This document shows, in pieces, positions 1-64,000 of a stretch of 64,000 nt of DNA. The stretch comes from Thauera chlorobenzoica (GTDB lineage Bacteria; Pseudomonadota; Gammaproteobacteria; Burkholderiales; Rhodocyclaceae). The notes below the pieces were generated by a model. The model was not told the origin of the DNA. It was given only the letters and a program-made list of their open reading frames with translations, and did not search any database. The stretch covers positions 558,001 to 622,000 of the forward strand of contig NZ_CP018839.1 in NCBI RefSeq assembly GCF_001922305.1, given 5' to 3'. Numbering within the stretch: the stretch's first letter is position 1; every line of letters begins with the position of its first letter. A program made the translations under genes and the position numbers.

Positions 1-694
1 TGAGGTCGTAGTCGCGGCGGATGTCGAGGGCGGGGAATTCGGCGAGGATCAGCCGGCGCACGCGCTCGAGGACGTCGTGGATGTTCAGTGGTGCGGGCCG
101 CATCATGCTGTGGGAGCTGAGCAGGCGGTTCATCAGGTCTTGCAGGCGGTCGGCCTCGGCGATGATGACGTCGGTGAATTCGCGCAGCTGCGGATCGTCG
201 AGCTCATGCTGCAGCAGCTGGGCCGAGCCGCGGATGCCGCCGAGGGGGTTCTTGATCTCGTGGGCGAGGTTGCGGATCAGCTCGCGGTTGGCCTGCTGCT
301 GGTGCAGCAGCTGTTCCTCGCGGGCGACGCGCAGCTGGGCGTCGATTGGACGGAATTCGAGCAGCAGGCGCACGCCGGCGGCTTCGACCGGCGTCACCGT
401 GCAGTCGAGCCGGATCGGCTCGGCGTCGTTGCGGCCGATCGTCAGGTCCTGCCCGGTATAGCTCCAGTTGGTGCGCAGGGCGTTGTCGAGGGCGGCGCCC
501 AGCCCGGGCGGGGTGCCGAGCAGGCGGGCGAGGGGCTGGCCGAGCAGCTTGCGCTGGCTGATCGCGAACAGGTTTTCCGCGCCGGGATTGATGTAGCGGA
601 TGAGGAGCCGCTCATCGACGAGGATGACGGCGGAAGACAGCAGCTCGAGTCCGGCGAAGGGGCCGCTGGCGGAAGGGTGGGAGAGCGGTGACAT
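1..694 (-). CDS. glnL: Nitrogen regulation sensor kinase NtrB (3' end cut by window edge)
   Basis: Sensor kinase/phosphatase of the NtrB-NtrC system, which phosphorylates NtrC under nitrogen limitation under PII control. Reading leftward from the ATG at 694 gives 231 residues before the window ends. An N-terminal PAS-type region (about residues 15-120) is followed by the H-box NLAHEIKNPLGG, whose His is the phospho-acceptor. The catalytic ATPase domain lies outside the window. The soluble PAS plus H-box layout and the neighbourhood (glnA about 650 bp upstream on the same strand) match glnA-ntrB-ntrC loci; ntrC would be expected just off the left edge. It begins 54 bp after the DUF4124 gene and is probably co-transcribed with it. 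Known from family: cytoplasmic kinase. Inferred: complete in the genome. Confidence 0.93.
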   Translation of the reverse strand, partial: MSPLSHPSASGPFAGLELLSSAVILVDERLLIRYINPGAENLFAISQRKLLGQPLARLLGTPPGLGAALDNALRTNWSYTGQDLTIGRNDAEPIRLDCTVTPVEAAGVRLLLEFRPIDAQLRVAREEQLLHQQQANRELIRNLAHEIKNPLGGIRGSAQLLQHELDDPQLREFTDVIIAEADRLQDLMNRLLSSHSMMRPAPLNIHDVLERVRRLILAEFPALDIRRDYDL

Positions 695-748
695 GGGCGC
701 GTCCTGGGAGTCCTTCAATCGACATGCAAGATGCGCGCCAGGTCAGGG

Positions 749-1222
749 TCATCGAAGACCGGAAATCTCCCGGCGCAGGGCTTCGATGTTGCGCTTGTGC
801 AGTTCGACCTTGTCCTTGAACGGCTGCAGGCGGTCGAGCACTTTCTGATAGTTGCGCTCGTCGCCGAAGCGGACTGCTTCCTGCTCGGCGAGCGCCTTTT
901 CGGCTGCGGCGAGTGCGCTTTCCTCGGTGCTCAGCTCGTTTTCCAGAACCTGGCGCCGAGTGTCGTCGCGTGCGCGCTGGTCGGCCGGATTCACCCGCGG
1001 AAAGGCCGCTGCCGGTGCGGCGCCTGCGGCTGGGCGTGGCGCCGGGGCCGGCACCGAGGAGACGGCCTGGTCGGCCTGCAGGCGGACGCAGTTACGCGCC
1101 AGCGAGCGGTCGTTGGTGTAGGTCACCCGGCCGTCGGTGTCGACGCACTTGTAGACCTCGGCGTGGGCCAGGGCGCTCGCGCCCGCAAGCAGGAAAAGCG
1201 GAAGGAGTCGGAGCGGTGACAT
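749..1222 (-). CDS. DUF4124 domain-containing exported protein
   Basis: A 157-residue protein with an N-terminal signal peptide (about residues 1-21, ending ALAHA). It continues with EVYKCVDTDGRVTYTND, the typical start of a DUF4124 domain, whose function is unknown. The middle is Ala/Pro rich (about residues 55-75) and the C-terminal half is a charged, probably coiled-coil helix (ENELSTEESALAAAEKALAE). The two cysteines of the DUF4124 region (in YKCVD and RNCVR) could form a periplasmic disulfide. It sits between glnA and ntrB, separated from glnA by a hairpin. Small DUF4124 genes at this position are common in betaproteobacteria, but no role in nitrogen control is established. Confidence 0.85.
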   Translation of the reverse strand: MSPLRLLPLFLLAGASALAHAEVYKCVDTDGRVTYTNDRSLARNCVRLQADQAVSSVPAPAPRPAAGAAPAAAFPRVNPADQRARDDTRRQVLENELSTEESALAAAEKALAEQEAVRFGDERNYQKVLDRLQPFKDKVELHKRNIEALRREISGLR

Positions 1223-1300
1223 GGGTTTTCCGGAAAGCCGTCGGCGGGAATGCGGTGTTGCGGCCTCCCCCTCGCGGAGTGAATGCCGATTAGACCCCAG

Positions 1301-1330
1301 AAAAAAAGGACGGGCAATGCCCGTCCTTTT
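1301..1330. terminator. Bidirectional hairpin terminator after glnA
   Basis: An A7 tract, the 9-bp arms GGACGGGCA/TGCCCGTCC, then a T4 tract. Read on the minus strand it ends glnA transcription 24 bp after the stop codon and separates glnA from the DUF4124-ntrB unit. Because both sides carry A/T tracts it could work in either direction. Confidence 0.85.
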
Positions 1331-1353
1331 CGCGCTGCGCAGTGATCTGCGGA

Positions 1354-2769
1354 TTACAGGCTGTAGTACATGTCGAATTCCACCGGGTGGGTGGTGATCC
1401 GCATGCGGTCGACTTCTTCCATCTTCAGCGCGATGTAGGCGTCGATGAAGTCGTTCGAGAATACGCCGCCGCGGGTCAGGAACTCGCGGTCCTTGTCGAG
1501 ATACTCGAGTGCCTGGTCGAGGCTGGTGCACACCGTTGGGATCAGCGCGTCCTCTTCCGGCGGCAGGTCGTACAGGTTCTTGTCCGCCGGATCGCCCGGG
1601 TGGATCTTGTTCTGGATGCCATCCAGGCCCGCCATCATCAGGGCCGAGAAGGCCAGGTAGGGGTTGGCCAGGGGGTCCGGGAAGCGCGCCTCGATGCGGC
1701 GGCCCTTCGGGTTGGCGACGTAGGGGATGCGGATCGAGGCCGAACGGTTGCGCGCCGAGTAGGCGAGCTTGGTCGGGGCTTCGTAGTGCGGCACCAGGCG
1801 CTTGTACGAGTTGGTGCCCGGGTTGGTGATCGCGTTGAGCGCGCGGGCGTGCTTGATGATGCCGCCGATGTAGTACAGCGCGGTCTCCGACAGGCCGGCG
1901 TAGCCGTTGCCCGCGAACAGGTTCTGGCCGTCCTTCCAGATCGACTGGTGGACGTGCATGCCGGAGCCGTTGTCGCCGACGATCGGCTTGGGCATGAAGG
2001 TGGCGGTCTTGCCGTACTGGTGGGCGACGTTGTGCACGATGTACTTGAGCACCTGGGTCCAGTCGGCACGCTGGGTCAGGGTGCTGAACTTGGTGCCGAT
2101 CTCGCACTGGCCGGCGTTGGCCACTTCGTGGTGGTGCACCTCGACGGGCACGCCGCAGGCCTCGAGTGCGAGCACCATCGCGGCGCGCACGTCGTTGAGG
2201 CTGTCGACCGGCGGCACCGGGAAGTAGCCGCCCTTGACGCGCGGACGGTGGCCGGTGTTGCCGCCTTCGAACTTGTCGGCGGTGGACCAGGCGGCCTCTT
2301 CGGAAATGATCTTGCTGTAGACGCCCGACATGTCGACCGACCATTCGACCGAGTCGAAGATGAAGAACTCGGGCTCCGGGCCGAAGAAGGCGGTGTCGCC
2401 GATGCCGGTGCTCTTCAGGTAGGCCTCGGCGCGCTTGGCGATCGAGCGCGGGTCGCGGTCGTAGCCCTTGCCGTCGGACGGCTCGATGACGTCGCAGGTT
2501 AGCACCAGCGTGGTTTCGTCGAAGAAGGGGTCGATGTAGGCCGAGCCGGCTTCGGGCAGCAGGACCATGTCGGAGGCCTGGATGCCTTTCCAGCCTGCCA
2601 GGGAGGAGCCGTCGAAGGGGTGGCCGTGCTCGAAGTGATCTTCCTCGAAGGCGGAAACCGGCAGGCCGACGTGGTGCTCCTTGCCGCGGGTATCGGTAAA
2701 GCGCAGGTCGACGAAGCGCACTTCGTTTTCCTGGATCAGCTTCATGACGTCTTGGGCGTTCATGTTCAC
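1354..2769 (-). CDS. glnA: Glutamine synthetase type I
   Basis: ATP-dependent synthesis of glutamine from glutamate and ammonia; a cytoplasmic dodecamer and the entry point of ammonium assimilation. The 471 residues match the usual GSI-beta length. Visible landmarks are FDGSSLAGW (beta-grasp/active-site latch), the ATP-binding stretch around [16 protein letters not shown], the glutamate-flap region [16 protein letters not shown], and the adenylylation loop [10 protein letters not shown], whose Tyr is the expected GlnE target. The ATG at 2769 is preceded by AGGAGTGAAC (minus strand), a good ribosome-binding site. Upstream lie a sigma-54 promoter and two NtrC-like sites, so nitrogen-limited induction is expected. 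A terminator follows. Confidence 0.98.
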
Positions 2770-2856
2770 TCCTGGTGAGATGAGGCGTTTTGATTGCGTT
2801 GAGCGGATGGAGCAGCGGCCGGAGGGCGATGCGCCGGATTCGGGTGAAAAAGCCTA

Positions 2857-2872
2857 AGCACTAAGTGTGCCA
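2857..2872 (-). promoter_or_regulatory. Sigma-54 promoter of glnA
   Basis: The minus strand reads TGGCACACTTAGTGCT. The -24 GG and -12 GC dinucleotides are exactly 10 bp apart, as RpoN requires; only the T of the -12 TTGC element deviates. Transcription would start near 2846, leaving a leader of about 77 nt before the glnA ATG. Confidence 0.85.
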
Positions 2873-2945
2873 AGTTCGTTTTAGTTCGCCGGACATTGTG
2901 CCACAAGGGAAATGCCCGAAAGCGGTGCCGGGGGGCGGGGTTGTG

Positions 2946-2962
2946 CGCACCATGTCGGTGCT
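2946..2962. promoter_or_regulatory. NtrC enhancer-like site 1 (about -108)
   Basis: CGCACCATGTCGGTGCT contains the perfect inverted repeat GCACC-N5-GGTGC, the same core as the NtrC sites of enterobacterial glnA. Its centre (2954) lies about 108 bp upstream of the predicted sigma-54 start. Confidence 0.75.
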
Positions 2963-2977
2963 CGGCGGGGGATTTGC

Positions 2978-2992
2978 GCCCCGTCATGGTGC
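2978..2992. promoter_or_regulatory. NtrC enhancer-like site 2 (about -139)
   Basis: GCCCC-GTCAT-GGTGC matches 9 of 10 core positions of the NtrC inverted repeat. Its centre (2985) is 31 bp, about three helical turns, from site 1, so both would lie on the same face of the DNA. It overlaps the stop codon of the CDF transporter gene. Confidence 0.6.
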
Positions 2993-4159
2993 GAGCTGGG
3001 AATAGACGCTGATCGCACGGTAATGGGGGTGGGACAGGAGGCAGGCTTGCCGGCGCCGGGCGAGGGCGTCCAGCGCGGTGGGGGCGAGCGGTGCGGCGAG
3101 GATGATTTCGACTTCCACGCGCTCGCCGAGGTAGTGGATCTGCACCCGTTTCGGCGCCGGTGCGCCGGCACCGAGCAGGGCGCGCACATCCTCCAGGATC
3201 TCGGCCCGTCCGGGTAGCGGGCCGGGGGGCGCGGCCTGCAGGTCGGCATCGTCTTCGGGGTCGATGTGCACCAGCACGTCGCGGACTTCCGGGTGGGCGC
3301 TGCGCACCCGCAGATAGACGCTGTCGGAGACGCGGTGGCCTTCGGACACGGTGAGCCGGGGGTCGACCTGGACGTGGGCGTCGCACAGCACACGGCCGGC
3401 CATGCGCCGGGTGCGCATGTCGTGCAGGCCGATCACCCCCGGCGTGGTCTCGATCGTGTGGCGCAGGCGGGCGAGCTCTTCTTCCGGCAGGCCGGTGTCG
3501 ATCAGTTCGCGGACCGACTTCCCCGCCAGCTTGAGTCCCATGTTGAGGATCAGGAAGCCGACCACGGCGGCGGCGAGCGGTTCGAGAAAAGGGTAGCCCG
3601 CCAGGCTGCCGCCGATGCCGACGGCCACGACCAGCGAGGACGCCGCATCCGAGCGTGCGTGCCAGGCGTTGGCTTCGAGCATCGGTGCCCGCAACCGGTG
3701 CGCGGCGGCCAGGGTGAAGCGGAACAAACCTTCCTTGGCCGCCAGGGTGAGCAGCGCCATCGCCAGCGCTGCGGGGTGGAGCGGCGGCGTGGCGGCCATG
3801 TCCTGCAGGCGGACGCCCGAGCTCCACAGGAATCCGATCCCGACCGCAGCGAGGACCGCGCCCAGCACCATCGTGGTGACCGTCTCGATGCGGTCGTGGC
3901 CGTAAGGGTGGGCGGTATCGGCCGGGTCCGCGCTGCGCCGTCCGGCGACCAGGACCATGAAGTCGGTCACCAGGTCGGACAGGGTATGGGCAGCATCGGC
4001 CACCAGGCTGAAGGCGTTGGCGAACAGGCCGACAAGGACCTGGCCCAGGGCGAGGGTGGCATTGGTCAGGATCGCGACCAGCGTCGTGCGCTGGATGCCG
4101 CGGCTGCGTCCGGCGTCGGTGTCGCAAGGGGGGGATTGCGGGGGGGTGGGGAGGGGCAT
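2984..4159 (-). CDS. Cation diffusion facilitator family metal exporter
   Basis: Inner-membrane proton-coupled exporter of divalent metals (Zn, Fe, Mn or Co cannot be told apart here). It has 391 residues with about six membrane segments in residues 25-220. ADAAHTLSDLVTDF carries the HxxxD metal site of helix 2, and AHPYGHDRIE the loop typical of FieF-like proteins. The second site is degenerate: WHARSDAASSL has H and D four residues apart. A cytoplasmic C-terminal domain of about 150 residues is longer than in FieF. The extreme N-terminus (PLPTPPQSPP) is coded by runs of up to eight C, so the exact start is uncertain; the ATG at 4159 is the most upstream one. It diverges from the rhodanese gene. 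Confidence 0.9.
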   Translation of the reverse strand: MPLPTPPQSPPCDTDAGRSRGIQRTTLVAILTNATLALGQVLVGLFANAFSLVADAAHTLSDLVTDFMVLVAGRRSADPADTAHPYGHDRIETVTTMVLGAVLAAVGIGFLWSSGVRLQDMAATPPLHPAALAMALLTLAAKEGLFRFTLAAAHRLRAPMLEANAWHARSDAASSLVVAVGIGGSLAGYPFLEPLAAAVVGFLILNMGLKLAGKSVRELIDTGLPEEELARLRHTIETTPGVIGLHDMRTRRMAGRVLCDAHVQVDPRLTVSEGHRVSDSVYLRVRSAHPEVRDVLVHIDPEDDADLQAAPPGPLPGRAEILEDVRALLGAGAPAPKRVQIHYLGERVEVEIILAAPLAPTALDALARRRQACLLSHPHYRAISVYSQLAP

Positions 4160-4208
4160 GGCGGACGCGCTATACTTCGAGGATTCGCAATTCTAGACGG
4201 ATGTTCGA

Positions 4209-4661
4209 ATGGGAACCCTGTCGGATCTGTTGTCCCTGGCGCACGAGCGCGCCGAAAATCTCGGCCTGCCTTACCAGGGCGCGCTGACCCCGGGCGAGGC
4301 CTGGGAAGTGTGGCAGCGTGCTCCCGGCGCCAGGCTGGTCGATGTGCGCACCCGCGCCGAACTGGACTGGGTCGGGCGGGTGGCCGGCGCGGTCGAGATC
4401 GAGTGGAAGTCCTATCCGTCGATGCAGGACAACCCGAACTTCATGGCGCAGCTCAAGCACCAGGTCGATTCCGAGGCGCTGGTGCTGTTCCTGTGCCGCT
4501 CGGGCGTGCGTTCCGATTCGGCAGCGCGTGCCGCCAGCGCTGCGGGTTATGGCAACTGCTACAACGTCCTCGAAGGCTTCGAGGGCGACCGCGACGCCAA
4601 CGGCCAGCGCAACCGCATCGGCGGCTGGCGCCACACCGGCCTGCCCTGGCACCAGGGCTGA
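4209..4661 (+). CDS. Rhodanese-like domain protein
   Basis: A single-domain rhodanese of 150 residues, probably a cytoplasmic sulfur-transfer or persulfide-handling protein. The catalytic loop CRSGVRS (about residue 97) carries the Cys that would hold the persulfide, and VDVRTRAEL is the conserved upstream strand and turn. The C-terminal DANGQRNRIGGWRHTGLPW is typical of the rhodanese subgroup with an extended tail common in beta- and gammaproteobacteria. No signal peptide. A possible -10 (TATACT, 4171-4176) lies upstream. nadA follows after 98 bp; NadA needs an iron-sulfur cluster, but a functional link is only suggested by proximity. Confidence 0.9.
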   Translation: MGTLSDLLSLAHERAENLGLPYQGALTPGEAWEVWQRAPGARLVDVRTRAELDWVGRVAGAVEIEWKSYPSMQDNPNFMAQLKHQVDSEALVLFLCRSGVRSDSAARAASAAGYGNCYNVLEGFEGDRDANGQRNRIGGWRHTGLPWHQG

Positions 4662-4759
4662 TCGATCGCGCGGGCCTTGGCGGCGGAACGCACTGTCTGC
4701 CGCCAGGTCCGAAATTTCACCGACACACCGGAATTTCCTCCAGGAGCAGGATTCGCATC

Positions 4760-5860
4760 ATGCAAGCCGCCACCATCAGCTTCGATCGCTTCAACGTGCT
4801 CGCCGACGACGAGGCCCAGGCGCGTATCCGCGCCGCCCGCGCCCGCCTCGGCGACAAGGCGGTGCTGCTGTGCCATCACTATCAGCGCGCCGATGTCTAC
4901 CAGCATGCCGACCTCACCGGCGACTCGCTCAAGCTCGCCCGCCTGGCCTCGCAGACCGATGCCCAGTACATTGTGTTCTGCGGCGTGCATTTCATGGCCG
5001 AAGTCGCCGACATCCTGTCCAAGCCGAGCCAGATCGCGATCCTGCCCGACCTCGCCGCGGGCTGCTCGATGGCCGACATGGCCAGCCTCGCCAAGGTCGA
5101 GCGCTGCTGGCGCGAACTGGGCGAAGTGCTCGGCGCGCCCGACGAGCGGATCACCCCGGTGACCTACATCAACTCCGCGGCCGACCTGAAGGCCTTCTGC
5201 GGTGAGCACGGCGGCATCGTGTGTACGTCGACCAACGCGCCGACGATCCTCGACTGGGCGTTTTCCCGGCGCGAGAAGGTGCTGTTCTTCCCCGACCAGC
5301 ACCTGGGGCGGTGGACCGGCTTCAAGAAAGGCATTCCGCTCGAACAGATGGTGGTGTGGGACCCCGACCTCGAGTACGGCGGCCTTACCCCCGAGCAGAT
5401 CCACAACGCCAAGATCCTGCTGTGGAAGGGACACTGTTCGGTGCACCAGATGTTCCAGCCCGGTCACATCGAGCGCTGGCGCAAGCAGCATCCGGACGGT
5501 TTCGTGATCTCGCACCCGGAGAGCAGCCTCGAGGTCTGTCGCAACTCGGATTACGTCGGCTCCACCGAGTACATCATCAACACCATTTCCGCCGCCGCCG
5601 CGAACACCCACTGGCTGGTCGGCACCGAGCTCAACCTCGTCAGCCGCCTGGCCGGGGAGATGAAGCCGCAGGGCAAGACCGTGGAGTTCATGGCGCCCAC
5701 GGTATGCATGTGCTCGACAATGCAGCGCATCGACCCGCAACACCTGGCGTGGACGCTGGAAAACCTCGCCGAGGGCAAGGTGGTGAACCAGATCAGGGTG
5801 CCGGCGCACGAGGCCGAGCTTGCCCGCATCGCCCTCGACCGCATGCTCGCGGTGTCCTGA
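4760..5860 (+). CDS. nadA: Quinolinate synthase A
   Basis: Condenses iminoaspartate with dihydroxyacetone phosphate to quinolinate in de novo NAD synthesis; a cytoplasmic [4Fe-4S] enzyme. The 366 residues cover the three pseudo-symmetric domains. Visible landmarks are AVLLCHHYQRADVYQHAD, the substrate His of FCGVHFMAEV, the cluster cysteines in DLAAGCSMADM and LWKGHCSVHQMF, and the third in PTVCMCSTMQ; HPESSLEVCRNSDYVGST is also family-typical. The ATG at 4760 is preceded by CAGGAGCAGGA. No nadB or nadC is in the window, so this copy stands apart from the rest of the pathway. Confidence 0.97.
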   Translation: MQAATISFDRFNVLADDEAQARIRAARARLGDKAVLLCHHYQRADVYQHADLTGDSLKLARLASQTDAQYIVFCGVHFMAEVADILSKPSQIAILPDLAAGCSMADMASLAKVERCWRELGEVLGAPDERITPVTYINSAADLKAFCGEHGGIVCTSTNAPTILDWAFSRREKVLFFPDQHLGRWTGFKKGIPLEQMVVWDPDLEYGGLTPEQIHNAKILLWKGHCSVHQMFQPGHIERWRKQHPDGFVISHPESSLEVCRNSDYVGSTEYIINTISAAAANTHWLVGTELNLVSRLAGEMKPQGKTVEFMAPTVCMCSTMQRIDPQHLAWTLENLAEGKVVNQIRVPAHEAELARIALDRMLAVS

Positions 5861-5887
5861 GACCGGGCTTCGGCGGGGCGGGCGGCC

Positions 5888-6631
5888 ATGATGCTGCGCG
5901 TGTGCAGCTACAACATCCACAAGGGCTTCTCGCAGTTCAACCGCCGCATGGTGGTGCATGAACTGCGCGAACGCCTGCGCAGCCTCGACGTCGATCTCGT
6001 TTTCCTGCAGGAAGTGCAGGGCCTGCACCTGGGGCACCCGGCGCGCCACCCGGAATGGCCGCTGCAGCCGCAGCACGAGTTCCTCGCCGAGGACGCCTGG
6101 CAGCAGACCGCGTATGGCGGCAACGCGGTGTACGACCATGGCCACCACGGCAACGCCATCCTCAGCCGCCACCTGATCCTCAGCACCGCCAACCAGGACG
6201 TCTCCGACCACCGCTTCGAGCGCCGCGGCCTGTTGCACTGCGAAATCGAGCTGCCGCGGTTCGGGGGGCCGGTGCACTGCGTGTGCGTACACCTCGGGCT
6301 CATCGCCGGCAGCCGGCGGCGGCAGATGGCCGCGCTCGCCGAGCGCATGGAGCAACTGGCGCCGGGCAATGCGCCGCTGATCATCGCCGGCGACTTCAAC
6401 GACTGGCGCAACCAGGCCGACGCGCTGATCGGCCGTCGGCTCGGTCTTACCGAAGTCTTCGGCCGTGGGCGGCCGGCGCGCAGCTATCCGAGCACCTTGC
6501 CGCTGTTCCGCCTCGATCGCATCTACGTGCGCGGCTTCCGCGTCCGTCAGGCGCAGGTGCACTACGGCGCACCGTGGGCGCAGATTTCCGATCACGCCGC
6601 GCTCACCGCCGACCTGGAGCCGGTGTCCTGA
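5888..6631 (+). CDS. Endonuclease/exonuclease/phosphatase family protein (YbhP-like)
   Basis: A 247-residue protein of the metal-dependent EEP fold (DNase I/AP endonuclease-like phosphodiesterases). Motifs in order: CSYNIHKG (Asn of the first metal site), FLQEVQG (catalytic Glu), CVHLGLIAG, IIAGDFNDWRN (Asp/Asn pair) and ISDHAALTADLE (C-terminal catalytic Asp-His). The stop codon overlaps the clsB ATG (TGATG), so the two are translationally coupled. The E. coli clsB (ybhO) locus has the same partner, ybhP, which supports a role linked to phospholipid metabolism; the true substrate is unknown. Confidence 0.9.
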   Translation: MMLRVCSYNIHKGFSQFNRRMVVHELRERLRSLDVDLVFLQEVQGLHLGHPARHPEWPLQPQHEFLAEDAWQQTAYGGNAVYDHGHHGNAILSRHLILSTANQDVSDHRFERRGLLHCEIELPRFGGPVHCVCVHLGLIAGSRRRQMAALAERMEQLAPGNAPLIIAGDFNDWRNQADALIGRRLGLTEVFGRGRPARSYPSTLPLFRLDRIYVRGFRVRQAQVHYGAPWAQISDHAALTADLEPVS

Positions 6632-7785
6632 TGCGCTTCCTGGCCGGCAACGCGGTGGCGCTGCTGGAAAACGGCGAGCAATACTTTCCCGCGCTGGAGT
6701 CGGCGATCGACCGCGCCTGGTGCGAGATTTTCCTGCAGAGCTACATCTTCGAGAACGACCGCATCGGGCGGCGCATCGCCGCCGCCCTGTGCCGCGCGGC
6801 CGGCCGCGGCGTGGTGGTGCGGCTGATGGTCGACGGCTTCGGGGCACGCAGCTTCGTCGCCGGGCTGATGCCCGAGCTCGCCGCGGCCGGGGTGCAGGTG
6901 CTGGTCTATCGCCGCGAACTGCGCCCCTTGTCGCTGCGCCGCCACCGCCTGCGCCGCCTGCACCGCAAGCTCGTGGTGGTCGATGGCCGGGAGGCCTTTG
7001 TCGGCGGGATCAACATCGTCGACGACTTCGAGCCGGGGGGGGGGGCGCATCCGCGCTACGACTACGCGGTGCATGTACGAGGGCCGCTGCTCGAGCCGAT
7101 CGTCGCCTCGGCCCACCGCCTGTGGCGGCTGGTGGCGTGGGCAAGCTTTCGCCGGCGCGAAGACCTTCCCCTGCTGGCGCCGCCGCACAGCGTTCCCGCC
7201 GGTACCATCCGTGCTGCCTTCGTGCTGCGCGACAATCTGCGTTACCGGCGCGCGATCGAAGACGCCTACCTCGAGGCGATTGCCCGGGCCGAGACAGAAA
7301 TCGTGATCGCGAACGCCTATTTTTTCCCCGGTCGGCGCTTTCGCCAGGTGCTCGCCGAGGCCGCGGCGCGCGGAGTGCGCATCACCCTGTTGCTGCAAGG
7401 CTTGTCCGATCACCCGATGCAGGCCTACGCCACCCGTGCCCTGTACCCGTTCTTCCTCGAACGCGGAATCGGCCTGTTCGAATACCACCGCAGCCACCTG
7501 CACGCAAAAGTCGCGGTGATCGACGGCCGCTGGGCCACCGTGGGCTCGAGCAACATCGACCCTTTCAGCCTGCTGATGGCGCGTGAAGCGAACGTCGTGG
7601 TCGATGATGCCGGCTTTGCCGGCGCACTGCATGCGAGCCTGGATGCCGCGATCCGCTCCGGTGCCCGGGAACTGAAAGCCGCCGACTGGCGCCGTCAGCC
7701 GATCCTGGCGCGCGCCTTGAGCTGGCTGTCCTACCAGCTGCTGCGGCTGGCGATCGGGATCGCCGGCTACGGCGGCCGGCACTGA
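6631..7785 (+). CDS. clsB: Cardiolipin synthase B (phospholipase D family)
   Basis: Transfers phosphatidyl groups to make cardiolipin at the inner membrane. It has 384 residues and two HKD motifs: LHRKLVVVDGREAFVGG (about residues 110-126) and HLHAKVAVIDGRWATVGSSN (about 290-309). There are no N-terminal membrane helices, as in ClsB rather than ClsA. The ATG at 6631 overlaps the stop of the upstream EEP gene. Odd feature: an uninterrupted run of 11 G (7035-7045) inside the coding sequence just after the first HKD motif. The frame is intact here, but a one-base slip would truncate the protein before the second HKD. The next gene is convergent, 5 bp away. Confidence 0.92.
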   Translation: MRFLAGNAVALLENGEQYFPALESAIDRAWCEIFLQSYIFENDRIGRRIAAALCRAAGRGVVVRLMVDGFGARSFVAGLMPELAAAGVQVLVYRRELRPLSLRRHRLRRLHRKLVVVDGREAFVGGINIVDDFEPGGGAHPRYDYAVHVRGPLLEPIVASAHRLWRLVAWASFRRREDLPLLAPPHSVPAGTIRAAFVLRDNLRYRRAIEDAYLEAIARAETEIVIANAYFFPGRRFRQVLAEAAARGVRITLLLQGLSDHPMQAYATRALYPFFLERGIGLFEYHRSHLHAKVAVIDGRWATVGSSNIDPFSLLMAREANVVVDDAGFAGALHASLDAAIRSGARELKAADWRRQPILARALSWLSYQLLRLAIGIAGYGGRH

Positions 7786-7790
7786 AGTGC

Positions 7791-8216
7791 TCAGCGCGCG
7801 AGCAGGCGCGCATGCTCGATCTTGGTGCAGCGATCCATCACCACTTCGAGGCCGGCGGCAGCGGCCTTGGCGGCCGCTTCCGGCGCGATCACCCCGAGCT
7901 GGAACCAGACACTGCGGGCACCGACGGCGATCGCCTCGTCGACGACCGGCATCACCTCCTCAGGCTTGCGGAAGATGTCGACGATGTCGATCGGCTGGGG
8001 AACGTCGTGCAGGCTCGGATAGCATCGTTCGCCCATGACTTCATCGTGGAGCGGATTGACCGGGAGGATGGTGTAGCCGGCGGCGCGCAGATAGTGCGCC
8101 ACTTCGTTGCTCGGCCGCGCGGGCTTGGGCGAAAGGCCGACGACCGCGATGTTGCGGCTGTCCTGGAGCAGGCGGCGGATCGCTGCGGGATCGGCGCTGA
8201 TGTCGTTCGGGTGCAT
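7791..8216 (-). CDS. CoA-binding domain protein (YccU-like)
   Basis: A 141-residue protein that is almost entirely one Rossmann-type CoA-binding domain, as in E. coli YccU. Motifs: NIAVVGLSPKPARPSNEVA (nucleotide-binding turn), YTILPVNPLHDEVMGERCYP, and the cluster IDIVDIFRKPEEV followed by VWFQLGV. Members bind CoA or a related nucleotide, but no catalytic activity is established. The ATG at 8216 (MHPND) gives the conserved length; upstream in-frame codons would add an unconserved tail. It shares no transcript with clsB, which converges on it. Confidence 0.88.
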   Translation of the reverse strand: MHPNDISADPAAIRRLLQDSRNIAVVGLSPKPARPSNEVAHYLRAAGYTILPVNPLHDEVMGERCYPSLHDVPQPIDIVDIFRKPEEVMPVVDEAIAVGARSVWFQLGVIAPEAAAKAAAAGLEVVMDRCTKIEHARLLAR

Positions 8217-8311
8217 TGTGGCGGGTCCTTGGGCGAACGGTTCGGGAGGCGGGCGGCAGGTCCGGTCACGGCGGGGCATCGAGCCTTGCACGGGGGCCGC
8301 CGCACTCGGGT

Positions 8312-9223
8312 TCAGTAAAAGCCGCTGGCGACGGCCTGGCGGCAGCGCGGCACGGCAGAAAGCGACCAATGGGTTTGCGCCCAGTGCCACAGCTCGGTGA
8401 GGGAGGCGTGGGCGAGGGTGTCGGGGGGATTGTGGCCGAGAAAGCGCAGTGCGGCCACCAGGGCGACGGCTGGAGCCCGGTCGCCGATGGCGCGCGCCAG
8501 CGTCTGCTTGGAGAGCTTTTCGCCGGCGGCGTTGGTGGCCAGCGGCAAATGGGTGTAGTTCGGCCGCGGCGCGCCGAGCAGGCGCTGGAGGTGGATCTGG
8601 CGGGCGGTCGAATCGAGCAGGTCGGCGCCGCGCACCACGTCGGTGATGCCGGCAGCGGCGTCATCGACCACGACCGCGAGCTGGTAGGCGAACAAGCCGT
8701 CCGCACGCCGGACGATGTAGTCCCCGGCGTCGGCGGCGAGATCGACCTCCTGCGGGCCTTGCACCGCGTCGACGAAGTGGATCCGTCCGTCCGCGCGCAC
8801 GCGCCAGGCGCGTGCGCTGCGCCCGGGCGGCAGGCCGTCGCGGCAGGTGCCGGGATAGCGGTGCGAGCCGTCGCGCGCGGCCGGGGCGGCGGCCAGATCG
8901 CGCCGGGTGCAGGCGCAGGGGTAGGCGAAGCCGCGCGCCTTGAGCTGCTCGAGCGCGGCTTCGTAGGCTTCGCCGCGGCGGCTTTGCCAGACGGGGGCCT
9001 CATCCCATTCGAAACCGAAGCGTTCCAGCGTGGCGAGAATGTCCTCGGCGGCGCCCGGGACGCAGCGCGGCGCGTCGATGTCCTCGATGCGCAGCAGCCA
9101 GCGCCCCTGGTGACTGCGTGCCTCGAGAAAGCTGCCGACGGCGGCGACCAGCGAGCCGAAGTGCAGCGCCCCGGTGGGTGAGGGAGCGAAGCGGCCAGCA
9201 TAAAGGCGGGGGCTGAAGGTCAT
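8312..9223 (-). CDS. gluQ: Glutamyl-Q tRNA(Asp) synthetase
   Basis: Attaches glutamate to queuosine 34 of tRNA-Asp. It is a 303-residue catalytic-core paralogue of glutamyl-tRNA synthetase without the anticodon-binding domain, which is what separates it from GltX. The class I signatures are GRFAPSPTGALHFGS (HIGH-like, about residues 8-22) and EKLSKQ (KMSKS-like). The zinc-binding region YPCACTRRD plus a later HRYPGTC fits the C-x-C...Y-x3-C pattern of GluQ. The ATG at 9223 places the protein start just before the conserved RLYAGRFAPS; a further upstream ATG would add an unconserved ten residues. Confidence 0.93.
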   Translation of the reverse strand: MTFSPRLYAGRFAPSPTGALHFGSLVAAVGSFLEARSHQGRWLLRIEDIDAPRCVPGAAEDILATLERFGFEWDEAPVWQSRRGEAYEAALEQLKARGFAYPCACTRRDLAAAPAARDGSHRYPGTCRDGLPPGRSARAWRVRADGRIHFVDAVQGPQEVDLAADAGDYIVRRADGLFAYQLAVVVDDAAAGITDVVRGADLLDSTARQIHLQRLLGAPRPNYTHLPLATNAAGEKLSKQTLARAIGDRAPAVALVAALRFLGHNPPDTLAHASLTELWHWAQTHWSLSAVPRCRQAVASGFY

Positions 9224-9265
9224 ATGCGTATGGCGTGATCGGGGCCGCGTCACGACACGATCTAT

Positions 9266-9279
9266 TTGATGCCCATCAA
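9266..9279. promoter_or_regulatory. Perfect FNR/Anr box upstream of cytochrome c gene
   Basis: TTGATGCCCATCAA matches the TTGAT-N4-ATCAA consensus at all ten positions. With a class II geometry (-41.5) transcription would start near 9314, about 50 nt before the cytochrome ATG; the -10 candidate TAGTGT (9302-9307) is weak. The divergent gluQ start is 43 bp away and is a less likely target. Confidence 0.75.
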
Positions 9280-9363
9280 GTCAATTGCCGTCGATAATTG
9301 CTAGTGTCCGAAAGATTCGCCGTGCACATGCGGCGATCGAACATGATAAAACGGAGATTATCC

Positions 9364-9762
9364 ATGAACAAATCCCCCTTCCTCCTCGCCGCGGCGGTTT
9401 CGGTCCTGCTGGCCGCATGTGGTGGTTCCGATTCGGGTGCGCCTGCCGCGCCTGCTGCTGCCCCCGCGCCGGTCGCGGCCGCGCCGGCCGCTCCTGCCGC
9501 CCCGGCCAATGCCGCAGGCGAAGGGGTGTACAAGAAGGTCTGTGCCCTGTGTCACGCCGCTGGGGTGGCCGGTGCACCGATGCCGGGCAACAAGGACGAG
9601 TGGGCGCCGCGCATCGCCCAGGGCGAGGAAACGCTCTACAAGCATGCGATCGAGGGCTTCACCGGCGAGAAGGGGATGATGCCGGCACGCGGTGGCGGCA
9701 CCTCGCTGAGTGACGACGAAGTCAAAGCTGCGGTCGACTACATGGTGGCGAAGTCGAAGTAA
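9364..9762 (+). CDS. Class I c-type cytochrome lipoprotein (cytochrome c5-like)
   Basis: A 132-residue membrane-anchored monohaem cytochrome. The signal peptide ends in the lipobox LLAACGG (Cys about residue 19), followed by a roughly 30-residue Ala/Pro linker. The haem domain begins GEGVYKKVCALCHAAG (CxxCH) and carries the distal Met in KGMMPARGG; the pattern fits cytochrome c5 family proteins. It probably shuttles electrons on the periplasmic face of the inner membrane. The perfect FNR box upstream and the nos cluster just downstream (opposite strand) suggest a role in low-oxygen or denitrifying respiration, for example as donor to NosZ or a high-affinity oxidase; this is inference. Confidence 0.92.
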   Translation: MNKSPFLLAAAVSVLLAACGGSDSGAPAAPAAAPAPVAAAPAAPAAPANAAGEGVYKKVCALCHAAGVAGAPMPGNKDEWAPRIAQGEETLYKHAIEGFTGEKGMMPARGGGTSLSDDEVKAAVDYMVAKSK

Positions 9763-9786
9763 GCCGGACGCGTTTCCCGGTTGTAG

Positions 9787-9818
9787 CGCGAACAGGGCCC
9801 TGCGGGGCCCTGTTCGCG
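9787..9818. terminator. Hairpin between cytochrome c and nos cluster
   Basis: Perfect 14-bp arms (CGCGAACAGGGCCC and its complement) with a TGCG loop, lying between the two convergent units. There is no long T tract on either side, so it may only partly terminate or may work with Rho. Confidence 0.6.
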
Positions 9819-9870
9819 TTGACGGTCAGGGCAACACAGCGGCACCGGCGTCGCGGCGCCGTGCCGGCCT

Positions 9871-10503
9871 TCAGTGGGTGTGATGGGTGTGGTTGGCGTT
9901 GCGCAGGCCGTCGACGACTGCGGGCTCCACTTCGTCGAAGCGCAGCAGGCGGCCGCCGTGTTCGGCGATGAAGGCCTGGGCGGCGGCTGCGTCGGCGAAG
10001 GCGGGCAGGTCGGGGCCGCGCATCGGACCGCGGATGCGGGAGCCGAGGACGAAGCGTGCCGTGTGCGCATCCAGCCAGCGGCCGTCGCCGAAATCGGTCA
10101 CGTAAAGCGCGGCGCCTTCCCCGGCGTCGCGCGTCGAGCCGAAACGGCGGGGATCGGCGAGGAACATGAACAGGTCGACCGGCGAATCGAAGAAATGGGC
10201 GGCGCCGTCGGCGAAGATCAGCTGCGCCGCCCAGCGCGGGAAGCGCGCGGGGTACATGCCGCACACCGCGCAGCGGGCATCGGTCGGGATCGGGCGCGCT
10301 TCATGGATGCCGCGCCCGGAGGTGGGGTCGTAAGGGTGGGCGGAAGGCCGGGTCGCCGGCGGAACCACGCAGACATCGTCGATCGACGGCTCGAACGCGT
10401 TCGCCGCACGCTGGCCGTGCTGCCAGAACAGCGTGGCACCGGCCCCCGCCGCGAGCACGGCGCCGGCGAGCAGCAGCCTGCGCACCGGGGCGCGGCCGCT
10501 CAC
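9871..10503 (-). CDS. Second NosL-family protein with CxxCGM copper motif
   Basis: A 210-residue periplasmic-facing protein with an N-terminal membrane anchor (about residues 8-26, LLLAGAVLAAGAGATLF). The body fits the NosL family: RCAVCGMYPARFP (Cys78, Cys81, Met83) is the Cu(I)-type CxxCGM motif, and FDSPVDLFMFL and AFIAEHGGRLLRFDEV match strands also seen in the nosL product upstream. It ends in a His-rich tail (NHTHHTH), a possible extra metal site. It overlaps the preceding gene by 4 bp (ATGA), so it is the coupled last gene of the nos operon. Inferred: copper chaperone or metallation factor for NosZ or another denitrification enzyme, complementing the first NosL, which lacks the CxxC pair. 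Confidence 0.82.
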   Translation of the reverse strand: MSGRAPVRRLLLAGAVLAAGAGATLFWQHGQRAANAFEPSIDDVCVVPPATRPSAHPYDPTSGRGIHEARPIPTDARCAVCGMYPARFPRWAAQLIFADGAAHFFDSPVDLFMFLADPRRFGSTRDAGEGAALYVTDFGDGRWLDAHTARFVLGSRIRGPMRGPDLPAFADAAAAQAFIAEHGGRLLRFDEVEPAVVDGLRNANHTHHTH

Positions 10504-10874
10504 TGGCCGCCACCGCCGAGCTGCGGATCGTGCAGCAGGGCGGCGACGAGCCGGCGCAGGTTGTCCTCCGGGCGGGCGTCGGTGCGCGTGACCGGATCGG
10601 CGACGACGCTGCCGTCGGCACGGTGGAAATGGTTCGGCACTGTTGCCAGCGCGGGATGGGTCGGCGCGGTGTCGATGCCCAGTTCCACCCCCGCGGGGTC
10701 CGGGCCGCTGCGCCAGCGCAGTGAATAGGCATCGGCCGCGGCATAGCGGACAGTCAGCGCGACGTCGTTGTTCAGGTCCAGGATCAGGGCGTCCTGGGTC
10801 AGCCGCGGCGGGCAGGCGAGGGCCTCGGCGCAGTCGGCGGCGATGCGTTCGGCGAGGAAGGGATGCAGGTTCAT
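10500..10874 (-). CDS. Uncharacterised nos-operon protein, TumE/DUF6516-like
   Basis: A 124-residue soluble protein with no signal peptide, so cytoplasmic although it lies among genes for exported Nos factors. The central part (DALILDLNNDVALTVRY, then SLRWRSG) followed by GIDTAPTHPALATVPNHFHR resembles from memory the pattern of DUF6516 (TumE-type toxin) proteins: a beta core, a D-x-A-P-x-H segment, then a P-x-H-x-H segment. The C-terminal helix is NLRRLVAALL. It overlaps both neighbours by 4 bp (ATGA), pairing it tightly with the 90-residue gene upstream. The family assignment is tentative; it could also be a nos-specific accessory protein. Confidence 0.6.
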   Translation of the reverse strand: MNLHPFLAERIAADCAEALACPPRLTQDALILDLNNDVALTVRYAAADAYSLRWRSGPDPAGVELGIDTAPTHPALATVPNHFHRADGSVVADPVTRTDARPEDNLRRLVAALLHDPQLGGGGQ

Positions 10875-11143
10875 CGGCCGTTGACCTCCTGCAGGCGCTG
10901 GGCCATGGCCTGGCGTGCGGCCTGGTGCGTGTCGGTGAGGATGCGGGCGGCGAGGTAGTGCTCGTAGGCCGGGTGCTCGGCCAGTTCGCCGGCGGCGATG
11001 CGCTCGATCAGTTGTGCGGGATCGTCCGCCCCGGCGGCGGCGAGCACCGCGCGGCGGTTTTCCCGCGTCTCGTAGATCAGGCGCGCGAGCTGCTGCACTT
11101 CGGCGGCGGTGTCCGGTGAAAGGGCGTCGTAGATGGAATTCAT
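10871..11143 (-). CDS. Uncharacterised small helical protein, possible antitoxin-like partner
   Basis: A 90-residue acidic, predicted all-helical protein with no signal peptide or membrane segment. The segment GELAEHPAYEHYLAARI is the most distinctive part; similar HPAYE-x-Y-L segments occur, as I recall, in small proteins encoded just before DUF6516/TumE-like genes. The ATG at 11143 is 5 bp after the nosL stop, and the gene overlaps the next one by 4 bp, so it belongs to the nos transcript and is translationally coupled downstream. No function is known. An antitoxin-like or chaperone role is inferred only from the pairing. Confidence 0.65.
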   Translation of the reverse strand: MNSIYDALSPDTAAEVQQLARLIYETRENRRAVLAAAGADDPAQLIERIAAGELAEHPAYEHYLAARILTDTHQAARQAMAQRLQEVNGR

Positions 11144-11148
11144 GATCT

Positions 11149-11688
11149 TTACATCCTCTGGTCGTGGAGGGCGCCGCCGTCGAGGACGACCCGGTCGGGA
11201 GTAACCTCGTCGAAACGGAGGACGCTGCCGCCATGTTCGGCGGCGAAGGCTTGCGCATCGGCCTCGCGGGCGAAGGAGGCGGCGGTCGGGCCCATCGAAC
11301 CCAGGCGCTTCGAGCCGAAGACGTAGAACGCGGCCCTGGCGTCGATCCAGTGGCCCTGCGGGGCGTTCCAGTCGGCCTGGCCCATGTCCTGGACGAAGAT
11401 CGCCGCGATGGCCCGCGCCTGTTCCGGGTTCAGGTAGATGTTGAACATCTCGACGGTGTCGCAGAACCAGTCCGGCTCGGCCACGCCGGCATAGTGGATC
11501 TGCGCCTTGGGGCCGGGGTAATCGGCGAGCAGCATGCCGTCGAGGGCGCAGCTGGTGCCGCGCTCGATTTCGAGGGCGACGACCGTGGCCTTGCCGCCGT
11601 CGCCCTGGCCGCAGGCGGCGAGCAGGCCGCTCGCCGCGGCGGCGAGCAGGAAGCGGCGGCGGGAAAGGCAGCGCTGATGGGTGCACAT
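11149..11688 (-). CDS. nosL: NosL copper chaperone lipoprotein
   Basis: Membrane-anchored Cu(I) carrier for assembly of the NosZ copper sites. It has 179 residues. The N-terminus combines an SRRRFLL twin-arginine-like motif with the lipobox GLLAACG (Cys26). The metal region is TSCALDGMLL (Cys47, Met52): the second Cys of the CxxCGM version is replaced, as in one NosL subgroup. The rest (FVQDMG, WIDARAAFYVFGSK, FAAEHGGSVLRFDEV) is family-typical. It follows nosY by 33 bp, and the end of the coding region abuts the 90-residue gene, so it is mid-operon. Confidence 0.93.
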   Translation of the reverse strand: MCTHQRCLSRRRFLLAAAASGLLAACGQGDGGKATVVALEIERGTSCALDGMLLADYPGPKAQIHYAGVAEPDWFCDTVEMFNIYLNPEQARAIAAIFVQDMGQADWNAPQGHWIDARAAFYVFGSKRLGSMGPTAASFAREADAQAFAAEHGGSVLRFDEVTPDRVVLDGGALHDQRM

Positions 11689-11721
11689 GAAGAGGTTCTC
11701 CGTTTCTCGTGGGGTGGGGGC

Positions 11722-12537
11722 TCAGCGGCGGAAGCGCCAGGCGGCGAGTGCGAGCGGGCCGACGATCCAGCCCGCCATCACCGCGCCGAGCAGCCCGGGG
11801 CGGGCCAGCGCCGGCGGGAACACGGTGGACAGCCCGTACAGGGTGCGCACGTCGTCGAGGCTGAAGATGTTGAGGATGCGGAACACGTCGGCCGGGTTCA
11901 GCAGCAGCGCGTAGGGCAGGAGCTCGCCGCCCCACTGCCCGCCGCTCAGCACCAGCGCGCCCAGCAGCAGCAGATCGAATACGAGCACGAAGAAGAACCA
12001 CAGCGCGATCGCCAGCCCCGAGGCGCGGGTGCGGTCGGCGGCGAACACCGACAGCATCACCGCCAGGCTGAGGAAGGCACAGCCGAGCAGCACCGAACTA
12101 GCCATGAAGCCGACATAGTGGAAGAGCGCGGCGAGGTCGAGTTGGGCGGACAGCACCAGGCCGACGAGGCCGAAGCCGGCTACGGTGGAGAAGGCCAGCG
12201 CCGCGGCGAGTCCGAGGTATTTGCCCAGCAACAGCTCGCCGCGGGTGATCGGCATCGACAGCAAGAGCTCGAGCGAGCCGCGCTCGCGCTCGCCGACGAT
12301 GGCGTCGAAGCCGAGCAGCAGCGCGATCAGCGGGATCAGGTAGATCACCAGGCTGACCAGGCTGGCGATCGTGACCTCGATCGAGCGGAAACCGACCGCG
12401 CCCTGCTGGGCCGCGCCGAAGTAGGCGATTGACAGCGCGAACGCGGTGAACACCAGCGCCACCGCCAGCACCCAGCGGTTGCGGATGCGGTCCCAGAATT
12501 CCTTGCCGGCGATGGCGGCGATCTGCGCGAACTCCAT
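11722..12537 (-). CDS. nosY: NosY ABC transporter permease
   Basis: Membrane subunit of the NosFY transporter, which works with NosD on the periplasmic side in building the CuZ site of nitrous oxide reductase. It has 271 residues with six predicted membrane helices; GKEFWDRIRNRWVL at the N-terminus and GERERGSLELLLSMPITRGE are typical of the ABC-2 permease fold. The ATG at 12537 has AAAGGAGCAGGC directly upstream. The gene begins 11 bp after nosF, so the pair is tightly linked. Confidence 0.95.
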   Translation of the reverse strand: MEFAQIAAIAGKEFWDRIRNRWVLAVALVFTAFALSIAYFGAAQQGAVGFRSIEVTIASLVSLVIYLIPLIALLLGFDAIVGERERGSLELLLSMPITRGELLLGKYLGLAAALAFSTVAGFGLVGLVLSAQLDLAALFHYVGFMASSVLLGCAFLSLAVMLSVFAADRTRASGLAIALWFFFVLVFDLLLLGALVLSGGQWGGELLPYALLLNPADVFRILNIFSLDDVRTLYGLSTVFPPALARPGLLGAVMAGWIVGPLALAAWRFRR

Positions 12538-12548
12538 GCCTGCTCCTT

Positions 12549-13499
12549 TCAGTCGGAAAAGCCGAAGAACACGTCTTCGAGCGAAGGTTCGTGGACGCTG
12601 AGATCGAGCACTGTGCCGCCCAGGCCGGCGAGCGCGGCGATCACCGCCATCTTGGCCTCGCGCCGGCACTGCACCGCGACGTGGTCGTCGCGCGCCTCGA
12701 CCGCGCCCACCGGCAGGTGGCCGAGCGCGGCGCGCACGGTCTCGAAGTCGGCCGGCGCCACGCGCACCGAGAACCACAGTGGCAGATCCATCTGCTCGCG
12801 CAGCGCCTGCACCGTGCCGCTGGCCTGGACCTTGCCCGCGGCCATGATCGCCAGGCGGTCCACGCGCTCCTGGATCTCGGCGAGGATGTGCGAGGTGATG
12901 ACGATGGTCACGCCTTCGCTCTTCAACTGGCGCAGGATCGCGTAGAAGCCGCGGATCGCCTCCGGGTCGAGGCCGGTGGTGGGCTCGTCGAGGAACAGCA
13001 GTTTCGGACTGCCGAGCAGGGCCTGGGCGAAGCCGAGGCGCTGGCGCATCCCTTTGGAGTATTCGCGGACGCGCCGGCGGGCGGCCTGCTCCAGGCCGAC
13101 GCGCTCGAGCAGGTGCAGGTTGGCGGTGGGCGGCACGCTCTTCAGGCGGGCGAAGAGCTGCAGCGTCTCGAGCCCGGTGAGGTTGTCGTAGAGGACGACG
13201 TTCTCCGGCAGGTAGCCGATCTTGCGCCGCACCGCGCGGAATTCGCCGCCGGTGCCGCCGCCGACGCGGGTGCCGTCGATGCGGATCTCGCCCGCGGTCG
13301 CGGGGATCAGGCCGAGCATCATCTTGAACAGCGTGCTCTTGCCGGCGCCGTTGTGGCCGATCAGGCCGAACAGCTCGCCGCGGCGGATTTCCAGATCGAC
13401 GCCGTCGACGGCGCGGATCGGGCCGTAGTGCTTGTGCACGCCGCGCACCGCGATCAGCGGTGCGGCGGCCTCATTGGGGGCGGGGGAAGTGTCGGCCAC
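12549..13499 (-). CDS. nosF: NosF ABC transporter ATP-binding protein
   Basis: ATPase of the NosDFY machinery, on the cytoplasmic side. It has 316 residues: Walker A GHNGAGKSTLFKM (about 48-60), Q-loop region GYLPENVVLYDNLTG, signature YSKGMRQRLGFAQ (divergent, as usual for this family), Walker B LLFLDEPTTGLDP, and the switch His of ITSHILAE. The C-terminal 80 residues form the accessory domain seen in this family. The start lies inside the end of nosD (29-bp overlap), indicating coupled translation. Confidence 0.95.
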   Translation of the reverse strand: MADTSPAPNEAAAPLIAVRGVHKHYGPIRAVDGVDLEIRRGELFGLIGHNGAGKSTLFKMMLGLIPATAGEIRIDGTRVGGGTGGEFRAVRRKIGYLPENVVLYDNLTGLETLQLFARLKSVPPTANLHLLERVGLEQAARRRVREYSKGMRQRLGFAQALLGSPKLLFLDEPTTGLDPEAIRGFYAILRQLKSEGVTIVITSHILAEIQERVDRLAIMAAGKVQASGTVQALREQMDLPLWFSVRVAPADFETVRAALGHLPVGAVEARDDHVAVQCRREAKMAVIAALAGLGGTVLDLSVHEPSLEDVFFGFSD

Positions 13500-14772
13500 G
13501 CCATTGGCTCCAGTCGGGGTTGTGCGGCAGCATCCGCGGTTTCGGGTCGACGATGCTCGGTGCGCGCAGCAGCGGGAACTGCTGGCCGACCAGGCGCAGG
13601 GTCTGCACCGCGGGGCTGGCGAGCAGCAGCTTCATCAGCGGGTGGCGCCAGGACAGGCGGTCGACGAGGTCGCTGGCCTCGTAGCGCACGTCGCCGACGC
13701 CGTCGCCGTCGCGGTCCCAGCCCAGGTAGTTGCTCCAGTAGTTGCCTGCCTGCTCGCCCCAGGGCAGGTCGCGGGCGCCGACGTAGCGCACCTGCTCGCG
13801 GTTGAGGATGAAGTCGTTGCCTTCCACTTCGTTGTTCTTCGAGCCCGCCCACAGGTGCACGCCGACGACGTTGTCGACCACGGTGTTGCCGCGCAGGGTG
13901 TTGTATTCGGCGTCGTAGATGAAGAAGCCGCGCTGGTTGCCGGCGACGACGTTGCCTTCGATGGTCGAGTCCTGGATCGTGCGCAGCATGATGCCGTGGT
14001 CGGAGTTGGCCCATGCGCGGTTGTTGCGCACGGTCAGCCGGCGCACCTCCATCAGCGCCAGGCCGCCACGGTTCATCCAGGTGTCGTTGCCTTCCCAGAT
14101 GTTGTCGTAGGCGTTCATGTAGTGCGTGCCGTAGCGGCTGTGGTGCAGGCGGTTGGCGCGGAACACGGCGTCGTGCGAAACATCGACGTAGAGCGCGTCG
14201 CGCACGAAGCTGATGTTGTTGCCGATGATCCGGGCGCGGTGGGTGTTGTAGAGCTGGATGCCGTTGCCGCGCTGCGAGGACTGGTAGTCGCGCTTGCCGG
14301 TGATCAGGTTGCCTTCGATCAGCACGTCGTTGGCCTTCTCGATCCACAGGCCGAACAGGTTGTAAGTGAGGTCGCAGTTGCGCACCACCGTGCGGTGCGA
14401 GCCGGGGAAGACGTAGATGCCCGCGTTCTGGTCGCGCAGGCTGTCGCCCGAGTCGGACACGATCAGGCCTTCGATGGTGACGTCCTCGGCGGTGATGCGG
14501 ATGGTGTCGCCCTTGAGGCCGCCCGAGATCGTCGGCCGGTCGAGTCCGCGCAGGGTCAGCGGCTGGGTGATGCGCAGGTTCTCGACGTAGCGCGCGCGCT
14601 CGATCTCGACCACGTCGCCGGGCTGGGCGCGCTCGATCGCGGCCTGGATCGACTCGCCCGCGCGCACGCGCAAGGTCGCGCCCAAGGCGTCGCCGCCGGC
14701 GACGAGGCCGAGCGCGGCAAGGAGCAGGCCGGCTGCCAGCACGCGCAGGCGCCGGCCGTGGTTCAGGGGCAT
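13471..14772 (-). CDS. nosD: NosD periplasmic copper-processing protein
   Basis: Periplasmic right-handed beta-helix protein (CASH/parallel beta-helix repeats) that partners NosFY for CuZ assembly. It has 433 residues. The signal peptide occupies about residues 1-32 (ending DALGA). Repeat rungs run from about 60 to 330, visible as recurring segments such as IEGNLITGKRDYQSS, IIGNNISFV and TIEGNVVAGNQRGFF. The conserved C-terminal part includes GEQAGNYWSNYLGWDRDGDG, a calcium-site-like Asp cluster. The gene overlaps nosF by 29 bp and starts 8 bp after the small membrane protein gene. Confidence 0.95.
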   Translation of the reverse strand: MPLNHGRRLRVLAAGLLLAALGLVAGGDALGATLRVRAGESIQAAIERAQPGDVVEIERARYVENLRITQPLTLRGLDRPTISGGLKGDTIRITAEDVTIEGLIVSDSGDSLRDQNAGIYVFPGSHRTVVRNCDLTYNLFGLWIEKANDVLIEGNLITGKRDYQSSQRGNGIQLYNTHRARIIGNNISFVRDALYVDVSHDAVFRANRLHHSRYGTHYMNAYDNIWEGNDTWMNRGGLALMEVRRLTVRNNRAWANSDHGIMLRTIQDSTIEGNVVAGNQRGFFIYDAEYNTLRGNTVVDNVVGVHLWAGSKNNEVEGNDFILNREQVRYVGARDLPWGEQAGNYWSNYLGWDRDGDGVGDVRYEASDLVDRLSWRHPLMKLLLASPAVQTLRLVGQQFPLLRAPSIVDPKPRMLPHNPDWSQWRGRHFPRPQ

Positions 14773-14780
14773 CGGCGGGC

Positions 14781-15209
14781 TCAGAGCAGCAGCAGGCCGG
14801 CCGATTTCAGCCCGATGAACAGCGCCGCGCCGATCAGCAGATTCTTGAAGCCGACGTAGCACACCATGTCCATGCGGCTGGCGCGGCGGTAGCGCCTCCC
14901 CCACCACGGGCCTTCCTTGACGTAGGGCTTGGCGCCGAGGCGGGCGAGCACTTCGAACACGCTCCAGCCGAACCACCAGCCGATGATGGCGCCGGCGCTG
15001 AGCTGGCCCATCGCCGCGAGGATCCAGGCCACGCTCGCCGCCGCGGCCAGCGCCAGGCTCGCGGCCTGCACCGCACGCTGGCGCTGGAAGCCGGTTCGAC
15101 TCCATGGCCACAGATGGTCCCAGGCCTCGGCGGCGAGCCGCTTGAGCAGGCTGCCTTCGGCTGCGTAGGGAGGCTGGACCGGTTCGGTCAACATGCGCGG
15201 ATCGACCAT
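14781..15209 (-). CDS. Small membrane protein between nosR and nosD
   Basis: A 142-residue protein with about three predicted membrane segments: around residues 46-66 (AASLALAAAASVAWILAAMG), 72-88 and 120-140 (NLLIGAALFIGLKSAGLLLL). A basic loop with KEGPWWGRRYRRASRMD lies between the last two. I do not recognise a named family. Its place between nosR and nosD, 18 bp after nosR and 8 bp before nosD, suggests a membrane component of NosR electron transfer or Nos maturation in this lineage. It carries no cysteine pairs or haem motifs, apart from a lone Cys in MVCYVGF. Confidence 0.8.
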   Translation of the reverse strand: MVDPRMLTEPVQPPYAAEGSLLKRLAAEAWDHLWPWSRTGFQRQRAVQAASLALAAAASVAWILAAMGQLSAGAIIGWWFGWSVFEVLARLGAKPYVKEGPWWGRRYRRASRMDMVCYVGFKNLLIGAALFIGLKSAGLLLL

Positions 15210-15227
15210 GTTTCTCTCCTTGCCGGA

Positions 15228-17411
15228 TCAGGCGTTCGGCGCCCGCGTGGGCACGGGCGTGATCGGGATGTAGTAGCCGTCGGCCCCGATCGGCGTCAGG
15301 GTCTGGCCGGACTTGGTGCGGCGCTTGCGCTCGTCGGCCAGCGGTGGGCAGACATGGTTGTCGGTGTACAGCACCATGCAGTCCAGGCACAGCATGCATT
15401 CGCGGTGGTCGATGCGGCCCTTGTCGTCGATCGCGAGCGAGCCGCAGCCCTTCGCGCAAGCCTTGCAGCTGTCGCATTCCTGCTTGCGGCGCAGACCGAA
15501 CCAGCGGAAGGTCGAAGGCATCGCCAGGGCGGCGCCGAGCGGGCACAGGTACTTGCAGAACGGGCGCTCGATGAAGATCGACAGGCCAAGCAGGCCGGCG
15601 GCGAACAGGGTGTAGGGCCAGCTGCGGTTGAACAGGCCGACGAGGAAGGTGGTCTTGAAGGGCTCGACTTCGGCGAGCTTCTCCGCCAGCCCGATCGAGA
15701 ACATCGACACCGCGAGCAGGCCGAAGAACACGCCGTACTTGACCCATTTCAGGCGGTTGTGCCATTTCATCGGCAGTGCGAACTGGAAGCGCTGCAGGCC
15801 GATCGCACGCGAGACCTTGTAGATCATCTCCGACAGCGAGCCGAACGGGCACAGCCAGCCGCAGAACAGCCCGCGGCCCCAGACGAACACGGTGACGATG
15901 ATGAAGATCCAGAACAGGAAGATGAACGGGTCGGTCAGGAACAGCTCCCACTGCCACTGGAACAGCAGCGAGTGGAACCAGGTCAGCACCTGGGTGATGG
16001 AGGGCTGGGCGAGCAGGCCGAAACCGACGAAGCCGATGCTGATGATCCAGGCGCCGTACTTGAAGGCGTTGACCGGCCACCTGTTCTTGCGCGTCGAGCG
16101 CCGGGTGAGCGTGTCGCGCTTCGCATAGACGGCGGCGACCGCCACCAGCAGCGCGGCGAACACGGCGATTTCCACCGCGCGCGTCTTCCACACCCGCACC
16201 CAGGGGGCGTCGGGTTTGTTCACCTCGGGGCGGCCGCCTTCGAGGTAGCGGTCGGCGAGCCAGTACTCGGTGTCGAAGTTCACGAAGGTGCGCGCGCCGG
16301 TCTCGCGGTCGACGCGGTTGCCGAGGAAGATGAACTTCCACGGGAAGGCGCCGGAGAAGGCCGGGGAGCGCACGATGAAGATGCCCGACTCGCTGAAGGC
16401 GGGGGCGCCGGCGGCGCTGACGCCGTAGAGGTTGAGGTAGTCGAGGTCGCGGAAGGTGAACGCGTCCTGGCCCTGGCGGATCTGCACGCGGTCGTAGATG
16501 CCGCCGCGCACGAAGCCCGAGCCCTTGAACGACTCCCGGCCGCCGCTGCGGATCACGAACAGGGCATGCTCGCCTTCGGCCAGGCGCGACATCAGCGAAC
16601 GCCAGCCGGCTTCGCCGAGGATCGCCCGGCCGATCTCGGGGTGGTTCAGGTAGCCGAACCACAACTCGATGAACGGCGTGGCGCTGCGCTCGAGGCCGAC
16701 CTGTTCGGGCCTCACCGTCAGGCGCTGGACGGCGCCTTCCTTGACCAGCGTGGCCCAGTCGAGCTGGCGGCCGGCATCGGCGAAGCGCGCCTGCGGGCGG
16801 ATGGTCGGCTCGAGGATGCCGACCTGGCGGGCGACCGCCGCGCCCGAGGTCATCATCACCTGGTTCTGGGCGATGACGGTGACGGTGGCGCCGGAAATGG
16901 CGTCCAGGCCGATGATGTCCTCTTCGGGGCGGGAGCGGCCGATCTCGATGTTGTCGCCGACGAACTTGCCCAGGTACTGCTCGTTGAACTTGATCAGGGA
17001 CGACTCGGGAATGCCGAGCAGCAGGATCGGCTCGGAGTGCTTGAGGATCTTGACGCCGACGAAGCGGCCTTCGGTGTTCATGCCGATCAGCGTGACCACC
17101 GGCTTGCCCGAGTAGGCCGGGGTGTCGGTGATGTCGGTCGACAGCATCACATAGCCGAGCAGCTTGCGCGTGCCGTTTTCTTCCGCATAGCCCTCGACGT
17201 AGCGCGGCTGGCCCTTGCGCTCGGAGAAGTGGGTGGCGCCGGGCAGGACTTCGCCGCAGGGGACGTAGTCGCACAGCGCGGGAGTCGTGCTCAGCTCCGG
17301 CGGCAGATGGGCCTCGTAGGCGCTTTGGGCGTGAACGGAGGGGGTCGCCACCGCGACGAGGGCGAGGGCGGCCGCGCAGGCGGCGCCTCGCAAGGCGGTG
17401 AACAGCTTCAT
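15228..17411 (-). CDS. nosR: NosR membrane flavo-iron-sulfur protein
   Basis: Required for nosZ expression and for electron supply to NosZ. It has 727 residues: signal peptide (about 1-28), periplasmic FMN-binding domain with the flavinylation motif SGATVTV (Thr attachment, about residue 163-169), a further periplasmic region to about 400, several membrane helices, and two cytoplasmic 4Fe-4S motifs, CDSCKACAKGC and CMLCLDCMVLYTDNHVCPP. CGWLCPFGSLSEM and CKYLCPLGAALAM are the NosR/NapH-type CxxxCP motifs. The ATG at 17411 was preferred because GGAG lies 6 nt upstream; an in-frame ATG at 17423 has no such site. An FNR-type box lies 64 bp upstream. Confidence 0.96.
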   Translation of the reverse strand: MKLFTALRGAACAAALALVAVATPSVHAQSAYEAHLPPELSTTPALCDYVPCGEVLPGATHFSERKGQPRYVEGYAEENGTRKLLGYVMLSTDITDTPAYSGKPVVTLIGMNTEGRFVGVKILKHSEPILLLGIPESSLIKFNEQYLGKFVGDNIEIGRSRPEEDIIGLDAISGATVTVIAQNQVMMTSGAAVARQVGILEPTIRPQARFADAGRQLDWATLVKEGAVQRLTVRPEQVGLERSATPFIELWFGYLNHPEIGRAILGEAGWRSLMSRLAEGEHALFVIRSGGRESFKGSGFVRGGIYDRVQIRQGQDAFTFRDLDYLNLYGVSAAGAPAFSESGIFIVRSPAFSGAFPWKFIFLGNRVDRETGARTFVNFDTEYWLADRYLEGGRPEVNKPDAPWVRVWKTRAVEIAVFAALLVAVAAVYAKRDTLTRRSTRKNRWPVNAFKYGAWIISIGFVGFGLLAQPSITQVLTWFHSLLFQWQWELFLTDPFIFLFWIFIIVTVFVWGRGLFCGWLCPFGSLSEMIYKVSRAIGLQRFQFALPMKWHNRLKWVKYGVFFGLLAVSMFSIGLAEKLAEVEPFKTTFLVGLFNRSWPYTLFAAGLLGLSIFIERPFCKYLCPLGAALAMPSTFRWFGLRRKQECDSCKACAKGCGSLAIDDKGRIDHRECMLCLDCMVLYTDNHVCPPLADERKRRTKSGQTLTPIGADGYYIPITPVPTRAPNA

Positions 17412-17439
17412 GATGCGCTCCATAAGGAAAGTATGATGG

Positions 17440-17482
17440 AGTCTAAGAAACAGGGGGAGCCATTGTAATTGTTCGCGATCAA
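17440..17482 (-). promoter_or_regulatory. FNR/DNR-type promoter of nosR
   Basis: The minus strand reads TTGATCGCGAACAA at 17482-17469 (9 of 10 consensus positions). The -10-like TAGACT (17445-17440) follows after 23 bp, a class II spacing. Start would be near 17433, about 22 nt before the nosR ATG at 17411. Confidence 0.65.
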
Positions 17483-17515
17483 TTCACCCCTGTCGCGGTA
17501 AGGCCATAAGTACAA

Positions 17516-17547
17516 AGCACACAAGGGGCTTGCGCCCCTTGTGTGCT
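17516..17547 (-). terminator. Hairpin terminator between nosZ and nosR
   Basis: A perfect 14-bp stem (AGCACACAAGGGGC with its complement) and a 4-nt loop, 24 bp past the nosZ stop. It is followed on the minus strand by TTTGTACTTATGG, so it can end or attenuate nosZ transcription before the nosR promoter. Confidence 0.8.
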
Positions 17548-17571
17548 CGGCGGACTGGGAAGCGGGCCGGC

Positions 17572-19512
17572 TTAGGCTTCGACGATCATGCGCGAGCGCA
17601 TTTCGAGGTGGAGGGCGTGGCAGAAGTGGGTGCAGTAGCACCAGAATACGCCCGGCTTGTCGACCTTGAAGGTGACCGACTTGGTTTCCTGCGGGTTGCA
17701 GATGAAGTTGATGTTGTACTTCGGAATGGCGAAACCGTGGGTCAGATCCTCGATCTTGTCGAGGTTGGTCATGATCAGGGTGACTTCGTCGCCGACCTTG
17801 AGCCTGAACTCGCGCGGCTCGAACGCCGGCGCCATCGAGGTGATCTTGACCGTGACCTTGTTGCCGTCGCGGAACACGCCGGCTTCCTTCGGGTCCTTGA
17901 TTGCGAGCGGGAACTCGTTGAGGTCGTAGACCTGCTTGGGCTGCAGCAGCTCGCGCTTGAAGATGATGAAGTCGTGCGGTTCGGGGCGGACCGGGTGGTC
18001 GGCCACCAGCACCATCTTCTCGCCCGAGATGTCGACCAGCTGCTCGGTCTCGGCATGCAGCGGGCCGACCGGCAGGAAGCGGTCCTTGGAGAACTTGCAA
18101 CCTACCGCCAGCCACTGGCCGTCGGCGAACATGGTTTCCGACTGCGAGGCGTTGATGTGGCCGGGCTGGTAATGGACGTCGAGGCGGTCGACGACGTACT
18201 GGGCGTTCTTGTCGCCGGCGTGGAATTTGATCGCTGCTTCCACGTTCCACTTGACGATCTGGCTGTCGAGGAACAGCGTGGTGTAGGCGTTGCCGCGGCC
18301 GTCGAAGGCGGTGTGCAGGGGGCCGAGGCCGATTTCGACTTCGGCGACGATCGCCTTGTCGAGCTCGTCGAGCTTGCCGTCGAACCACTCGAGCACTTTC
18401 GCCAGTTCGATGACGGTGCCGGTGGGCGAGAGCTTGCCGGCGCAGATGAAGTACTTGCCGTCGGGCGAGGCATTCACCCCGTGCGGGTTCTTCGGTACGG
18501 TGACGTAGGCGGTGAGCGCGGTCGCCGGGTCGGCGTTGGCGGCCTTGGTGCCGTCGACGACCGGCACCTTGGAGCTGCCGTAGGTCTTGAACTTGCCGTC
18601 CTTGACCGCCTGCTCGATGCGGGCGATGTTGAAGAACAGGCAGGCGTCGCGCTCGGCCGACATCATGTCTTCGTAGCGCGCGCCGCCTTCGGTGTTGTAC
18701 TGGTTGGTGGCGGCGAGCTTGCCGTCGAACGAGGTGGCGACGAGGTCGCAGTTGCCGTCGATCAGCACCTGCCAGCGCACTTCCATGGATTCGGCGTCGA
18801 CGCAGGAGAACAGCGTGCGGTATTTGTCCAGGCTGTCGAGGTCGCGGCCGTCGTTGGGCAGGGGGGTATGGAATTCGGCGCCGCAGAACACGCGCGTGGT
18901 GTAGTTGATCGCCGGGTCGACCGGGTCGCGCTTGTCCGGGAAGATGCCGTGGAAGCCCTGCACGTTGGGCAGTTCGGTGATCTTGTCGCAGATGAAGTAA
19001 TCGAGACGGATGCGGGCGATGCGGCTGTTGATCTTGTCGTTGATCCAGGCGTAGCGGCCGTCGTAGTTGCCGTCCTTGTACGAGGCGTGGGTGTGGTGGG
19101 TGTCGGCGACGGTGTATTTCAGGCTGCCGTCGGCCTGGGTGCCCATGACCGCCTTGGACTCGTTGGTGATGCCCCAGCCGATCAGGGGGTCGGCGTTGAA
19201 GCACGGCACGCGATGCAGTTCGCGTCCGGAAGGCAGGCCGAGGACGCGGAAGTCGCCGGTATGGCCGCCCGACCACAGGCCGTAGTAGGTGTCGAGCTCG
19301 CCCGGCTTCAGGTGGGGTTCCCGGTGCGCGGCGGCGGGAGCAGCGGCGGGGGCGGCGGGAGCGGCCGGCTTCGAGCCCGACTCGTTGTTGCAGGCCGACA
19401 GGCCGACCGACAGGCCGGCACCGGCGAGGCCGGCCAGCGCCGCGGTGTTCAGAAACTTGCGCCGGCTCGGATCGGGCATCGCCTCGGCCGTGTTCATTCT
19501 TGTTTCGTCCAT
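17572..19512 (-). CDS. nosZ: Nitrous oxide reductase, clade I (Tat-exported)
   Basis: Periplasmic copper enzyme reducing N2O to N2, the last step of denitrification. It has 646 residues. The N-terminal twin-arginine motif SRRKFLNTA marks clade I (Tat) NosZ. Beta-propeller CuZ ligands are visible as DTHHTH, GAEFHTP, NPHGVN, GPLHTAFD, QPGHINA and PEPHDF. The C-terminal cupredoxin CuA site is in DLTHGF and CYCTHFCHALHLEM. The ATG at 19512 was chosen because GGGAGC lies 9 nt upstream and the Tat peptide then starts correctly; more upstream in-frame ATGs lie in the promoter. It has its own FNR/DNR-type promoter with a leader of about 130 nt, and a terminator after the stop. Confidence 0.98.
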   Translation of the reverse strand: MDETRMNTAEAMPDPSRRKFLNTAALAGLAGAGLSVGLSACNNESGSKPAAPAAPAAAPAAAHREPHLKPGELDTYYGLWSGGHTGDFRVLGLPSGRELHRVPCFNADPLIGWGITNESKAVMGTQADGSLKYTVADTHHTHASYKDGNYDGRYAWINDKINSRIARIRLDYFICDKITELPNVQGFHGIFPDKRDPVDPAINYTTRVFCGAEFHTPLPNDGRDLDSLDKYRTLFSCVDAESMEVRWQVLIDGNCDLVATSFDGKLAATNQYNTEGGARYEDMMSAERDACLFFNIARIEQAVKDGKFKTYGSSKVPVVDGTKAANADPATALTAYVTVPKNPHGVNASPDGKYFICAGKLSPTGTVIELAKVLEWFDGKLDELDKAIVAEVEIGLGPLHTAFDGRGNAYTTLFLDSQIVKWNVEAAIKFHAGDKNAQYVVDRLDVHYQPGHINASQSETMFADGQWLAVGCKFSKDRFLPVGPLHAETEQLVDISGEKMVLVADHPVRPEPHDFIIFKRELLQPKQVYDLNEFPLAIKDPKEAGVFRDGNKVTVKITSMAPAFEPREFRLKVGDEVTLIMTNLDKIEDLTHGFAIPKYNINFICNPQETKSVTFKVDKPGVFWCYCTHFCHALHLEMRSRMIVEA

Positions 19513-19642
19513 GATTTGATTGCTCCCGTGTTCTACGTGTAATCGGTGTCTCGCCCAGGGGACAATTGCGATTTCTGCGCTCCCCGTGCCGAACGGTCCG
19601 CGCAGTGTACCTGTGGCACATTGTCCTGTGGCGTTTTGTCGC

Positions 19643-19691
19643 AGCGTGGATTCTAGAAAGATGGGATTCGGTAAACCTTGATATAACGCAA
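19643..19691 (-). promoter_or_regulatory. FNR/DNR-type promoter of nosZ
   Basis: On the minus strand a half-conserved box TTGCGTTATATCAA (19691-19678, 8 of 10 positions) is followed after 22 bp by the -10 element TAGAAT (19655-19650). The predicted start, 19643, places the box centre exactly at -41.5. The better conserved half-site faces the -10 element. The leader to the nosZ ATG is about 130 nt. Confidence 0.7.
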
Positions 19692-19748
19692 ACACCAGAC
19701 CCAGGTCTCTGCAACGACAGGGTTTTTTACTGTGTGTCCATACCCCGG

Positions 19749-21041
19749 ATGAAACTTTTCCCGCCGCGCTGTTCGATCCCGGAGCCGCCCTCCAGTGCCG
19801 TGCGCACCGACCGCAGCCGCCTGCTGCAACTGCGCTGGGCGTCCCTGCTGGCGATGGCGGCGATCGCCTTCATCGTCTTTCCGTGGCTGGCGCCGGCGCA
19901 GGCGCGCGCGCCGCTGGCCGGGGTCACCCTGTCCCTGCTCGCGGTGAACCTGGCCTTGCAGGCCGGTGCGGCACGCTGGCTGGTGGGGCGCTGGGGTGCC
20001 TTCCTGCAACTGGCGATCGATCTGGCGGCGTGGGGGGGCTTCCTCTACTTCGCCGGAGGGGTGACCAACCCGGCGATCGCGCTGCTGCTGCCGGTGGTGG
20101 CGATCGGCGCTTCCATCCTGCCGGCGGCGCAGGCCTGGCTGCTGGCGGGGCTCGCCGTCGGGGTGTACTCGCTGTTGTGGACGTTTCACCGACCGGTGCT
20201 GCTTGCCGACGCCGAACTGGCCATGTACTGGCACCTCGCCGGGATGTGGATCAGCTTCGGCTTTTCCGCGGTCACCGTGGTGTGGTTCATCGTGCACCTG
20301 AACGTGGAGCTTGCCCGTCGCGAGGACCAATTGGCCGCGGCCAACGCGGCGCGCGCCCGCGACGCCTACCTCGTCGGCCTGGGCACGCTGGCGGCGGGTG
20401 CGGCCCATCGCCTGGGCACGCCGCTGGGCACGCTGTGGATCCTGTCCGACGAGCTCCTGCGCCGTTCCGAGCTGGCCGCCGAGGTGCGCGAAGACCTCGC
20501 GCTGATGCGCGCGCAGGTCGGCCATTGCCGGGACATCCTCAACAGCCTGGCGCGCGAGGCGGGGCAGCCGCGCGCGCAGGAAGGGGGGGTGGCCGGCGTG
20601 CCGGCCTGGGTGGAGCAGATCGTCGGCCGCTGGCAGCGGCTGCGTCCCGGCACCGCGGTGACGGTCGAAGTCGATGAGGACTGCGCCCGGAGTGCGATTG
20701 TGGCTGATGCGTCGCTCGGCGAGGCGCTGCACAATCTGGTCGATAATGCAGCCAACGCCAATGCCAGAGCGGCCGCGCGGGACGCGGCGGTCGAGTTGTG
20801 GGTGCGTGCCGATGGTGCGGACGTGGTGGTCGAGGTCGCCGACCGCGGCCCCGGTCTCGAGCCGGCGCAGGTGGCGGGAGGTGCCATCCCCCCCGACGCT
20901 GGCGCCGGGGGAATGGGCGTGGGCTTGATCCTGGCGCAGGCGGCCCTCGAGTCCCACGGCGGGCGGCTGGAGTTCCGCGCGCGGCCCGGAGGTGGCACCA
21001 TCGCCTGCCTGCGTATTCCGGCCCGGAGACCCTGCGCGTGA
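19749..21041 (+). CDS. RegB/PrrB-family redox sensor histidine kinase
   Basis: A 430-residue membrane kinase of the RegB/ActS/RoxS family. Six predicted membrane helices lie in residues 25-185. The segment FAGGVTNPAIALLLP carries the GGxxNP motif that binds quinone in RegB. The H-box is AAGAAHRLGTPLG (His about 219); RegB proteins usually have HELGTPL, so Arg in place of Glu is unusual. HCRDIL contains a Cys (about 260) at the position of the redox-active RegB Cys. The C-terminal ATPase domain has N-box DNAANANARAAA and DRGPGLEPAQ. The gene overlaps the regulator gene (GTGA). It is divergent from nosZ across a 236-bp region with an FNR box. Confidence 0.9.
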   Translation: MKLFPPRCSIPEPPSSAVRTDRSRLLQLRWASLLAMAAIAFIVFPWLAPAQARAPLAGVTLSLLAVNLALQAGAARWLVGRWGAFLQLAIDLAAWGGFLYFAGGVTNPAIALLLPVVAIGASILPAAQAWLLAGLAVGVYSLLWTFHRPVLLADAELAMYWHLAGMWISFGFSAVTVVWFIVHLNVELARREDQLAAANAARARDAYLVGLGTLAAGAAHRLGTPLGTLWILSDELLRRSELAAEVREDLALMRAQVGHCRDILNSLAREAGQPRAQEGGVAGVPAWVEQIVGRWQRLRPGTAVTVEVDEDCARSAIVADASLGEALHNLVDNAANANARAAARDAAVELWVRADGADVVVEVADRGPGLEPAQVAGGAIPPDAGAGGMGVGLILAQAALESHGGRLEFRARPGGGTIACLRIPARRPCA

Positions 21042-21577
21042 ACCGCGATCGCATCCCCCGCCTGCTCGTTGTCGATGACGACCCCGCCTTCAACCGCGTG
21101 CTGGGCCGCGCACTCGCCCAGCGCGGTTTCGACACCTACGGTGCCACCGACAGCGAGGGTGCGCTGGAACTCGCCCATGACCATGCTCCACAGTTCATCG
21201 TGCTCGATCTGAACATCGGCGGAGCGTCCGGGCTGAAGCTGATCCGGCCGCTGCTCGAAGCCAGCCCCGGAGCGCGCATCCTGGTGCTGACCGGCTATGC
21301 CAGCATCGCCACCGCGGTCGAGGCGGTGAAGCTGGGCGCGCTCCAGTACCTCGCCAAGCCCGCCGCGGTCGATGCCATCATCAAGGCGCTGGAGGCCGGG
21401 GACGGGGTCGCCGAGAGCACCGTTCCCGAGCTGCCGATGTCGGTCGATCGCCTCGAATGGGAGCACATCCAGCGCGTCCTCGCCGCGCACGACGGCAACA
21501 TCTCGGCCACCGCGCGCGCGCTGCAGATGCACCGCCGCACCCTGCAGCGCAAGCTGGCGCGACCGCCGGCTTCCTGA
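21038..21577 (+). CDS. RegA/PrrA-family response regulator
   Basis: A 179-residue DNA-binding regulator of the RegA/ActR/RoxR type. The receiver domain has VVDDDPAF (acidic pocket), VLDLNIGGASG (phospho-Asp), VLTGYASIATAVEAVKLGA and LAKPAA (Lys). The short linker PMSVDRLEWEHIQRVL leads to the Fis-type helix-turn-helix NISATARALQMHRRTLQRKL, which is highly typical of the family. Translation starts at a GTG (21038) overlapping the kinase stop. The family controls redox-dependent genes including respiration, nitrogen and carbon metabolism; regulation of nosZ next door is inferred. Confidence 0.92.
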   Translation: MNRDRIPRLLVVDDDPAFNRVLGRALAQRGFDTYGATDSEGALELAHDHAPQFIVLDLNIGGASGLKLIRPLLEASPGARILVLTGYASIATAVEAVKLGALQYLAKPAAVDAIIKALEAGDGVAESTVPELPMSVDRLEWEHIQRVLAAHDGNISATARALQMHRRTLQRKLARPPAS

Positions 21578-21594
21578 GCGCCGGCGCCCGGCGG

Positions 21595-23637
21595 CTACGC
21601 GCGCGTGTCGGTGATCGCCGCCAGGTGGGGGAAATATTTGCGGTCTTCGCGCACGATGTGTTCCGCGACCACGTCGTGCGCGAGGAACGTGAACAGCGCC
21701 CTCGCCCCCACCCGGTGGCCGCGGAAGCCTTCGACCAGCGCTTCCGCGCGCTGGGTGAGGGTGTGGTGCAGTGCCGCATGCGCACCCAGTTCGGGATAGC
21801 CCGCGGCCTGCAGGAGCTGCTCTTCGTCATCGAAATGACGCTTCAGCTTCTCGAGCAGGGCATCGATCGCGGGCTGAATCTCCGCGCTGCACGCTCCGGA
21901 AAACAGGGGCGCCAGCAGCCGGTTGACGTCGTCGAAGAGGTCCCGGTGTTCGGAATCCAAGGCTCCGTTGCCGCTCTCGAAGGAGGCGTGCCAGCGCAGC
22001 TGCACCAGGCCCGCCTGTCCGTCCGCCGCAGGCTCTACCATGTGGTCGGCTTCGACCCGGTTTCTTCCGCCCTGCTTGGCGCGGTATAGCGCGGCATCGG
22101 CGCGCGCGACCCACTCATCGCGCGCTTCGGACTCGCCCAGCTCGGCGACACCGAAGCTCGCGGTGACGCCGCCGACGCTGTCGATGTGATGTGTCGCGAT
22201 CGAGTCCCGCATGCGTTCGGCCAGCGCCGCCGCGCTCGCGAGCCCGGTGTCGGGCAAGAGCACGAGGAACTCCTCTCCGCCCCAGCGGGTCAGCGAATCC
22301 GGCCTGCGCAGGGTGCCGCGGATGCAGTGTGCGATCTGCTGCAGGACCCGGTCTCCGGTGGCGTGGCCGTGGCGGTCGTTGATTGTCTTGAACCGGTCCA
22401 CGTCGAGCATCACCAGCGCAAGCGGACGGCGGTAGCGCCTGAAACGCTCGAGCTCGGGCTCCACGGCCTCGTAAAACTGGCGCCGGTTCCAGGCCCCGGT
22501 CAGGGCATCGGTGCCGGCGAGCCGATCGAGCTTTTCCATCGTCTGGAGGAGTGCCTTCTCCTTCTCGCCCAGCCTCGCCACCAGCTTGTTGAAGCCGAGC
22601 ACCAGCGCGCCCACCTCGTCATGACGGCGGACGGGTAGCGCTGCCAGTGCGCGTCGGCCTTCGGCCATCTCGCGGATCGAACGGGCGGTGTCGGTCAGCG
22701 GCCGGAGCATCCGCGGCAGCAATATCGACAACAGGATGATCATCCCGGCGACGGTCGCGAAGGTGTTGCGCCAGAGCAGGCGGCGCAGTTCCGCGACCGG
22801 CTCGAACACTTCCGCGGTCGGCGCGCTGGCGACGACCAACCATCCTGTGCTGGGCACCGCCGCAATCGAAAAAAGCGCATCGGCACCGTTGCCGCGGGAG
22901 GTGATGCCCGTACCCCGATAACCCGCCATGGCGCGATCGAGCAGCGGGTCGGCGCCGGGGGGCGGCGTCGGCTGCAGCGCCAGCGCCGGGTCGCTGGCGG
23001 TGACGAACAGCTCGTCGATCGGCGATACCAGCAGGAAGCCGCCGCTGGCTCCCAGCCGGGTTTGCTGCAAGTCGTCGAGAAACCCCCGGGCATCGAGGCT
23101 GACCACGCCCGCGAGGACGGCCAGCACGCGCTTGTCCGCGTCACGCACCGCCGCCGCCCCGGTCAGGGCGGGGACGCCGGCGCCATCGCGCCGGGGCTTG
23201 CCGATCACCGCCTGCTCCGACGCGAGCGCCGCGTCGAACCAGTCGGCATCGACCCGGGCGCCTGGGTCCGCGCCGTCGGCCAGCGGCGAGTGTGCCAGCA
23301 GGCGGCCATCGGGGTGCAACACCAGGATGCCGTGGTCGAACAGCGGATTCAGGCGCTCCCGTGTCCCGAGCCACTGCGCCAGGCCTGCCGGCTGTGCCAG
23401 CAGCGAAGGCGGCAAGGTGTCCGCCAGTTCGCGGATCAGGTCGCGGCGCATCCGGATGCTGTGGTCGATGTCGTGGGCGACGTAGCCCGCGATCGACACG
23501 TGCGCGCCAGCCACGACTTCCTGCACGCGCTCCTGCACTGCCGGCAGAAAGACGAAGTGGCGGGCCGAGACGCCGATGGCGATCAGCAGGAGGCCGAGGC
23601 CCATCAGGCGGAATTTCATGTTCTGATAGAACGGCAT
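21595..23637 (-). CDS. Diguanylate cyclase with Cache, HAMP, GGDEF and C-terminal hemerythrin domains
   Basis: A 680-residue inner-membrane protein likely to make c-di-GMP in response to a ligand and to oxygen. Layout: TM helix (about 8-25), periplasmic dCache-like region (30-290), second TM (298-318), HAMP (to about 370), GGDEF (385-545), hemerythrin (about 555-680). The active site is GGEEF, and RRPD five residues upstream is a complete product-inhibition I-site. Hemerythrin iron ligands are visible in LDSEHRDLFD, LKRHFDDEEQ, HAALHHTL and HDVVAEHIVRED, i.e. all the His and acidic positions of a diiron-oxo site. The start at 23637 lacks a good ribosome-binding site; 23619 is the alternative. 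Confidence 0.9.
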   Translation of the reverse strand: MPFYQNMKFRLMGLGLLLIAIGVSARHFVFLPAVQERVQEVVAGAHVSIAGYVAHDIDHSIRMRRDLIRELADTLPPSLLAQPAGLAQWLGTRERLNPLFDHGILVLHPDGRLLAHSPLADGADPGARVDADWFDAALASEQAVIGKPRRDGAGVPALTGAAAVRDADKRVLAVLAGVVSLDARGFLDDLQQTRLGASGGFLLVSPIDELFVTASDPALALQPTPPPGADPLLDRAMAGYRGTGITSRGNGADALFSIAAVPSTGWLVVASAPTAEVFEPVAELRRLLWRNTFATVAGMIILLSILLPRMLRPLTDTARSIREMAEGRRALAALPVRRHDEVGALVLGFNKLVARLGEKEKALLQTMEKLDRLAGTDALTGAWNRRQFYEAVEPELERFRRYRRPLALVMLDVDRFKTINDRHGHATGDRVLQQIAHCIRGTLRRPDSLTRWGGEEFLVLLPDTGLASAAALAERMRDSIATHHIDSVGGVTASFGVAELGESEARDEWVARADAALYRAKQGGRNRVEADHMVEPAADGQAGLVQLRWHASFESGNGALDSEHRDLFDDVNRLLAPLFSGACSAEIQPAIDALLEKLKRHFDDEEQLLQAAGYPELGAHAALHHTLTQRAEALVEGFRGHRVGARALFTFLAHDVVAEHIVREDRKYFPHLAAITDTRA

Positions 23638-23940
23638 GGAGGCGGGCGCGATCCTGAGTGCAGGACGACAGTGTATCCAGGTCGCCCGCGCGATCCTGTG
23701 AATAACTTGGCGAAACGGGTGATCCTGCCGGGGCATGGCCCGATGTGCGCGCTGCTCGCTTCGCCCCGCATCCATCGCTGTCCGCCTTGCGCCGCCTGCG
23801 CGCCTTCGGCCAGGAGCCTGTTTGGGGGCGTACAGGCCCTCTCCCCGCCTCTGCCGCGCGGCGTCGAATCCTTCGGCAGGACGTGCCCGGATACGGCGGG
23901 CATCCGCGGGGCGGGGGGCCGAGAAGGGCGCCAGAAAATG
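23638..23940. other. 303-bp intergenic region without a recognisable gene
   Basis: Lies between the starts of the diguanylate cyclase unit and the end of ychF. Open frames here lack conserved features and ribosome-binding sites. It presumably holds the promoter of the cyclase gene, but no clear -35/-10 pair was seen. Confidence 0.6.
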
Positions 23941-23970
23941 AAAACCCCGCGATCGGCAGGATCCGCGGGG
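23941..23970 (-). terminator. Terminator after ychF
   Basis: Minus strand: arms CCCCGCG/CGCGGGG with inner GAT/ATC pairs, then TTTTCATTTT. It lies 24 bp past the ychF stop and ends the prs-rplY-pth-ychF direction. Confidence 0.85.
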
Positions 23971-23994
23971 CTTCGGAGGAGAACCTCTGGGGGC

Positions 23995-25082
<1,088 letters not shown>

Positions 25083-25086
<4 letters not shown>

Positions 25087-25751
25087 GGCTTGGGTTCGTC
25101 CTTGGGGGGTTCGGGCGCGGCCGGAGGCCTGGGCGCCTTGGGCGGTTTCGGAGGTTTGGGCGGGGCGGGACGGGCGTTGAGCCGGGTTGCGGCGGTGTTG
25201 AGCTCGCCGCGTGCGAGCTGGGGCCAGGCGACGAGCGCCTTGTCGATCGCCTCGTCGATCAGCGCCTGCTCTTCGCGCCGTGCCGGCTTGAGCACGAAGT
25301 TCACCACTTCGCTGCGCTCGCCGGGGTGGCCGATGCCGATGCGCAGGCGCCAGTAGTCGTGGGTGCCGAGGTGGGCGGAGGTGTCCTTCAGGCCGTTGTG
25401 ACCGCCCAGTCCGCCGCCGAACTTCAGCCGCAGCTGGCCGGGGGGAAGATCGAGCTCGTCGTGCACGACGAGAATCTCGGACGGTTCGATGCGGTAGAAG
25501 CGCGCCAGCGCGCCGATCGCCTGGCCGGAGCGGTTCATGAAGGTCTGCGGCAGCAGCAGCCACACTCCGGCGGCGCGCGCGTTGGCGACCAGGCCGTGGA
25601 AGCGGGATTCGTGCGCGAAGCGCACGCCGAGCTGGTCGGCGAGCCGCTCACAAAGCCGAAACCCGGCGTTGTGCCGGGTTTCGGAGTATTCGGCCCCCGG
25701 GTTGCCGAGACCGACGACGAGACGCAGGGGGCGCGAAGGCGCAGCGGTCAT
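25083..25751 (-). CDS. pth: Peptidyl-tRNA hydrolase
   Basis: Releases tRNA from peptidyl-tRNA that drops off ribosomes. It has 222 residues. Family motifs: [19 protein letters not shown] (Asn and catalytic His), [38 protein letters not shown] and [10 protein letters not shown]. The C-terminus carries an extra Pro/Lys-rich tail of about 30 residues ([17 protein letters not shown]) not present in E. coli Pth; it looks disordered and may aid RNA binding. The ATG at 25751 precedes the core by nine residues. Confidence 0.96.
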
Positions 25752-25795
25752 CGGTGATCGGTCTCCGGCATGCGGGGCTAGGCAGGGGAAGGGGC

Positions 25796-26395
25796 TTACG
25801 CCGCTTCGCCTTCGCCTTCGGCCGCGGCGCCCTTGACCTGGACCGCGGTGGCCACGACCGGGTCGCCTTCGCCGTGCTGGACCAGCTCGACACCGGCCGG
25901 CAGCACGAGCTGCGACACGTGCACCGACTGGCCAACCTCGAGGGCGGAGAGGTCGACGCCGACGAACTCGGGCAGATCCTTCGGCAGGCACTGGACGTCG
26001 ATTTCGTTGATCACGTGCGAGATCATGCAGCCGCCGAGCTTGACCGCCGGGCTGACGTCGTCGCCGCTGAAGTGCAGCGGCACCTTGAGGTGCATCTTCT
26101 GGTCGGCCGCCACGCGCTGGAAGTCGATATGCAGCACCTGCTGCTTGAACGGGTGCCACTGGGTGTCGCGCAGCACGGCGATTTCCTTGCTGCCATCGAC
26201 GTCGATGCTCAGCACCGAGGCGTGGAAGGCTTCCTTGCGCAGCAGGTGGTAGAGCTCGTTGTGGTCCATCACGATCGGCTGGGCTTCGCCGGTGCCGCCG
26301 TAGATGATGCCGGGCAGCTGGCCGGCGCGACGCAGGCGGCGGCTCGCACCCGTACCCTGTGCGTCACGCTTGCTCGCCTTGAATTCGATTTGCAT
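25796..26395 (-). CDS. rplY: Ribosomal protein bL25 / Ctc long form
   Basis: 5S rRNA-binding protein of the 50S subunit, in the long (CTC/TL5) form of 199 residues with the C-terminal beta domain. The start [20 protein letters not shown] is typical and sets the ATG at 26395; an upstream in-frame ATG at 26449 would add an unconserved stretch lying in the prs terminator. [13 protein letters not shown] and HIDFQRV are conserved. The C-terminal tail is Glu/Ala rich ([10 protein letters not shown]). It lies between prs and pth, as is usual in betaproteobacteria. Confidence 0.96.
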
Positions 26396-26452
26396 GGTGT
26401 TGCTCCTGAGTGGTGAAGGTTTCCGCCCGCGACCAGGCGGAAACGGCAAAAT

Positions 26453-26479
26453 CCGCGCCTCGCCCCGAGGCCGGCGCGG
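26453..26479 (-). terminator. Hairpin between prs and rplY
   Basis: Minus strand: CCGCGCC...GGCGCGG with inner CCTCG/CGAGG pairs, followed by ATTTTG. The T tract is short, so it may attenuate rather than stop transcription from prs into rplY. Confidence 0.65.
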
Positions 26480-26488
26480 AGGGGAAAA

Positions 26489-27439
<951 letters not shown>

Positions 27440-27496
27440 TTCTGCTACTCCGATACCGTAAGAAACAACGCGCAAAAACGCTGCGTGAAAACGACT

Positions 27497-27519
27497 CGGG
27501 CAGGCTCGTGGCCTGCCCG
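27497..27519 (-). terminator. Hairpin downstream of tRNA-Gln
   Basis: Nine-bp arms CGGGCAGGC/GCCTGCCCG with a 5-nt loop; on the minus strand AGTCGTTTT follows. Probably the tRNA-Gln terminator, 9 bp past the CCA end. Confidence 0.55.
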
Positions 27520-27527
27520 TCGTTGTG

Positions 27528-27604
27528 TGGCTGGGGAGGAAGGATTCGAACCCTCGAATGCCGGAATCAAAATCCGGTGCCTTAACCGACTTGGCGACTC
27601 CCCA
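27528..27604 (-). tRNA. tRNA-Gln(TTG)
   Basis: Seven-bp acceptor stem TGGGGAG/CTCCCCA, discriminator G and encoded CCA. The anticodon arm CCGGA-TTTTGAT-TCCGG gives anticodon TTG, and the T arm has GGTTCGAAT. The U1-A72 start pair is typical of tRNA-Gln. It lies between ispE and prs, a conserved betaproteobacterial order. Confidence 0.97.
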
Positions 27605-27648
27605 ATAAACTGTTTCGCCGTGAAACGGATCGTTCGACGAAGCGGGCG

Positions 27649-28527
27649 CTATTCTAACCACTCGTAAAGCGGATGGCGAGTCAGGCTTCGCGCTTTCCAG
27701 GCTTTCCAGCGTGGCGGACAGCTCCTTGCGATACGGCCGGCCTCGGCTTCCGAGGGGATTTCCGCAAATACACAAGCGCCCGATCCCGTCATCGTGGCCG
27801 GTGCGTACTGCGCCAGCCACTCGATCGCGTCTCGCACTTCCGGGTAACGGCTGCAGGCCACTGGCTGCAAGTCATTTCGGGTAGTGCTCGCTGCGAAGTC
27901 CGCCATTCTGATTGGAGGTGTATCGCGCGTCAAGTCCTTCGCTGAAAAAATTTCGGCGGTCGGTACCGAGATTCCCGGCGATAGCACGACGTACCAGGCC
28001 GGCGGCAGGCTCAGCGGCTGCAGCGCTTCGCCGATACCTTCGGCGAAAGCGTCCCGGCCGAACACGAAGACCGGCACGTCGGCGCCCAGTTGCAGGCCGA
28101 GCGCCTGTAGCTGGGGGCGCGACAGCCCGGTCCGCCAGAGCCGGTTGAGGGCGATCAGGGTGGTGGCGGCGTCGGAGCTGCCGCCGCCGATGCCGCCCCC
28201 CAGCGGCAGGACCTTGTGCACGGCGATCTCCGCGCCCAGGCTGCAGCCGGTGTGGGCCTGCAGCAGACGCGCGGCACGCACGACCAGATCCTGTTTTGCG
28301 GGAACGCCGGGCAGGGTGGTGGTGCGGCGGACGAGGCCGTCGGCACGCAGGGTGAAATCGAGGGTGTCGCCCCAGTCGAGCAGGCGGAAGGCGGTCTGCA
28401 GCAGGTGGTAGCCGTCGGCCCGGCGCCCTGTCACATGCAGGAACAGGTTGAGCTTGGCCGGTGCGGGGCAGCCCGTGAGGCGGGCCGGATCGGTTGTCGA
28501 AGGGGCGGTCAGGGGCGGGCGGTCCAT
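27649..28527 (-). CDS. ispE: 4-diphosphocytidyl-2-C-methyl-D-erythritol kinase
   Basis: ATP-dependent kinase of the MEP isoprenoid pathway, cytoplasmic. It has 292 residues of the GHMP fold. The N-terminal [21 protein letters not shown] contains the substrate-site Lys and the invariant GYH; the ATP loop is [15 protein letters not shown]; the C-terminal motif is [13 protein letters not shown]. The ATG at 28527 lies inside the end of lolB (19-bp overlap), as often seen for the lolB-ispE pair. Confidence 0.96.
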
Positions 28528-29087
28528 GAATCGATGATCAGGCGGATGCGGTGGTCGCCGCGTGAAATGTCGAGGCGGGCGGGCGGGGCGCCGGCGCCGT
28601 CGTCGGCGTAGGCCAGGTAATCGATGCGCCAGCCCTGGTCGATGAGCAGCTGCGGGCGGCCGTAGGCGTCGCGCTGACGGACTTCGGCGCCGGCGTCGGG
28701 TGCGGCCTGCACCCAGAGCCGCAGGCGCGCCACCGGCACGTCGACGCCGAGCACTTGCGGCAGCAGGGCGTCGGCGCTGGCGGCGACGATCCGCTGGCCG
28801 TCGGCGGTAAGCAGGGTGGCGCCGGCGGCATCGCTGTCGAGCCGGGCGGCGATCTGGCCGAGCGGGTTGAGCAGGGTCAGGCGGTCGGCGTGCGGCGCAT
28901 GTTCCCATTCGATGCGCCCGCTCGCGGCCTGCTGGCCGTCGGTGGCCGACATCCGGCCTTCGAGGGTGAACATGGGCTGCGCGTGGCGGACCGCTGCAGG
29001 GCTGGCGGGGGGTACGGGCAGGGGCGCGCAGGCGCCGAGCGCGAGCGCCCCGGCGAGCGCCGCGAGCAGCGCGCGTGGCGCGCTCAT
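28509..29087 (-). CDS. lolB: Outer-membrane lipoprotein LolB
   Basis: Receives lipoproteins from LolA and inserts them into the outer membrane. It has 192 residues with signal peptide and lipobox ALALGACAP (Cys about 20). The body matches Lol[25 protein letters not shown] (early beta-strands) and [16 protein letters not shown]. It overlaps the TPR gene by 4 bp and ispE by 19 bp. Confidence 0.9.
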
Positions 29088-30799
29088 TGGGCGCGCAGCC
29101 GCAGCACGGTTTCGTTGAGCAGGCGGTTGTCGGGATGGGCGGCGAGGGCCTCGCCGAAAATCCGCTTCGCATCGTCGCGGCGGTCGAGGGCCCACAGCAC
29201 TTCGCCCAGATGAGCGGCGATCTCGGCGTCGCGGCGCAGCGCGTAGGCGCGTTCGAGGTGCTCGAGCGCGGAGTCGATGTCGCCGCGGCGGAAACGCACC
29301 CAGCCCATGCTGTCGAGGATGAACGGGTCGTCGGGGGCAAGCTCGAGGGCACGGCCGATCAGTGCTTCGGCTTCGTCCAGGCGCAGGTTGCGGTCGGCGA
29401 GCGAGTAGCCCAGCGCGTTGTGGGCATGCACGTGGTCGGGCTGGAGCGCGATGATGCGGCGCAAGCGGGTTTCCATGAGGTCGATGCGGTCCAGACGCTC
29501 GGCCAGCATGGCGGCTTCGTACAGCAGGTCGGGGTCGTCGGGCAGCGTGGCGAGTGCCGCGTCGAGCACGCCGAGGGCTTCGGCGGGACGCTCGGCATCG
29601 CGCAGCAGCTGGGCCTCGGCGATGATGAAGCGGCGCCGCAGCGAGGCTTCGCCATCCTGCGCCTGGAGCAGGGCGCGTGCTTCGTCGAGACGGCGTTCGC
29701 GGGCGAGGCTGTGCGCGCTGCGGATCACCGCCTCGGGCCGGTGGCGCTCGTCGCTGATCTGTCCGAACCATTCGCGCGCGTGCTCGCCGTCACCGCGGGC
29801 GTCGGCAATCTGTCCCAGTTGCAGGCGGATCAGGTCCGGCTGCGGATGACCGCCATCGAGTGCGAGGCGGAAGTTCGCCTCCGCGTCGGCATCGTCCCCG
29901 AGCTGCTGCGACAGCAGGCCGACGGCGTAGCGCAGTTCGGCGTCGCCCGGGTGGGCCTCGAGCAGGCGGCGGAACTGGCTGCGTGCTTCGTCGAAGCGCT
30001 GGGCTCCGACCAGGCCACGGGCGTAGGCCTGGCGCAAGGGGGCGCTGTCCGGCTTGCGTTCCAGTTCGGTTTCGAGCTGGCGGAGCGCTTCGTCGCCGGC
30101 GCCGGCCTGGTGCAGGATCTGCGCCTTGAGGAGCACGGCCGGCTCCCAGCCGTGGTTGAGCTCGAGGGCACGATCCACCGCGGCGAGCGCTTCCATCGGA
30201 GCCTGGCCGAGGAGTGCCGCCTGCGCGCGCGCGATATGGGCCTCGGGCAGCTCGAGGTAGGGTTCGGTCAGGCGGTTGATGATGGTTTTGGCCGCCTGCT
30301 TGTCGGGCACGCTGGCCAGCGCGCGGTTGAGCCCGAGCAGGTTCTGCGCCAGCCGGCCGGAGGACTGGGCGAGGACGCGGGCGAGCTGGATCTGGATGGT
30401 GTCGAGGTCGAGATCACCGTCACCGCTGGCATTGAGCACACTGGCCAGCACCCGGCGTGCCTCCTCCGATTGGGGCGCGGATTCGACCCAGATTGTTGCC
30501 GCTTCGGTGGTCAGCCGCAGGTCGCGCGAATACATCGCGATCTCGGTCGCGCGGCGGGCAATGCGCGGGTCGCGGGTCGAACGTGCGAGATCGACGTAGA
30601 GCTGGGCGGAAAGCCCGACCTGACCGCGCGCACCGGCGATTTCGGCGAGCAGGAAGTGATAGAGGGTGGCCGGGCTCAGCTCCTGCGCCGGAAGGGGGTC
30701 GCCGCCGGGTTCGTCGTTCGCTGCAGCGGCAACGCCGCCGATGCCCAGCGTGAGGGCGAAGCACAGCGAACGGGCGAGGCGGGAGAGGGGATTCTTCAT
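29084..30799 (-). CDS. Exported tetratricopeptide repeat protein
   Basis: A 571-residue protein with a signal peptide (about 1-27, ending GVAAAA) and a long array of TPR-like helix pairs across most of the chain, for example [40 protein letters not shown] and the C-terminal [40 protein letters not shown]. It is probably periplasmic and a protein-interaction scaffold. It opens the TPR-lolB-ispE unit, overlapping lolB by 4 bp; a link to outer-membrane assembly is plausible from this coupling but unproven. Confidence 0.88.
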
Positions 30800-31048
30800 T
30801 GGGGTGGTTCGACGGACTTCGGTGGGCTGTGGTCGGCGCGCGCGGCGGGGTAGTGGGGCGGGAAGGTGGGCCGGGAGGGGCTGGCGCGAGTGGTGCGGGC
30901 GGGTTGCTGCGGTCGATTGGAACGGTCGGGGCACTGAACTAGAATGCGGTTCGCTCCATGGTATGCAGATCGGCGCCGTGCCTGCAAGCCGAATGCCCCC
31001 GCGGCGGCAACTCCCGGCCCGCCGATCCTTCTCCCGGAAGCCTGTCCG

Positions 31049-31894
31049 ATGCCTGAACTGCCCGAAGTCGAGACCACCTGCAGCGGAATCCGCCCCCACC
31101 TCGAGGGGCATACGCTCGATGCGCTGGTGGTGCGCAACCCGAGGCTGCGCCAGCCGCTGCCGGCAGGACTGGGGCCGCTCCTCGCCGGGCGCCGGCTGCT
31201 GGCGGTGCGGCGGCGGGCGAAGTACCTGCTGTTCGATTTCGGCGACGGCACGTTGATCGTGCATCTGGGGATGTCCGGCAGCCTGCGCCTGGTCCCGGCC
31301 GGGATGCCGCCCGGTGCGCACGATCACGTCGACTTCGTGTTCGGCGGGCAGCTCTTGCGCCTGCGCGATCCGCGCCGTTTCGGCCTTGTGCTGTGGCAGC
31401 CGGGCGCGGCCGCGCTGCACCCGCTGCTCGCCGGGCTGGGACCGGAGCCGCTGTCCGCGGCGTTCGACGGCGCCTGGCTCCACCGCGTCACGCGCGGCCT
31501 GCGGGCGCCGATCAAGCATGTGCTGATGGACAGCCGGCGGGTGGTCGGCGTGGGCAACATCTATGCATCGGAAAGCCTGTTCCGCGCCCGCATCCACCCC
31601 CTGGAGCCGGCCGGCCTGCTCGGCCCGCAGCGCTGCGCGCGACTGGTGACTGCGGTGCGCGAGACCCTGTGCGCAGCCATCGCCGCAGGCGGCAGCACGC
31701 TGCGCGACTTCGTCGGCGGTGACGGCCGGCCCGGCTACTTCCAGCAGCAGTACGCGGTATATGGCCGTGGCGGCGAACCATGCCCGCAGTGCGGGGCGGC
31801 GATCCGCCGTGTCGTCAGCGGGCAGCGTGCGACCTTCTTCTGCCCCCACTGCCAGCGCCGCCGCATGAAAAAAGGCGGGCCGAAGCCCGCCTGA
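31049..31894 (+). CDS. mutM: Formamidopyrimidine-DNA glycosylase
   Basis: Excises 8-oxoguanine and formamidopyrimidines and nicks abasic sites. It has 281 residues. The N-terminus PELPEVETTCSGIRPHL holds the catalytic Pro2/Glu3; RRRAKYLLFDF has the conserved Lys; VVGVGNIYASESLFRARI is the helix-two-turn-helix; the zinc finger is CPQCG...CPHC near the C-terminus. The last codons (MKKGGPKPA) coincide with the transcription terminator of the convergent ferredoxin gene. Confidence 0.97.
   Translation: MPELPEVETTCSGIRPHLEGHTLDALVVRNPRLRQPLPAGLGPLLAGRRLLAVRRRAKYLLFDFGDGTLIVHLGMSGSLRLVPAGMPPGAHDHVDFVFGGQLLRLRDPRRFGLVLWQPGAAALHPLLAGLGPEPLSAAFDGAWLHRVTRGLRAPIKHVLMDSRRVVGVGNIYASESLFRARIHPLEPAGLLGPQRCARLVTAVRETLCAAIAAGGSTLRDFVGGDGRPGYFQQQYAVYGRGGEPCPQCGAAIRRVVSGQRATFFCPHCQRRRMKKGGPKPA
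31868..31891 (-). terminator. Ferredoxin terminator embedded in the mutM 3' end
   Basis: Minus strand GGCGGGC-TTCG-GCCCGCC followed by TTTTTT: a textbook intrinsic terminator with a UUCG tetraloop. It lies 36 bp past the ferredoxin stop, but inside the last codons of convergent mutM. Confidence 0.9.
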
Positions 31895-31926
31895 TGCCGT
31901 TCCGGAAGCGGCGCCGAGCGGCGGCT

Positions 31927-34642
<2,716 letters not shown>

Positions 34643-34673
34643 GGCGGGGGCGGGGTTCCTGGCCGGATGCGGG

Positions 34674-36047
34674 TCAACGGTGGGCGGCGAAGGGCGCGCG
34701 CGGGCGCTGTTCGGCCAGCGGCTGCGGTTCGAGGCGGGTGATGCTGAGGCTGTCGTCGCTGAAATAGCGCCGTGCCACCGCCTGCACTTCTTCGGCGGTG
34801 ACCGCGCGCAGGCCTTCGAGCAGGCGCTCCTCGTCGCGCCAGGACAGGCCGGCTGCCTCCAGGAAGCCGATTTCCATCGCCTGGCCCATCAGCGAGTCGC
34901 GCTTGTAGACGCGGCTGGCGACCGCCTGCGTCTTCACCCGGGCAAGCTCGGCCGCGCTCACCCCGGTGTCGCGAATGCGCTGCAGCTCGGTGCGCAGCGC
35001 GGCTTCGAGTTCGTCCATGGTGTGGCCGGGCGCGGGCACGCCGTCGAGGTAGAACAGCGCAGGGCCGCGCCCGCTGCCGTCGTAGCCGGCGCCGGCCGAT
35101 ACCGCGAGGCGGGCATCGCGCACGAGCTGGCGGTTGAGGCGGGCGCCGTCATGGCCGTCGAGCACCGCCGCCAGCACCTGCAGGGCATAGGCTTCGCGGT
35201 CGGCGGCGGGGTCGCGCAGTGCCGGCACCTGCCACGCCATCGCCAGGTAGGGAAGCTCGGCCGGCGCCCTCACCACCGCGCTGCGCGGGCCGCGCTGCGC
35301 GGGTTCGGTCGAGATGCGGCGCGCGGGCAGGGCGCGCGCGGCGACCGCGCCGTAGTGCTGTTCGGCCTGGCGGAACACCTCCTGGTGGTCCACGTCGCCG
35401 ACCACCACCAGCCAGGCGTTGTTCGGTGCGTACCAGCGCCGGTACCAGGTGCGCGCGTCTTCGGCCTGCATCGCCTGGAGGTCGGGCATCCAGCCGATCA
35501 CCGGGCGGCGGTAGGGGTGGGCCTGGAACGCGGTGGCCATCAGCTGCTCGTAGACCAGCGCGCGCGGCTGGTCGTCGGTGCGCAGGCGGCGTTCTTCCTT
35601 GACGACTTCGATCTCGCGGGCGAAAGCCTCGTCGGTGAGCTCCAGGTTCTGCATGCGGTCGGCTTCGAGCGCCATCACCGTGTCGAGGTGGGCGGGCGGC
35701 ACCTGCTGGAAGTAGGCGGTGTAATCCTTGCTCGTGAACGCATTGTCGCGCCCCCCCAGCGCGGCCACGCGCTGGTTGAATTCGCCCGGGCCGACCGCCT
35801 TCGTGCCTTTGAACATCATGTGTTCGAGCACGTGGGCGACGCCCGACACCCCTTCGGGCTCGTCCATCGCGCCGGCGCGGTACCACACCATGTGCACCAC
35901 CGAAGGCGCGCGGCGATCTTCCTTGACGATCAGTTTCATGCCGTTGGCAAGAGTGGTCTGGAACGGGTTGGCGAGTGCGGGCGGCGCCAGTGCGGCGGCC
36001 AGCGCGGCTCCCGTCAGCAGCGTGCGGGCAAAGGTCTGACGAAACAT
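34674..36047 (-). CDS. M16-family zinc peptidase, catalytic subunit
   Basis: A 457-residue exported metallopeptidase (signal peptide about 1-26, ending PALA). The inverted zinc motif is HVLEH (residues 72-76), with the third ligand Glu in REIEVVKEERR. The mid-chain VVVGDVDHQEVF is typical. It probably degrades peptides in the periplasm together with the motif-less partner 31 bp downstream. The ATG at 36047 was preferred because AGGA lies 8-11 nt upstream; the one at 36062 has no ribosome-binding site. It diverges from ftsY. Confidence 0.93.
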   Translation of the reverse strand: MFRQTFARTLLTGAALAAALAPPALANPFQTTLANGMKLIVKEDRRAPSVVHMVWYRAGAMDEPEGVSGVAHVLEHMMFKGTKAVGPGEFNQRVAALGGRDNAFTSKDYTAYFQQVPPAHLDTVMALEADRMQNLELTDEAFAREIEVVKEERRLRTDDQPRALVYEQLMATAFQAHPYRRPVIGWMPDLQAMQAEDARTWYRRWYAPNNAWLVVVGDVDHQEVFRQAEQHYGAVAARALPARRISTEPAQRGPRSAVVRAPAELPYLAMAWQVPALRDPAADREAYALQVLAAVLDGHDGARLNRQLVRDARLAVSAGAGYDGSGRGPALFYLDGVPAPGHTMDELEAALRTELQRIRDTGVSAAELARVKTQAVASRVYKRDSLMGQAMEIGFLEAAGLSWRDEERLLEGLRAVTAEEVQAVARRYFSDDSLSITRLEPQPLAEQRPRAPFAAHR

Positions 36048-36208
36048 GGAGATGTCCTGCATCTGTTAGAATTCGCGGCACTCCGCGGGGCTTGCGCGTG
36101 CTGCGCCGGCCGGCCGGGGAGCCGCATCTTAGCGTGATCGGCGGTGCCCGCCCACGATTGCGGGCGGACGTCGCCGACGCAAAACGACCCCTGTGACCCG
36201 AGCCTTTC

Positions 36209-37422
36209 ATGTTTGGTTTCCTGAAAAAGAAGTTCGGCAAGACCGAAGACGCGGCTCCGGCCGCTCCCCCGGCGGCCGAGGAGGCGCACGAACCTGCGCC
36301 GGCCGAGCCGCCTGCGCCGGCCGAACCCGATTGCGCGCCCGCGCCCGTTGCCGAAGCGCCGGAGCCCGATCCTGCCGTCACCGCGCCCGTGCCGATGGAG
36401 CCGGCCGCTGTCGACGCCGCGGCTCCGGCGCCGGACCTGGTCGCGGTGGACAGCGCCCCACCCGCTCCGGCGGCGAAGAAACCCTGGACCGAGCGCCTCA
36501 AGGCCGGCCTTGCCCGCACCCGCCAGCAGATCGGCGGCGGGCTGGCGAGCCTGTTCGGGCTGCGCAAGATCGATGAGGACCTCCTCGAGGAACTCGAATC
36601 CACCCTGCTGATGGCCGACTGCGGCGTGGATGCCACCCAGCACCTGATCGACGAACTGCGCCGGCGCTGGAAGCGCGACCGCCTGGAAACCGCCGACCAG
36701 CTGCAGAAGGCGCTCGCCGACGGCCTGCACGAAATCATCGCGCCGCTCGAGGCGCCGCTGCAGGTGGAGGGACACCAGCCCTTCATCATCATGATCGCGG
36801 GGGTCAACGGCTCGGGCAAGACGACCTCGATCGGCAAGCTCGCGAAGTATTTCCAGGCCCGCGGCAAGAGCGTGCTGCTCGCCGCCGGCGACACCTTCCG
36901 CGCCGCCGCGCGCGAACAGCTGATGAGCTGGGGCGAGCGCAACAACGTTACCGTGGTGGCGCAGGACGGCGGCGATGCGGCGGCGGTGATCTTCGATGCG
37001 ATCAGCGCCGCGCGCGCGCGCAAGATCGACGTCGTCCTCGCCGACACCGCCGGGCGGCTGCCGACCCAGCTCCACCTGATGGAGGAGATCGCCAAGGTCC
37101 GCCGCGTCATCGCCAAGGCCGACCCCTCCGGCCCGCACGAGGTGCTGCTGGTGCTCGACGCCAACATCGGCCAGAACGCGCTCGCCCAGGTGAAGGCCTT
37201 CGACAAGGCGATCGGCGTCACCGGGCTGGTGGTGACCAAGCTCGACGGCACCGCCAAGGGCGGGGTGCTCGCGGCGATCGCGCGCCAGTGCCCGAAGCCG
37301 CTGCGCTTCATCGGCGTCGGCGAGGGCATCGACGACCTGCAACCCTTTGCGGCGCGCGAGTTCGTCGATGCGCTGTTCGAGCCCGGTGCCGCGGCGGTCA
37401 AAAACGGCGCGGGCGGACGTAG

Positions 37423-37426
<4 letters not shown>
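36209..37426 (+). CDS. ftsY: Signal recognition particle receptor FtsY
   Basis: GTPase that docks SRP-ribosome complexes on the inner membrane. It has 405 residues: a basic N-terminal amphipathic start (MFGFLKKKFGK), a roughly 80-residue Ala/Pro/Glu-rich linker, then the N domain and G domain. G motifs: GVNGSGKTTSIGKL (G1), GDTFRAAAREQL, DTAGRLPTQ (G3) and TKLDGTAKGG (G4), with GVGEGIDDLQPF at the end. It overlaps ftsE by 4 bp (ATGA), giving the conserved ftsY-ftsE-ftsX operon. Confidence 0.98.
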
Positions 37427-38114
<688 letters not shown>

Positions 38115-38118
<4 letters not shown>

Positions 38119-39011
38119 AACACTGGCTTTACCTCCATGCGCGGGCCATTGGCGCGGCGCTGCGCCGGCTGCTTGCCCAGCCGCTGGGCACCGCGCTCTC
38201 GGCGCTGGTGGTGGGCATCGCCCTGTCCTTACCGGGAGGGGCTTTCCTGCTGCTGGACAATGTCGCCTCGCTGGTGCGCGGGGTTTCCGGGACGCCCGAG
38301 ATCAGTATCTTTCTCGATATCGGGGCGAAGCCTGCCGACGTCGAGGCGATCGAGCGCCGGCTGAACGCCGAGGCCGAGCTCGCGAGCTACCGCTTCGTAT
38401 CGCGCGATGAGGCGGTCCGCCAGCTCGAGGCTGCGGGGCTGGGGGACGTGCTCGGCGGTCTCGGCACCAATCCGCTGCCCGATGCGTTCGTGATCGCGCC
38501 GCACAGCGGGGATCCTGCGGTGTTCGAGCGCATCGCGGCACAGATGCGGGAATGGCCGAAAGTCGCACAGGTGCAGCTCGATGCGGCCTGGGTCGCGCGC
38601 CTGCACGCCCTGCTCGGACTGGGGCGCTCGGCGGTGCTGATGGTGGCGGGGCTGCTCGGCTTCGCGCTGGTGATCGTCACCTTCAACACCATTCGCCTGC
38701 AGATCCTCACCCAGCGTCAGGAAATCGCGGTCAGCCGCCTGCTCGGTGCCACCGACCCCTTCATCCGCCGCCCGTTCTACTGGTTCGGCGGCCTGCAGGG
38801 GGCGCTCGGCGGCCTGGTGGCGCTGGGGACGGTGTGGGCGGGCGTGCACGCGCTGGCCGGGCCGGTGGCGGCGCTGGCCGAAACCTATGGCGCGGTGTTC
38901 GTGCTTGCCGGGCCGGATGGGCGTGCGGCGCTGTCGATGGTGGCGTTCGCCGCCTTCCTCGGCTGGCTGGGCGCGGTGATTTCGGTGCGGCGACATCTGG
39001 CCGGGGCCTGA
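38115..39011 (+). CDS. ftsX: Cell division protein FtsX
   Basis: Membrane subunit of FtsEX. It has 298 residues with four predicted membrane helices: about 22-45, then 165-190 (GRSAVLMVAGLLGFALVIVT), 220-245 and 265-290. The periplasmic loop between the first two (about residues 50-160) is the domain that contacts the hydrolase activator. The conserved cytoplasmic segment RLQILTQRQEIAVSRLLGAT precedes the third helix. Last gene of the ftsYEX unit; a regulatory region for ahpC follows. Confidence 0.96.
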
Positions 39012-39048
39012 GATCGCAAGCCGGCGGGAAGGGGCAGAATCGAACGCG

Positions 39049-39113
39049 ATAGGATTTTTCAATCGTGATTATCTCGACAATCAATTAGTGCAATTCGCCC
39101 GGATTCCTTAGAC
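39049..39113 (+). promoter_or_regulatory. OxyR-like site and promoter of ahpCF
   Basis: Four tetranucleotides in OxyR register, 11 bp apart: ATAG (39049), CAAT (39060), ATCT (39071), CAAT (39082), matching 12 of 16 positions of the ATAG-N7-CTAT-N7-ATAG-N7-CTAT consensus. The site runs into a -35-like TTAGTG (39085-39090), 17 bp before the -10-like TTAGAC (39108-39113), the usual OxyR activator arrangement. Confidence 0.5.
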
Positions 39114-39169
39114 TGCATCCCATCGAGTTTCACCCAACGCTTCCCACAACCTCAGCTGGAGAATCGCAA

Positions 39170-39733
39170 ATGTCGCTGATCAACACCGAAGTCAAGCCGT
39201 TCAAAGCCACCGCCTACCACAATGGCCAGTTCGTCGACGTCACCGAAGCCAACCTGAAGGGCAAGTGGTCGGTGGTCTTCTTCTACCCCGCCGACTTCAC
39301 CTTCGTGTGCCCGACCGAACTGGGCGATCTCGCCGACAACTATGCCCAGTTCCAGAAGCTGGGCGTCGAGATCTACGGCGTGTCGACCGACACCCACTTC
39401 ACCCACAAGGCCTGGCACGACACCTCGGACACGATCCACAAGATCAAGTACCCGCTGGTCGGCGACCCCACCTGGGTGCTGTCGAAGAACTTCGAAGTGC
39501 TGATCGAGGACGCCGGCCTGGCCGATCGCGGCACCTTCGTGATCGACCCCGATGGCAAGGTCCAGATCGTCGAGATCAACGCCGGCGGCATCGGCCGCGA
39601 CGCCCAGGAGCTGCTGCGCAAGGTCAAGGCCGCGATCTACGTCCGCAACCACCCGGGCGAAGTGTGCCCGGCGAAGTGGAAGGAAGGCGACGCCACGCTG
39701 GCGCCGTCGCTCGATCTGGTCGGCAAGATCTGA
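39170..39733 (+). CDS. ahpC: Alkyl hydroperoxide reductase subunit C
   Basis: Typical 2-Cys peroxiredoxin removing H2O2, organic peroxides and peroxynitrite; cytoplasmic. It has 187 residues. The peroxidatic Cys is in [12 protein letters not shown] (about residue 47) and the resolving Cys in [11 protein letters not shown] (about 166). [15 protein letters not shown] is conserved. The ATG at 39170 is preceded by CTGGAGAATCGCAA. It is followed after 138 bp by ahpF, its reductase. Confidence 0.97.
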
Positions 39734-39871
39734 GCCGCTGCGATCCTCCCCGGGCGCAGGCCGCCCGGGCGCAACGCTTTGCAGCCGGCCCCGTGCCGGC
39801 TGTTTCATGTCGGCGCCCGCCCGCCGCTCCCCGAAGCCGCACTCCCGCCTAACCTCACGGACGACATCACC

Positions 39872-41440
39872 ATGCTCGACGCCAACATCAAGACTCAACT
39901 CAAAGCCTACCTGGACAAGGTCACGCAGCCGATCGAGCTCGTCGCGTCGCTCGACGAGGGCGACAAGTCGGGTGAAATGCGGGCCCTGCTCGGCGAGCTC
40001 GCCGAGCTCAGCGACAAGATCACCGTCATCGAGTCGGGCGCGCCCGGCGATCAGGCGGGCGAGCGCAAGCCCTCGTTTGCGCTCGCCCGCAGGGGCGAGC
40101 CGGGGCGCGTGCGCTTTGCCGGGCTGCCGATGGGGCACGAGTTCAGCTCGCTGATCCTGGCCCTGCTGCAGGTCGGCGGCCATCCGCCCAAGGCCGCGCC
40201 CGAGCTGATCGAACAGATCCGCGCCCTCGACGGCGAGTACGTGTTCGAGACCTACATCTCGTTGTCCTGCCACAACTGCCCGGAGGTGGTGCAGGCGTTG
40301 AACCTGATGGCGGTGCTCAACCCCAACATCCGCCACACCATGATCGACGGCGCGCTGTTCCAGGACGAAGTCGAGGCGCGCAAGATCATGGCGGTGCCGA
40401 CGGTACTCCTCAACGGCCAGCCCTTCGGCCAGGGGCGGATGGAGCTGGGCGAGATCCTGGCCAAGGTCGACACCGGCGCCGCGGCACGCGATGCCGGGAA
40501 GCTGTCGGCCAAGGACGTCTTCGACGTGCTCGTCGTCGGCGGTGGCCCGGCTGGCGCGGCCGCCGCGATCTACGCTGCGCGCAAGGGCATCCGCACCGGC
40601 GTCGTCGCCGAGCGCTTCGGCGGTCAGGTGATGGATACGATGGCGATCGAGAACTTCATCTCGGTGAAGTACACCGAGGGCCCCAAGCTGGTCGCCAGCC
40701 TCGAAGAGCACGTCCGCGAGTACGACGTCGATGTCATGAACCTGCAGCGTGTCGCGCAGCTGGTGCCGGGCGAGGGCGTGCACGAGGTGAAGCTCGACAA
40801 CGGCGCCGTGCTCAAGGCGAAGTCCGTGATCGTCGCCACCGGCGCGCGCTGGCGCGAGATGAACGTGCCCGGCGAGCGGGAGTTCCGCGGCAAGGGCGTG
40901 GCCTACTGCCCGCACTGCGACGGCCCGCTGTTCAAGGGCAAGCGCGTGGCGGTGATCGGCGGCGGCAACTCCGGTGTCGAGGCCGCGATCGACCTCGCCG
41001 GGGTGGTCGCCCACGTCACCCTGCTCGAGTTCGCCGACGAGCTGCGCGCCGACGCGGTGCTGCAGAAGAAGCTCCACAGCCTGCCCAACGTGACGGTGAT
41101 CAAGAGCGCGCAGACCACCGAAGTGACCGGCAGCGACAAGGTGGACGGTCTGGTGTACAAGGACCGCGCCAGTGGCGAAGTGCGCCGTATCGAGCTCGAA
41201 GGCATCTTCGTCCAGATCGGCCTGCTGCCCAATACCGACTTCGCCAAGGGCACGCTCGAGCTCACCCGTTTCGGCGAGATCATCGTCGATGCCAGGGGCC
41301 AGACTTCGGTGCCGGGCATCTTCGCCGCCGGCGACTGCACCACGGTGCCGTACAAGCAGATCATCATCGCCATGGGCGAAGGGGCGAAGGCTTCGCTGTC
41401 GGCCTTCGATCACCTGATCCGGAGCAGTGCACCGGCCTGA
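39872..41440 (+). CDS. ahpF: Alkyl hydroperoxide reductase subunit F
   Basis: Flavoprotein disulfide reductase passing NAD(P)H electrons to AhpC. It has 522 residues. The N-terminal double thioredoxin-like domain has the redox CHNC (about 130). The FAD site is [19 protein letters not shown], the TrxB-like redox pair is CPHCDG (about 348), and the NAD site is [19 protein letters not shown]. The end, [19 protein letters not shown], is typical of the family. A strong terminator follows 23 bp after the stop. Confidence 0.97.
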
Positions 41441-41463
41441 GCGCCCCTTGCGTTCGTGCAAGT

Positions 41464-41487
41464 GCCCCGCTTCGAGCGGGGCTTTTT
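41464..41487 (+). terminator. Intrinsic terminator after ahpF
   Basis: GCCCCGC-TTCGA-GCGGGGC followed by TTTTT. Confidence 0.9.
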
Positions 41488-41669
41488 GCGTGTTGCGGGC
41501 ACCCGCGGCACACTGCACCTGTCAGAGCCCTGGTTTGGGCTGCAGCGCGCCCCTCGATCCGCTTTACGCGCGGGCGGCAGGTGCCGCCGATGCGACCACC
41601 GAGATGCAGCGCATGCGCCGGCGCGGATGGTGCGGGGGGCGGCCCCGGGCCCGTCAAGGAGACTTTCAC

Positions 41670-43547
<1,878 letters not shown>

Positions 43548-43574
43548 TCGCCGGCGCCCCCCGCGCGCCGCGGC

Positions 43575-44192
43575 TCAGGCCGGGCGCAGGTGGAACACTT
43601 CGGGGTCGTCCCAGTGCTCGAGCAGGATGCGCGCCACGCGCTGCTGCCACAGCTCGCCGAAGCGGCGCGCTTCGCCGGCGTCGGCCTGACCGTGGACGCA
43701 GCGCTGCAGCAGCAGCGGCATCTGCGGGTCGGGGGCCACTTTCGACAGCTCGGCGCCGGCATCGAGCGCGGCGCCGCTGTCGACGCGCACGAAGCGCATC
43801 GTCAGCGGGCGCTCCAGTCCGAATGCCTGCAGGTTGCGGCGCACGAAGCGCCCGCCGATGCCCTTGAAGCCGCCGTCCTGCGCCGCCCCGGTGAGCAGGC
43901 CGGCGACCGCGGCGACGACGCCGGTGACGCCTTCGTCCACCTGATGGGCGAACTCCACCCGCACCCCGCCGCGCACCGGCAGCCCGTCCGGGTACAACCG
44001 GGTCAGCGCGTGATGGGCGAGGGCGTAGGTCGAGGCCACGGTCGGGCAGGAATGGCCGGCCAGCTTCACCGCGTCGGCGTAGCCGTATTCGAGGATGCCG
44101 CCTTCGGCCGCGCCGAGGAACTCGGCCAGCGGGTCGCGCACGCGCAGGCGCGGCACTTCGGCGTAGAAGGCGGGAAAGCGTGGATCGGTCAT
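43575..44192 (-). CDS. FmdE-like protein
   Basis: A 205-residue soluble protein. DAVKLAGHSCPTVASTYALA resembles the GH-x-CP motif that begins the FmdE domain (subunit E of formylmethanofuran dehydrogenase and many stand-alone bacterial homologues of unknown function); the His and Cys probably bind a metal. No zinc ribbon is seen at the C-terminus (HWDDPEVFHLRPA). The ATG at 44192 has GGAG about 6 nt upstream. It converges with the ABC exporter and diverges from the methyltransferase gene. Function unknown. Confidence 0.7.
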   Translation of the reverse strand: MTDPRFPAFYAEVPRLRVRDPLAEFLGAAEGGILEYGYADAVKLAGHSCPTVASTYALAHHALTRLYPDGLPVRGGVRVEFAHQVDEGVTGVVAAVAGLLTGAAQDGGFKGIGGRFVRRNLQAFGLERPLTMRFVRVDSGAALDAGAELSKVAPDPQMPLLLQRCVHGQADAGEARRFGELWQQRVARILLEHWDDPEVFHLRPA

Positions 44193-44345
44193 GGTCGCTC
44201 CGGGGCGTGTCGGTGAGGGTGAAGCGCGGATTGTCGGCGCTGCGCCTGCCACTGGCCTTGATGTGCCTCAGGGCCGGTGGAATGCGGAATAATGGACTTG
44301 TTGGTGCCCGTCCTTCCGCACCTTTCCTCAACGACCCCGCCGGCC

Positions 44346-44951
44346 ATGGATACCGATCCGCGCCAGTTCGCCCCCGCCACCGCCCGCAACCGCGACTTCA
44401 TCCTGCCGATCCTGCAGCGCGTGCTGCCGGCGACGGGGCTGGTGCTGGAGATCGGCAGCGGCAGCGGAGAACATGCGGTGCATTTCGCCCGCCATCTGCC
44501 CTTCCTCCACTGGCAGCCGAGCGATGCCGACCCGGCCGCGCTCGGTTCGATTGCGGCCTGGGCCCGGCATGCCGCCCTACCCAATCTGGCGCAGCCGCTG
44601 CACCTCGATCTGGGGGCGGCGGCGTGGCCGCTGGCGCAGGCCGATGCGGTGGTGGCGATCAATGTGCTGCACTATTCGCCCTGGTCGTCCACCCCGGCCT
44701 TGTTCCGCGGCGCGGCGAACGTGCTGCAGGCCGCGGGAGTGGTCTACTGTTACGGCCCGTACCGGCGTGGCGGCGCCCACACCGCGCCCAGCAACGCCGC
44801 TTTCGATGCGTGGCTGCGCGGCATCGATCCGCGCTTCGCGGTACGCGACCTGGAAGCGGCCGAGGCGCAGGCGCTGGCTTGCGGTTTCCGCCTCGACGAA
44901 GTGATCGACATGCCGGCGAACAATTTCAGCCTAGTGTTCCGGCGCGGCTGA
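44346..44951 (+). CDS. DUF938 SAM-dependent methyltransferase-like protein
   Basis: A 201-residue protein of the DUF938 family. The start DTDPRQFAPATARNRDFILP matches the family N-terminus and sets the ATG at 44346 rather than an in-frame one at about 44277. SAM motif I is LVLEIGSGSGEHAVHFA. AINVLHYSPW and YCYGPYRRGG are conserved. No substrate is known. It lies 48 bp upstream of the metallo-beta-lactamase gene and may be co-transcribed. Confidence 0.88.
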   Translation: MDTDPRQFAPATARNRDFILPILQRVLPATGLVLEIGSGSGEHAVHFARHLPFLHWQPSDADPAALGSIAAWARHAALPNLAQPLHLDLGAAAWPLAQADAVVAINVLHYSPWSSTPALFRGAANVLQAAGVVYCYGPYRRGGAHTAPSNAAFDAWLRGIDPRFAVRDLEAAEAQALACGFRLDEVIDMPANNFSLVFRRG

Positions 44952-44999
44952 ACGGATCGCGGCCGGGGCACAGGCTATCTGCTACGAAGGGAGCATCCA

Positions 45000-46061
45000 A
45001 TGGACGAATCGGATACGCGGCGCGCGGCACGGGTGGGTGGCGAGGCGCCGGCGGCGGACAGCCCGGACGGCGCCGGGCGGGTCGATATCGGCGTGTGCCG
45101 TTCGCTGCGCATCACCTGCATTTCCGAAACCGGCTGGCACGACACCGGTGCGTTGCTGGGCGACATCAAGGCGGCTGGCGGAATGCAGGCGAACCAGTGG
45201 AAGACCGCCTGGCAGCCGGGCAACGGCGCCGGCAGTGCGAGCCTGATCGAGATCGAGGCGGTGGACGGGCGCGGGTACCGGATCCTGCTCGACACCGGCT
45301 GGGACCCGGACTACATGGCGGAGCGCTTTGCCGCGACCGGCGTCGATGCGCTGCTGCGCCGGGGTGAAATCGACCTGTTGCTGGTTTCGCACGAGCACTT
45401 CGATCATTTCTGGGGGCTGGAGGCGGTGCTGCGGCTGCGGCCGGACATCGCCATCGCGCTGCCGGCGAGCCTGCGCGACGAAGGGCGGGCCTTCCTGCGC
45501 GGGGGGGCGTTCGCTCCCGCCGGCGCGCGCAACGGCATTGCCCACACTGGCCGGCTGCTCTGGCACGGCGCGGACGAAGTGCATCGGCTGGCCGACGGCG
45601 TCGCTGCGGTCGCCTTCGATCTGCCGATCGCGCTCGGCGTGCGCGGCGAGCAGTCGCTGTACGTCAATGTCGCCGGCAAGGGCATCGTCTGCATCACCGG
45701 CTGCTGTCATCAGGGGGTCGAGCGTTTCGCGCAGTTCGCGCGCGACCGCCTGGCCGGTGGCGAGCGCCTCCACGGCCTGTATGGCGGCCTGCACCTCGCC
45801 CCGTTCGGACCGCTCGACGATGCGGCGCAGGCGGCGATCCGGAGCCTGGCCGAGTACGGTTTCGAGCGGATCGCCTGCAACCACTGTACCGGAGCGGTCG
45901 CGGTGGAAAAGATGATCGAACTGGGCTACCCGGTGGTGTGCGGCAGCGGCGGTTCCGGCTCGGCAAGCGAGCGCTACGTCGGCAACGGCGACCAGCTCCG
46001 CTTCGGCTGCGGGATCGACGATGAGCCGGCACACGGAACCGAGCCCGCGTCCGATTTCTGA
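45000..46061 (+). CDS. Metallo-beta-lactamase-fold hydrolase
   Basis: A 353-residue protein with the binuclear metal motif SHEHFDHFWGL (HxHxDH, about residue 124), preceded by LLDTGWDPD and followed by TGCCHQG and CNHCTG, which supply the later ligands. The arrangement fits the subgroup including 7,8-dihydropterin-6-yl-methyl-dihydropteroate synthase-like proteins. The N-terminal 35 residues are unconserved, so a later start is possible. No signal peptide. It is the last chromosomal gene before the accessory island: a truncated antitoxin copy begins at its stop codon. Confidence 0.82.
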   Translation: MDESDTRRAARVGGEAPAADSPDGAGRVDIGVCRSLRITCISETGWHDTGALLGDIKAAGGMQANQWKTAWQPGNGAGSASLIEIEAVDGRGYRILLDTGWDPDYMAERFAATGVDALLRRGEIDLLLVSHEHFDHFWGLEAVLRLRPDIAIALPASLRDEGRAFLRGGAFAPAGARNGIAHTGRLLWHGADEVHRLADGVAAVAFDLPIALGVRGEQSLYVNVAGKGIVCITGCCHQGVERFAQFARDRLAGGERLHGLYGGLHLAPFGPLDDAAQAAIRSLAEYGFERIACNHCTGAVAVEKMIELGYPVVCGSGGSGSASERYVGNGDQLRFGCGIDDEPAHGTEPASDF

Positions 46062-46109
46062 AAGGAGGTTTTCATGTCGCTCGCCATGCTCACCAGCAAA
46101 GGGCAGGTG
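46061..46109 (+). repeat. 49-bp direct repeat, copy 1 (5' end of antitoxin gene)
   Basis: Runs from AAAGGAGGTT through GGGCAGGTG and is 46/49 identical to 47937-47985. It contains a strong ribosome-binding site and the first 12 codons of an AbrB/VapB-type antitoxin gene. The pair brackets hipBA. Confidence 0.9.
46074..46109 (+). pseudogene. AbrB/VapB-type antitoxin remnant, copy 1
   Basis: The ATG follows AAAGGAGGTTTTC and opens MSLAMLTSKGQV, the usual N-terminus of SpoVT/AbrB-like antitoxins (compare MSLATLTSKGQVTI in copy 2). After the twelfth codon homology stops, and the frame continues into unrelated sequence that is antisense to the hipA end. Only the 5' end of the gene remains. The ribosome-binding site is intact, so a chimeric 91-residue peptide could still be translated, but it is unlikely to be functional. 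Confidence 0.75.
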
Positions 46110-46184
46110 GAGGATGAGTGTATCCGGGGGCGTCGCGGAGGGCTCCATGTGGCTCTGACCGGCACGCCTGGCGGATGCAGCGAC

Positions 46185-47474
46185 TCATGCCACTGGCTCG
46201 GTCTCAACTCCCGCGTCAGCGCCGGGAGCGCTGAGCCTTCGTACCGTCAGGGCGCAGCGCTGCTCGATCAGGGTCACGATTCGCTCAACCACGGCATGAC
46301 CGGCAAAGCCATCCTGGGAGTGAAGTTCGCGCGCGCTCGTCGGCAATGACTTTGCCAAGGCCAGAACCCGCTTTCTGGCTTGCGCCTTGCCGAGTCGAAC
46401 TGCTTCGGCAAACTGATCCCAGTGGCGCGCCTGGACTTCGCTGAACGTGTACTTGCCGCCGATTTTCATCGCCATCTTGTGCGTCAGGGCCGGATAGACC
46501 GCTGTCGACAGCGTGTCGTACAAAGGCGCCAGCACGGCGGACTTGCCTGCGCGCAGCAGCGAAAAATTCTTCGCGTGTGCGTCGTGATTGCCGATCAAGG
46601 CGTTGAAGATCACGTAGTCGAGCAGGCGCAGGACGTGCGGCGCGCTGGGGCGCGTCATGCGCCGGACCAGATCGAAACATTGCGCCAGATCCGGGCCGCC
46701 TTCGTGCTGGTATTTCATCTCCGGGACCACGCCCAGCGCCTGGCAGAAGTCCTCCTGATGCAGGCGCTGGCGGTGCCCTTGCGCATCGATGAACCGGTCG
46801 TAGCGCTCGACCAGCAGGAACTGTCGGCCCAGTACGGAATGCACCTTCGATCTGGCCGGTTTGAGTTGCATGACCTCGGCCAGCGCCAGACAGAAGCCCT
46901 CGTTGGTCACCGTGTCTTCAAGGGTGCGGATGGCGGGCTTCAGGATGTGTGAGCTGGGGGTACCATCGAGCGGCAGACCCACCCGGGCACCGTCGAAGAT
47001 CACCGGCAATTTGTCTTGAGCGCCCGCCAGCGAGAGCCGCAAGCCCTCCTTGCCCGCCAGCATTGGTCGATGCGGCAGTTCATCAAGAACGGCGATGATC
47101 TCTTCGTCGCTCAGCCACTGTACATCGTTACCCGGCGCAGGACGGGACAATGCCTGCCCGGGCGCCAGCAAGGTCACGGCGCCGGCACATTCGCCGCCGA
47201 TGTGATCCAGCAGTGCAAAATCGTTCTGCCTCGATACCTGAAAGTGCTGCGCAATGAGTCTGCGCAGCTGCCCCTCCGGCAACAACCCCGCAAAGAAGGG
47301 CCGGGTCTGATGGTCGTCGAACGCTTCTGCTTGCAGAGGAAAGGAGCTGGACAAGGTCACGGCGTCTGGTCGTGAGAGCCAGTCCGGGTTGTAACGGAAA
47401 TTCAGCCGGCCCTCGGTCAGGTACAGAGAGCCAACCCGGTCCGCGAACAGCCAGACCTCCAGCTCATGCGCCAT
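46185..47474 (-). CDS. hipA: HipA toxin, Ser/Thr protein kinase
   Basis: Toxin of a type II HipBA system; members phosphorylate aminoacyl-tRNA synthetases such as GltX and cause growth arrest or persistence. It has 429 residues. The N-terminal beta-barrel subdomain (HELEVWLFADRVGSLYL) is followed by the Gly-rich loop SLAGAQDKLPV, catalytic-loop NHDAHAKNFSLL (Asp, Asn) and metal-binding APLYDTLST (DFG-like). The kinase residues look intact. The ATG at 47474 lies inside hipB (11-bp overlap). It is controlled by HipB at two operators. Codon use is less strictly GC3-rich than in neighbouring house-keeping genes, consistent with acquisition. Confidence 0.94.
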   Translation of the reverse strand: MAHELEVWLFADRVGSLYLTEGRLNFRYNPDWLSRPDAVTLSSSFPLQAEAFDDHQTRPFFAGLLPEGQLRRLIAQHFQVSRQNDFALLDHIGGECAGAVTLLAPGQALSRPAPGNDVQWLSDEEIIAVLDELPHRPMLAGKEGLRLSLAGAQDKLPVIFDGARVGLPLDGTPSSHILKPAIRTLEDTVTNEGFCLALAEVMQLKPARSKVHSVLGRQFLLVERYDRFIDAQGHRQRLHQEDFCQALGVVPEMKYQHEGGPDLAQCFDLVRRMTRPSAPHVLRLLDYVIFNALIGNHDAHAKNFSLLRAGKSAVLAPLYDTLSTAVYPALTHKMAMKIGGKYTFSEVQARHWDQFAEAVRLGKAQARKRVLALAKSLPTSARELHSQDGFAGHAVVERIVTLIEQRCALTVRRLSAPGADAGVETEPVA

Positions 47475-47724
47475 GGTCGTTGCCCCCGGGGAAATGTTCG
47501 CGGGCCGTCGATGGCAGGCCGGTGAGTTGGAGCTCTCCACCCAGGGCGTCGATCACGCGAAGCACGTTTTCCAGCCTCAGGGTGGGCTTGCCTGCTTCAA
47601 GGTCGACGATGAAACGCACACCAACGCCTGCCGCCAGAGCCAGCTGGGGCTGCGTCAGACCCAGCTGCTTGCGTGCAGCACGAAGTGCGTGGCCGAGTTG
47701 TTCTGTTGTTCGTATGGAGTCCAT
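47464..47724 (-). CDS. hipB: HipB antitoxin, Xre-family repressor
   Basis: An 86-residue antitoxin and autorepressor. The helix-turn-helix is AARKQLGLTQPQLALAAGVG, with recognition helix RFIVDLEAGKPTLRLENVL. The C-terminus (STAREHFPGGNDHGA) is longer than in minimal HipB proteins and may contact HipA. It overlaps hipA by 11 bp, so antitoxin precedes toxin, as usual. Two palindromes upstream are its likely operators. Confidence 0.93.
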   Translation of the reverse strand: MDSIRTTEQLGHALRAARKQLGLTQPQLALAAGVGVRFIVDLEAGKPTLRLENVLRVIDALGGELQLTGLPSTAREHFPGGNDHGA

Positions 47725-47735
47725 CGCTGACCTTG

Positions 47736-47751
47736 TTTCCCGTCCGGGAAA
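47736..47751. promoter_or_regulatory. HipB operator O1
   Basis: TTTCCCGTCCGGGAAA, a perfect 7-bp palindrome with a 2-bp centre, starting 12 bp upstream of the hipB ATG. Same general form as known HipB operators (short TTCC...GGAA dyads). Confidence 0.75.
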
Positions 47752-47785
47752 GTTTCGGCCAGGACGTTGGGCGGCGCAAGCGATA

Positions 47786-47801
47786 TTTCCTGTACGGGAA
47801 A
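47786..47801. promoter_or_regulatory. HipB operator O2
   Basis: TTTCCTGTACGGGAAA, a dyad matching O1 at 14 of 16 positions, centred exactly 50 bp from O1, about five helical turns. Suited to cooperative binding or bending over the hipBA promoter. Confidence 0.75.
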
Positions 47802-47899
47802 TTTTTACAACGGAACGCGCTACTGGCCCAATACATTGTGAATCGCCCCGGGTGGGTTGCAGGGCAAGCGCGGGCTCCTCAGTGGTCGCTTGCGAGGCT

Positions 47900-47941
47900 C
47901 CTTTTGTCCTTACAAAAAATCATTTTTGTAAGGACAAAAGG
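47900..47941. repeat. Perfect 19-bp inverted repeat before antitoxin copy 2
   Basis: Left arm 47900-47918 and right arm 47923-47941 are exact complements around the 4-nt ATCA, in an AT-rich stretch unlike the surrounding DNA. The right arm ends in AAAAGG, the first part of the antitoxin ribosome-binding site. As DNA it could be an autoregulatory operator. As RNA it would fold into a stable hairpin occluding translation initiation. Confidence 0.9.
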
Positions 47942-47985
47942 AGGTTCTCATGTCGCTCGCCACACTCACCAGCAAAGGGCAGGTG
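47937..47985 (+). repeat. 49-bp direct repeat, copy 2 (5' end of antitoxin gene)
   Basis: 46/49 identical to 46061-46109, same orientation. Includes ribosome-binding site AAAGGAGG and the first 12 codons of the AbrB/VapB-type antitoxin gene. Confidence 0.9.
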
Positions 47986-48058
47986 ACCATCTCCATCGAT
48001 GTGTGCGCGAAGCGCTCGACCTGCGGCCCCAGGACAAGGTGAACTTCACGGTGCTCCG
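47950..48058 (+). pseudogene. AbrB/VapB-type antitoxin gene, frameshifted and cut by IS
   Basis: Opens MSLATLTSKGQVTISIDV, then a two-base GT duplication around 48001-48004 shifts the frame. Without it the reading continues VREALDLRPQDKVNFTVL, the expected SpoVT/AbrB swapped-hairpin sequence. The gene ends at 48058 where the inverted repeat of the IS element begins, so the C-terminal half and any toxin partner are missing. It is therefore broken twice. The upstream 19-bp inverted repeat and ribosome-binding site are intact. Confidence 0.82.
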
Positions 48059-49977
48059 GGGTTCGACACTTCACCCCGAATTTCGCCCCTTTTCGGAAAG
48101 TGCCTTCAGCACCGGCGCGGGTTTCAAGGCCATGATCGCAAAAGTGCTGTGGTGGCACGTTTGCAACATCCGCCTTCAGACTTGACGAGGCCTTGCGCCT
48201 GGGTAAAGTAGCGGCATGCACGTCAAGCTCACCACCTCGGGAGGCCGCCGCTACGTCCAGCTCGTCGAGTCCTATCGCGACGAGGCGGGACGGGTGAAGA
48301 AGCGCACCGTCGCCACGCTCGGCCGTGCCGAGCAGGTCGATGGTTCGCTCGACGCGGTGATCAACGGCCTGCTCAAGGTCACCGGCCGCGAACCGATGGG
48401 CGCCAAGCCACCGGCGCCGACGGTGTCGTTCGAGTCCGCGCGCTCGCTCGGTAACGTGTGGGCGCTGACCGAGCTGTGGAAGTCGCTCGGGTTCTCGGGG
48501 CTGCGTCGGGTGTTCCGGCGCACGCGCCGGAACACGGATGTAGAAGCGCTGATCCGCCTGATGGTGCTCAACCGCCTGTGCGATCCGGAATCCAAGCTCG
48601 GCGTGCTGCGCTGGGTACAGACGGTGGCGCTGCCCGACTTCGGGCCGAAGGCGGTCACGCACCAGCAGTTGCTGCGCAGTCTCGATGCCCTGATGGACCA
48701 CCAGGATGAGGTCGATGCGGTGATCGCCGGGCTGCTGCACCCACTGATCGACCAGGATCTGTCGGTGGTGTTCTACGACCTCACCACGATCCGTAGCGAA
48801 GGACTCAGCCAGCAGGCTGGCGACGTGCGCCAGTACGGCATGGCCAAGGAAGGACTGATCGCCCGCCAGTTCATGCTCGGCGTGGTGCAGACCGCCGAGG
48901 GGCTGCCGATCTACCACGAGGTGTTCGACGGCAGCACGGCCGAGACCCGGACCCTGTTGCCCACGCTCACCAAGGTGCTCGAGCGCTTCCCGTCGGTGCA
49001 GCGCCTGGTGCTGGTCGCTGACCGGGGGCTGCTCAGCCTGGACAATCTGGAGGCGCTGAAAGCCGTGCGCCTGGCCAGCGGCAAGCCGCTCGAGTTCATC
49101 GTCGCCGTGCCCGGTCGGCGCTACAACGAGTTCATCGAGCTGCTCGAACCCTTCCACGAGCAGCAGTGCGCCACCGCCACGCAGGAAGTGATCGCGGAGC
49201 AGGCCTGGAACGAGCTGAGGCTGGTGGTCGCGCACGACCCGGTGGCTGCGGCCACCAAGACCGAGCAGCGCAACGAGCGTATCGACGCGCTGACCCGCCA
49301 GGCGGACCAATGGACGGGCAAGCTCACCGAGCAGGATGAAGGCGTGAAGCACCGGGGTCGCAAGCTCTCGGACAGCGGCGCCAAGGCGCGCTTCTACCAC
49401 GCGGTCAGCGAAGCGCACCTGTCGCGCATCCTCAAGGTGGATCTGGCAGAGGAGCTGTTCAGCTACCACATCGACGACAAGGCGAAGCGCCTTGCCGAAA
49501 TGATGGACGGCAAGCTGCTGCTGGTCACCAACGCCGAGGGCTTGTCCGCACAGAACGTGATTCAGCGCTACAAGTCGCTCGCCGACATCGAGCGCGGCTT
49601 CAAGGTGCTCAAGTCCGAGATCGAGATCGGCCCGGTGTATCACCGCCTGCCCGAGCGGATTCGCGCGCACGCGTCGATCTGCTTCATGGCGCTGATCCTG
49701 CATCGGGTCATGCGTAGCCGACTTAAGGCCACCGACGCGGGTTACACGCCCGAGCGCGCGCTCGAGCAACTACAGCGCATCCAGCATCACCGGGTGCGGC
49801 TGAACGGCGGCGAGCCGGTGGCGGGAGTGTCGACGCTCAGCACGGAGCAGAACGAGGTGCTTCATGCATTAGGAATCGAAAAGCCAACGGCGCCGGAGCA
49901 GTTGGCGCTGTTGTAGTGGCATTTTTGAAAGTGCGCTCTAGCAAAAACAAGCACTTGCGAGCGTAACTGTCGAACTC
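48059..49977 (+). mobile_element. IS1634-family insertion sequence
   Basis: About 1.92 kb with a single transposase gene. Probable terminal inverted repeats are GGGTTCGACACTT (48059-48071) and, on the complement of 49965-49977, GAGTTCGACAGTT (11 of 13 identical). A clear target duplication was not found: the flanking bases (CTCCG on the left, GGGGG on the right) do not match, and genes on the two sides are unrelated, suggesting deletion or recombination after insertion. Confidence 0.85.
48216..49916 (+). CDS. IS1634-family transposase (DDE)
   Basis: A 566-residue transposase, apparently intact. The catalytic acids appear as FYDLTTIRSEG (first Asp), LVADRGLLS (second Asp) and YKSLADIERGFKVLKSEIEI (YREK-like signature with the catalytic Glu). 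The N-terminus HVKLTTSGGRRYVQLVESYR is typical of IS1634-family proteins. The full-length frame suggests that the element is recent and could still be mobile. Confidence 0.95.
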   Translation: MHVKLTTSGGRRYVQLVESYRDEAGRVKKRTVATLGRAEQVDGSLDAVINGLLKVTGREPMGAKPPAPTVSFESARSLGNVWALTELWKSLGFSGLRRVFRRTRRNTDVEALIRLMVLNRLCDPESKLGVLRWVQTVALPDFGPKAVTHQQLLRSLDALMDHQDEVDAVIAGLLHPLIDQDLSVVFYDLTTIRSEGLSQQAGDVRQYGMAKEGLIARQFMLGVVQTAEGLPIYHEVFDGSTAETRTLLPTLTKVLERFPSVQRLVLVADRGLLSLDNLEALKAVRLASGKPLEFIVAVPGRRYNEFIELLEPFHEQQCATATQEVIAEQAWNELRLVVAHDPVAAATKTEQRNERIDALTRQADQWTGKLTEQDEGVKHRGRKLSDSGAKARFYHAVSEAHLSRILKVDLAEELFSYHIDDKAKRLAEMMDGKLLLVTNAEGLSAQNVIQRYKSLADIERGFKVLKSEIEIGPVYHRLPERIRAHASICFMALILHRVMRSRLKATDAGYTPERALEQLQRIQHHRVRLNGGEPVAGVSTLSTEQNEVLHALGIEKPTAPEQLALL

Positions 49978-50186
49978 GGGGGAACAGGGTTGCGACCGAC
50001 TTGGTCGAACAAGCGAAGTACCGTGAAAGGATGGGAAATGCCCTCGCGGATCTGGAAAGCATCCGTGATAGCATCCCCGATTCTTGGTGGTTCGTGGATG
50101 AGGGCGTGCCGGCCAACGTGAGTTGGGACGAAATCGCGCGCTGCTTGGCCCGCTGCCACCGGGAAGACTTTTGGATCGCGCCATGA
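49978..50186 (+). pseudogene. C-terminal stump of a probable HipA-like kinase gene, cut by IS
   Basis: An open frame runs out of the IS end and through to 50186 with no convincing start codon (only a TTG at 50001). About 68 residues are visible, including KYRERMGNALADLESIRD, SIPDSWWFVDEG and CLARCHREDFWIAP. It overlaps the DUF3037 gene by 4 bp (ATGA). DUF3037 genes commonly follow a HipA-like (HipA_2) kinase gene, and an IP-x-x-W-type segment near the end fits my memory of that family. Likely the kinase remnant after IS insertion; it could instead be a short intact gene starting at the TTG. Confidence 0.55.
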
Positions 50187-51016
50187 AGAAGTTCGTCTGC
50201 CATTACGCTTTGCTTCGTTTTCGCCCGTTTGTCGAGACGGGCGAATTCGCGAACGTCGGTGTCGTGTTGATGGCGCCTGCGGCGCGCTTCTTCGGCTATC
50301 GCCTGCTCACCCGTTACGGCCGCATCACGCAGTTTTTCCATCAGCTTGATCGTAAGGTCTATCTGCAGGGTAGGGCGCTACTCAAGCAGGAGATCGGCCG
50401 CTTCGCAGGCGATCTCCGTCGGCTGGCCCTGGGTGACGGGCATACGACGCCCGATCTCCCCCTGGCCGATCATCTCTTTGCCGAGTTTGTCCGCCCGCGC
50501 GAGGCGATGCTCCAGTTCGACGAACAGCGCATCGTCTTGGCCGATGACCCTCGGGTCAAGCTCGATGTGCTCTTCGATCATTACATCGAGCGCAATTTCG
50601 TGACCAAGGAGTATCAGGAGCGCCTCCTTGAGAACATGGTCAGGAAGCTCTTGGTCGGGCAACGTCTGGGGGCCGCGTACCGGGCCGAAAAGGTCGGCAA
50701 CGCCGACTTCACCGTGAATTTCCCGTTTGTGCGTATGCAGGACGGTCGGCCAGCGCGAGTCATCAAGCCCTTGTATCTCGCGCAGGATGACACCACCAAG
50801 CTTCTGACGCATGGCGGGCAATGGGTGGACAAGGTGCGGCGGCTCGCGAAGCGCAATGCCCTGCCGGGAGCGGTCATGTTCCCTGTGAAGGCCCCGCCGC
50901 GCGACACGAAGCAGTATCAGGCCTACGACGAAATCCGCGAAGACCTTCAGGATGCAGGCGTCACTGTGGTGGCTGCGAACGACGAGAGTTCCATCCTGCG
51001 CTTCGCGGCGGACTGA
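50183..51016 (+). CDS. DUF3037 domain-containing protein
   Basis: A 277-residue soluble protein of the DUF3037 family. The N-terminus KKFVCHYALLRFRPFVETGE followed by FANVGVVLMAP is the characteristic beginning. Function is unknown; the usual partner is a HipA-like kinase encoded immediately upstream with overlapping codons, and here only a stump of that partner seems left. Codons are markedly less GC3-biased than in the flanking chromosome (many T-ending codons), consistent with horizontal acquisition. A terminator follows 71 bp downstream. Confidence 0.85.
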   Translation: MKKFVCHYALLRFRPFVETGEFANVGVVLMAPAARFFGYRLLTRYGRITQFFHQLDRKVYLQGRALLKQEIGRFAGDLRRLALGDGHTTPDLPLADHLFAEFVRPREAMLQFDEQRIVLADDPRVKLDVLFDHYIERNFVTKEYQERLLENMVRKLLVGQRLGAAYRAEKVGNADFTVNFPFVRMQDGRPARVIKPLYLAQDDTTKLLTHGGQWVDKVRRLAKRNALPGAVMFPVKAPPRDTKQYQAYDEIREDLQDAGVTVVAANDESSILRFAAD

Positions 51017-51087
51017 TCTCCGCCTTCGCTCCAGCTGGTCGCAGCCGGATCTTCCCCGATCCCGCTGCGACCAGATATCGACCAGAA

Positions 51088-51122
51088 AGCAAAAAGGCCG
51101 ACGCAGGGTCGGCCTTTTTGCT
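51088..51122. terminator. Bidirectional terminator at island end
   Basis: Fifteen-bp arms AGCAAAAAGGCCGAC/GTCGGCCTTTTTGCT with a 5-nt loop, and an A or T tract on each side. It can end both the DUF3037 transcript (plus) and tRNA-Met (minus). Confidence 0.9.
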
Positions 51123-51131
51123 TGATTTGGT

Positions 51132-51208
51132 TGGTGGTGATGGGCGGAATCGAACCGCCGACCTATGGGTTATGAATCCATCGCTCTAACCGTCTGAGCT
51201 ACATCACC
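51132..51208 (-). tRNA. tRNA-Met(CAT)
   Basis: Acceptor stem GGTGATG/CATCACC, discriminator A, encoded CCA. The anticodon loop TTCATAA gives CAT, and the T loop is GGTTCGATTCC. The first pair is a normal G-C, so this is an elongator-type (or Ile2-type) tRNA rather than initiator. The last anticodon-stem pair (31-39) is A-C, a mismatch. Its 3' end faces the accessory island. Confidence 0.93.
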
Positions 51209-51221
51209 AACAGAGCGCGCG

Positions 51222-51251
51222 AATATAGCGGGTCCGCGCTGTCCGCGTCAA
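51222..51251 (-). promoter_or_regulatory. Sigma-70 promoter of tRNA-Met
   Basis: Minus strand TTGACG (51251-51246), 18-bp spacer, TATATT (51227-51222); start would be near 51215, just ahead of the tRNA 5' end. Confidence 0.7.
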
Positions 51252-51411
51252 TAGCCCCGGTGCACTGTGTCATCCGCGCATGGCCTGGCGGGGGTGCCGG
51301 CCGCTTTCCGTGGAAGTCTTGATTTATAAGGCTTTTGCATTGACACGGGAGGGGTGATCGGGGATCATTCGACGCCTGTTCCTCACGGTTCCGGATCTTT
51401 CCGGTCTGTCT

Positions 51412-51738
51412 TTGCGCGCGCTTCCGCTCTCCGTCTTGCTGGTTTCCGCCTTCGGTCTGCTGCCGAGCCTGGTGTCTGCGGCCCTGCCGCGGATGATTCC
51501 GGACGAGGCGGCGAAGGTGAAGATGCGCTTTTCGCCTGCGGGGCTGGTCCAGATCGGGGACCGGGCGCTGCGGCTGAGCCCGGGGGCGCAGATCCGCGAC
51601 CCCGCCAATCGCATCGTGCTGCCTGCATACGTCCGCGGCGAGCACACGGTGCGCGTGCTGCTCGACAACAATGGCCAGGTGCATCGGGTGTGGATCCTGA
51701 CCCCGCAAGAGGCCGCCGCGCCGCTGCCGGGGCGCTGA
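51412..51738 (+). CDS. Conserved-type exported protein of unknown function
   Basis: A roughly 108-residue protein with a signal peptide (about residues 1-23, ending SLVSA) and a compact beta-rich body: [50 protein letters not shown] do not recognise a named family. The TTG at 51412 was used as start because no ATG or GTG occurs between the upstream stop (51355) and the signal peptide. A strong GGGAGGGG at about 51346-51354 hints that initiation may really be nearer 51364, at a rarer start codon. It ends 50 bp before miaB. Confidence 0.65.
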
Positions 51739-51788
51739 TCCGTCCTCGATGGCCGCGCCCCCAGCCCTGCAGTGATTTCCCTTCCATC

Positions 51789-53141
51789 ATGAAAAAGCTC
51801 TACATCCGCACGTTCGGGTGCCAGATGAACGAGTACGACTCCGACAAGATGGCGGACGTGCTCGGTGCCGACGAAGAACTGGTCAAGACCGACGACCCGG
51901 AAGAGGCCGACGTGATCCTCTTCAACACCTGTTCGGTGCGCGAGAAGGCGCAGGAGCGGGTGTTCCACGACCTCGGCCGGGTGCGCCTGCTCAAGCAGAA
52001 GAAGCCCGGGCTGATCATCGGCGTCGGCGGCTGCGTCGCCAGCCAGGAGGGCGAGGCGATCATCCGGCGCGCGCCCTATGTGGACGTGGTGTTCGGGCCG
52101 CAGACCCTGCACCGCCTGCCCGGCCTGATCGAGGCGCGCAAGCGCAGCGGGCGCTCGCAGGTGGATATCTCCTTCCCCGAGATCGAGAAGTTCGACGCCA
52201 TGCCGCCGGCGCGGGTCGAGGGGGCGAGCGCCTTCGTCTCGATCATGGAGGGCTGCTCCAAGTACTGCACCTTCTGTGTCGTGCCCTACACCCGCGGCGA
52301 CGAGGTGTCGCGCCCGCTCGAGGACGTGCTGGCCGAAGTCGCCGGGCTGGCGGCGCAGGGGGTGAAGGAAGTCACGCTGCTGGGCCAGAACGTCAACGCC
52401 TGGCGCGGCGAACTCACCCGCGAGGACGGCGAGCAGGGCGACTTTGCCTTCCTGCTCGAATGCGTGGCCGAAATCCCCGGCATCGAGCGCATCCGCTACA
52501 CCACTTCGCACCCGCGCGAGATGACGCAGCGCCTGATCGACTGTTACGCCAAGATCCCCAAGCTCGTCTCCCAGCTCCACCTGCCGGTGCAGTCGGGTTC
52601 GGACCGCGTGCTGGCGGCGATGAAGCGCGGCTACTCGGCGCTGGAATTCAAGTCGGTGGTGCGCCGGCTGCGCGCGGCGCGGCCGGATCTGGCGCTGACT
52701 TCGGACTTCATCGTCGGCTTTCCCGGCGAGACCGAGGCCGATTTCGACAAGACCATGAAGCTGATCGACGAGGTCGGCTTCGACGGCTCGTTCAGCTTCG
52801 TGTATAGCGCGCGCCCCGGCACGCCGGCGTCCGATCTGGACGACCCGGTGTCGCAGCAGACCAAGCTCGCCTGGCTCGCCCGCCTGCAGCAGCGCATCGA
52901 CGCGCAGTACCAGGCCAACAGCGAGGCCATGGTCGGCACGGTGCAGCGCATCCTGGTGGAAGGTGCAGCGAAGAAGAACGCCGAGGCCGAGATGATGGGC
53001 CGCAGCGACAACAACCGCGTGGTCAACTTCCCTTCCGATTCGCCGGTGCGCGACCGCCTGATCGGGCAGTTCGTCGACGTGCGCATCACCGCCGCACTGC
53101 CGCACAGCCTGCGCGGCGAAATCCTCACCCGGGAATCCTGA
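51789..53141 (+). CDS. miaB: tRNA-2-methylthio-N6-dimethylallyladenosine synthase
   Basis: Radical SAM methylthiotransferase modifying i6A37 of tRNAs. It has 450 residues: N-terminal UPF0004 domain with cluster cysteines in [20 protein letters not shown] and GVGGCVAS; radical-SAM motif [16 protein letters not shown] (CxxxCxxC, about residue 155); C-terminal TRAM domain (about 375-445). The gene is followed directly by phoH (stop and ATG adjacent), starting the conserved miaB-phoH-ybeY-corC-lnt series. Confidence 0.97.
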
Positions 53142-54170
53142 ATGGCAAAAACCCTGGAAGTCTTCTTCGAGCCGGTGGATAACCTCCGTTTGTCCCGGCT
53201 GTGCGGTGTGCTCGACGAGAACCTGCGCCAGATCGAGAACGCCTTCGACATCACGGTGAGCCGGCGCGGCGAGCAATTCACCCTGACCGGCCACCCTTCG
53301 CAGGTACTGCGCGGCGAGATGGCGTTGAAGCACTTCTACGCGCGTGCCGACCAGGACCTGTCGCTCGACGACGTCCAGCTCGGCCTGATCGAGATCGGCA
53401 GCCGCGGCAGCGGCGGCGACCCGCTGCAGCCGGCGCCGGTGCTGCTCACCCGGCGCACCGAGCTGCACGGGCGCACGCCGCGCCAGGTGGAGTACCTGAA
53501 GAACATCCAGGAATTCGACATCACCTTCGGCATCGGCCCGGCCGGCACCGGCAAGACCTATCTCGCGGTGGCGAGTGCGGTCGATGCCTTCGAGCGCGAC
53601 CTGGTCGAGCGCATCATCCTCACCCGCCCGGCGGTCGAGGCCGGCGAGCGCCTCGGCTTTCTGCCCGGCGACCTGGCGCAGAAGGTCGATCCCTACCTGC
53701 GCCCGCTGTACGACGCGCTCTACGACCTGATGGGCTTCGACCGCGTCGGCAAGCTCTTCGAGCGCAGCCTGATCGAGATCGCGCCGCTCGCCTTCATGCG
53801 CGGGCGCACCCTCAACAACGCCTTCATCATCCTCGACGAGGCGCAGAACACCACGCCCGAGCAGATGAAGATGTTCCTCACCCGCATCGGCTTCGGCGCC
53901 AAGGCGGTGGTCACCGGCGACCTCACCCAGGTCGACCTGGCGCGCGGCCAGCGCAGCGGCCTGAAGGAAGCGCGTGCGGTGCTGGGGGAGGTGCGCGGCA
54001 TCGCGTTCACCGAGTTCAGCAAGGAAGACGTCGTGCGTCATCCGCTTGTCGCACGCATCGTCGAAGCTTACGACAACGAGGCCGAGCGCGTGGCGCGCGC
54101 CAGGGCTGCGACTGCGACTCGCGCACAGGCCCAGGACGAGGAGAGGAAAGATGGCGAAACCGGCGACTGA
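53142..54170 (+). CDS. PhoH-like ATPase (YbeZ)
   Basis: Cytoplasmic P-loop ATPase of the PhoH family, which works with the YbeY ribonuclease in rRNA maturation. It has 342 residues: an N-terminal KH-like region, Walker [16 protein letters not shown] (about residue 134), Walker [16 protein letters not shown], and the sensor region [11 protein letters not shown]. It overlaps ybeY by 20 bp and abuts miaB. Confidence 0.95.
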
Positions 54171-54918
54171 CCCGAAAATCACCGCCTTCGACGCCCGGGG
54201 CAAGGCGACCCGGATCAAGGCCGAGCGCCTGGAAATCGATTTCGGCGACGGCCGCAAGCTGCTGCTGGCCCTTCCCGAGAACACCTGGGGCGATCTCGAG
54301 ATCGAGGCCGAAACCGCCGACGAGGCCGCGCTACCGATGCTGTCGCTGCAGCCGGGCGCCTGCAACCTGCTCACCGTGCGCGTCGATGTCCATCAGGACG
54401 TGCACTTCGAAGATCCGCCCGAGCGCCCGCTGCGCACTGCGCCGCCGGTGCTGACGCTGGCGGTACAGAAGGCGGTCGAGGGCCAGGACAAGGCCGGCAT
54501 CCCGAAAAAGCACCAAATCCGGCGCTGGGCGCAGGCCGCGCTGCAGCGCGACGCGGAAGTCGCGGTCCGCCTGGTGGGCGAGGCCGAGGGGCGCGAGCTC
54601 AACCGCGACTATCGCGGCAAGGATTACGCCACCAACGTGCTCACCTTCGCGTATGCCGAAGGCGAGTGCCCGGCGGCCGGGCTGCCCGCGGCCGCCGCAC
54701 TGCCGCTGGCCGGCGACCTGGTGCTGTGCGTGCCGGTCGTGGTGCGCGAGGCGGCCGAGCAGGGCAAGACCCTGGAGGCCCACTTCGCCCACCTCGTGGT
54801 GCATGGTATGTTGCACCTCCAAGGCTACGATCACGAGACCGAAGCCGAGGCGGCGGAAATGGAACAACTCGAAACCGGCATCCTTCGCGCCCTGGGCTAT
54901 GCCGATCCCTATGCCTGA
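54151..54918 (+). CDS. ybeY: Endoribonuclease YbeY with N-terminal extension
   Basis: Single-strand endoribonuclease for 16S rRNA 3'-end maturation and 70S quality control. The catalytic domain is the C-terminal 150 residues: [20 protein letters not shown] and zinc motif [18 protein letters not shown] (HGxLHLxGYDH). The chain is 255 residues, about 100 longer than E. coli YbeY. The extension (residues 1-100; [36 protein letters not shown]) looks like a separate small beta-rich domain. The ATG at 54151 has GAGAGGAAAG upstream; the 20-bp overlap with phoH supports this long start, although ribosome entry at an internal start cannot be excluded. Confidence 0.93.
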
Positions 54919-54980
54919 GCCTCGCATGCGCGTTGCGCACCCCGGCGGTCCGGTCTGAAGCGGAGATCCCGAAACACAAC

Positions 54981-55820
54981 ATGGACAACCCCCCTAAACC
55001 TTCGTTACTCGAGCGACTTTCGGCCTTTCTCTCGCGCGAACCGGAAGATCGCGACGAACTGCTCGCGCTGCTGCACTCCGCGTTCGACCGCAACCTGATC
55101 GACGCCGATGCCCTCTCGATCATCGAAGGCGCCCTGCAGATGTCCGACATGCAGGTGCGCGACGTGATGATCCCTCGCGCCCAGATGGACTGCCTCCATC
55201 TCGACGACTCGATCGAAACCATCGCCAACTTCGTCATCGACACCGCACACTCGCGCTTTCCCGCGATCGGCGACGGCAAGGACGACGTCGCCGGCATCCT
55301 GCTCGCCAAGGACCTGCTGCGCTACTACGCCGGGCGCGAATTCGACCTGCGCGACATGCTGCGCCCGGCGGTGTTCGTCCCCGAATCGAAGCGCCTCAAC
55401 GTGCTGCTGCGCGAATTCCGCGTGTCGCGCAACCACATGGCGATCGTCGTCGATGAGTACGGCGGTGTCGCCGGCCTGGTCACGATCGAGGACGTGCTCG
55501 AGCAGATCGTCGGCGACATCGAGGACGAGTACGACTTCGACGAGGTCGGTGACAACATCCGCCTCGACCACAGCGGTCGCTACCGGGTCAAGGCGACGAC
55601 CGAGATCGAGGACTTCAACGAAGCCTTCGCCACCCACTTCAGCGACGAGGAATACGACACTGTCGGCGGCCTCGTCATCCGCCACTTCGGCCGCCTGCCC
55701 AAGCGCGGCGAAGAAGTGGAACTCGAAGGCCTGAAGATCCAGGTGCTGCGCGCCGACAGCCGGCGGGTGCATACCCTGGTGGTCGAGCGCCCGGTGCAGG
55801 CCGCAACCGCCGCCGAGTGA
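54981..55820 (+). CDS. corC: CorC/YbeX CBS-domain protein
   Basis: A 279-residue cytoplasmic protein linked to Mg/Co efflux and ribosome metabolism. Two CBS domains (about residues 68-190; [13 protein letters not shown] and [20 protein letters not shown]) are followed by a CorC/HlyC FAD-like domain (about 205-279; [20 protein letters not shown]). It has no membrane helices, unlike the larger CNNM/CorB type. Its stop overlaps the lnt ATG (TGATG). Confidence 0.95.
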
Positions 55821-57379
55821 TGCGGCGTCCGGCCCTTGTCGCGCTGCTCGCCGGAGGGGGGGCGGTGTTCGCCTTCGCCCCTTTCGGCCTGTTTCCGCTC
55901 GCGCTGCCCAGTCTGGCGGTGCTCGCGGCGCTGCTCGGGCGCGCCGCGCGCCCGGCCGATGGCTTCCGGCTCGGCTTCGCCTGGGGCTTCGGCGCCTTCG
56001 GCGCCGGGGTGTCCTGGCTGTATGTCGCGCTCGAGCGCTACGGCGGCATGCCGGCGCCGCTCGCTGCGCTCGCGATCGCGCTGTTCTGCGCCTACCTCGC
56101 GCTTTATCCGGCGCTCGCCGGGGCCGCCTTCGTCCGTCTGCGCGGCCGGGGCGAGCGCGGCGCGGCGTCGGGGCGGGCGGGGACGCTGGGGCCGGCGGCG
56201 CTGTTCGGTGCCCTGTGGCTGCTCGCCGAATGGCTGCGCGGCGTACTGTTTACCGGCTTCCCGTGGCTGGCGATCGGCTATTCGCAGACGCCGCCCAGTC
56301 CGCTCGCCGGCTTCCTGCCGCTGATTGGCGTGCATGGCGTGGGTGGCCTGCTCGCCTTCGCCGCCGCGCTGCTCGCCTTCGCCGACTGGCGCCGTCCGGC
56401 CCGTGCCTGGCGCGCGGCCGCGGTGCTGGGTGCCCTGCTGCTCGCCGGGGGCGGGCTGCTCGGGCGCGGATGGACGGTGCCGGCCGGGGCACCGGTCGAT
56501 GTCGCGCTGGTGCAGACCCACTTCGAGCAGAGCATGAAGTGGGACCCCGAACGTTTCGCCGACGTGCTGCGGGTGAACCTGGAACTGGTGCGCGATGCCT
56601 TCGCCGGTGCAGCGCCACCCGCCCTCGTCGTGCTCCCCGAGACCACCCTGCCGACCCTTGCCGAGCACCTGCCCGAAGGCTACCTCGCGCTCCTCGAGCG
56701 CTTTGCCGGCGAGGCCGGCGGCCAGCTCGTGCTCGGGGTCTTTCGTCGCAACGAGGCGGGGCAGATCTTCAACGCCGCGATGAGCCTGGGCGGGGGCGAG
56801 TCCCAGTACTATGCCAAGCAGCACCTGGTGCCCTTCGGCGAGTATTCGCCGCCGCTGTTCGGCTGGTTCTACCGCCTCGCCAGCATCCCGATGTCGGACC
56901 AGACCCGGGGCGCGCCCGAGCAGCCGCCGATGCGCCTCGACGGCCAGCGGGTGGCGCTCAACATCTGCTACGAGGACTTGTTCGGTGCCGAGCTGATCCG
57001 CGCGCTGCCGGCCGCGACGCTGATGCTCAACCTCTCCAACCTCGCCTGGTACGGCGACTCGCTGGCCCAGCCCCAGCACCTGCAGATCGCCCGCGTGCGC
57101 GCACTGGAAACCGGTCGGCCGATGCTGCGCGCGACCAATACCGGGATGACCGCGGTGGTCCAGCCCGACGGTCGGGTCAGCGCCGTGCTGCCCGGGTTCG
57201 AGCGTGGCGTGCTGCGTATGACGGTGCAGGGCCATGCGGGGCTGACCCCGTATGCGCGCTGGGGAGACCGCCCGGCGCTGGGCCTCGCCCTGCTGATGGC
57301 GCTGGGGGGGGCGCTGCGCCTCGTCCGTCATCGTTCCCGACCGCTTGCGGGGCGCGGCGGCCTTCCTCCGGCACCTTAG
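55820..57379 (+). CDS. lnt: Apolipoprotein N-acyltransferase
   Basis: Inner-membrane enzyme adding the third acyl chain to lipoproteins. It has 519 residues: about six N-terminal membrane helices (to about 215), a periplasmic nitrilase-like domain (about 228-480), and a last membrane helix (about 485-505). The catalytic triad is in LPETTLPT (Glu), [12 protein letters not shown] (Lys) and NICYEDLFG (Cys). The ATG at 55820 overlaps the corC stop; a GTG three bases earlier would add one residue. Confidence 0.96.
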
Positions 57380-57489
57380 AGGGGAGGCGGGGTGTCGGCG
57401 CGGCCGTCTTTCCCTCGCCCCTTGTCCGCCGAACCCCGGTAAAATCACCGCCTTTGCGTGCGCTGCGCGGCTGCAAGGCCTCCGAGACC

Positions 57490-58416
57490 ATGACTACCCA
57501 CTCCCGACTCGTCAATCCGACCTTCCAGCAAGTCATCCTCACCCTCCAGCAGTTCTGGGGCGAGCGCGGCTGCGTGCTGCTGCAGCCCTACGACCTCGAA
57601 GTGGGCGCGGGCACCAGCCACACCGCCACCTTCCTGCGCGCGATCGGCCCCGAGCCGTGGAACGCGGCCTACGTCCAGCCCTCGCGCCGGCCCAAGGACG
57701 GCCGCTACGGCGAGAACCCGAACCGCCTGCAGCACTACTACCAGTTCCAGGTGGTGCTCAAGCCCTCGCCGCTGAACATCCAGGAGCTCTACCTCGATTC
57801 GCTCCGCGCGCTCGGCATCGACACCGGCGCCCACGATATCCGCTTTGTCGAGGACGACTGGGAGAACCCCACCCTGGGGGCCTGGGGGCTGGGCTGGGAG
57901 GTGTGGCTGGACGGCATGGAAGTCACCCAGTTCACCTACTTCCAGCAGGTCGGCGGTCTCGACTGCAGGCCGGTGCTGGGCGAGATTACCTACGGCATCG
58001 AACGTCTGGCGATGTACCTGCAGGGGGTGGAAAACGTCTACGACCTGGTGTGGTCGGTGTATCCGGACGGCACCCGGGTCACCTACGGTGACGTCTTCCA
58101 CCAGAACGAGGTTGAACAGTCGACCTTCAACTTCGAGCATTCCAACGTCGACTTCCTGTTCTCGCTGTTTACCAGTTATGAATCCGAGGCGAAGCGCATC
58201 ATGGAGCTCGGCCTCGCCCTGCCGGCCTACGAAATGGTGCTCAAGGCAGCCCATACCTTCAACATGCTCGATGCCCGCGGCGCCATCTCGGTGACCGAGC
58301 GTGCCGCCTACATCGGCCGCATCCGCAACCTGTCGCGTGCCGTCGCCCAGGCTTACTTCGAATCCCGTGAAGCCCTCGGCTTCCCGATGCTGAATGCCAC
58401 CAAGGAGGCCGCGTGA
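57490..58416 (+). CDS. glyQ: Glycyl-tRNA synthetase alpha subunit
   Basis: Catalytic subunit of the alpha2beta2 bacterial GlyRS. It has 308 residues: [40 protein letters not shown] and [20 protein letters not shown] are conserved class II elements. The ATG at 57490 follows TCCGAGACC, a weak site. The stop overlaps the glyS start codon. Confidence 0.97.
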
Positions 58417-60527
58417 TGACGAACGCGACCCATGTTGCGACCCTGCTCGTCGAGCTGCTCACCGAAGAACTGCCGCCCAAGGCCTTGCCGCGCCTGGGCG
58501 AGACCTTTGCCGCGAAGATCGCCGACGGCCTGAAGGCAAAAGGCCTCGCCGCCGCCGACACGGTGTTCCGCGCCTACGCGAGCCCGCGCCGGCTGGCGGT
58601 GACGGTGACCGGCGTCGCCGCCCAAGGCACGGCGAAGGAAGTCACCGAGAAGCTGATGCCGGTGTCGGTGGCGCTCGATGCCGAGGGCCGGCCGACGCCG
58701 GCGCTGCTGAAGAAAATGGAGGCGAAGGGGCTCTCTGCGGGCGCCGTGGCCGGCTTCGCGCGCCGCATCGATGGCAAGGCCGAGGCCTTGTTCCACACCG
58801 CCGTCGTCCCCGGGGCGAAACTCGCCGACGTGCTCTCGGCGATCGTCCACGATGCGGTGAAGGCGCTGCCGATTCCGAAGGTCATGCGCTGGGGCGACGG
58901 CGACGCCACCTTCGTGCGCCCGGTGCACAAGCTCACCTTCCTGCACGGCGCCGACGTCGTGCCCGGCCGCGTGCTCGACCTCGATTCGGGGCGCACGACG
59001 CGCGGCCACCGCTTCATGAGCCGCGGCGACATCGAGCTCGCCACCGCCGACGCCTACGAGCCGACCCTGCTCGCCGAAGGCAAGGTCATCCCCTGCTTCG
59101 CCGAGCGTCGCGCCGACATCGAGCGCCAGCTGCTGGCCGAGGCGGCGAAGCAGGGCGCGCGGCTCGGTGCGAGCAAGGAGGATTACGCCGACCTGCTCGA
59201 CGAGGTCGCCGCGCTGGTCGAGCACCCGACGGTGTACGTCGGCGAGTTCGATGCCGAATTCCTCGCCGTGCCGCAGGAGTGCCTGATCCTGACGATGCGC
59301 GCCAACCAGAAGTACTTCCCCCTGTTCGATGAGGCCGGGACCCTGCTCAACCGCTTCCTGATCGTCTCCAACATGCGCGTGGCCGATCCCTCGAACATCG
59401 TCTCCGGTAACGCGCGCGTGGTGCGCCCGCGCCTGTCGGACGCGCGCTTCTTCTTCGAGCAGGACAAGAAGCACAGGCTCGAGGCCCGTCTGCCGCGCCT
59501 GGCGCCGGTGGTCTATCACAACAAGCTCGGCAGCCAGCTCGAGCGCGTCGAGCGCCTGGAGGCGCTGGCCGGCGCGATCGCCGCGCAACTGCACGGCGAC
59601 GTTGCCGCGGCGAAGCGCGCCGCGCGTCTGGCGAAGGCCGACCTCGTCACCGACATGGTCGGCGAGTTCCCCGAGCTGCAGGGCATCATGGGGCGCTACT
59701 ACGCCCTCGCCGACGGCGAAGGGCAGGTGGTGGCGGACGCCATCCAGGCCCACTATCAGCCGCGTTTCGCCGGCGACGCGCTGCCCGCGGGCAACGTCGC
59801 CGCCGCGGTGGCGCTGGCCGACAAGCTCGATTCCCTGGTCGGCTTCTTCGGCATCGGCCTGCTGCCGACCGGTGACAAGGACCCGTTCGCGCTGCGCCGC
59901 GCCGCCCTCGGCGTGCTGCGCATCCTGATCGAGACGCCGCTGCCGCTGGAGCTGCCGAAGCTGATCGAAGCCGCCGCCGCCGGCTTCAAGCCCGGCCTGC
60001 TCGGTGCCGAAGGCTTCGCTGCCCAGTTACAGGACTTCATCCTCGAGCGCCTGAAGAACCTGCTGCGGGAGTCGGGCCGCGACGGTGCGGTGATCGACGC
60101 CGTGCTCGCCTTGAAGCCTGCGCGCATCGACCTGGTGCCGGCCAAGCTCGCCGCGGTGGAGGCCTTCCGCGCGCTGCCCGAAGCCGAGGCCCTGGCCGCG
60201 GCCAACAAGCGCATCGTCAATATCCTGAAAAAGGCCGCGGCCACCCCGGGCGAACCGGACCTCGCGCTGCTCCAGGAAGAGGCCGAGAAGGCGCTGTTCC
60301 ACCAGCTGATCGAGGTCGCGCCGCTGGTCGACTCCCACGTCGCCAACGAGGACTACACCGATGCCCTGTGCGCGCTCGCCGGGCTGCGCGCGGCGGTGGA
60401 CCGCTTCTTCGAGGACGTCATGGTGATGGCCGAGGAGCCGCTGACGCGGCACAACCGGCTTGCCTTGCTGGCGCGGCTGGCCGGGCTGATGAACCAGGTG
60501 GCGGACATCTCGCGCCTGTCGGCCTGA
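58416..60527 (+). CDS. glyS: Glycyl-tRNA synthetase beta subunit
   Basis: tRNA-binding subunit of GlyRS. It has 703 residues. [15 protein letters not shown] at the N-terminus and [19 protein letters not shown] in the core are typical; the C-terminal 100 residues form the anticodon-binding DALR-like domain. The ATG at 58416 overlaps the glyQ stop (TGATG) with AAGGAGG 8 nt upstream; a GTG one codon earlier is less likely. The next gene, gmhB, is 32 bp away. Confidence 0.97.
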
Positions 60528-60559
60528 CCGCAGCGCGCTCCGCATCACGGAGGTTGCCG

Positions 60560-61093
60560 ATGAAGCTCATCATTCTCGACCGCGACGGGGTCATCAACTT
60601 CGATTCCGAGCAGTTCATCAAGTCGCCCGAAGAGTGGAAGCCGATTCCCGGCTCGCTCGAGGCGATCGCGCGCCTGAACCAGTGGGGCTGGCGCGTGGTC
60701 GTGGCGTCGAACCAGTCCGGCGTCGGCCGCGGCCTGTTCGGCATGGACACGCTGAACGCGATCAACGACAAGATGGTGAAGAGCCTCGCCCAGGTCGGCG
60801 GCCGCCTCGATGCGATCTTCTTCTGTCCGCATCCGGCGGATTCGACCTGCGATTGCCGCAAACCCAGGTCGGGCATGTTCCTGCAGATCGCCGAGCGCTT
60901 CAACGTCGACCTGCACAGGGTGCCCTGCGTCGGCGACAGCCTGCGCGACCTCCAGGCCGGCGCCGCGGTCGGCTGCACGCCCTACCTGGTGCTCACCGGC
61001 AAGGGGCAGCTGACCCGCGAAAGTCCTGAGCTGCCGGCCGGCACCCTGATCTATCCCGATCTCGACGCCATCGCCACCGAGCTCACCACCTGA
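60560..61093 (+). CDS. gmhB: D-glycero-beta-D-manno-heptose 1,7-bisphosphate 7-phosphatase
   Basis: HAD phosphatase in ADP-heptose synthesis for the lipopolysaccharide core. It has 177 residues: IILDRDGVIN (catalytic DxD), ASNQSGVGRG, zinc loop FFCPHPADSTCDCRKPRSG, and VGDSLRDLQAG. The ATG at 60560 has CACGGAGG 7 nt upstream. It sits between glyS and plsC, a frequent betaproteobacterial order. Confidence 0.95.
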   Translation: MKLIILDRDGVINFDSEQFIKSPEEWKPIPGSLEAIARLNQWGWRVVVASNQSGVGRGLFGMDTLNAINDKMVKSLAQVGGRLDAIFFCPHPADSTCDCRKPRSGMFLQIAERFNVDLHRVPCVGDSLRDLQAGAAVGCTPYLVLTGKGQLTRESPELPAGTLIYPDLDAIATELTT

Positions 61094-61178
61094 GCCGCGC
61101 GGGCATCCCCGCCCGCCGGCGCTGCCCGCCCCGTGGTGCGGGCGCCGCGTCCTGCCCATCCACCTACGGAGTGCTCCC

Positions 61179-61940
61179 GTGCATCTGCTTCGCTCCTTCC
61201 TGTTCGCGCTCCTGCTCGCCGTCATCACCGTGCCTTACGCAGTGCTTGCGATCCTGATCTTCTGGCTGCCGCCGATGACCCGTCACCGCCTGATCACGTC
61301 CTGGGTGCCATTGATGATGTGGGTGATCCGTCACGTGCTGGGGATCCGCTACCGGGTGATCGGCGCCGACAACATTCCCGCCGGCCCGGCGGTGATCCTG
61401 TCCAAGCACCAGTCGGCGTGGGAGACGATCGCGCTGCAGCAGATCTTTCCGCCGCTGTGCTACGTGCTCAAGCGCGAACTGCTGCGCGTGCCCTTCTTCG
61501 GCTGGGCGCTGGGGCAGATTCCGGGGATCGCGATCGACCGTGCGGCGGGCAAGGATGCCTTGTCGCAGGTCGTCGAGCAGGGCCGGAAGCGCCTCCACGA
61601 AGGCTTGTGGGTGGCGGTCTTCCCCGAAGGCACGCGGGTCGCACCCGGCGTGGTGCGGCGTTACAAGCCGGGAGGCGCGATCCTCGCCAAGCGTGCCGGA
61701 GTGCCGGTGGTGCCGGTGGCCCACAATGCCGGCGAGTTCTGGCGGCGCAACGCCTTCATCAAGCGCCCGGGAGAGATCACCGTCAGCATCGGTCCGCTGA
61801 TCGAGGTCAAGGGCGTGAAGGCGGAGGAGATCAACCGCCGCGCCGAAGAATGGATCGAAGGCGAGATGCGGCGCCTGTTCGGCCATCACTATGCCGGGGC
61901 GGAGACTCAGCCGGAGACGGCGGCTCGGGTGCCGGATTAG
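61179..61940 (+). CDS. plsC: 1-acyl-sn-glycerol-3-phosphate acyltransferase
   Basis: Acylates lysophosphatidic acid at the inner membrane. It has 253 residues with an N-terminal membrane helix (about 5-30). The acyltransferase motif I is SKHQSAWET (H-x4-E rather than the common H-x4-D, as in a known PlsC subgroup), and motif III is FPEGTRVAPG. It starts at a GTG (61179), with CGGAGTG 6 nt upstream. It is followed 15 bp later by a bidirectional terminator shared with the convergent phasin gene. Confidence 0.93.
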   Translation: MHLLRSFLFALLLAVITVPYAVLAILIFWLPPMTRHRLITSWVPLMMWVIRHVLGIRYRVIGADNIPAGPAVILSKHQSAWETIALQQIFPPLCYVLKRELLRVPFFGWALGQIPGIAIDRAAGKDALSQVVEQGRKRLHEGLWVAVFPEGTRVAPGVVRRYKPGGAILAKRAGVPVVPVAHNAGEFWRRNAFIKRPGEITVSIGPLIEVKGVKAEEINRRAEEWIEGEMRRLFGHHYAGAETQPETAARVPD

Positions 61941-61955
61941 GTGCCGGGTGAACGC

Positions 61956-61984
61956 AAGAAGGCCCCGCGATGCGGGGCCTTCTT
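61956..61984. terminator. Bidirectional terminator between plsC and phasin
   Basis: AAGAAGGCCCCGC-GAT-GCGGGGCCTTCTT, 13-bp perfect arms around a 3-nt loop; A/T-rich ends on both sides. Confidence 0.85.
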
Positions 61985-62004
61985 CGGTCCGGCCGCTGAA
62001 GCGA

Positions 62005-62571
62005 TCAGGCGGCTTTCTTGGCCGCAGCCTTGGCGCCGGAGCTGACCGCCTTGACGGTGGCGTTGGTCGCGGCGGCCACGTTGGCTTCGGCGATCTCGGC
62101 GACCTGCTTGGCGGCCTTGCTCATGTTGTCGTAGGCGCTGTTGGCGGCGGCGATCGCCGACTTCACCGCGGCGACGGCAACGTCGGAGCCGGCGGGCGCG
62201 GACTTGGCGGCGTTGTCCAGCGCGCTGGCGACACCCTTGTTCAGCTCGGCGACCTGGCTCTCCATCACCTTCGAGACTTCTTCCTGGCTCTGCGAGGTGA
62301 TCTCATAGACGCTGCGCGCGTAGGCGACGGCTTTCTCGACGATCGGCTGGGCCAGCGCAGCCTGCAGGCTCACCAGTTCCTGCACGTCCTTGGCGCCGAG
62401 CAGGGCCTTGGTGTTGGCCACGCCGTCTTCCAGGATCGCACGGGCGGTGTTCAGGTTCAGGGCGGCCAGGCGCTCGGCGCTGGCGAAGGCGGCGTTGGCC
62501 AGGGTCAGCAGGGTTTCCACGCTGGCCTTGTTGGTGCTGGCGAACTGCTCGGGGGTAATGAAAGTGCTCAT
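62005..62571 (-). CDS. Phasin family protein
   Basis: A 188-residue amphipathic, helical, Ala-rich protein that coats polyhydroxyalkanoate granules. It opens STFITPEQFASTNKASVETL and contains the phasin_2-like region LAALNLNTARAILEDGVAN; the C-terminus is the Lys/Ala tail SSGAKAAAKKAA. Expression probably depends on a consensus sigma-70 promoter repressed by PhaR when no polymer is present. No PHA synthase gene is in the window. Confidence 0.93.
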   Translation of the reverse strand: MSTFITPEQFASTNKASVETLLTLANAAFASAERLAALNLNTARAILEDGVANTKALLGAKDVQELVSLQAALAQPIVEKAVAYARSVYEITSQSQEEVSKVMESQVAELNKGVASALDNAAKSAPAGSDVAVAAVKSAIAAANSAYDNMSKAAKQVAEIAEANVAAATNATVKAVSSGAKAAAKKAA

Positions 62572-62614
62572 GGGGCTCTCCTTGGTCAAAGTCGGCTGCA
62601 GCTGGGGGACTGAT

Positions 62615-62628
62615 TTGCTGCGATGCAA
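62615..62628. promoter_or_regulatory. PhaR-like operator at the phasin start site
   Basis: TTGCTGCGATGCAA, a near-palindrome close to the TTGC-rich sequence bound by PhaR in Ralstonia, just downstream of the predicted transcription start (about 62632). Its complement contains TGCATCGCA, shared with the upstream site. Confidence 0.6.
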
Positions 62629-62638
62629 CATGGTGCGG

Positions 62639-62666
62639 ATTATACGGTGCCGCAACGTACTGTCAA
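62639..62666 (-). promoter_or_regulatory. Consensus sigma-70 promoter of the phasin gene
   Basis: Minus strand TTGACA (62666-62661), 16-bp spacer, TATAAT (62644-62639): both hexamers are perfect. Start near 62632 gives a leader of about 60 nt. Confidence 0.88.
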
Positions 62667-62673
62667 GGGAAGT

Positions 62674-62688
62674 TTGTGCATCGCACAA
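62674..62688. promoter_or_regulatory. Second PhaR-like operator upstream of -35
   Basis: TTGTGCATCGCACAA, a perfect 6-bp dyad with a 3-bp centre, 7 bp upstream of the -35 hexamer. Together with the site at 62615 it brackets the promoter, as reported for PhaR on phaP. Confidence 0.6.
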
Positions 62689-62690
62689 TC

Positions 62691-62715
62691 AAAACCGATT
62701 GGTTGCGTCAATCGG
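62691..62715 (-). terminator. Terminator after the enoyl-CoA hydratase gene
   Basis: Minus strand CCGATTG-ACGCAAC-CAATCGG followed by TTTTGATT, about 135 bp beyond the hydratase stop. The 7-bp stem is short. The remaining 62716-62850 shows nothing else recognisable. Confidence 0.6.
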
Positions 62716-62850
62716 CTGTCCGTCTGCAGCCAGGCTCCGGGACGGGAGCACCGGGAGGCTGCAGGCGAGACCGACGGCCCAGTGTGCGCCGCCAGGATGA
62801 CAGCCATGTGACGCGGTGGTGGGGCGCGGCAGCCAGGCCCAGGGCTCCGC

Positions 62851-63627
62851 TCAATCGTGGCGGAAGTCGGGCTTGCGTTTCTCGACGAAGGCGGCCATCC
62901 CTTCTTTCTGGTCGTTGAGCGCAAAGGCGGCGTGGAATACCCGGCGCTCGAACAGCAGGCCTTCGTTGAGGCCGCTTTCGAACGCCCGCCCGATCGACTC
63001 CTTGATCATCATCACCACCGGCAGGGAGAAGCCGGCGATGGTGGCGGCGGCGGCGAGCGCCTCGTCGAGCAGCTTGTCGGCAGGGACCACCCGCGACACC
63101 AGGCCGGCGCGCTCGGCCTCGGCGGCGTCCATCAGGCGCGCAGTCAGGCACAGGTCCATCGCCTTGGCCTTGCTCACCGCGCGCGGCAGGCGCTGGGTGC
63201 CGCCGGCGCCGGGCAGGATGCCGAGCTTGACTTCGGGCTGGCCGAACTTCGCGCTGTCGGCGGCGATGATGATGTCGCACATCATCGCCAGTTCGCAGCC
63301 GCCGCCCAGGGCGAAGCCGGCGACCGCGGCGATCACCGGCTTGCGGCAGGTCTTGACCCGCTCCCAGTTGCGCGTGATGTACTCGCTCTTGTAGGCGTCC
63401 ATGTAGGAGAACTGGGCCATCGCGCCGATGTCGGCGCCCGCGGCGAAGGCCTTGTCCGAGCCGGTGATGACGATCGCGCCGATGTTGTCGTCGGCCTCGA
63501 AGCCGTCGAGCGCGGCGGTGATTTCGTTCACCACCTGGTCGTTGAGTGCGTTCATCGCCTGGGGGCGATTCAAGGTGATGAGGCCGACCCGGCCCCGCTG
63601 CTCGGCGATGATGAGTTCGAACGTCAT
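62851..63627 (-). CDS. Enoyl-CoA hydratase
   Basis: Hydrates 2-trans-enoyl-CoA in beta-oxidation or phenylacetate degradation. It has 258 residues of the crotonase fold: oxyanion-hole segments [12 protein letters not shown] and [15 protein letters not shown], and catalytic Glu in [20 protein letters not shown]. The second acidic residue is Asp ([10 protein letters not shown]), common in bacterial members. The ATG at 63627 has CAGGAGGAAGC upstream. It may supply hydroxyacyl-CoA to PHA synthesis next to the phasin gene, but that stereochemistry would need a PhaJ-type enzyme, which this is not. Confidence 0.93.
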
Positions 63628-63659
63628 GCTTCCTCCTGGCTGATGTGGGTCGCGGCCGG

Positions 63660-64000
63660 TCACTGCGGGCTTGCAGGCTGGCCGTCGCTCTTGGGTTGGA
63701 TCACGGCGCGCACGCGCCCGCCCGGCGCAGTGCCCGGGCTTCCCGCCTGCGGCGCGTTGGTGGCGAGATAGTTCTCGGTGATCGCGTCGTACTCGATGTA
63801 GTGGCCGCTGACCTGGTCGCCGCCGCTGCGGACCTCGGCGCGATTGAATAGGCGGGCTTTTTCCGTGCGGCTGTCGTATTCGATGCGCTCGGCCTTGCCC
63901 TCGACGTATTCGGTGCTGCCTTCGCGGCGCTGGCGGAAACTGGCGAGGCGCTCTCCGGCAGCGGTGGCGACGCCGTTCTGGAAGCCGGCGGCGTCCTGGG
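63660..64000 (-). CDS. lptA: LPS transport periplasmic protein LptA (5' end beyond window)
   Basis: C-terminal 112 residues of an OstA/LptA beta-jellyroll protein that carries lipopolysaccharide across the periplasm. Visible are the repeating strands [40 protein letters not shown] and [20 protein letters not shown], then a Pro/Gly tail ending QPASPQ. The frame enters from the right edge, so the signal peptide and N-terminal half are outside. It lies 32 bp upstream of the hydratase gene on the same strand, so read-through is possible. Confidence 0.92.

What the first reader, a model, noticed from the sequence alone, without database searches (positions are those of the whole stretch)
10500..11143. 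TumE-like toxin-antitoxin-type gene pair embedded inside the nos operon
Between nosL and a second nosL-like gene lie a 90-residue helical protein and a 124-residue protein resembling the DUF6516/TumE toxin pattern. All junctions are 4-bp overlaps or 5 bp apart, so they are locked into the nos transcript. Both lack export signals, unlike most products around them. Either a TA-like fold has been recruited to serve N2O reductase assembly, or a TA module keeps the operon from being lost. I know of no description of such a pair in nos.
Basis: inference. Interest (0 to 1): 0.7.

Follow-up and report, generated by a model that had tools for sequence, protein, structure and literature searches.

The report
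Toxin-derived protein pair in nos operon
Inside the gene set that lets some bacteria destroy the greenhouse gas nitrous oxide sits a conserved pair of small proteins, one of them clearly related to a bacterial toxin family, that looks like a built-in part of that gene set rather than a mobile toxin system.

Summary
In detail: ORF90 (11143-10871) and ORF124 (10874-10500) lie between nosL and a second nosL, with junctions of 5, -4 and -4 bp. ORF124 belongs to the TumE (DUF6516) superfamily: 44 of 45 relatives match Pfam TumE (best 3.7e-6) and their profile matches TumE toxins at E 1e-9, although the window protein alone stays below Pfam's cut-off. ORF90 sits where TumA sits, but homology to TumA is only suggestive. 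The pair is not a mobile module: among 200 relatives it occurs in 44 of 53 genomes with a close clade I nosZ and in 1 of 147 others; nosL was seen beside it in 44 of those 45 genomes; neither protein matched 72,556 plasmid records. It is fused into one gene in five of the 45, is under purifying selection, and is absent from seven inspected clade I clusters. ORF124 keeps TumE's Tyr/Asp/Pro/His-x-His core but lacks three residues invariant in the TumE proteins compared. I read it as a domesticated, probably non-toxic cytoplasmic complex serving N2O-reductase biogenesis or its control. My literature searches found no description; nothing is bench-tested.

The parts
10871..11143 (-). ORF90: 90-aa acidic protein without apparent export signal, partner in the TumA position
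   Evidence: 44-member family; 45 of 200 relatives; three long helices in the fusion model; all 44 members net negative
10500..10874 (-). ORF124: divergent TumE (DUF6516) superfamily protein
11149..11688 (-). nosL1, upstream neighbour, 5 bp from ORF90
9871..10503 (-). nosL2, second NosL, overlaps ORF124 by 4 bp; not found in several clusters that keep the pair
11722..12549 (-). nosY (ABC permease), approximate start
12549..13499 (-). nosF (ABC ATPase)
13471..14772 (-). nosD
   Evidence: Pfam NosD 1.4e-58, TIGR04247 1.6e-133; the reference given was in a wrong frame and matched nothing
14781..15209 (-). conserved 142-aa protein between nosR and nosD, no Pfam or NCBIfam match
15228..17423 (-). 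nosR
17572..19569 (-). nosZ, TAT-dependent (clade I) type, approximate start
   Evidence: TIGR04244 6e-298

Best explanation
ORF90 and ORF124 are a domesticated descendant of a TumE-TumA-type pair that has become a dedicated accessory of clade I nos operons in Thauera, Azoarcus, Thiobacillus and their relatives. SHOWN by computation: ORF124 is TumE-superfamily; the pair is tied to nos, follows nosL, is conserved, under purifying selection and fused in several lineages; ORF124 keeps the Y...D..P...P-x-H-x-H core and lacks the counterparts of R41, R84 (nearly always) and H90 of the TumE proteins compared. INFERRED: the two proteins form one cytoplasmic complex; ORF124 no longer acts as a toxin; the acidic complex uses the conserved Asp/His pocket to hold a ligand or protein partner and helps N2O-reductase biogenesis from the cytoplasmic side (NosF/NosY or newly made nos proteins), in step with NosL. 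I put about 0.8 on 'nos-dedicated and not an addiction module', about 0.7 on 'ORF124 no longer a growth-stopping toxin' and about 0.45 on 'biogenesis factor' rather than 'regulator'. The confidence given is for the full statement.
For: Superfamily: Pfam TumE matched by 44 of 45 members at E <= 0.1, best 3.7e-6; six nos-linked members exceed Pfam's cut-off among the 150 genomes searched (G153, G032, G174, G147, G017, G154); hhalign against 11 TumE proteins gives Prob 96.4, E 1.1e-9, and in a separate run with other settings the score of 48.9 was reached by 0 of 200 column shuffles, highest 14.9; AF2 pLDDT 91.9, helix-sheet-helix. Nos dedication: 44 of 53 genomes with a clade I nosZ of 65% identity or more have the pair, against 1 of the other 147, and that one (G020) is 77% complete with no nosZ found; NosL beside the pair in 44 of 45, the 45th (G114) has nosZ on the same contig; in the class survey 7 of 369 genomes matched ORF124, 5 of them (window included) nos-type with nosL and nosY beside the pair. 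No match to either protein in 72,556 plasmid records at E <= 0.01; no viral contig for ORF124 (ORF90 not searched there). Fusion: 5 of 45 genomes plus L061 encode both in one frame; the fused state needs 5 changes on the tree; AF2 of a natural fusion gives pTM 0.82, pLDDT 90.2. Changed residues: counterpart of R41 kept in 0 of 45, R84 in 3, H90 in 0; Y70 45, D86 44, P98 45, H100 45, H102 44. Acidity speaks weakly against RNA binding: ORF124 median pI 5.0, all 45 net negative; ORF90 5.1, all 44 net negative.
Against: No phenotype, interaction or expression data were found. The pair is dispensable: seven of the nine clade I genomes without it were inspected and lack it beside nosL (G035, G054, G073, G113, G129, G149, G195), and Cupriavidus necator H16 and Eleftheria terrae lack it. 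The TumE proteins compared are acidic too (median pI 5.6), so acidity is weak evidence. The catalytic residues of TumE are not given in the passages I read, so loss of R41/R84/H90 need not mean loss of activity; R53 (39 of 45) and H73 (45 of 45) might replace them. TumE's authors propose fused, cis-neutralised toxins in one subcluster, so fusion alone does not exclude a TA. Five changes of the fused label may include reversals, and the deep part of the tree joins long branches. The tie to nos fits regulation as well as biogenesis.
Confidence: 0.42

Rival explanations
1. Nos-dedicated regulator: the TumE-like protein still binds or cuts RNA and tunes translation or stability of nos or other mRNAs during N2O respiration, with ORF90 controlling it.
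For: The one TumE toxin labelled in the published assays lowered 35S-methionine incorporation, and its authors propose a still unproven RNase activity (passages of PMC10584680). The D...P-x-H-x-H core is kept. Same gene order as TumA-TumE.
Against: Both proteins are net negative in every member; the counterparts of R41 and R84 are lost in 45 and 42 of 45. The nosL-ORF90 gap is 2-22 bp in 60 of 61 loci (L060 reads 116 with an uncertain start), leaving no room for an RNA element there; other sites were not examined.
Confidence: 0.25
2. A live type II toxin-antitoxin pair (ORF124 toxin, ORF90 antitoxin) that stabilises the nos operon or responds to stress.
For: TumE superfamily, partner gene upstream with a 4-bp or 1-bp overlap, weak TumA-like match of ORF90. 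The nearest TumE type includes proteins NCBI names toxin TumE.
Against: No plasmid match to either protein, no viral-contig match to ORF124; tied to nos; fused in several lineages; absent between nosL1 and nosL2 in G054 and G113, which are 2 and 4 bp apart and group with holders, beside a fused relative at support 81; three otherwise invariant residues changed.
Confidence: 0.15
3. A cytoplasmic metal-binding (copper or zinc) sensor or buffer: D68, H73, H82 and H84 form a metal site.
For: D68 44/45, H73 45/45, H82 45/45, H84 44/45 in alignment A1; neighbour of the copper chaperone gene nosL.
Against: H82 and H84 are also conserved in the TumE proteins compared, so they are not a nos invention; two fused relatives (L129, L130) lose the His at the H73 place and L132/L133 are ambiguous.
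Confidence: 0.1
4. A passenger pair with no role in N2O reduction, carried along by the operon.
For: Dispensable in several clusters.
Against: Purifying selection like that on nosL; same slot across several families; in-frame fusion in several lineages.
Confidence: 0.04

Closest known systems
   Same: Significant profile match over the central sheet (Prob 96.4, E 1.1e-9); predicted helix-sheet-helix fold; Y, D, P and H-x-H core; downstream gene of an overlapping or nearly overlapping pair
   Different: Window protein below the Pfam cut-off and unmatched by NF045777; counterparts of R41, R84 (42 of 45) and H90 lost; H73 fixed in A1; found only in nos operons; no plasmid match; toxicity untested
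TumA antitoxin (NCBIfam NF045776)
   Same: Small upstream partner; a stretch of ORF90 (35-67) aligns with the C-terminal part of TumA and scores above all but 1 of 300 shuffles
   Different: hhalign Prob 1.6-3.6, E 0.012-0.032; TumA not among the 13 NCBIfam families matched by any of 44 members at E <= 1; 90 aa against 76-110 in the ten TumA rows
The other TumE type (KYRL...RYDNE.GKGDH-x-H) found elsewhere in relatives' genomes
   Same: Same Pfam family; D and H-x-H shared by inspection
   Different: No direct profile match with ORF124; separate loci, in some of the same genomes (for example G012, G016, G019, G027, G037, G065)
Known nos accessory proteins (NosR, NosD, NosF, NosY, NosL, NosX, NosC)
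   Same: Encoded in the same operon, conserved position
   Different: No Pfam or NCBIfam match of ORF90 or ORF124 to these families; the passages of PMC6530538 and PMC7660919 that I read list no such proteins

Membership tests
TumE (Pfam PF20126) | Window protein reaches Pfam's curated score | tested here: not met
   15.1 bits against 23.4, E 0.023
TumE (Pfam PF20126) | Its family belongs to the superfamily by profile | tested here: met
   44 of 45 members match at E <= 0.1, best 3.7e-6; six nos-linked relatives over the cut-off; hhalign E 1.1e-9; 0 of 200 shuffles in a run with other settings
TumE (Pfam PF20126) | Two helices packed on an antiparallel sheet of seven strands | tested here: inconclusive
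   AF2 pLDDT 91.9: helix, six strands of 3 or more residues plus short ones, helix; agrees with the description, but no TumE model was superposed; no PDB or BFVD match at E <= 0.001
TumE (Pfam PF20126) | Residues invariant in the 11 TumE proteins of the nearest type | tested here: not met
   Y70, D86, P98, H100, H102 kept in 44-45 of 45; R41 0, R84 3, H90 0 of 45
TumE (NCBIfam NF045777 equivalog) | Score over 90 bits | tested here: not met
   Window: no match; 15 of 45 members match weakly, best E 0.0066
TumE-TumA TA system | Bicistron with small partner upstream | tested here: met
   61 of 61 loci, ORF90-ORF124 overlap -4 or -1 bp in 60; L061 fused
TumE-TumA TA system | Partner homologous to TumA | tested here: inconclusive
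   Prob 1.6-3.6, E 0.012-0.032; 1 of 300 shuffles as high
TumE-TumA TA system | Mobile or scattered distribution usual for TA modules (usual, not strictly defining) | tested here: not met
   No plasmid match to either protein, no viral-contig match to ORF124; pair seen only in nos clusters
TumE-TumA TA system | Toxin stops growth, partner neutralises it | not testable with these tools
   needs a bench test

The most novel reading that the evidence does not exclude
A toxin-antitoxin pair was domesticated into an undescribed cytoplasmic two-subunit (sometimes fused) factor for biogenesis of N2O reductase, using the kept Asp/His pocket of a former translation-stopping toxin for a new ligand.
Probability: 0.4. 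Interest if true: 0.8.

Novelty: new variant of a known kind. Interest (0 to 1): 0.62.

Why it matters
N2O reductase is described as the only biological pathway of N2O consumption (start of the abstract of PMC11237620, listing), and the assembly of its CuZ site is described as little known (passage of PMC6530538). The accessory genes named in the passages I read are nosRDFYL, nosC and nosX; this pair would add a cytoplasmic part in denitrifiers such as Thauera, Azoarcus and Thiobacillus. It would also show a TumE-type toxin fold turned into part of a respiratory operon, which makes the role of the TumE pocket testable in a relative that may be non-toxic.

Tried and rejected
Fold searches of both AF2 models against the PDB and of ORF124 against BFVD gave no match at E <= 0.001. 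PADLOC gave nothing and PHROGs only chance-level matches. Sequence searches of solved structures gave only hits with E 0.3 or worse. The Gametogenetin match of the window protein (0.0044) was dropped: 1 of 45 members. The MukF C-terminal match of ORF90 (18 of 44 members, best 1.6e-4; 17 of 44 in NCBIfam, best 2.7e-4) was not pursued; the window protein does not show it. Direct homology of ORF124 to the other TumE type (A3) failed; the type around NF045777 only partly bridges the two (A5 against A3 Prob 48, E 1.8e-4). A link between NosR length and the pair was looked for and not seen. A motif scan for TumE proteins used a motif recalled wrongly and found none; reading the matched frame replaced it. 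A first shuffle test of ORF90 against TumA ran in a mode that gave a near-empty alignment and no signal (171 of 200 shuffles as high); the local-mode run, done after it with gappy columns removed, is. A protein search for the L148 TumE in 299 genomes of the phylum found nothing. Plasmid searches: 147 records carry nosZ-like genes, but only 5 of them at 60% identity or more, so absence of the pair there tests mobility rather than nos linkage. The C. metallidurans stretch carried no annotation and was not analysed. Library searches for the pair in print: nosL / nos operon / Thauera / toxin-antitoxin, TumE or DUF6516 (16), nosW, nos gene cluster with nosDFY, TumE with TumA, NosDFY with NosL, Thiobacillus denitrificans with nosL, accessory genes, nitrous oxide reductase with DUF6516 (113), nosL with toxin-antitoxin. 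None describes it as far as the listings show; most listed papers were not opened, and subscription journals and preprints are not held.

Full report
Observation. The minus strand carries a nos cluster in the order nosZ, nosR, a 142-aa protein, nosD, nosF, nosY, nosL1, ORF90, ORF124, nosL2. ORF90 is 11143-10871 and ORF124 10874-10500; the junctions are 5, -4 and -4 bp.

Conservation. Protein searches gave 46 of 200 relatives with a match to ORF124, a few of them weak, and 31 loci from named records, many Thauera, Azoarcus, Thiobacillus and Rhodocyclaceae MAGs. In 61 of 61 loci held at that point NosL, ORF90 and ORF124 are matched side by side; the two collections overlap, and 46 distinct ORF124 sequences of 110 aa or more remain. 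With profiles, ORF124 is found in 46 of 200 and ORF90 in 45 of 200 relatives. The 45 are the same genomes, and the two are neighbours or fused in each. The 46th ORF124 hit, G077, is a lone weak relative without the His motif. NosL beside the pair was seen in 44 of the 45; in G114 nosZ lies on the same contig.

Tie to nosZ. I counted 53 of the 200 genomes with a clade I nosZ of 65% identity or more to the window's (the threshold is mine, and G043's gene is split in two pieces of about 70%). The pair is in 44 of these 53 and in 1 of the other 147. The exception, G020, is 77% complete and shows no nosZ. The genomes are related, so these are not independent events. The nine clade I genomes without it are G023, G035, G054, G073, G113, G120, G129, G149 and G195. 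G023's contig ends in nosL1, and I did not fetch the cluster of G120, which is 52% complete; the other seven were inspected and show no match to either profile. In G054 and G113 nosL1 and nosL2 are 2 and 4 bp apart. Clusters with a more distant nosZ (G062, G163, second cluster of G061) lack it too. In the class survey 7 of 369 genomes matched ORF124: five, the window's included, are nos-type, and the four others show nosL and nosY beside the pair; G314 is a TumE pair away from nos, and G388 gave no supported frame.

Not mobile. Neither protein matches any of 72,556 plasmid records at E <= 0.01. 147 plasmid records carry nosZ-like genes, only five at 60% identity or more. Cupriavidus necator H16 and Eleftheria terrae have betaproteobacterial nos clusters without the pair. 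A pattern-based scan of viral contigs with the ORF124 profile found no relative; ORF90 was not scanned there.

Fusions, losses, selection. Five of 45 genomes (G061, G070, G084, G043, G103) and the Burkholderiales locus L061 encode both parts in one open frame. On a tree of NosR, NosD, NosF and NosY (43 rows, quick method, rows left out listed under Tried and rejected) the fused state needs 5 changes, all forced by well supported branches; this reads most simply as five fusions, though reversals are not excluded. Absence needs 5 changes. G054 and G113 fall in a starred clade of holders, beside a fused relative at support 81. The deep part of the tree joins long branches and is not to be trusted. 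Median dN/dS is 0.31 (ORF90), 0.41 (ORF124), 0.35 (nosL1) and 0.36 (nosL2) over the 152 of 190 pairs, among 20 of 61 loci, with dS below 1.2 in all four genes.

What ORF124 is. Alone it scores 15.1 bits with Pfam TumE, under the cut-off of 23.4. In its family 44 of 45 members match TumE at E 0.1 or better, best 3.7e-6, and six nos-linked relatives pass the cut-off in a search of 150 genomes. In a separate run with other settings the observed score of 48.9 was reached by 0 of 200 column shuffles, whose highest was 14.9. It does not match the other, KYRL...RYDNE TumE type directly. AF2 gives a confident helix-sheet-helix fold that agrees with the published description of DUF6516; no solved structure or viral model resembles it at E <= 0.001, and the authors likewise report no confident PDB match.

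What changed. Eight residues are invariant in the 11 TumE proteins. In the nos family five are kept (Y70 45/45, D86 44/45, P98 45/45, H100 45/45, H102 44/45) and three are not (R41 0/45, R84 3/45, H90 0/45); a neighbouring His (H73 of ORF124) is present in 45/45. R84 corresponds by motif to the Arg of RYDN, kept in 26 of 28 of the other TumE type. In the fused relatives H-x-H stays in all six, while the His at the H73 place is lost in L129 and L130 and ambiguous in L132 and L133. Both proteins are net negative in every member. I read this as an old pocket kept for a new use, with features expected of RNA binding weakened; the catalytic residues of TumE are not stated in the passages I read, so this is inference.

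What ORF90 is. It has no convincing family of its own in Pfam or NCBIfam. It occupies the TumA position, and a stretch of it aligns with the C-terminal part of TumA, but the profile comparison is not significant (Prob 1.6-3.6, E 0.012-0.032; 1 of 300 shuffles as high). AF2 of a natural fusion shows three long helices for the ORF90 part and a pTM of 0.82 for the whole, which suggests, without an error matrix at hand, that the two halves pack together.

Mechanism. The best account is a domesticated complex dedicated to nos. I prefer a biogenesis role on the cytoplasmic side because the complex is acidic, sits beside nosL in 44 of the 45 relatives that have it, and has lost conserved arginines; a regulatory role remains close behind. 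A live addiction module fits poorly with the fusions, the absences, the lack of plasmid matches and the changed residues. None of these steps has been tested at the bench.

Literature. I read passages, not whole papers: PMC10584680 (TumE-TumA), PMC6530538 (NosL) and PMC7660919 (NosX); PMC11237620 only as the start of an abstract in a listing. Ten library searches, named under Tried and rejected, showed no description of the pair.

Noticed in passing
window 14781-15209 (-): A conserved 142-aa protein between nosR and nosD, found in many but not all related clusters, with no Pfam or NCBIfam match; a second uncharacterised nos-linked family.
   Followed up: partly
window 9871-10503 (-): A second, diverged NosL follows the pair; several clusters that keep the pair show no match to it.
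   Followed up: partly
window 9298-9762 (+): A 154-aa c-type cytochrome (Pfam Cytochrome_CBB3 1.3e-15), convergent with the end of the nos cluster.
   Followed up: partly
L143:3496-3864 (-): A lone 122-aa relative of ORF124 (profile E 1.9e-5) without the His motif and without a Pfam match, convergent with a hypF gene (TIGR00143).
   Followed up: partly
L164 (G000:C1:421222-421341): A second, sub-threshold TumE match (17.4 bits) elsewhere in the window's genome.
   Followed up: no
L120 (G012 second nos cluster): A near relative carries a second clade I nos cluster in which no nosL and no pair were matched after nosY.
   Followed up: partly
L040-L058, L162, L163: NosR frames of about 910 aa or more in Thiobacillus-type clusters and 873-aa NosR in Cupriavidus and Eleftheria, against 731 in the window; no relation to the pair seen.
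   Followed up: partly
ORF90 family A2: 18 of 44 members match the MukF C-terminal domain weakly (best 1.6e-4), the window protein does not; perhaps a helical chance match.
   Followed up: no
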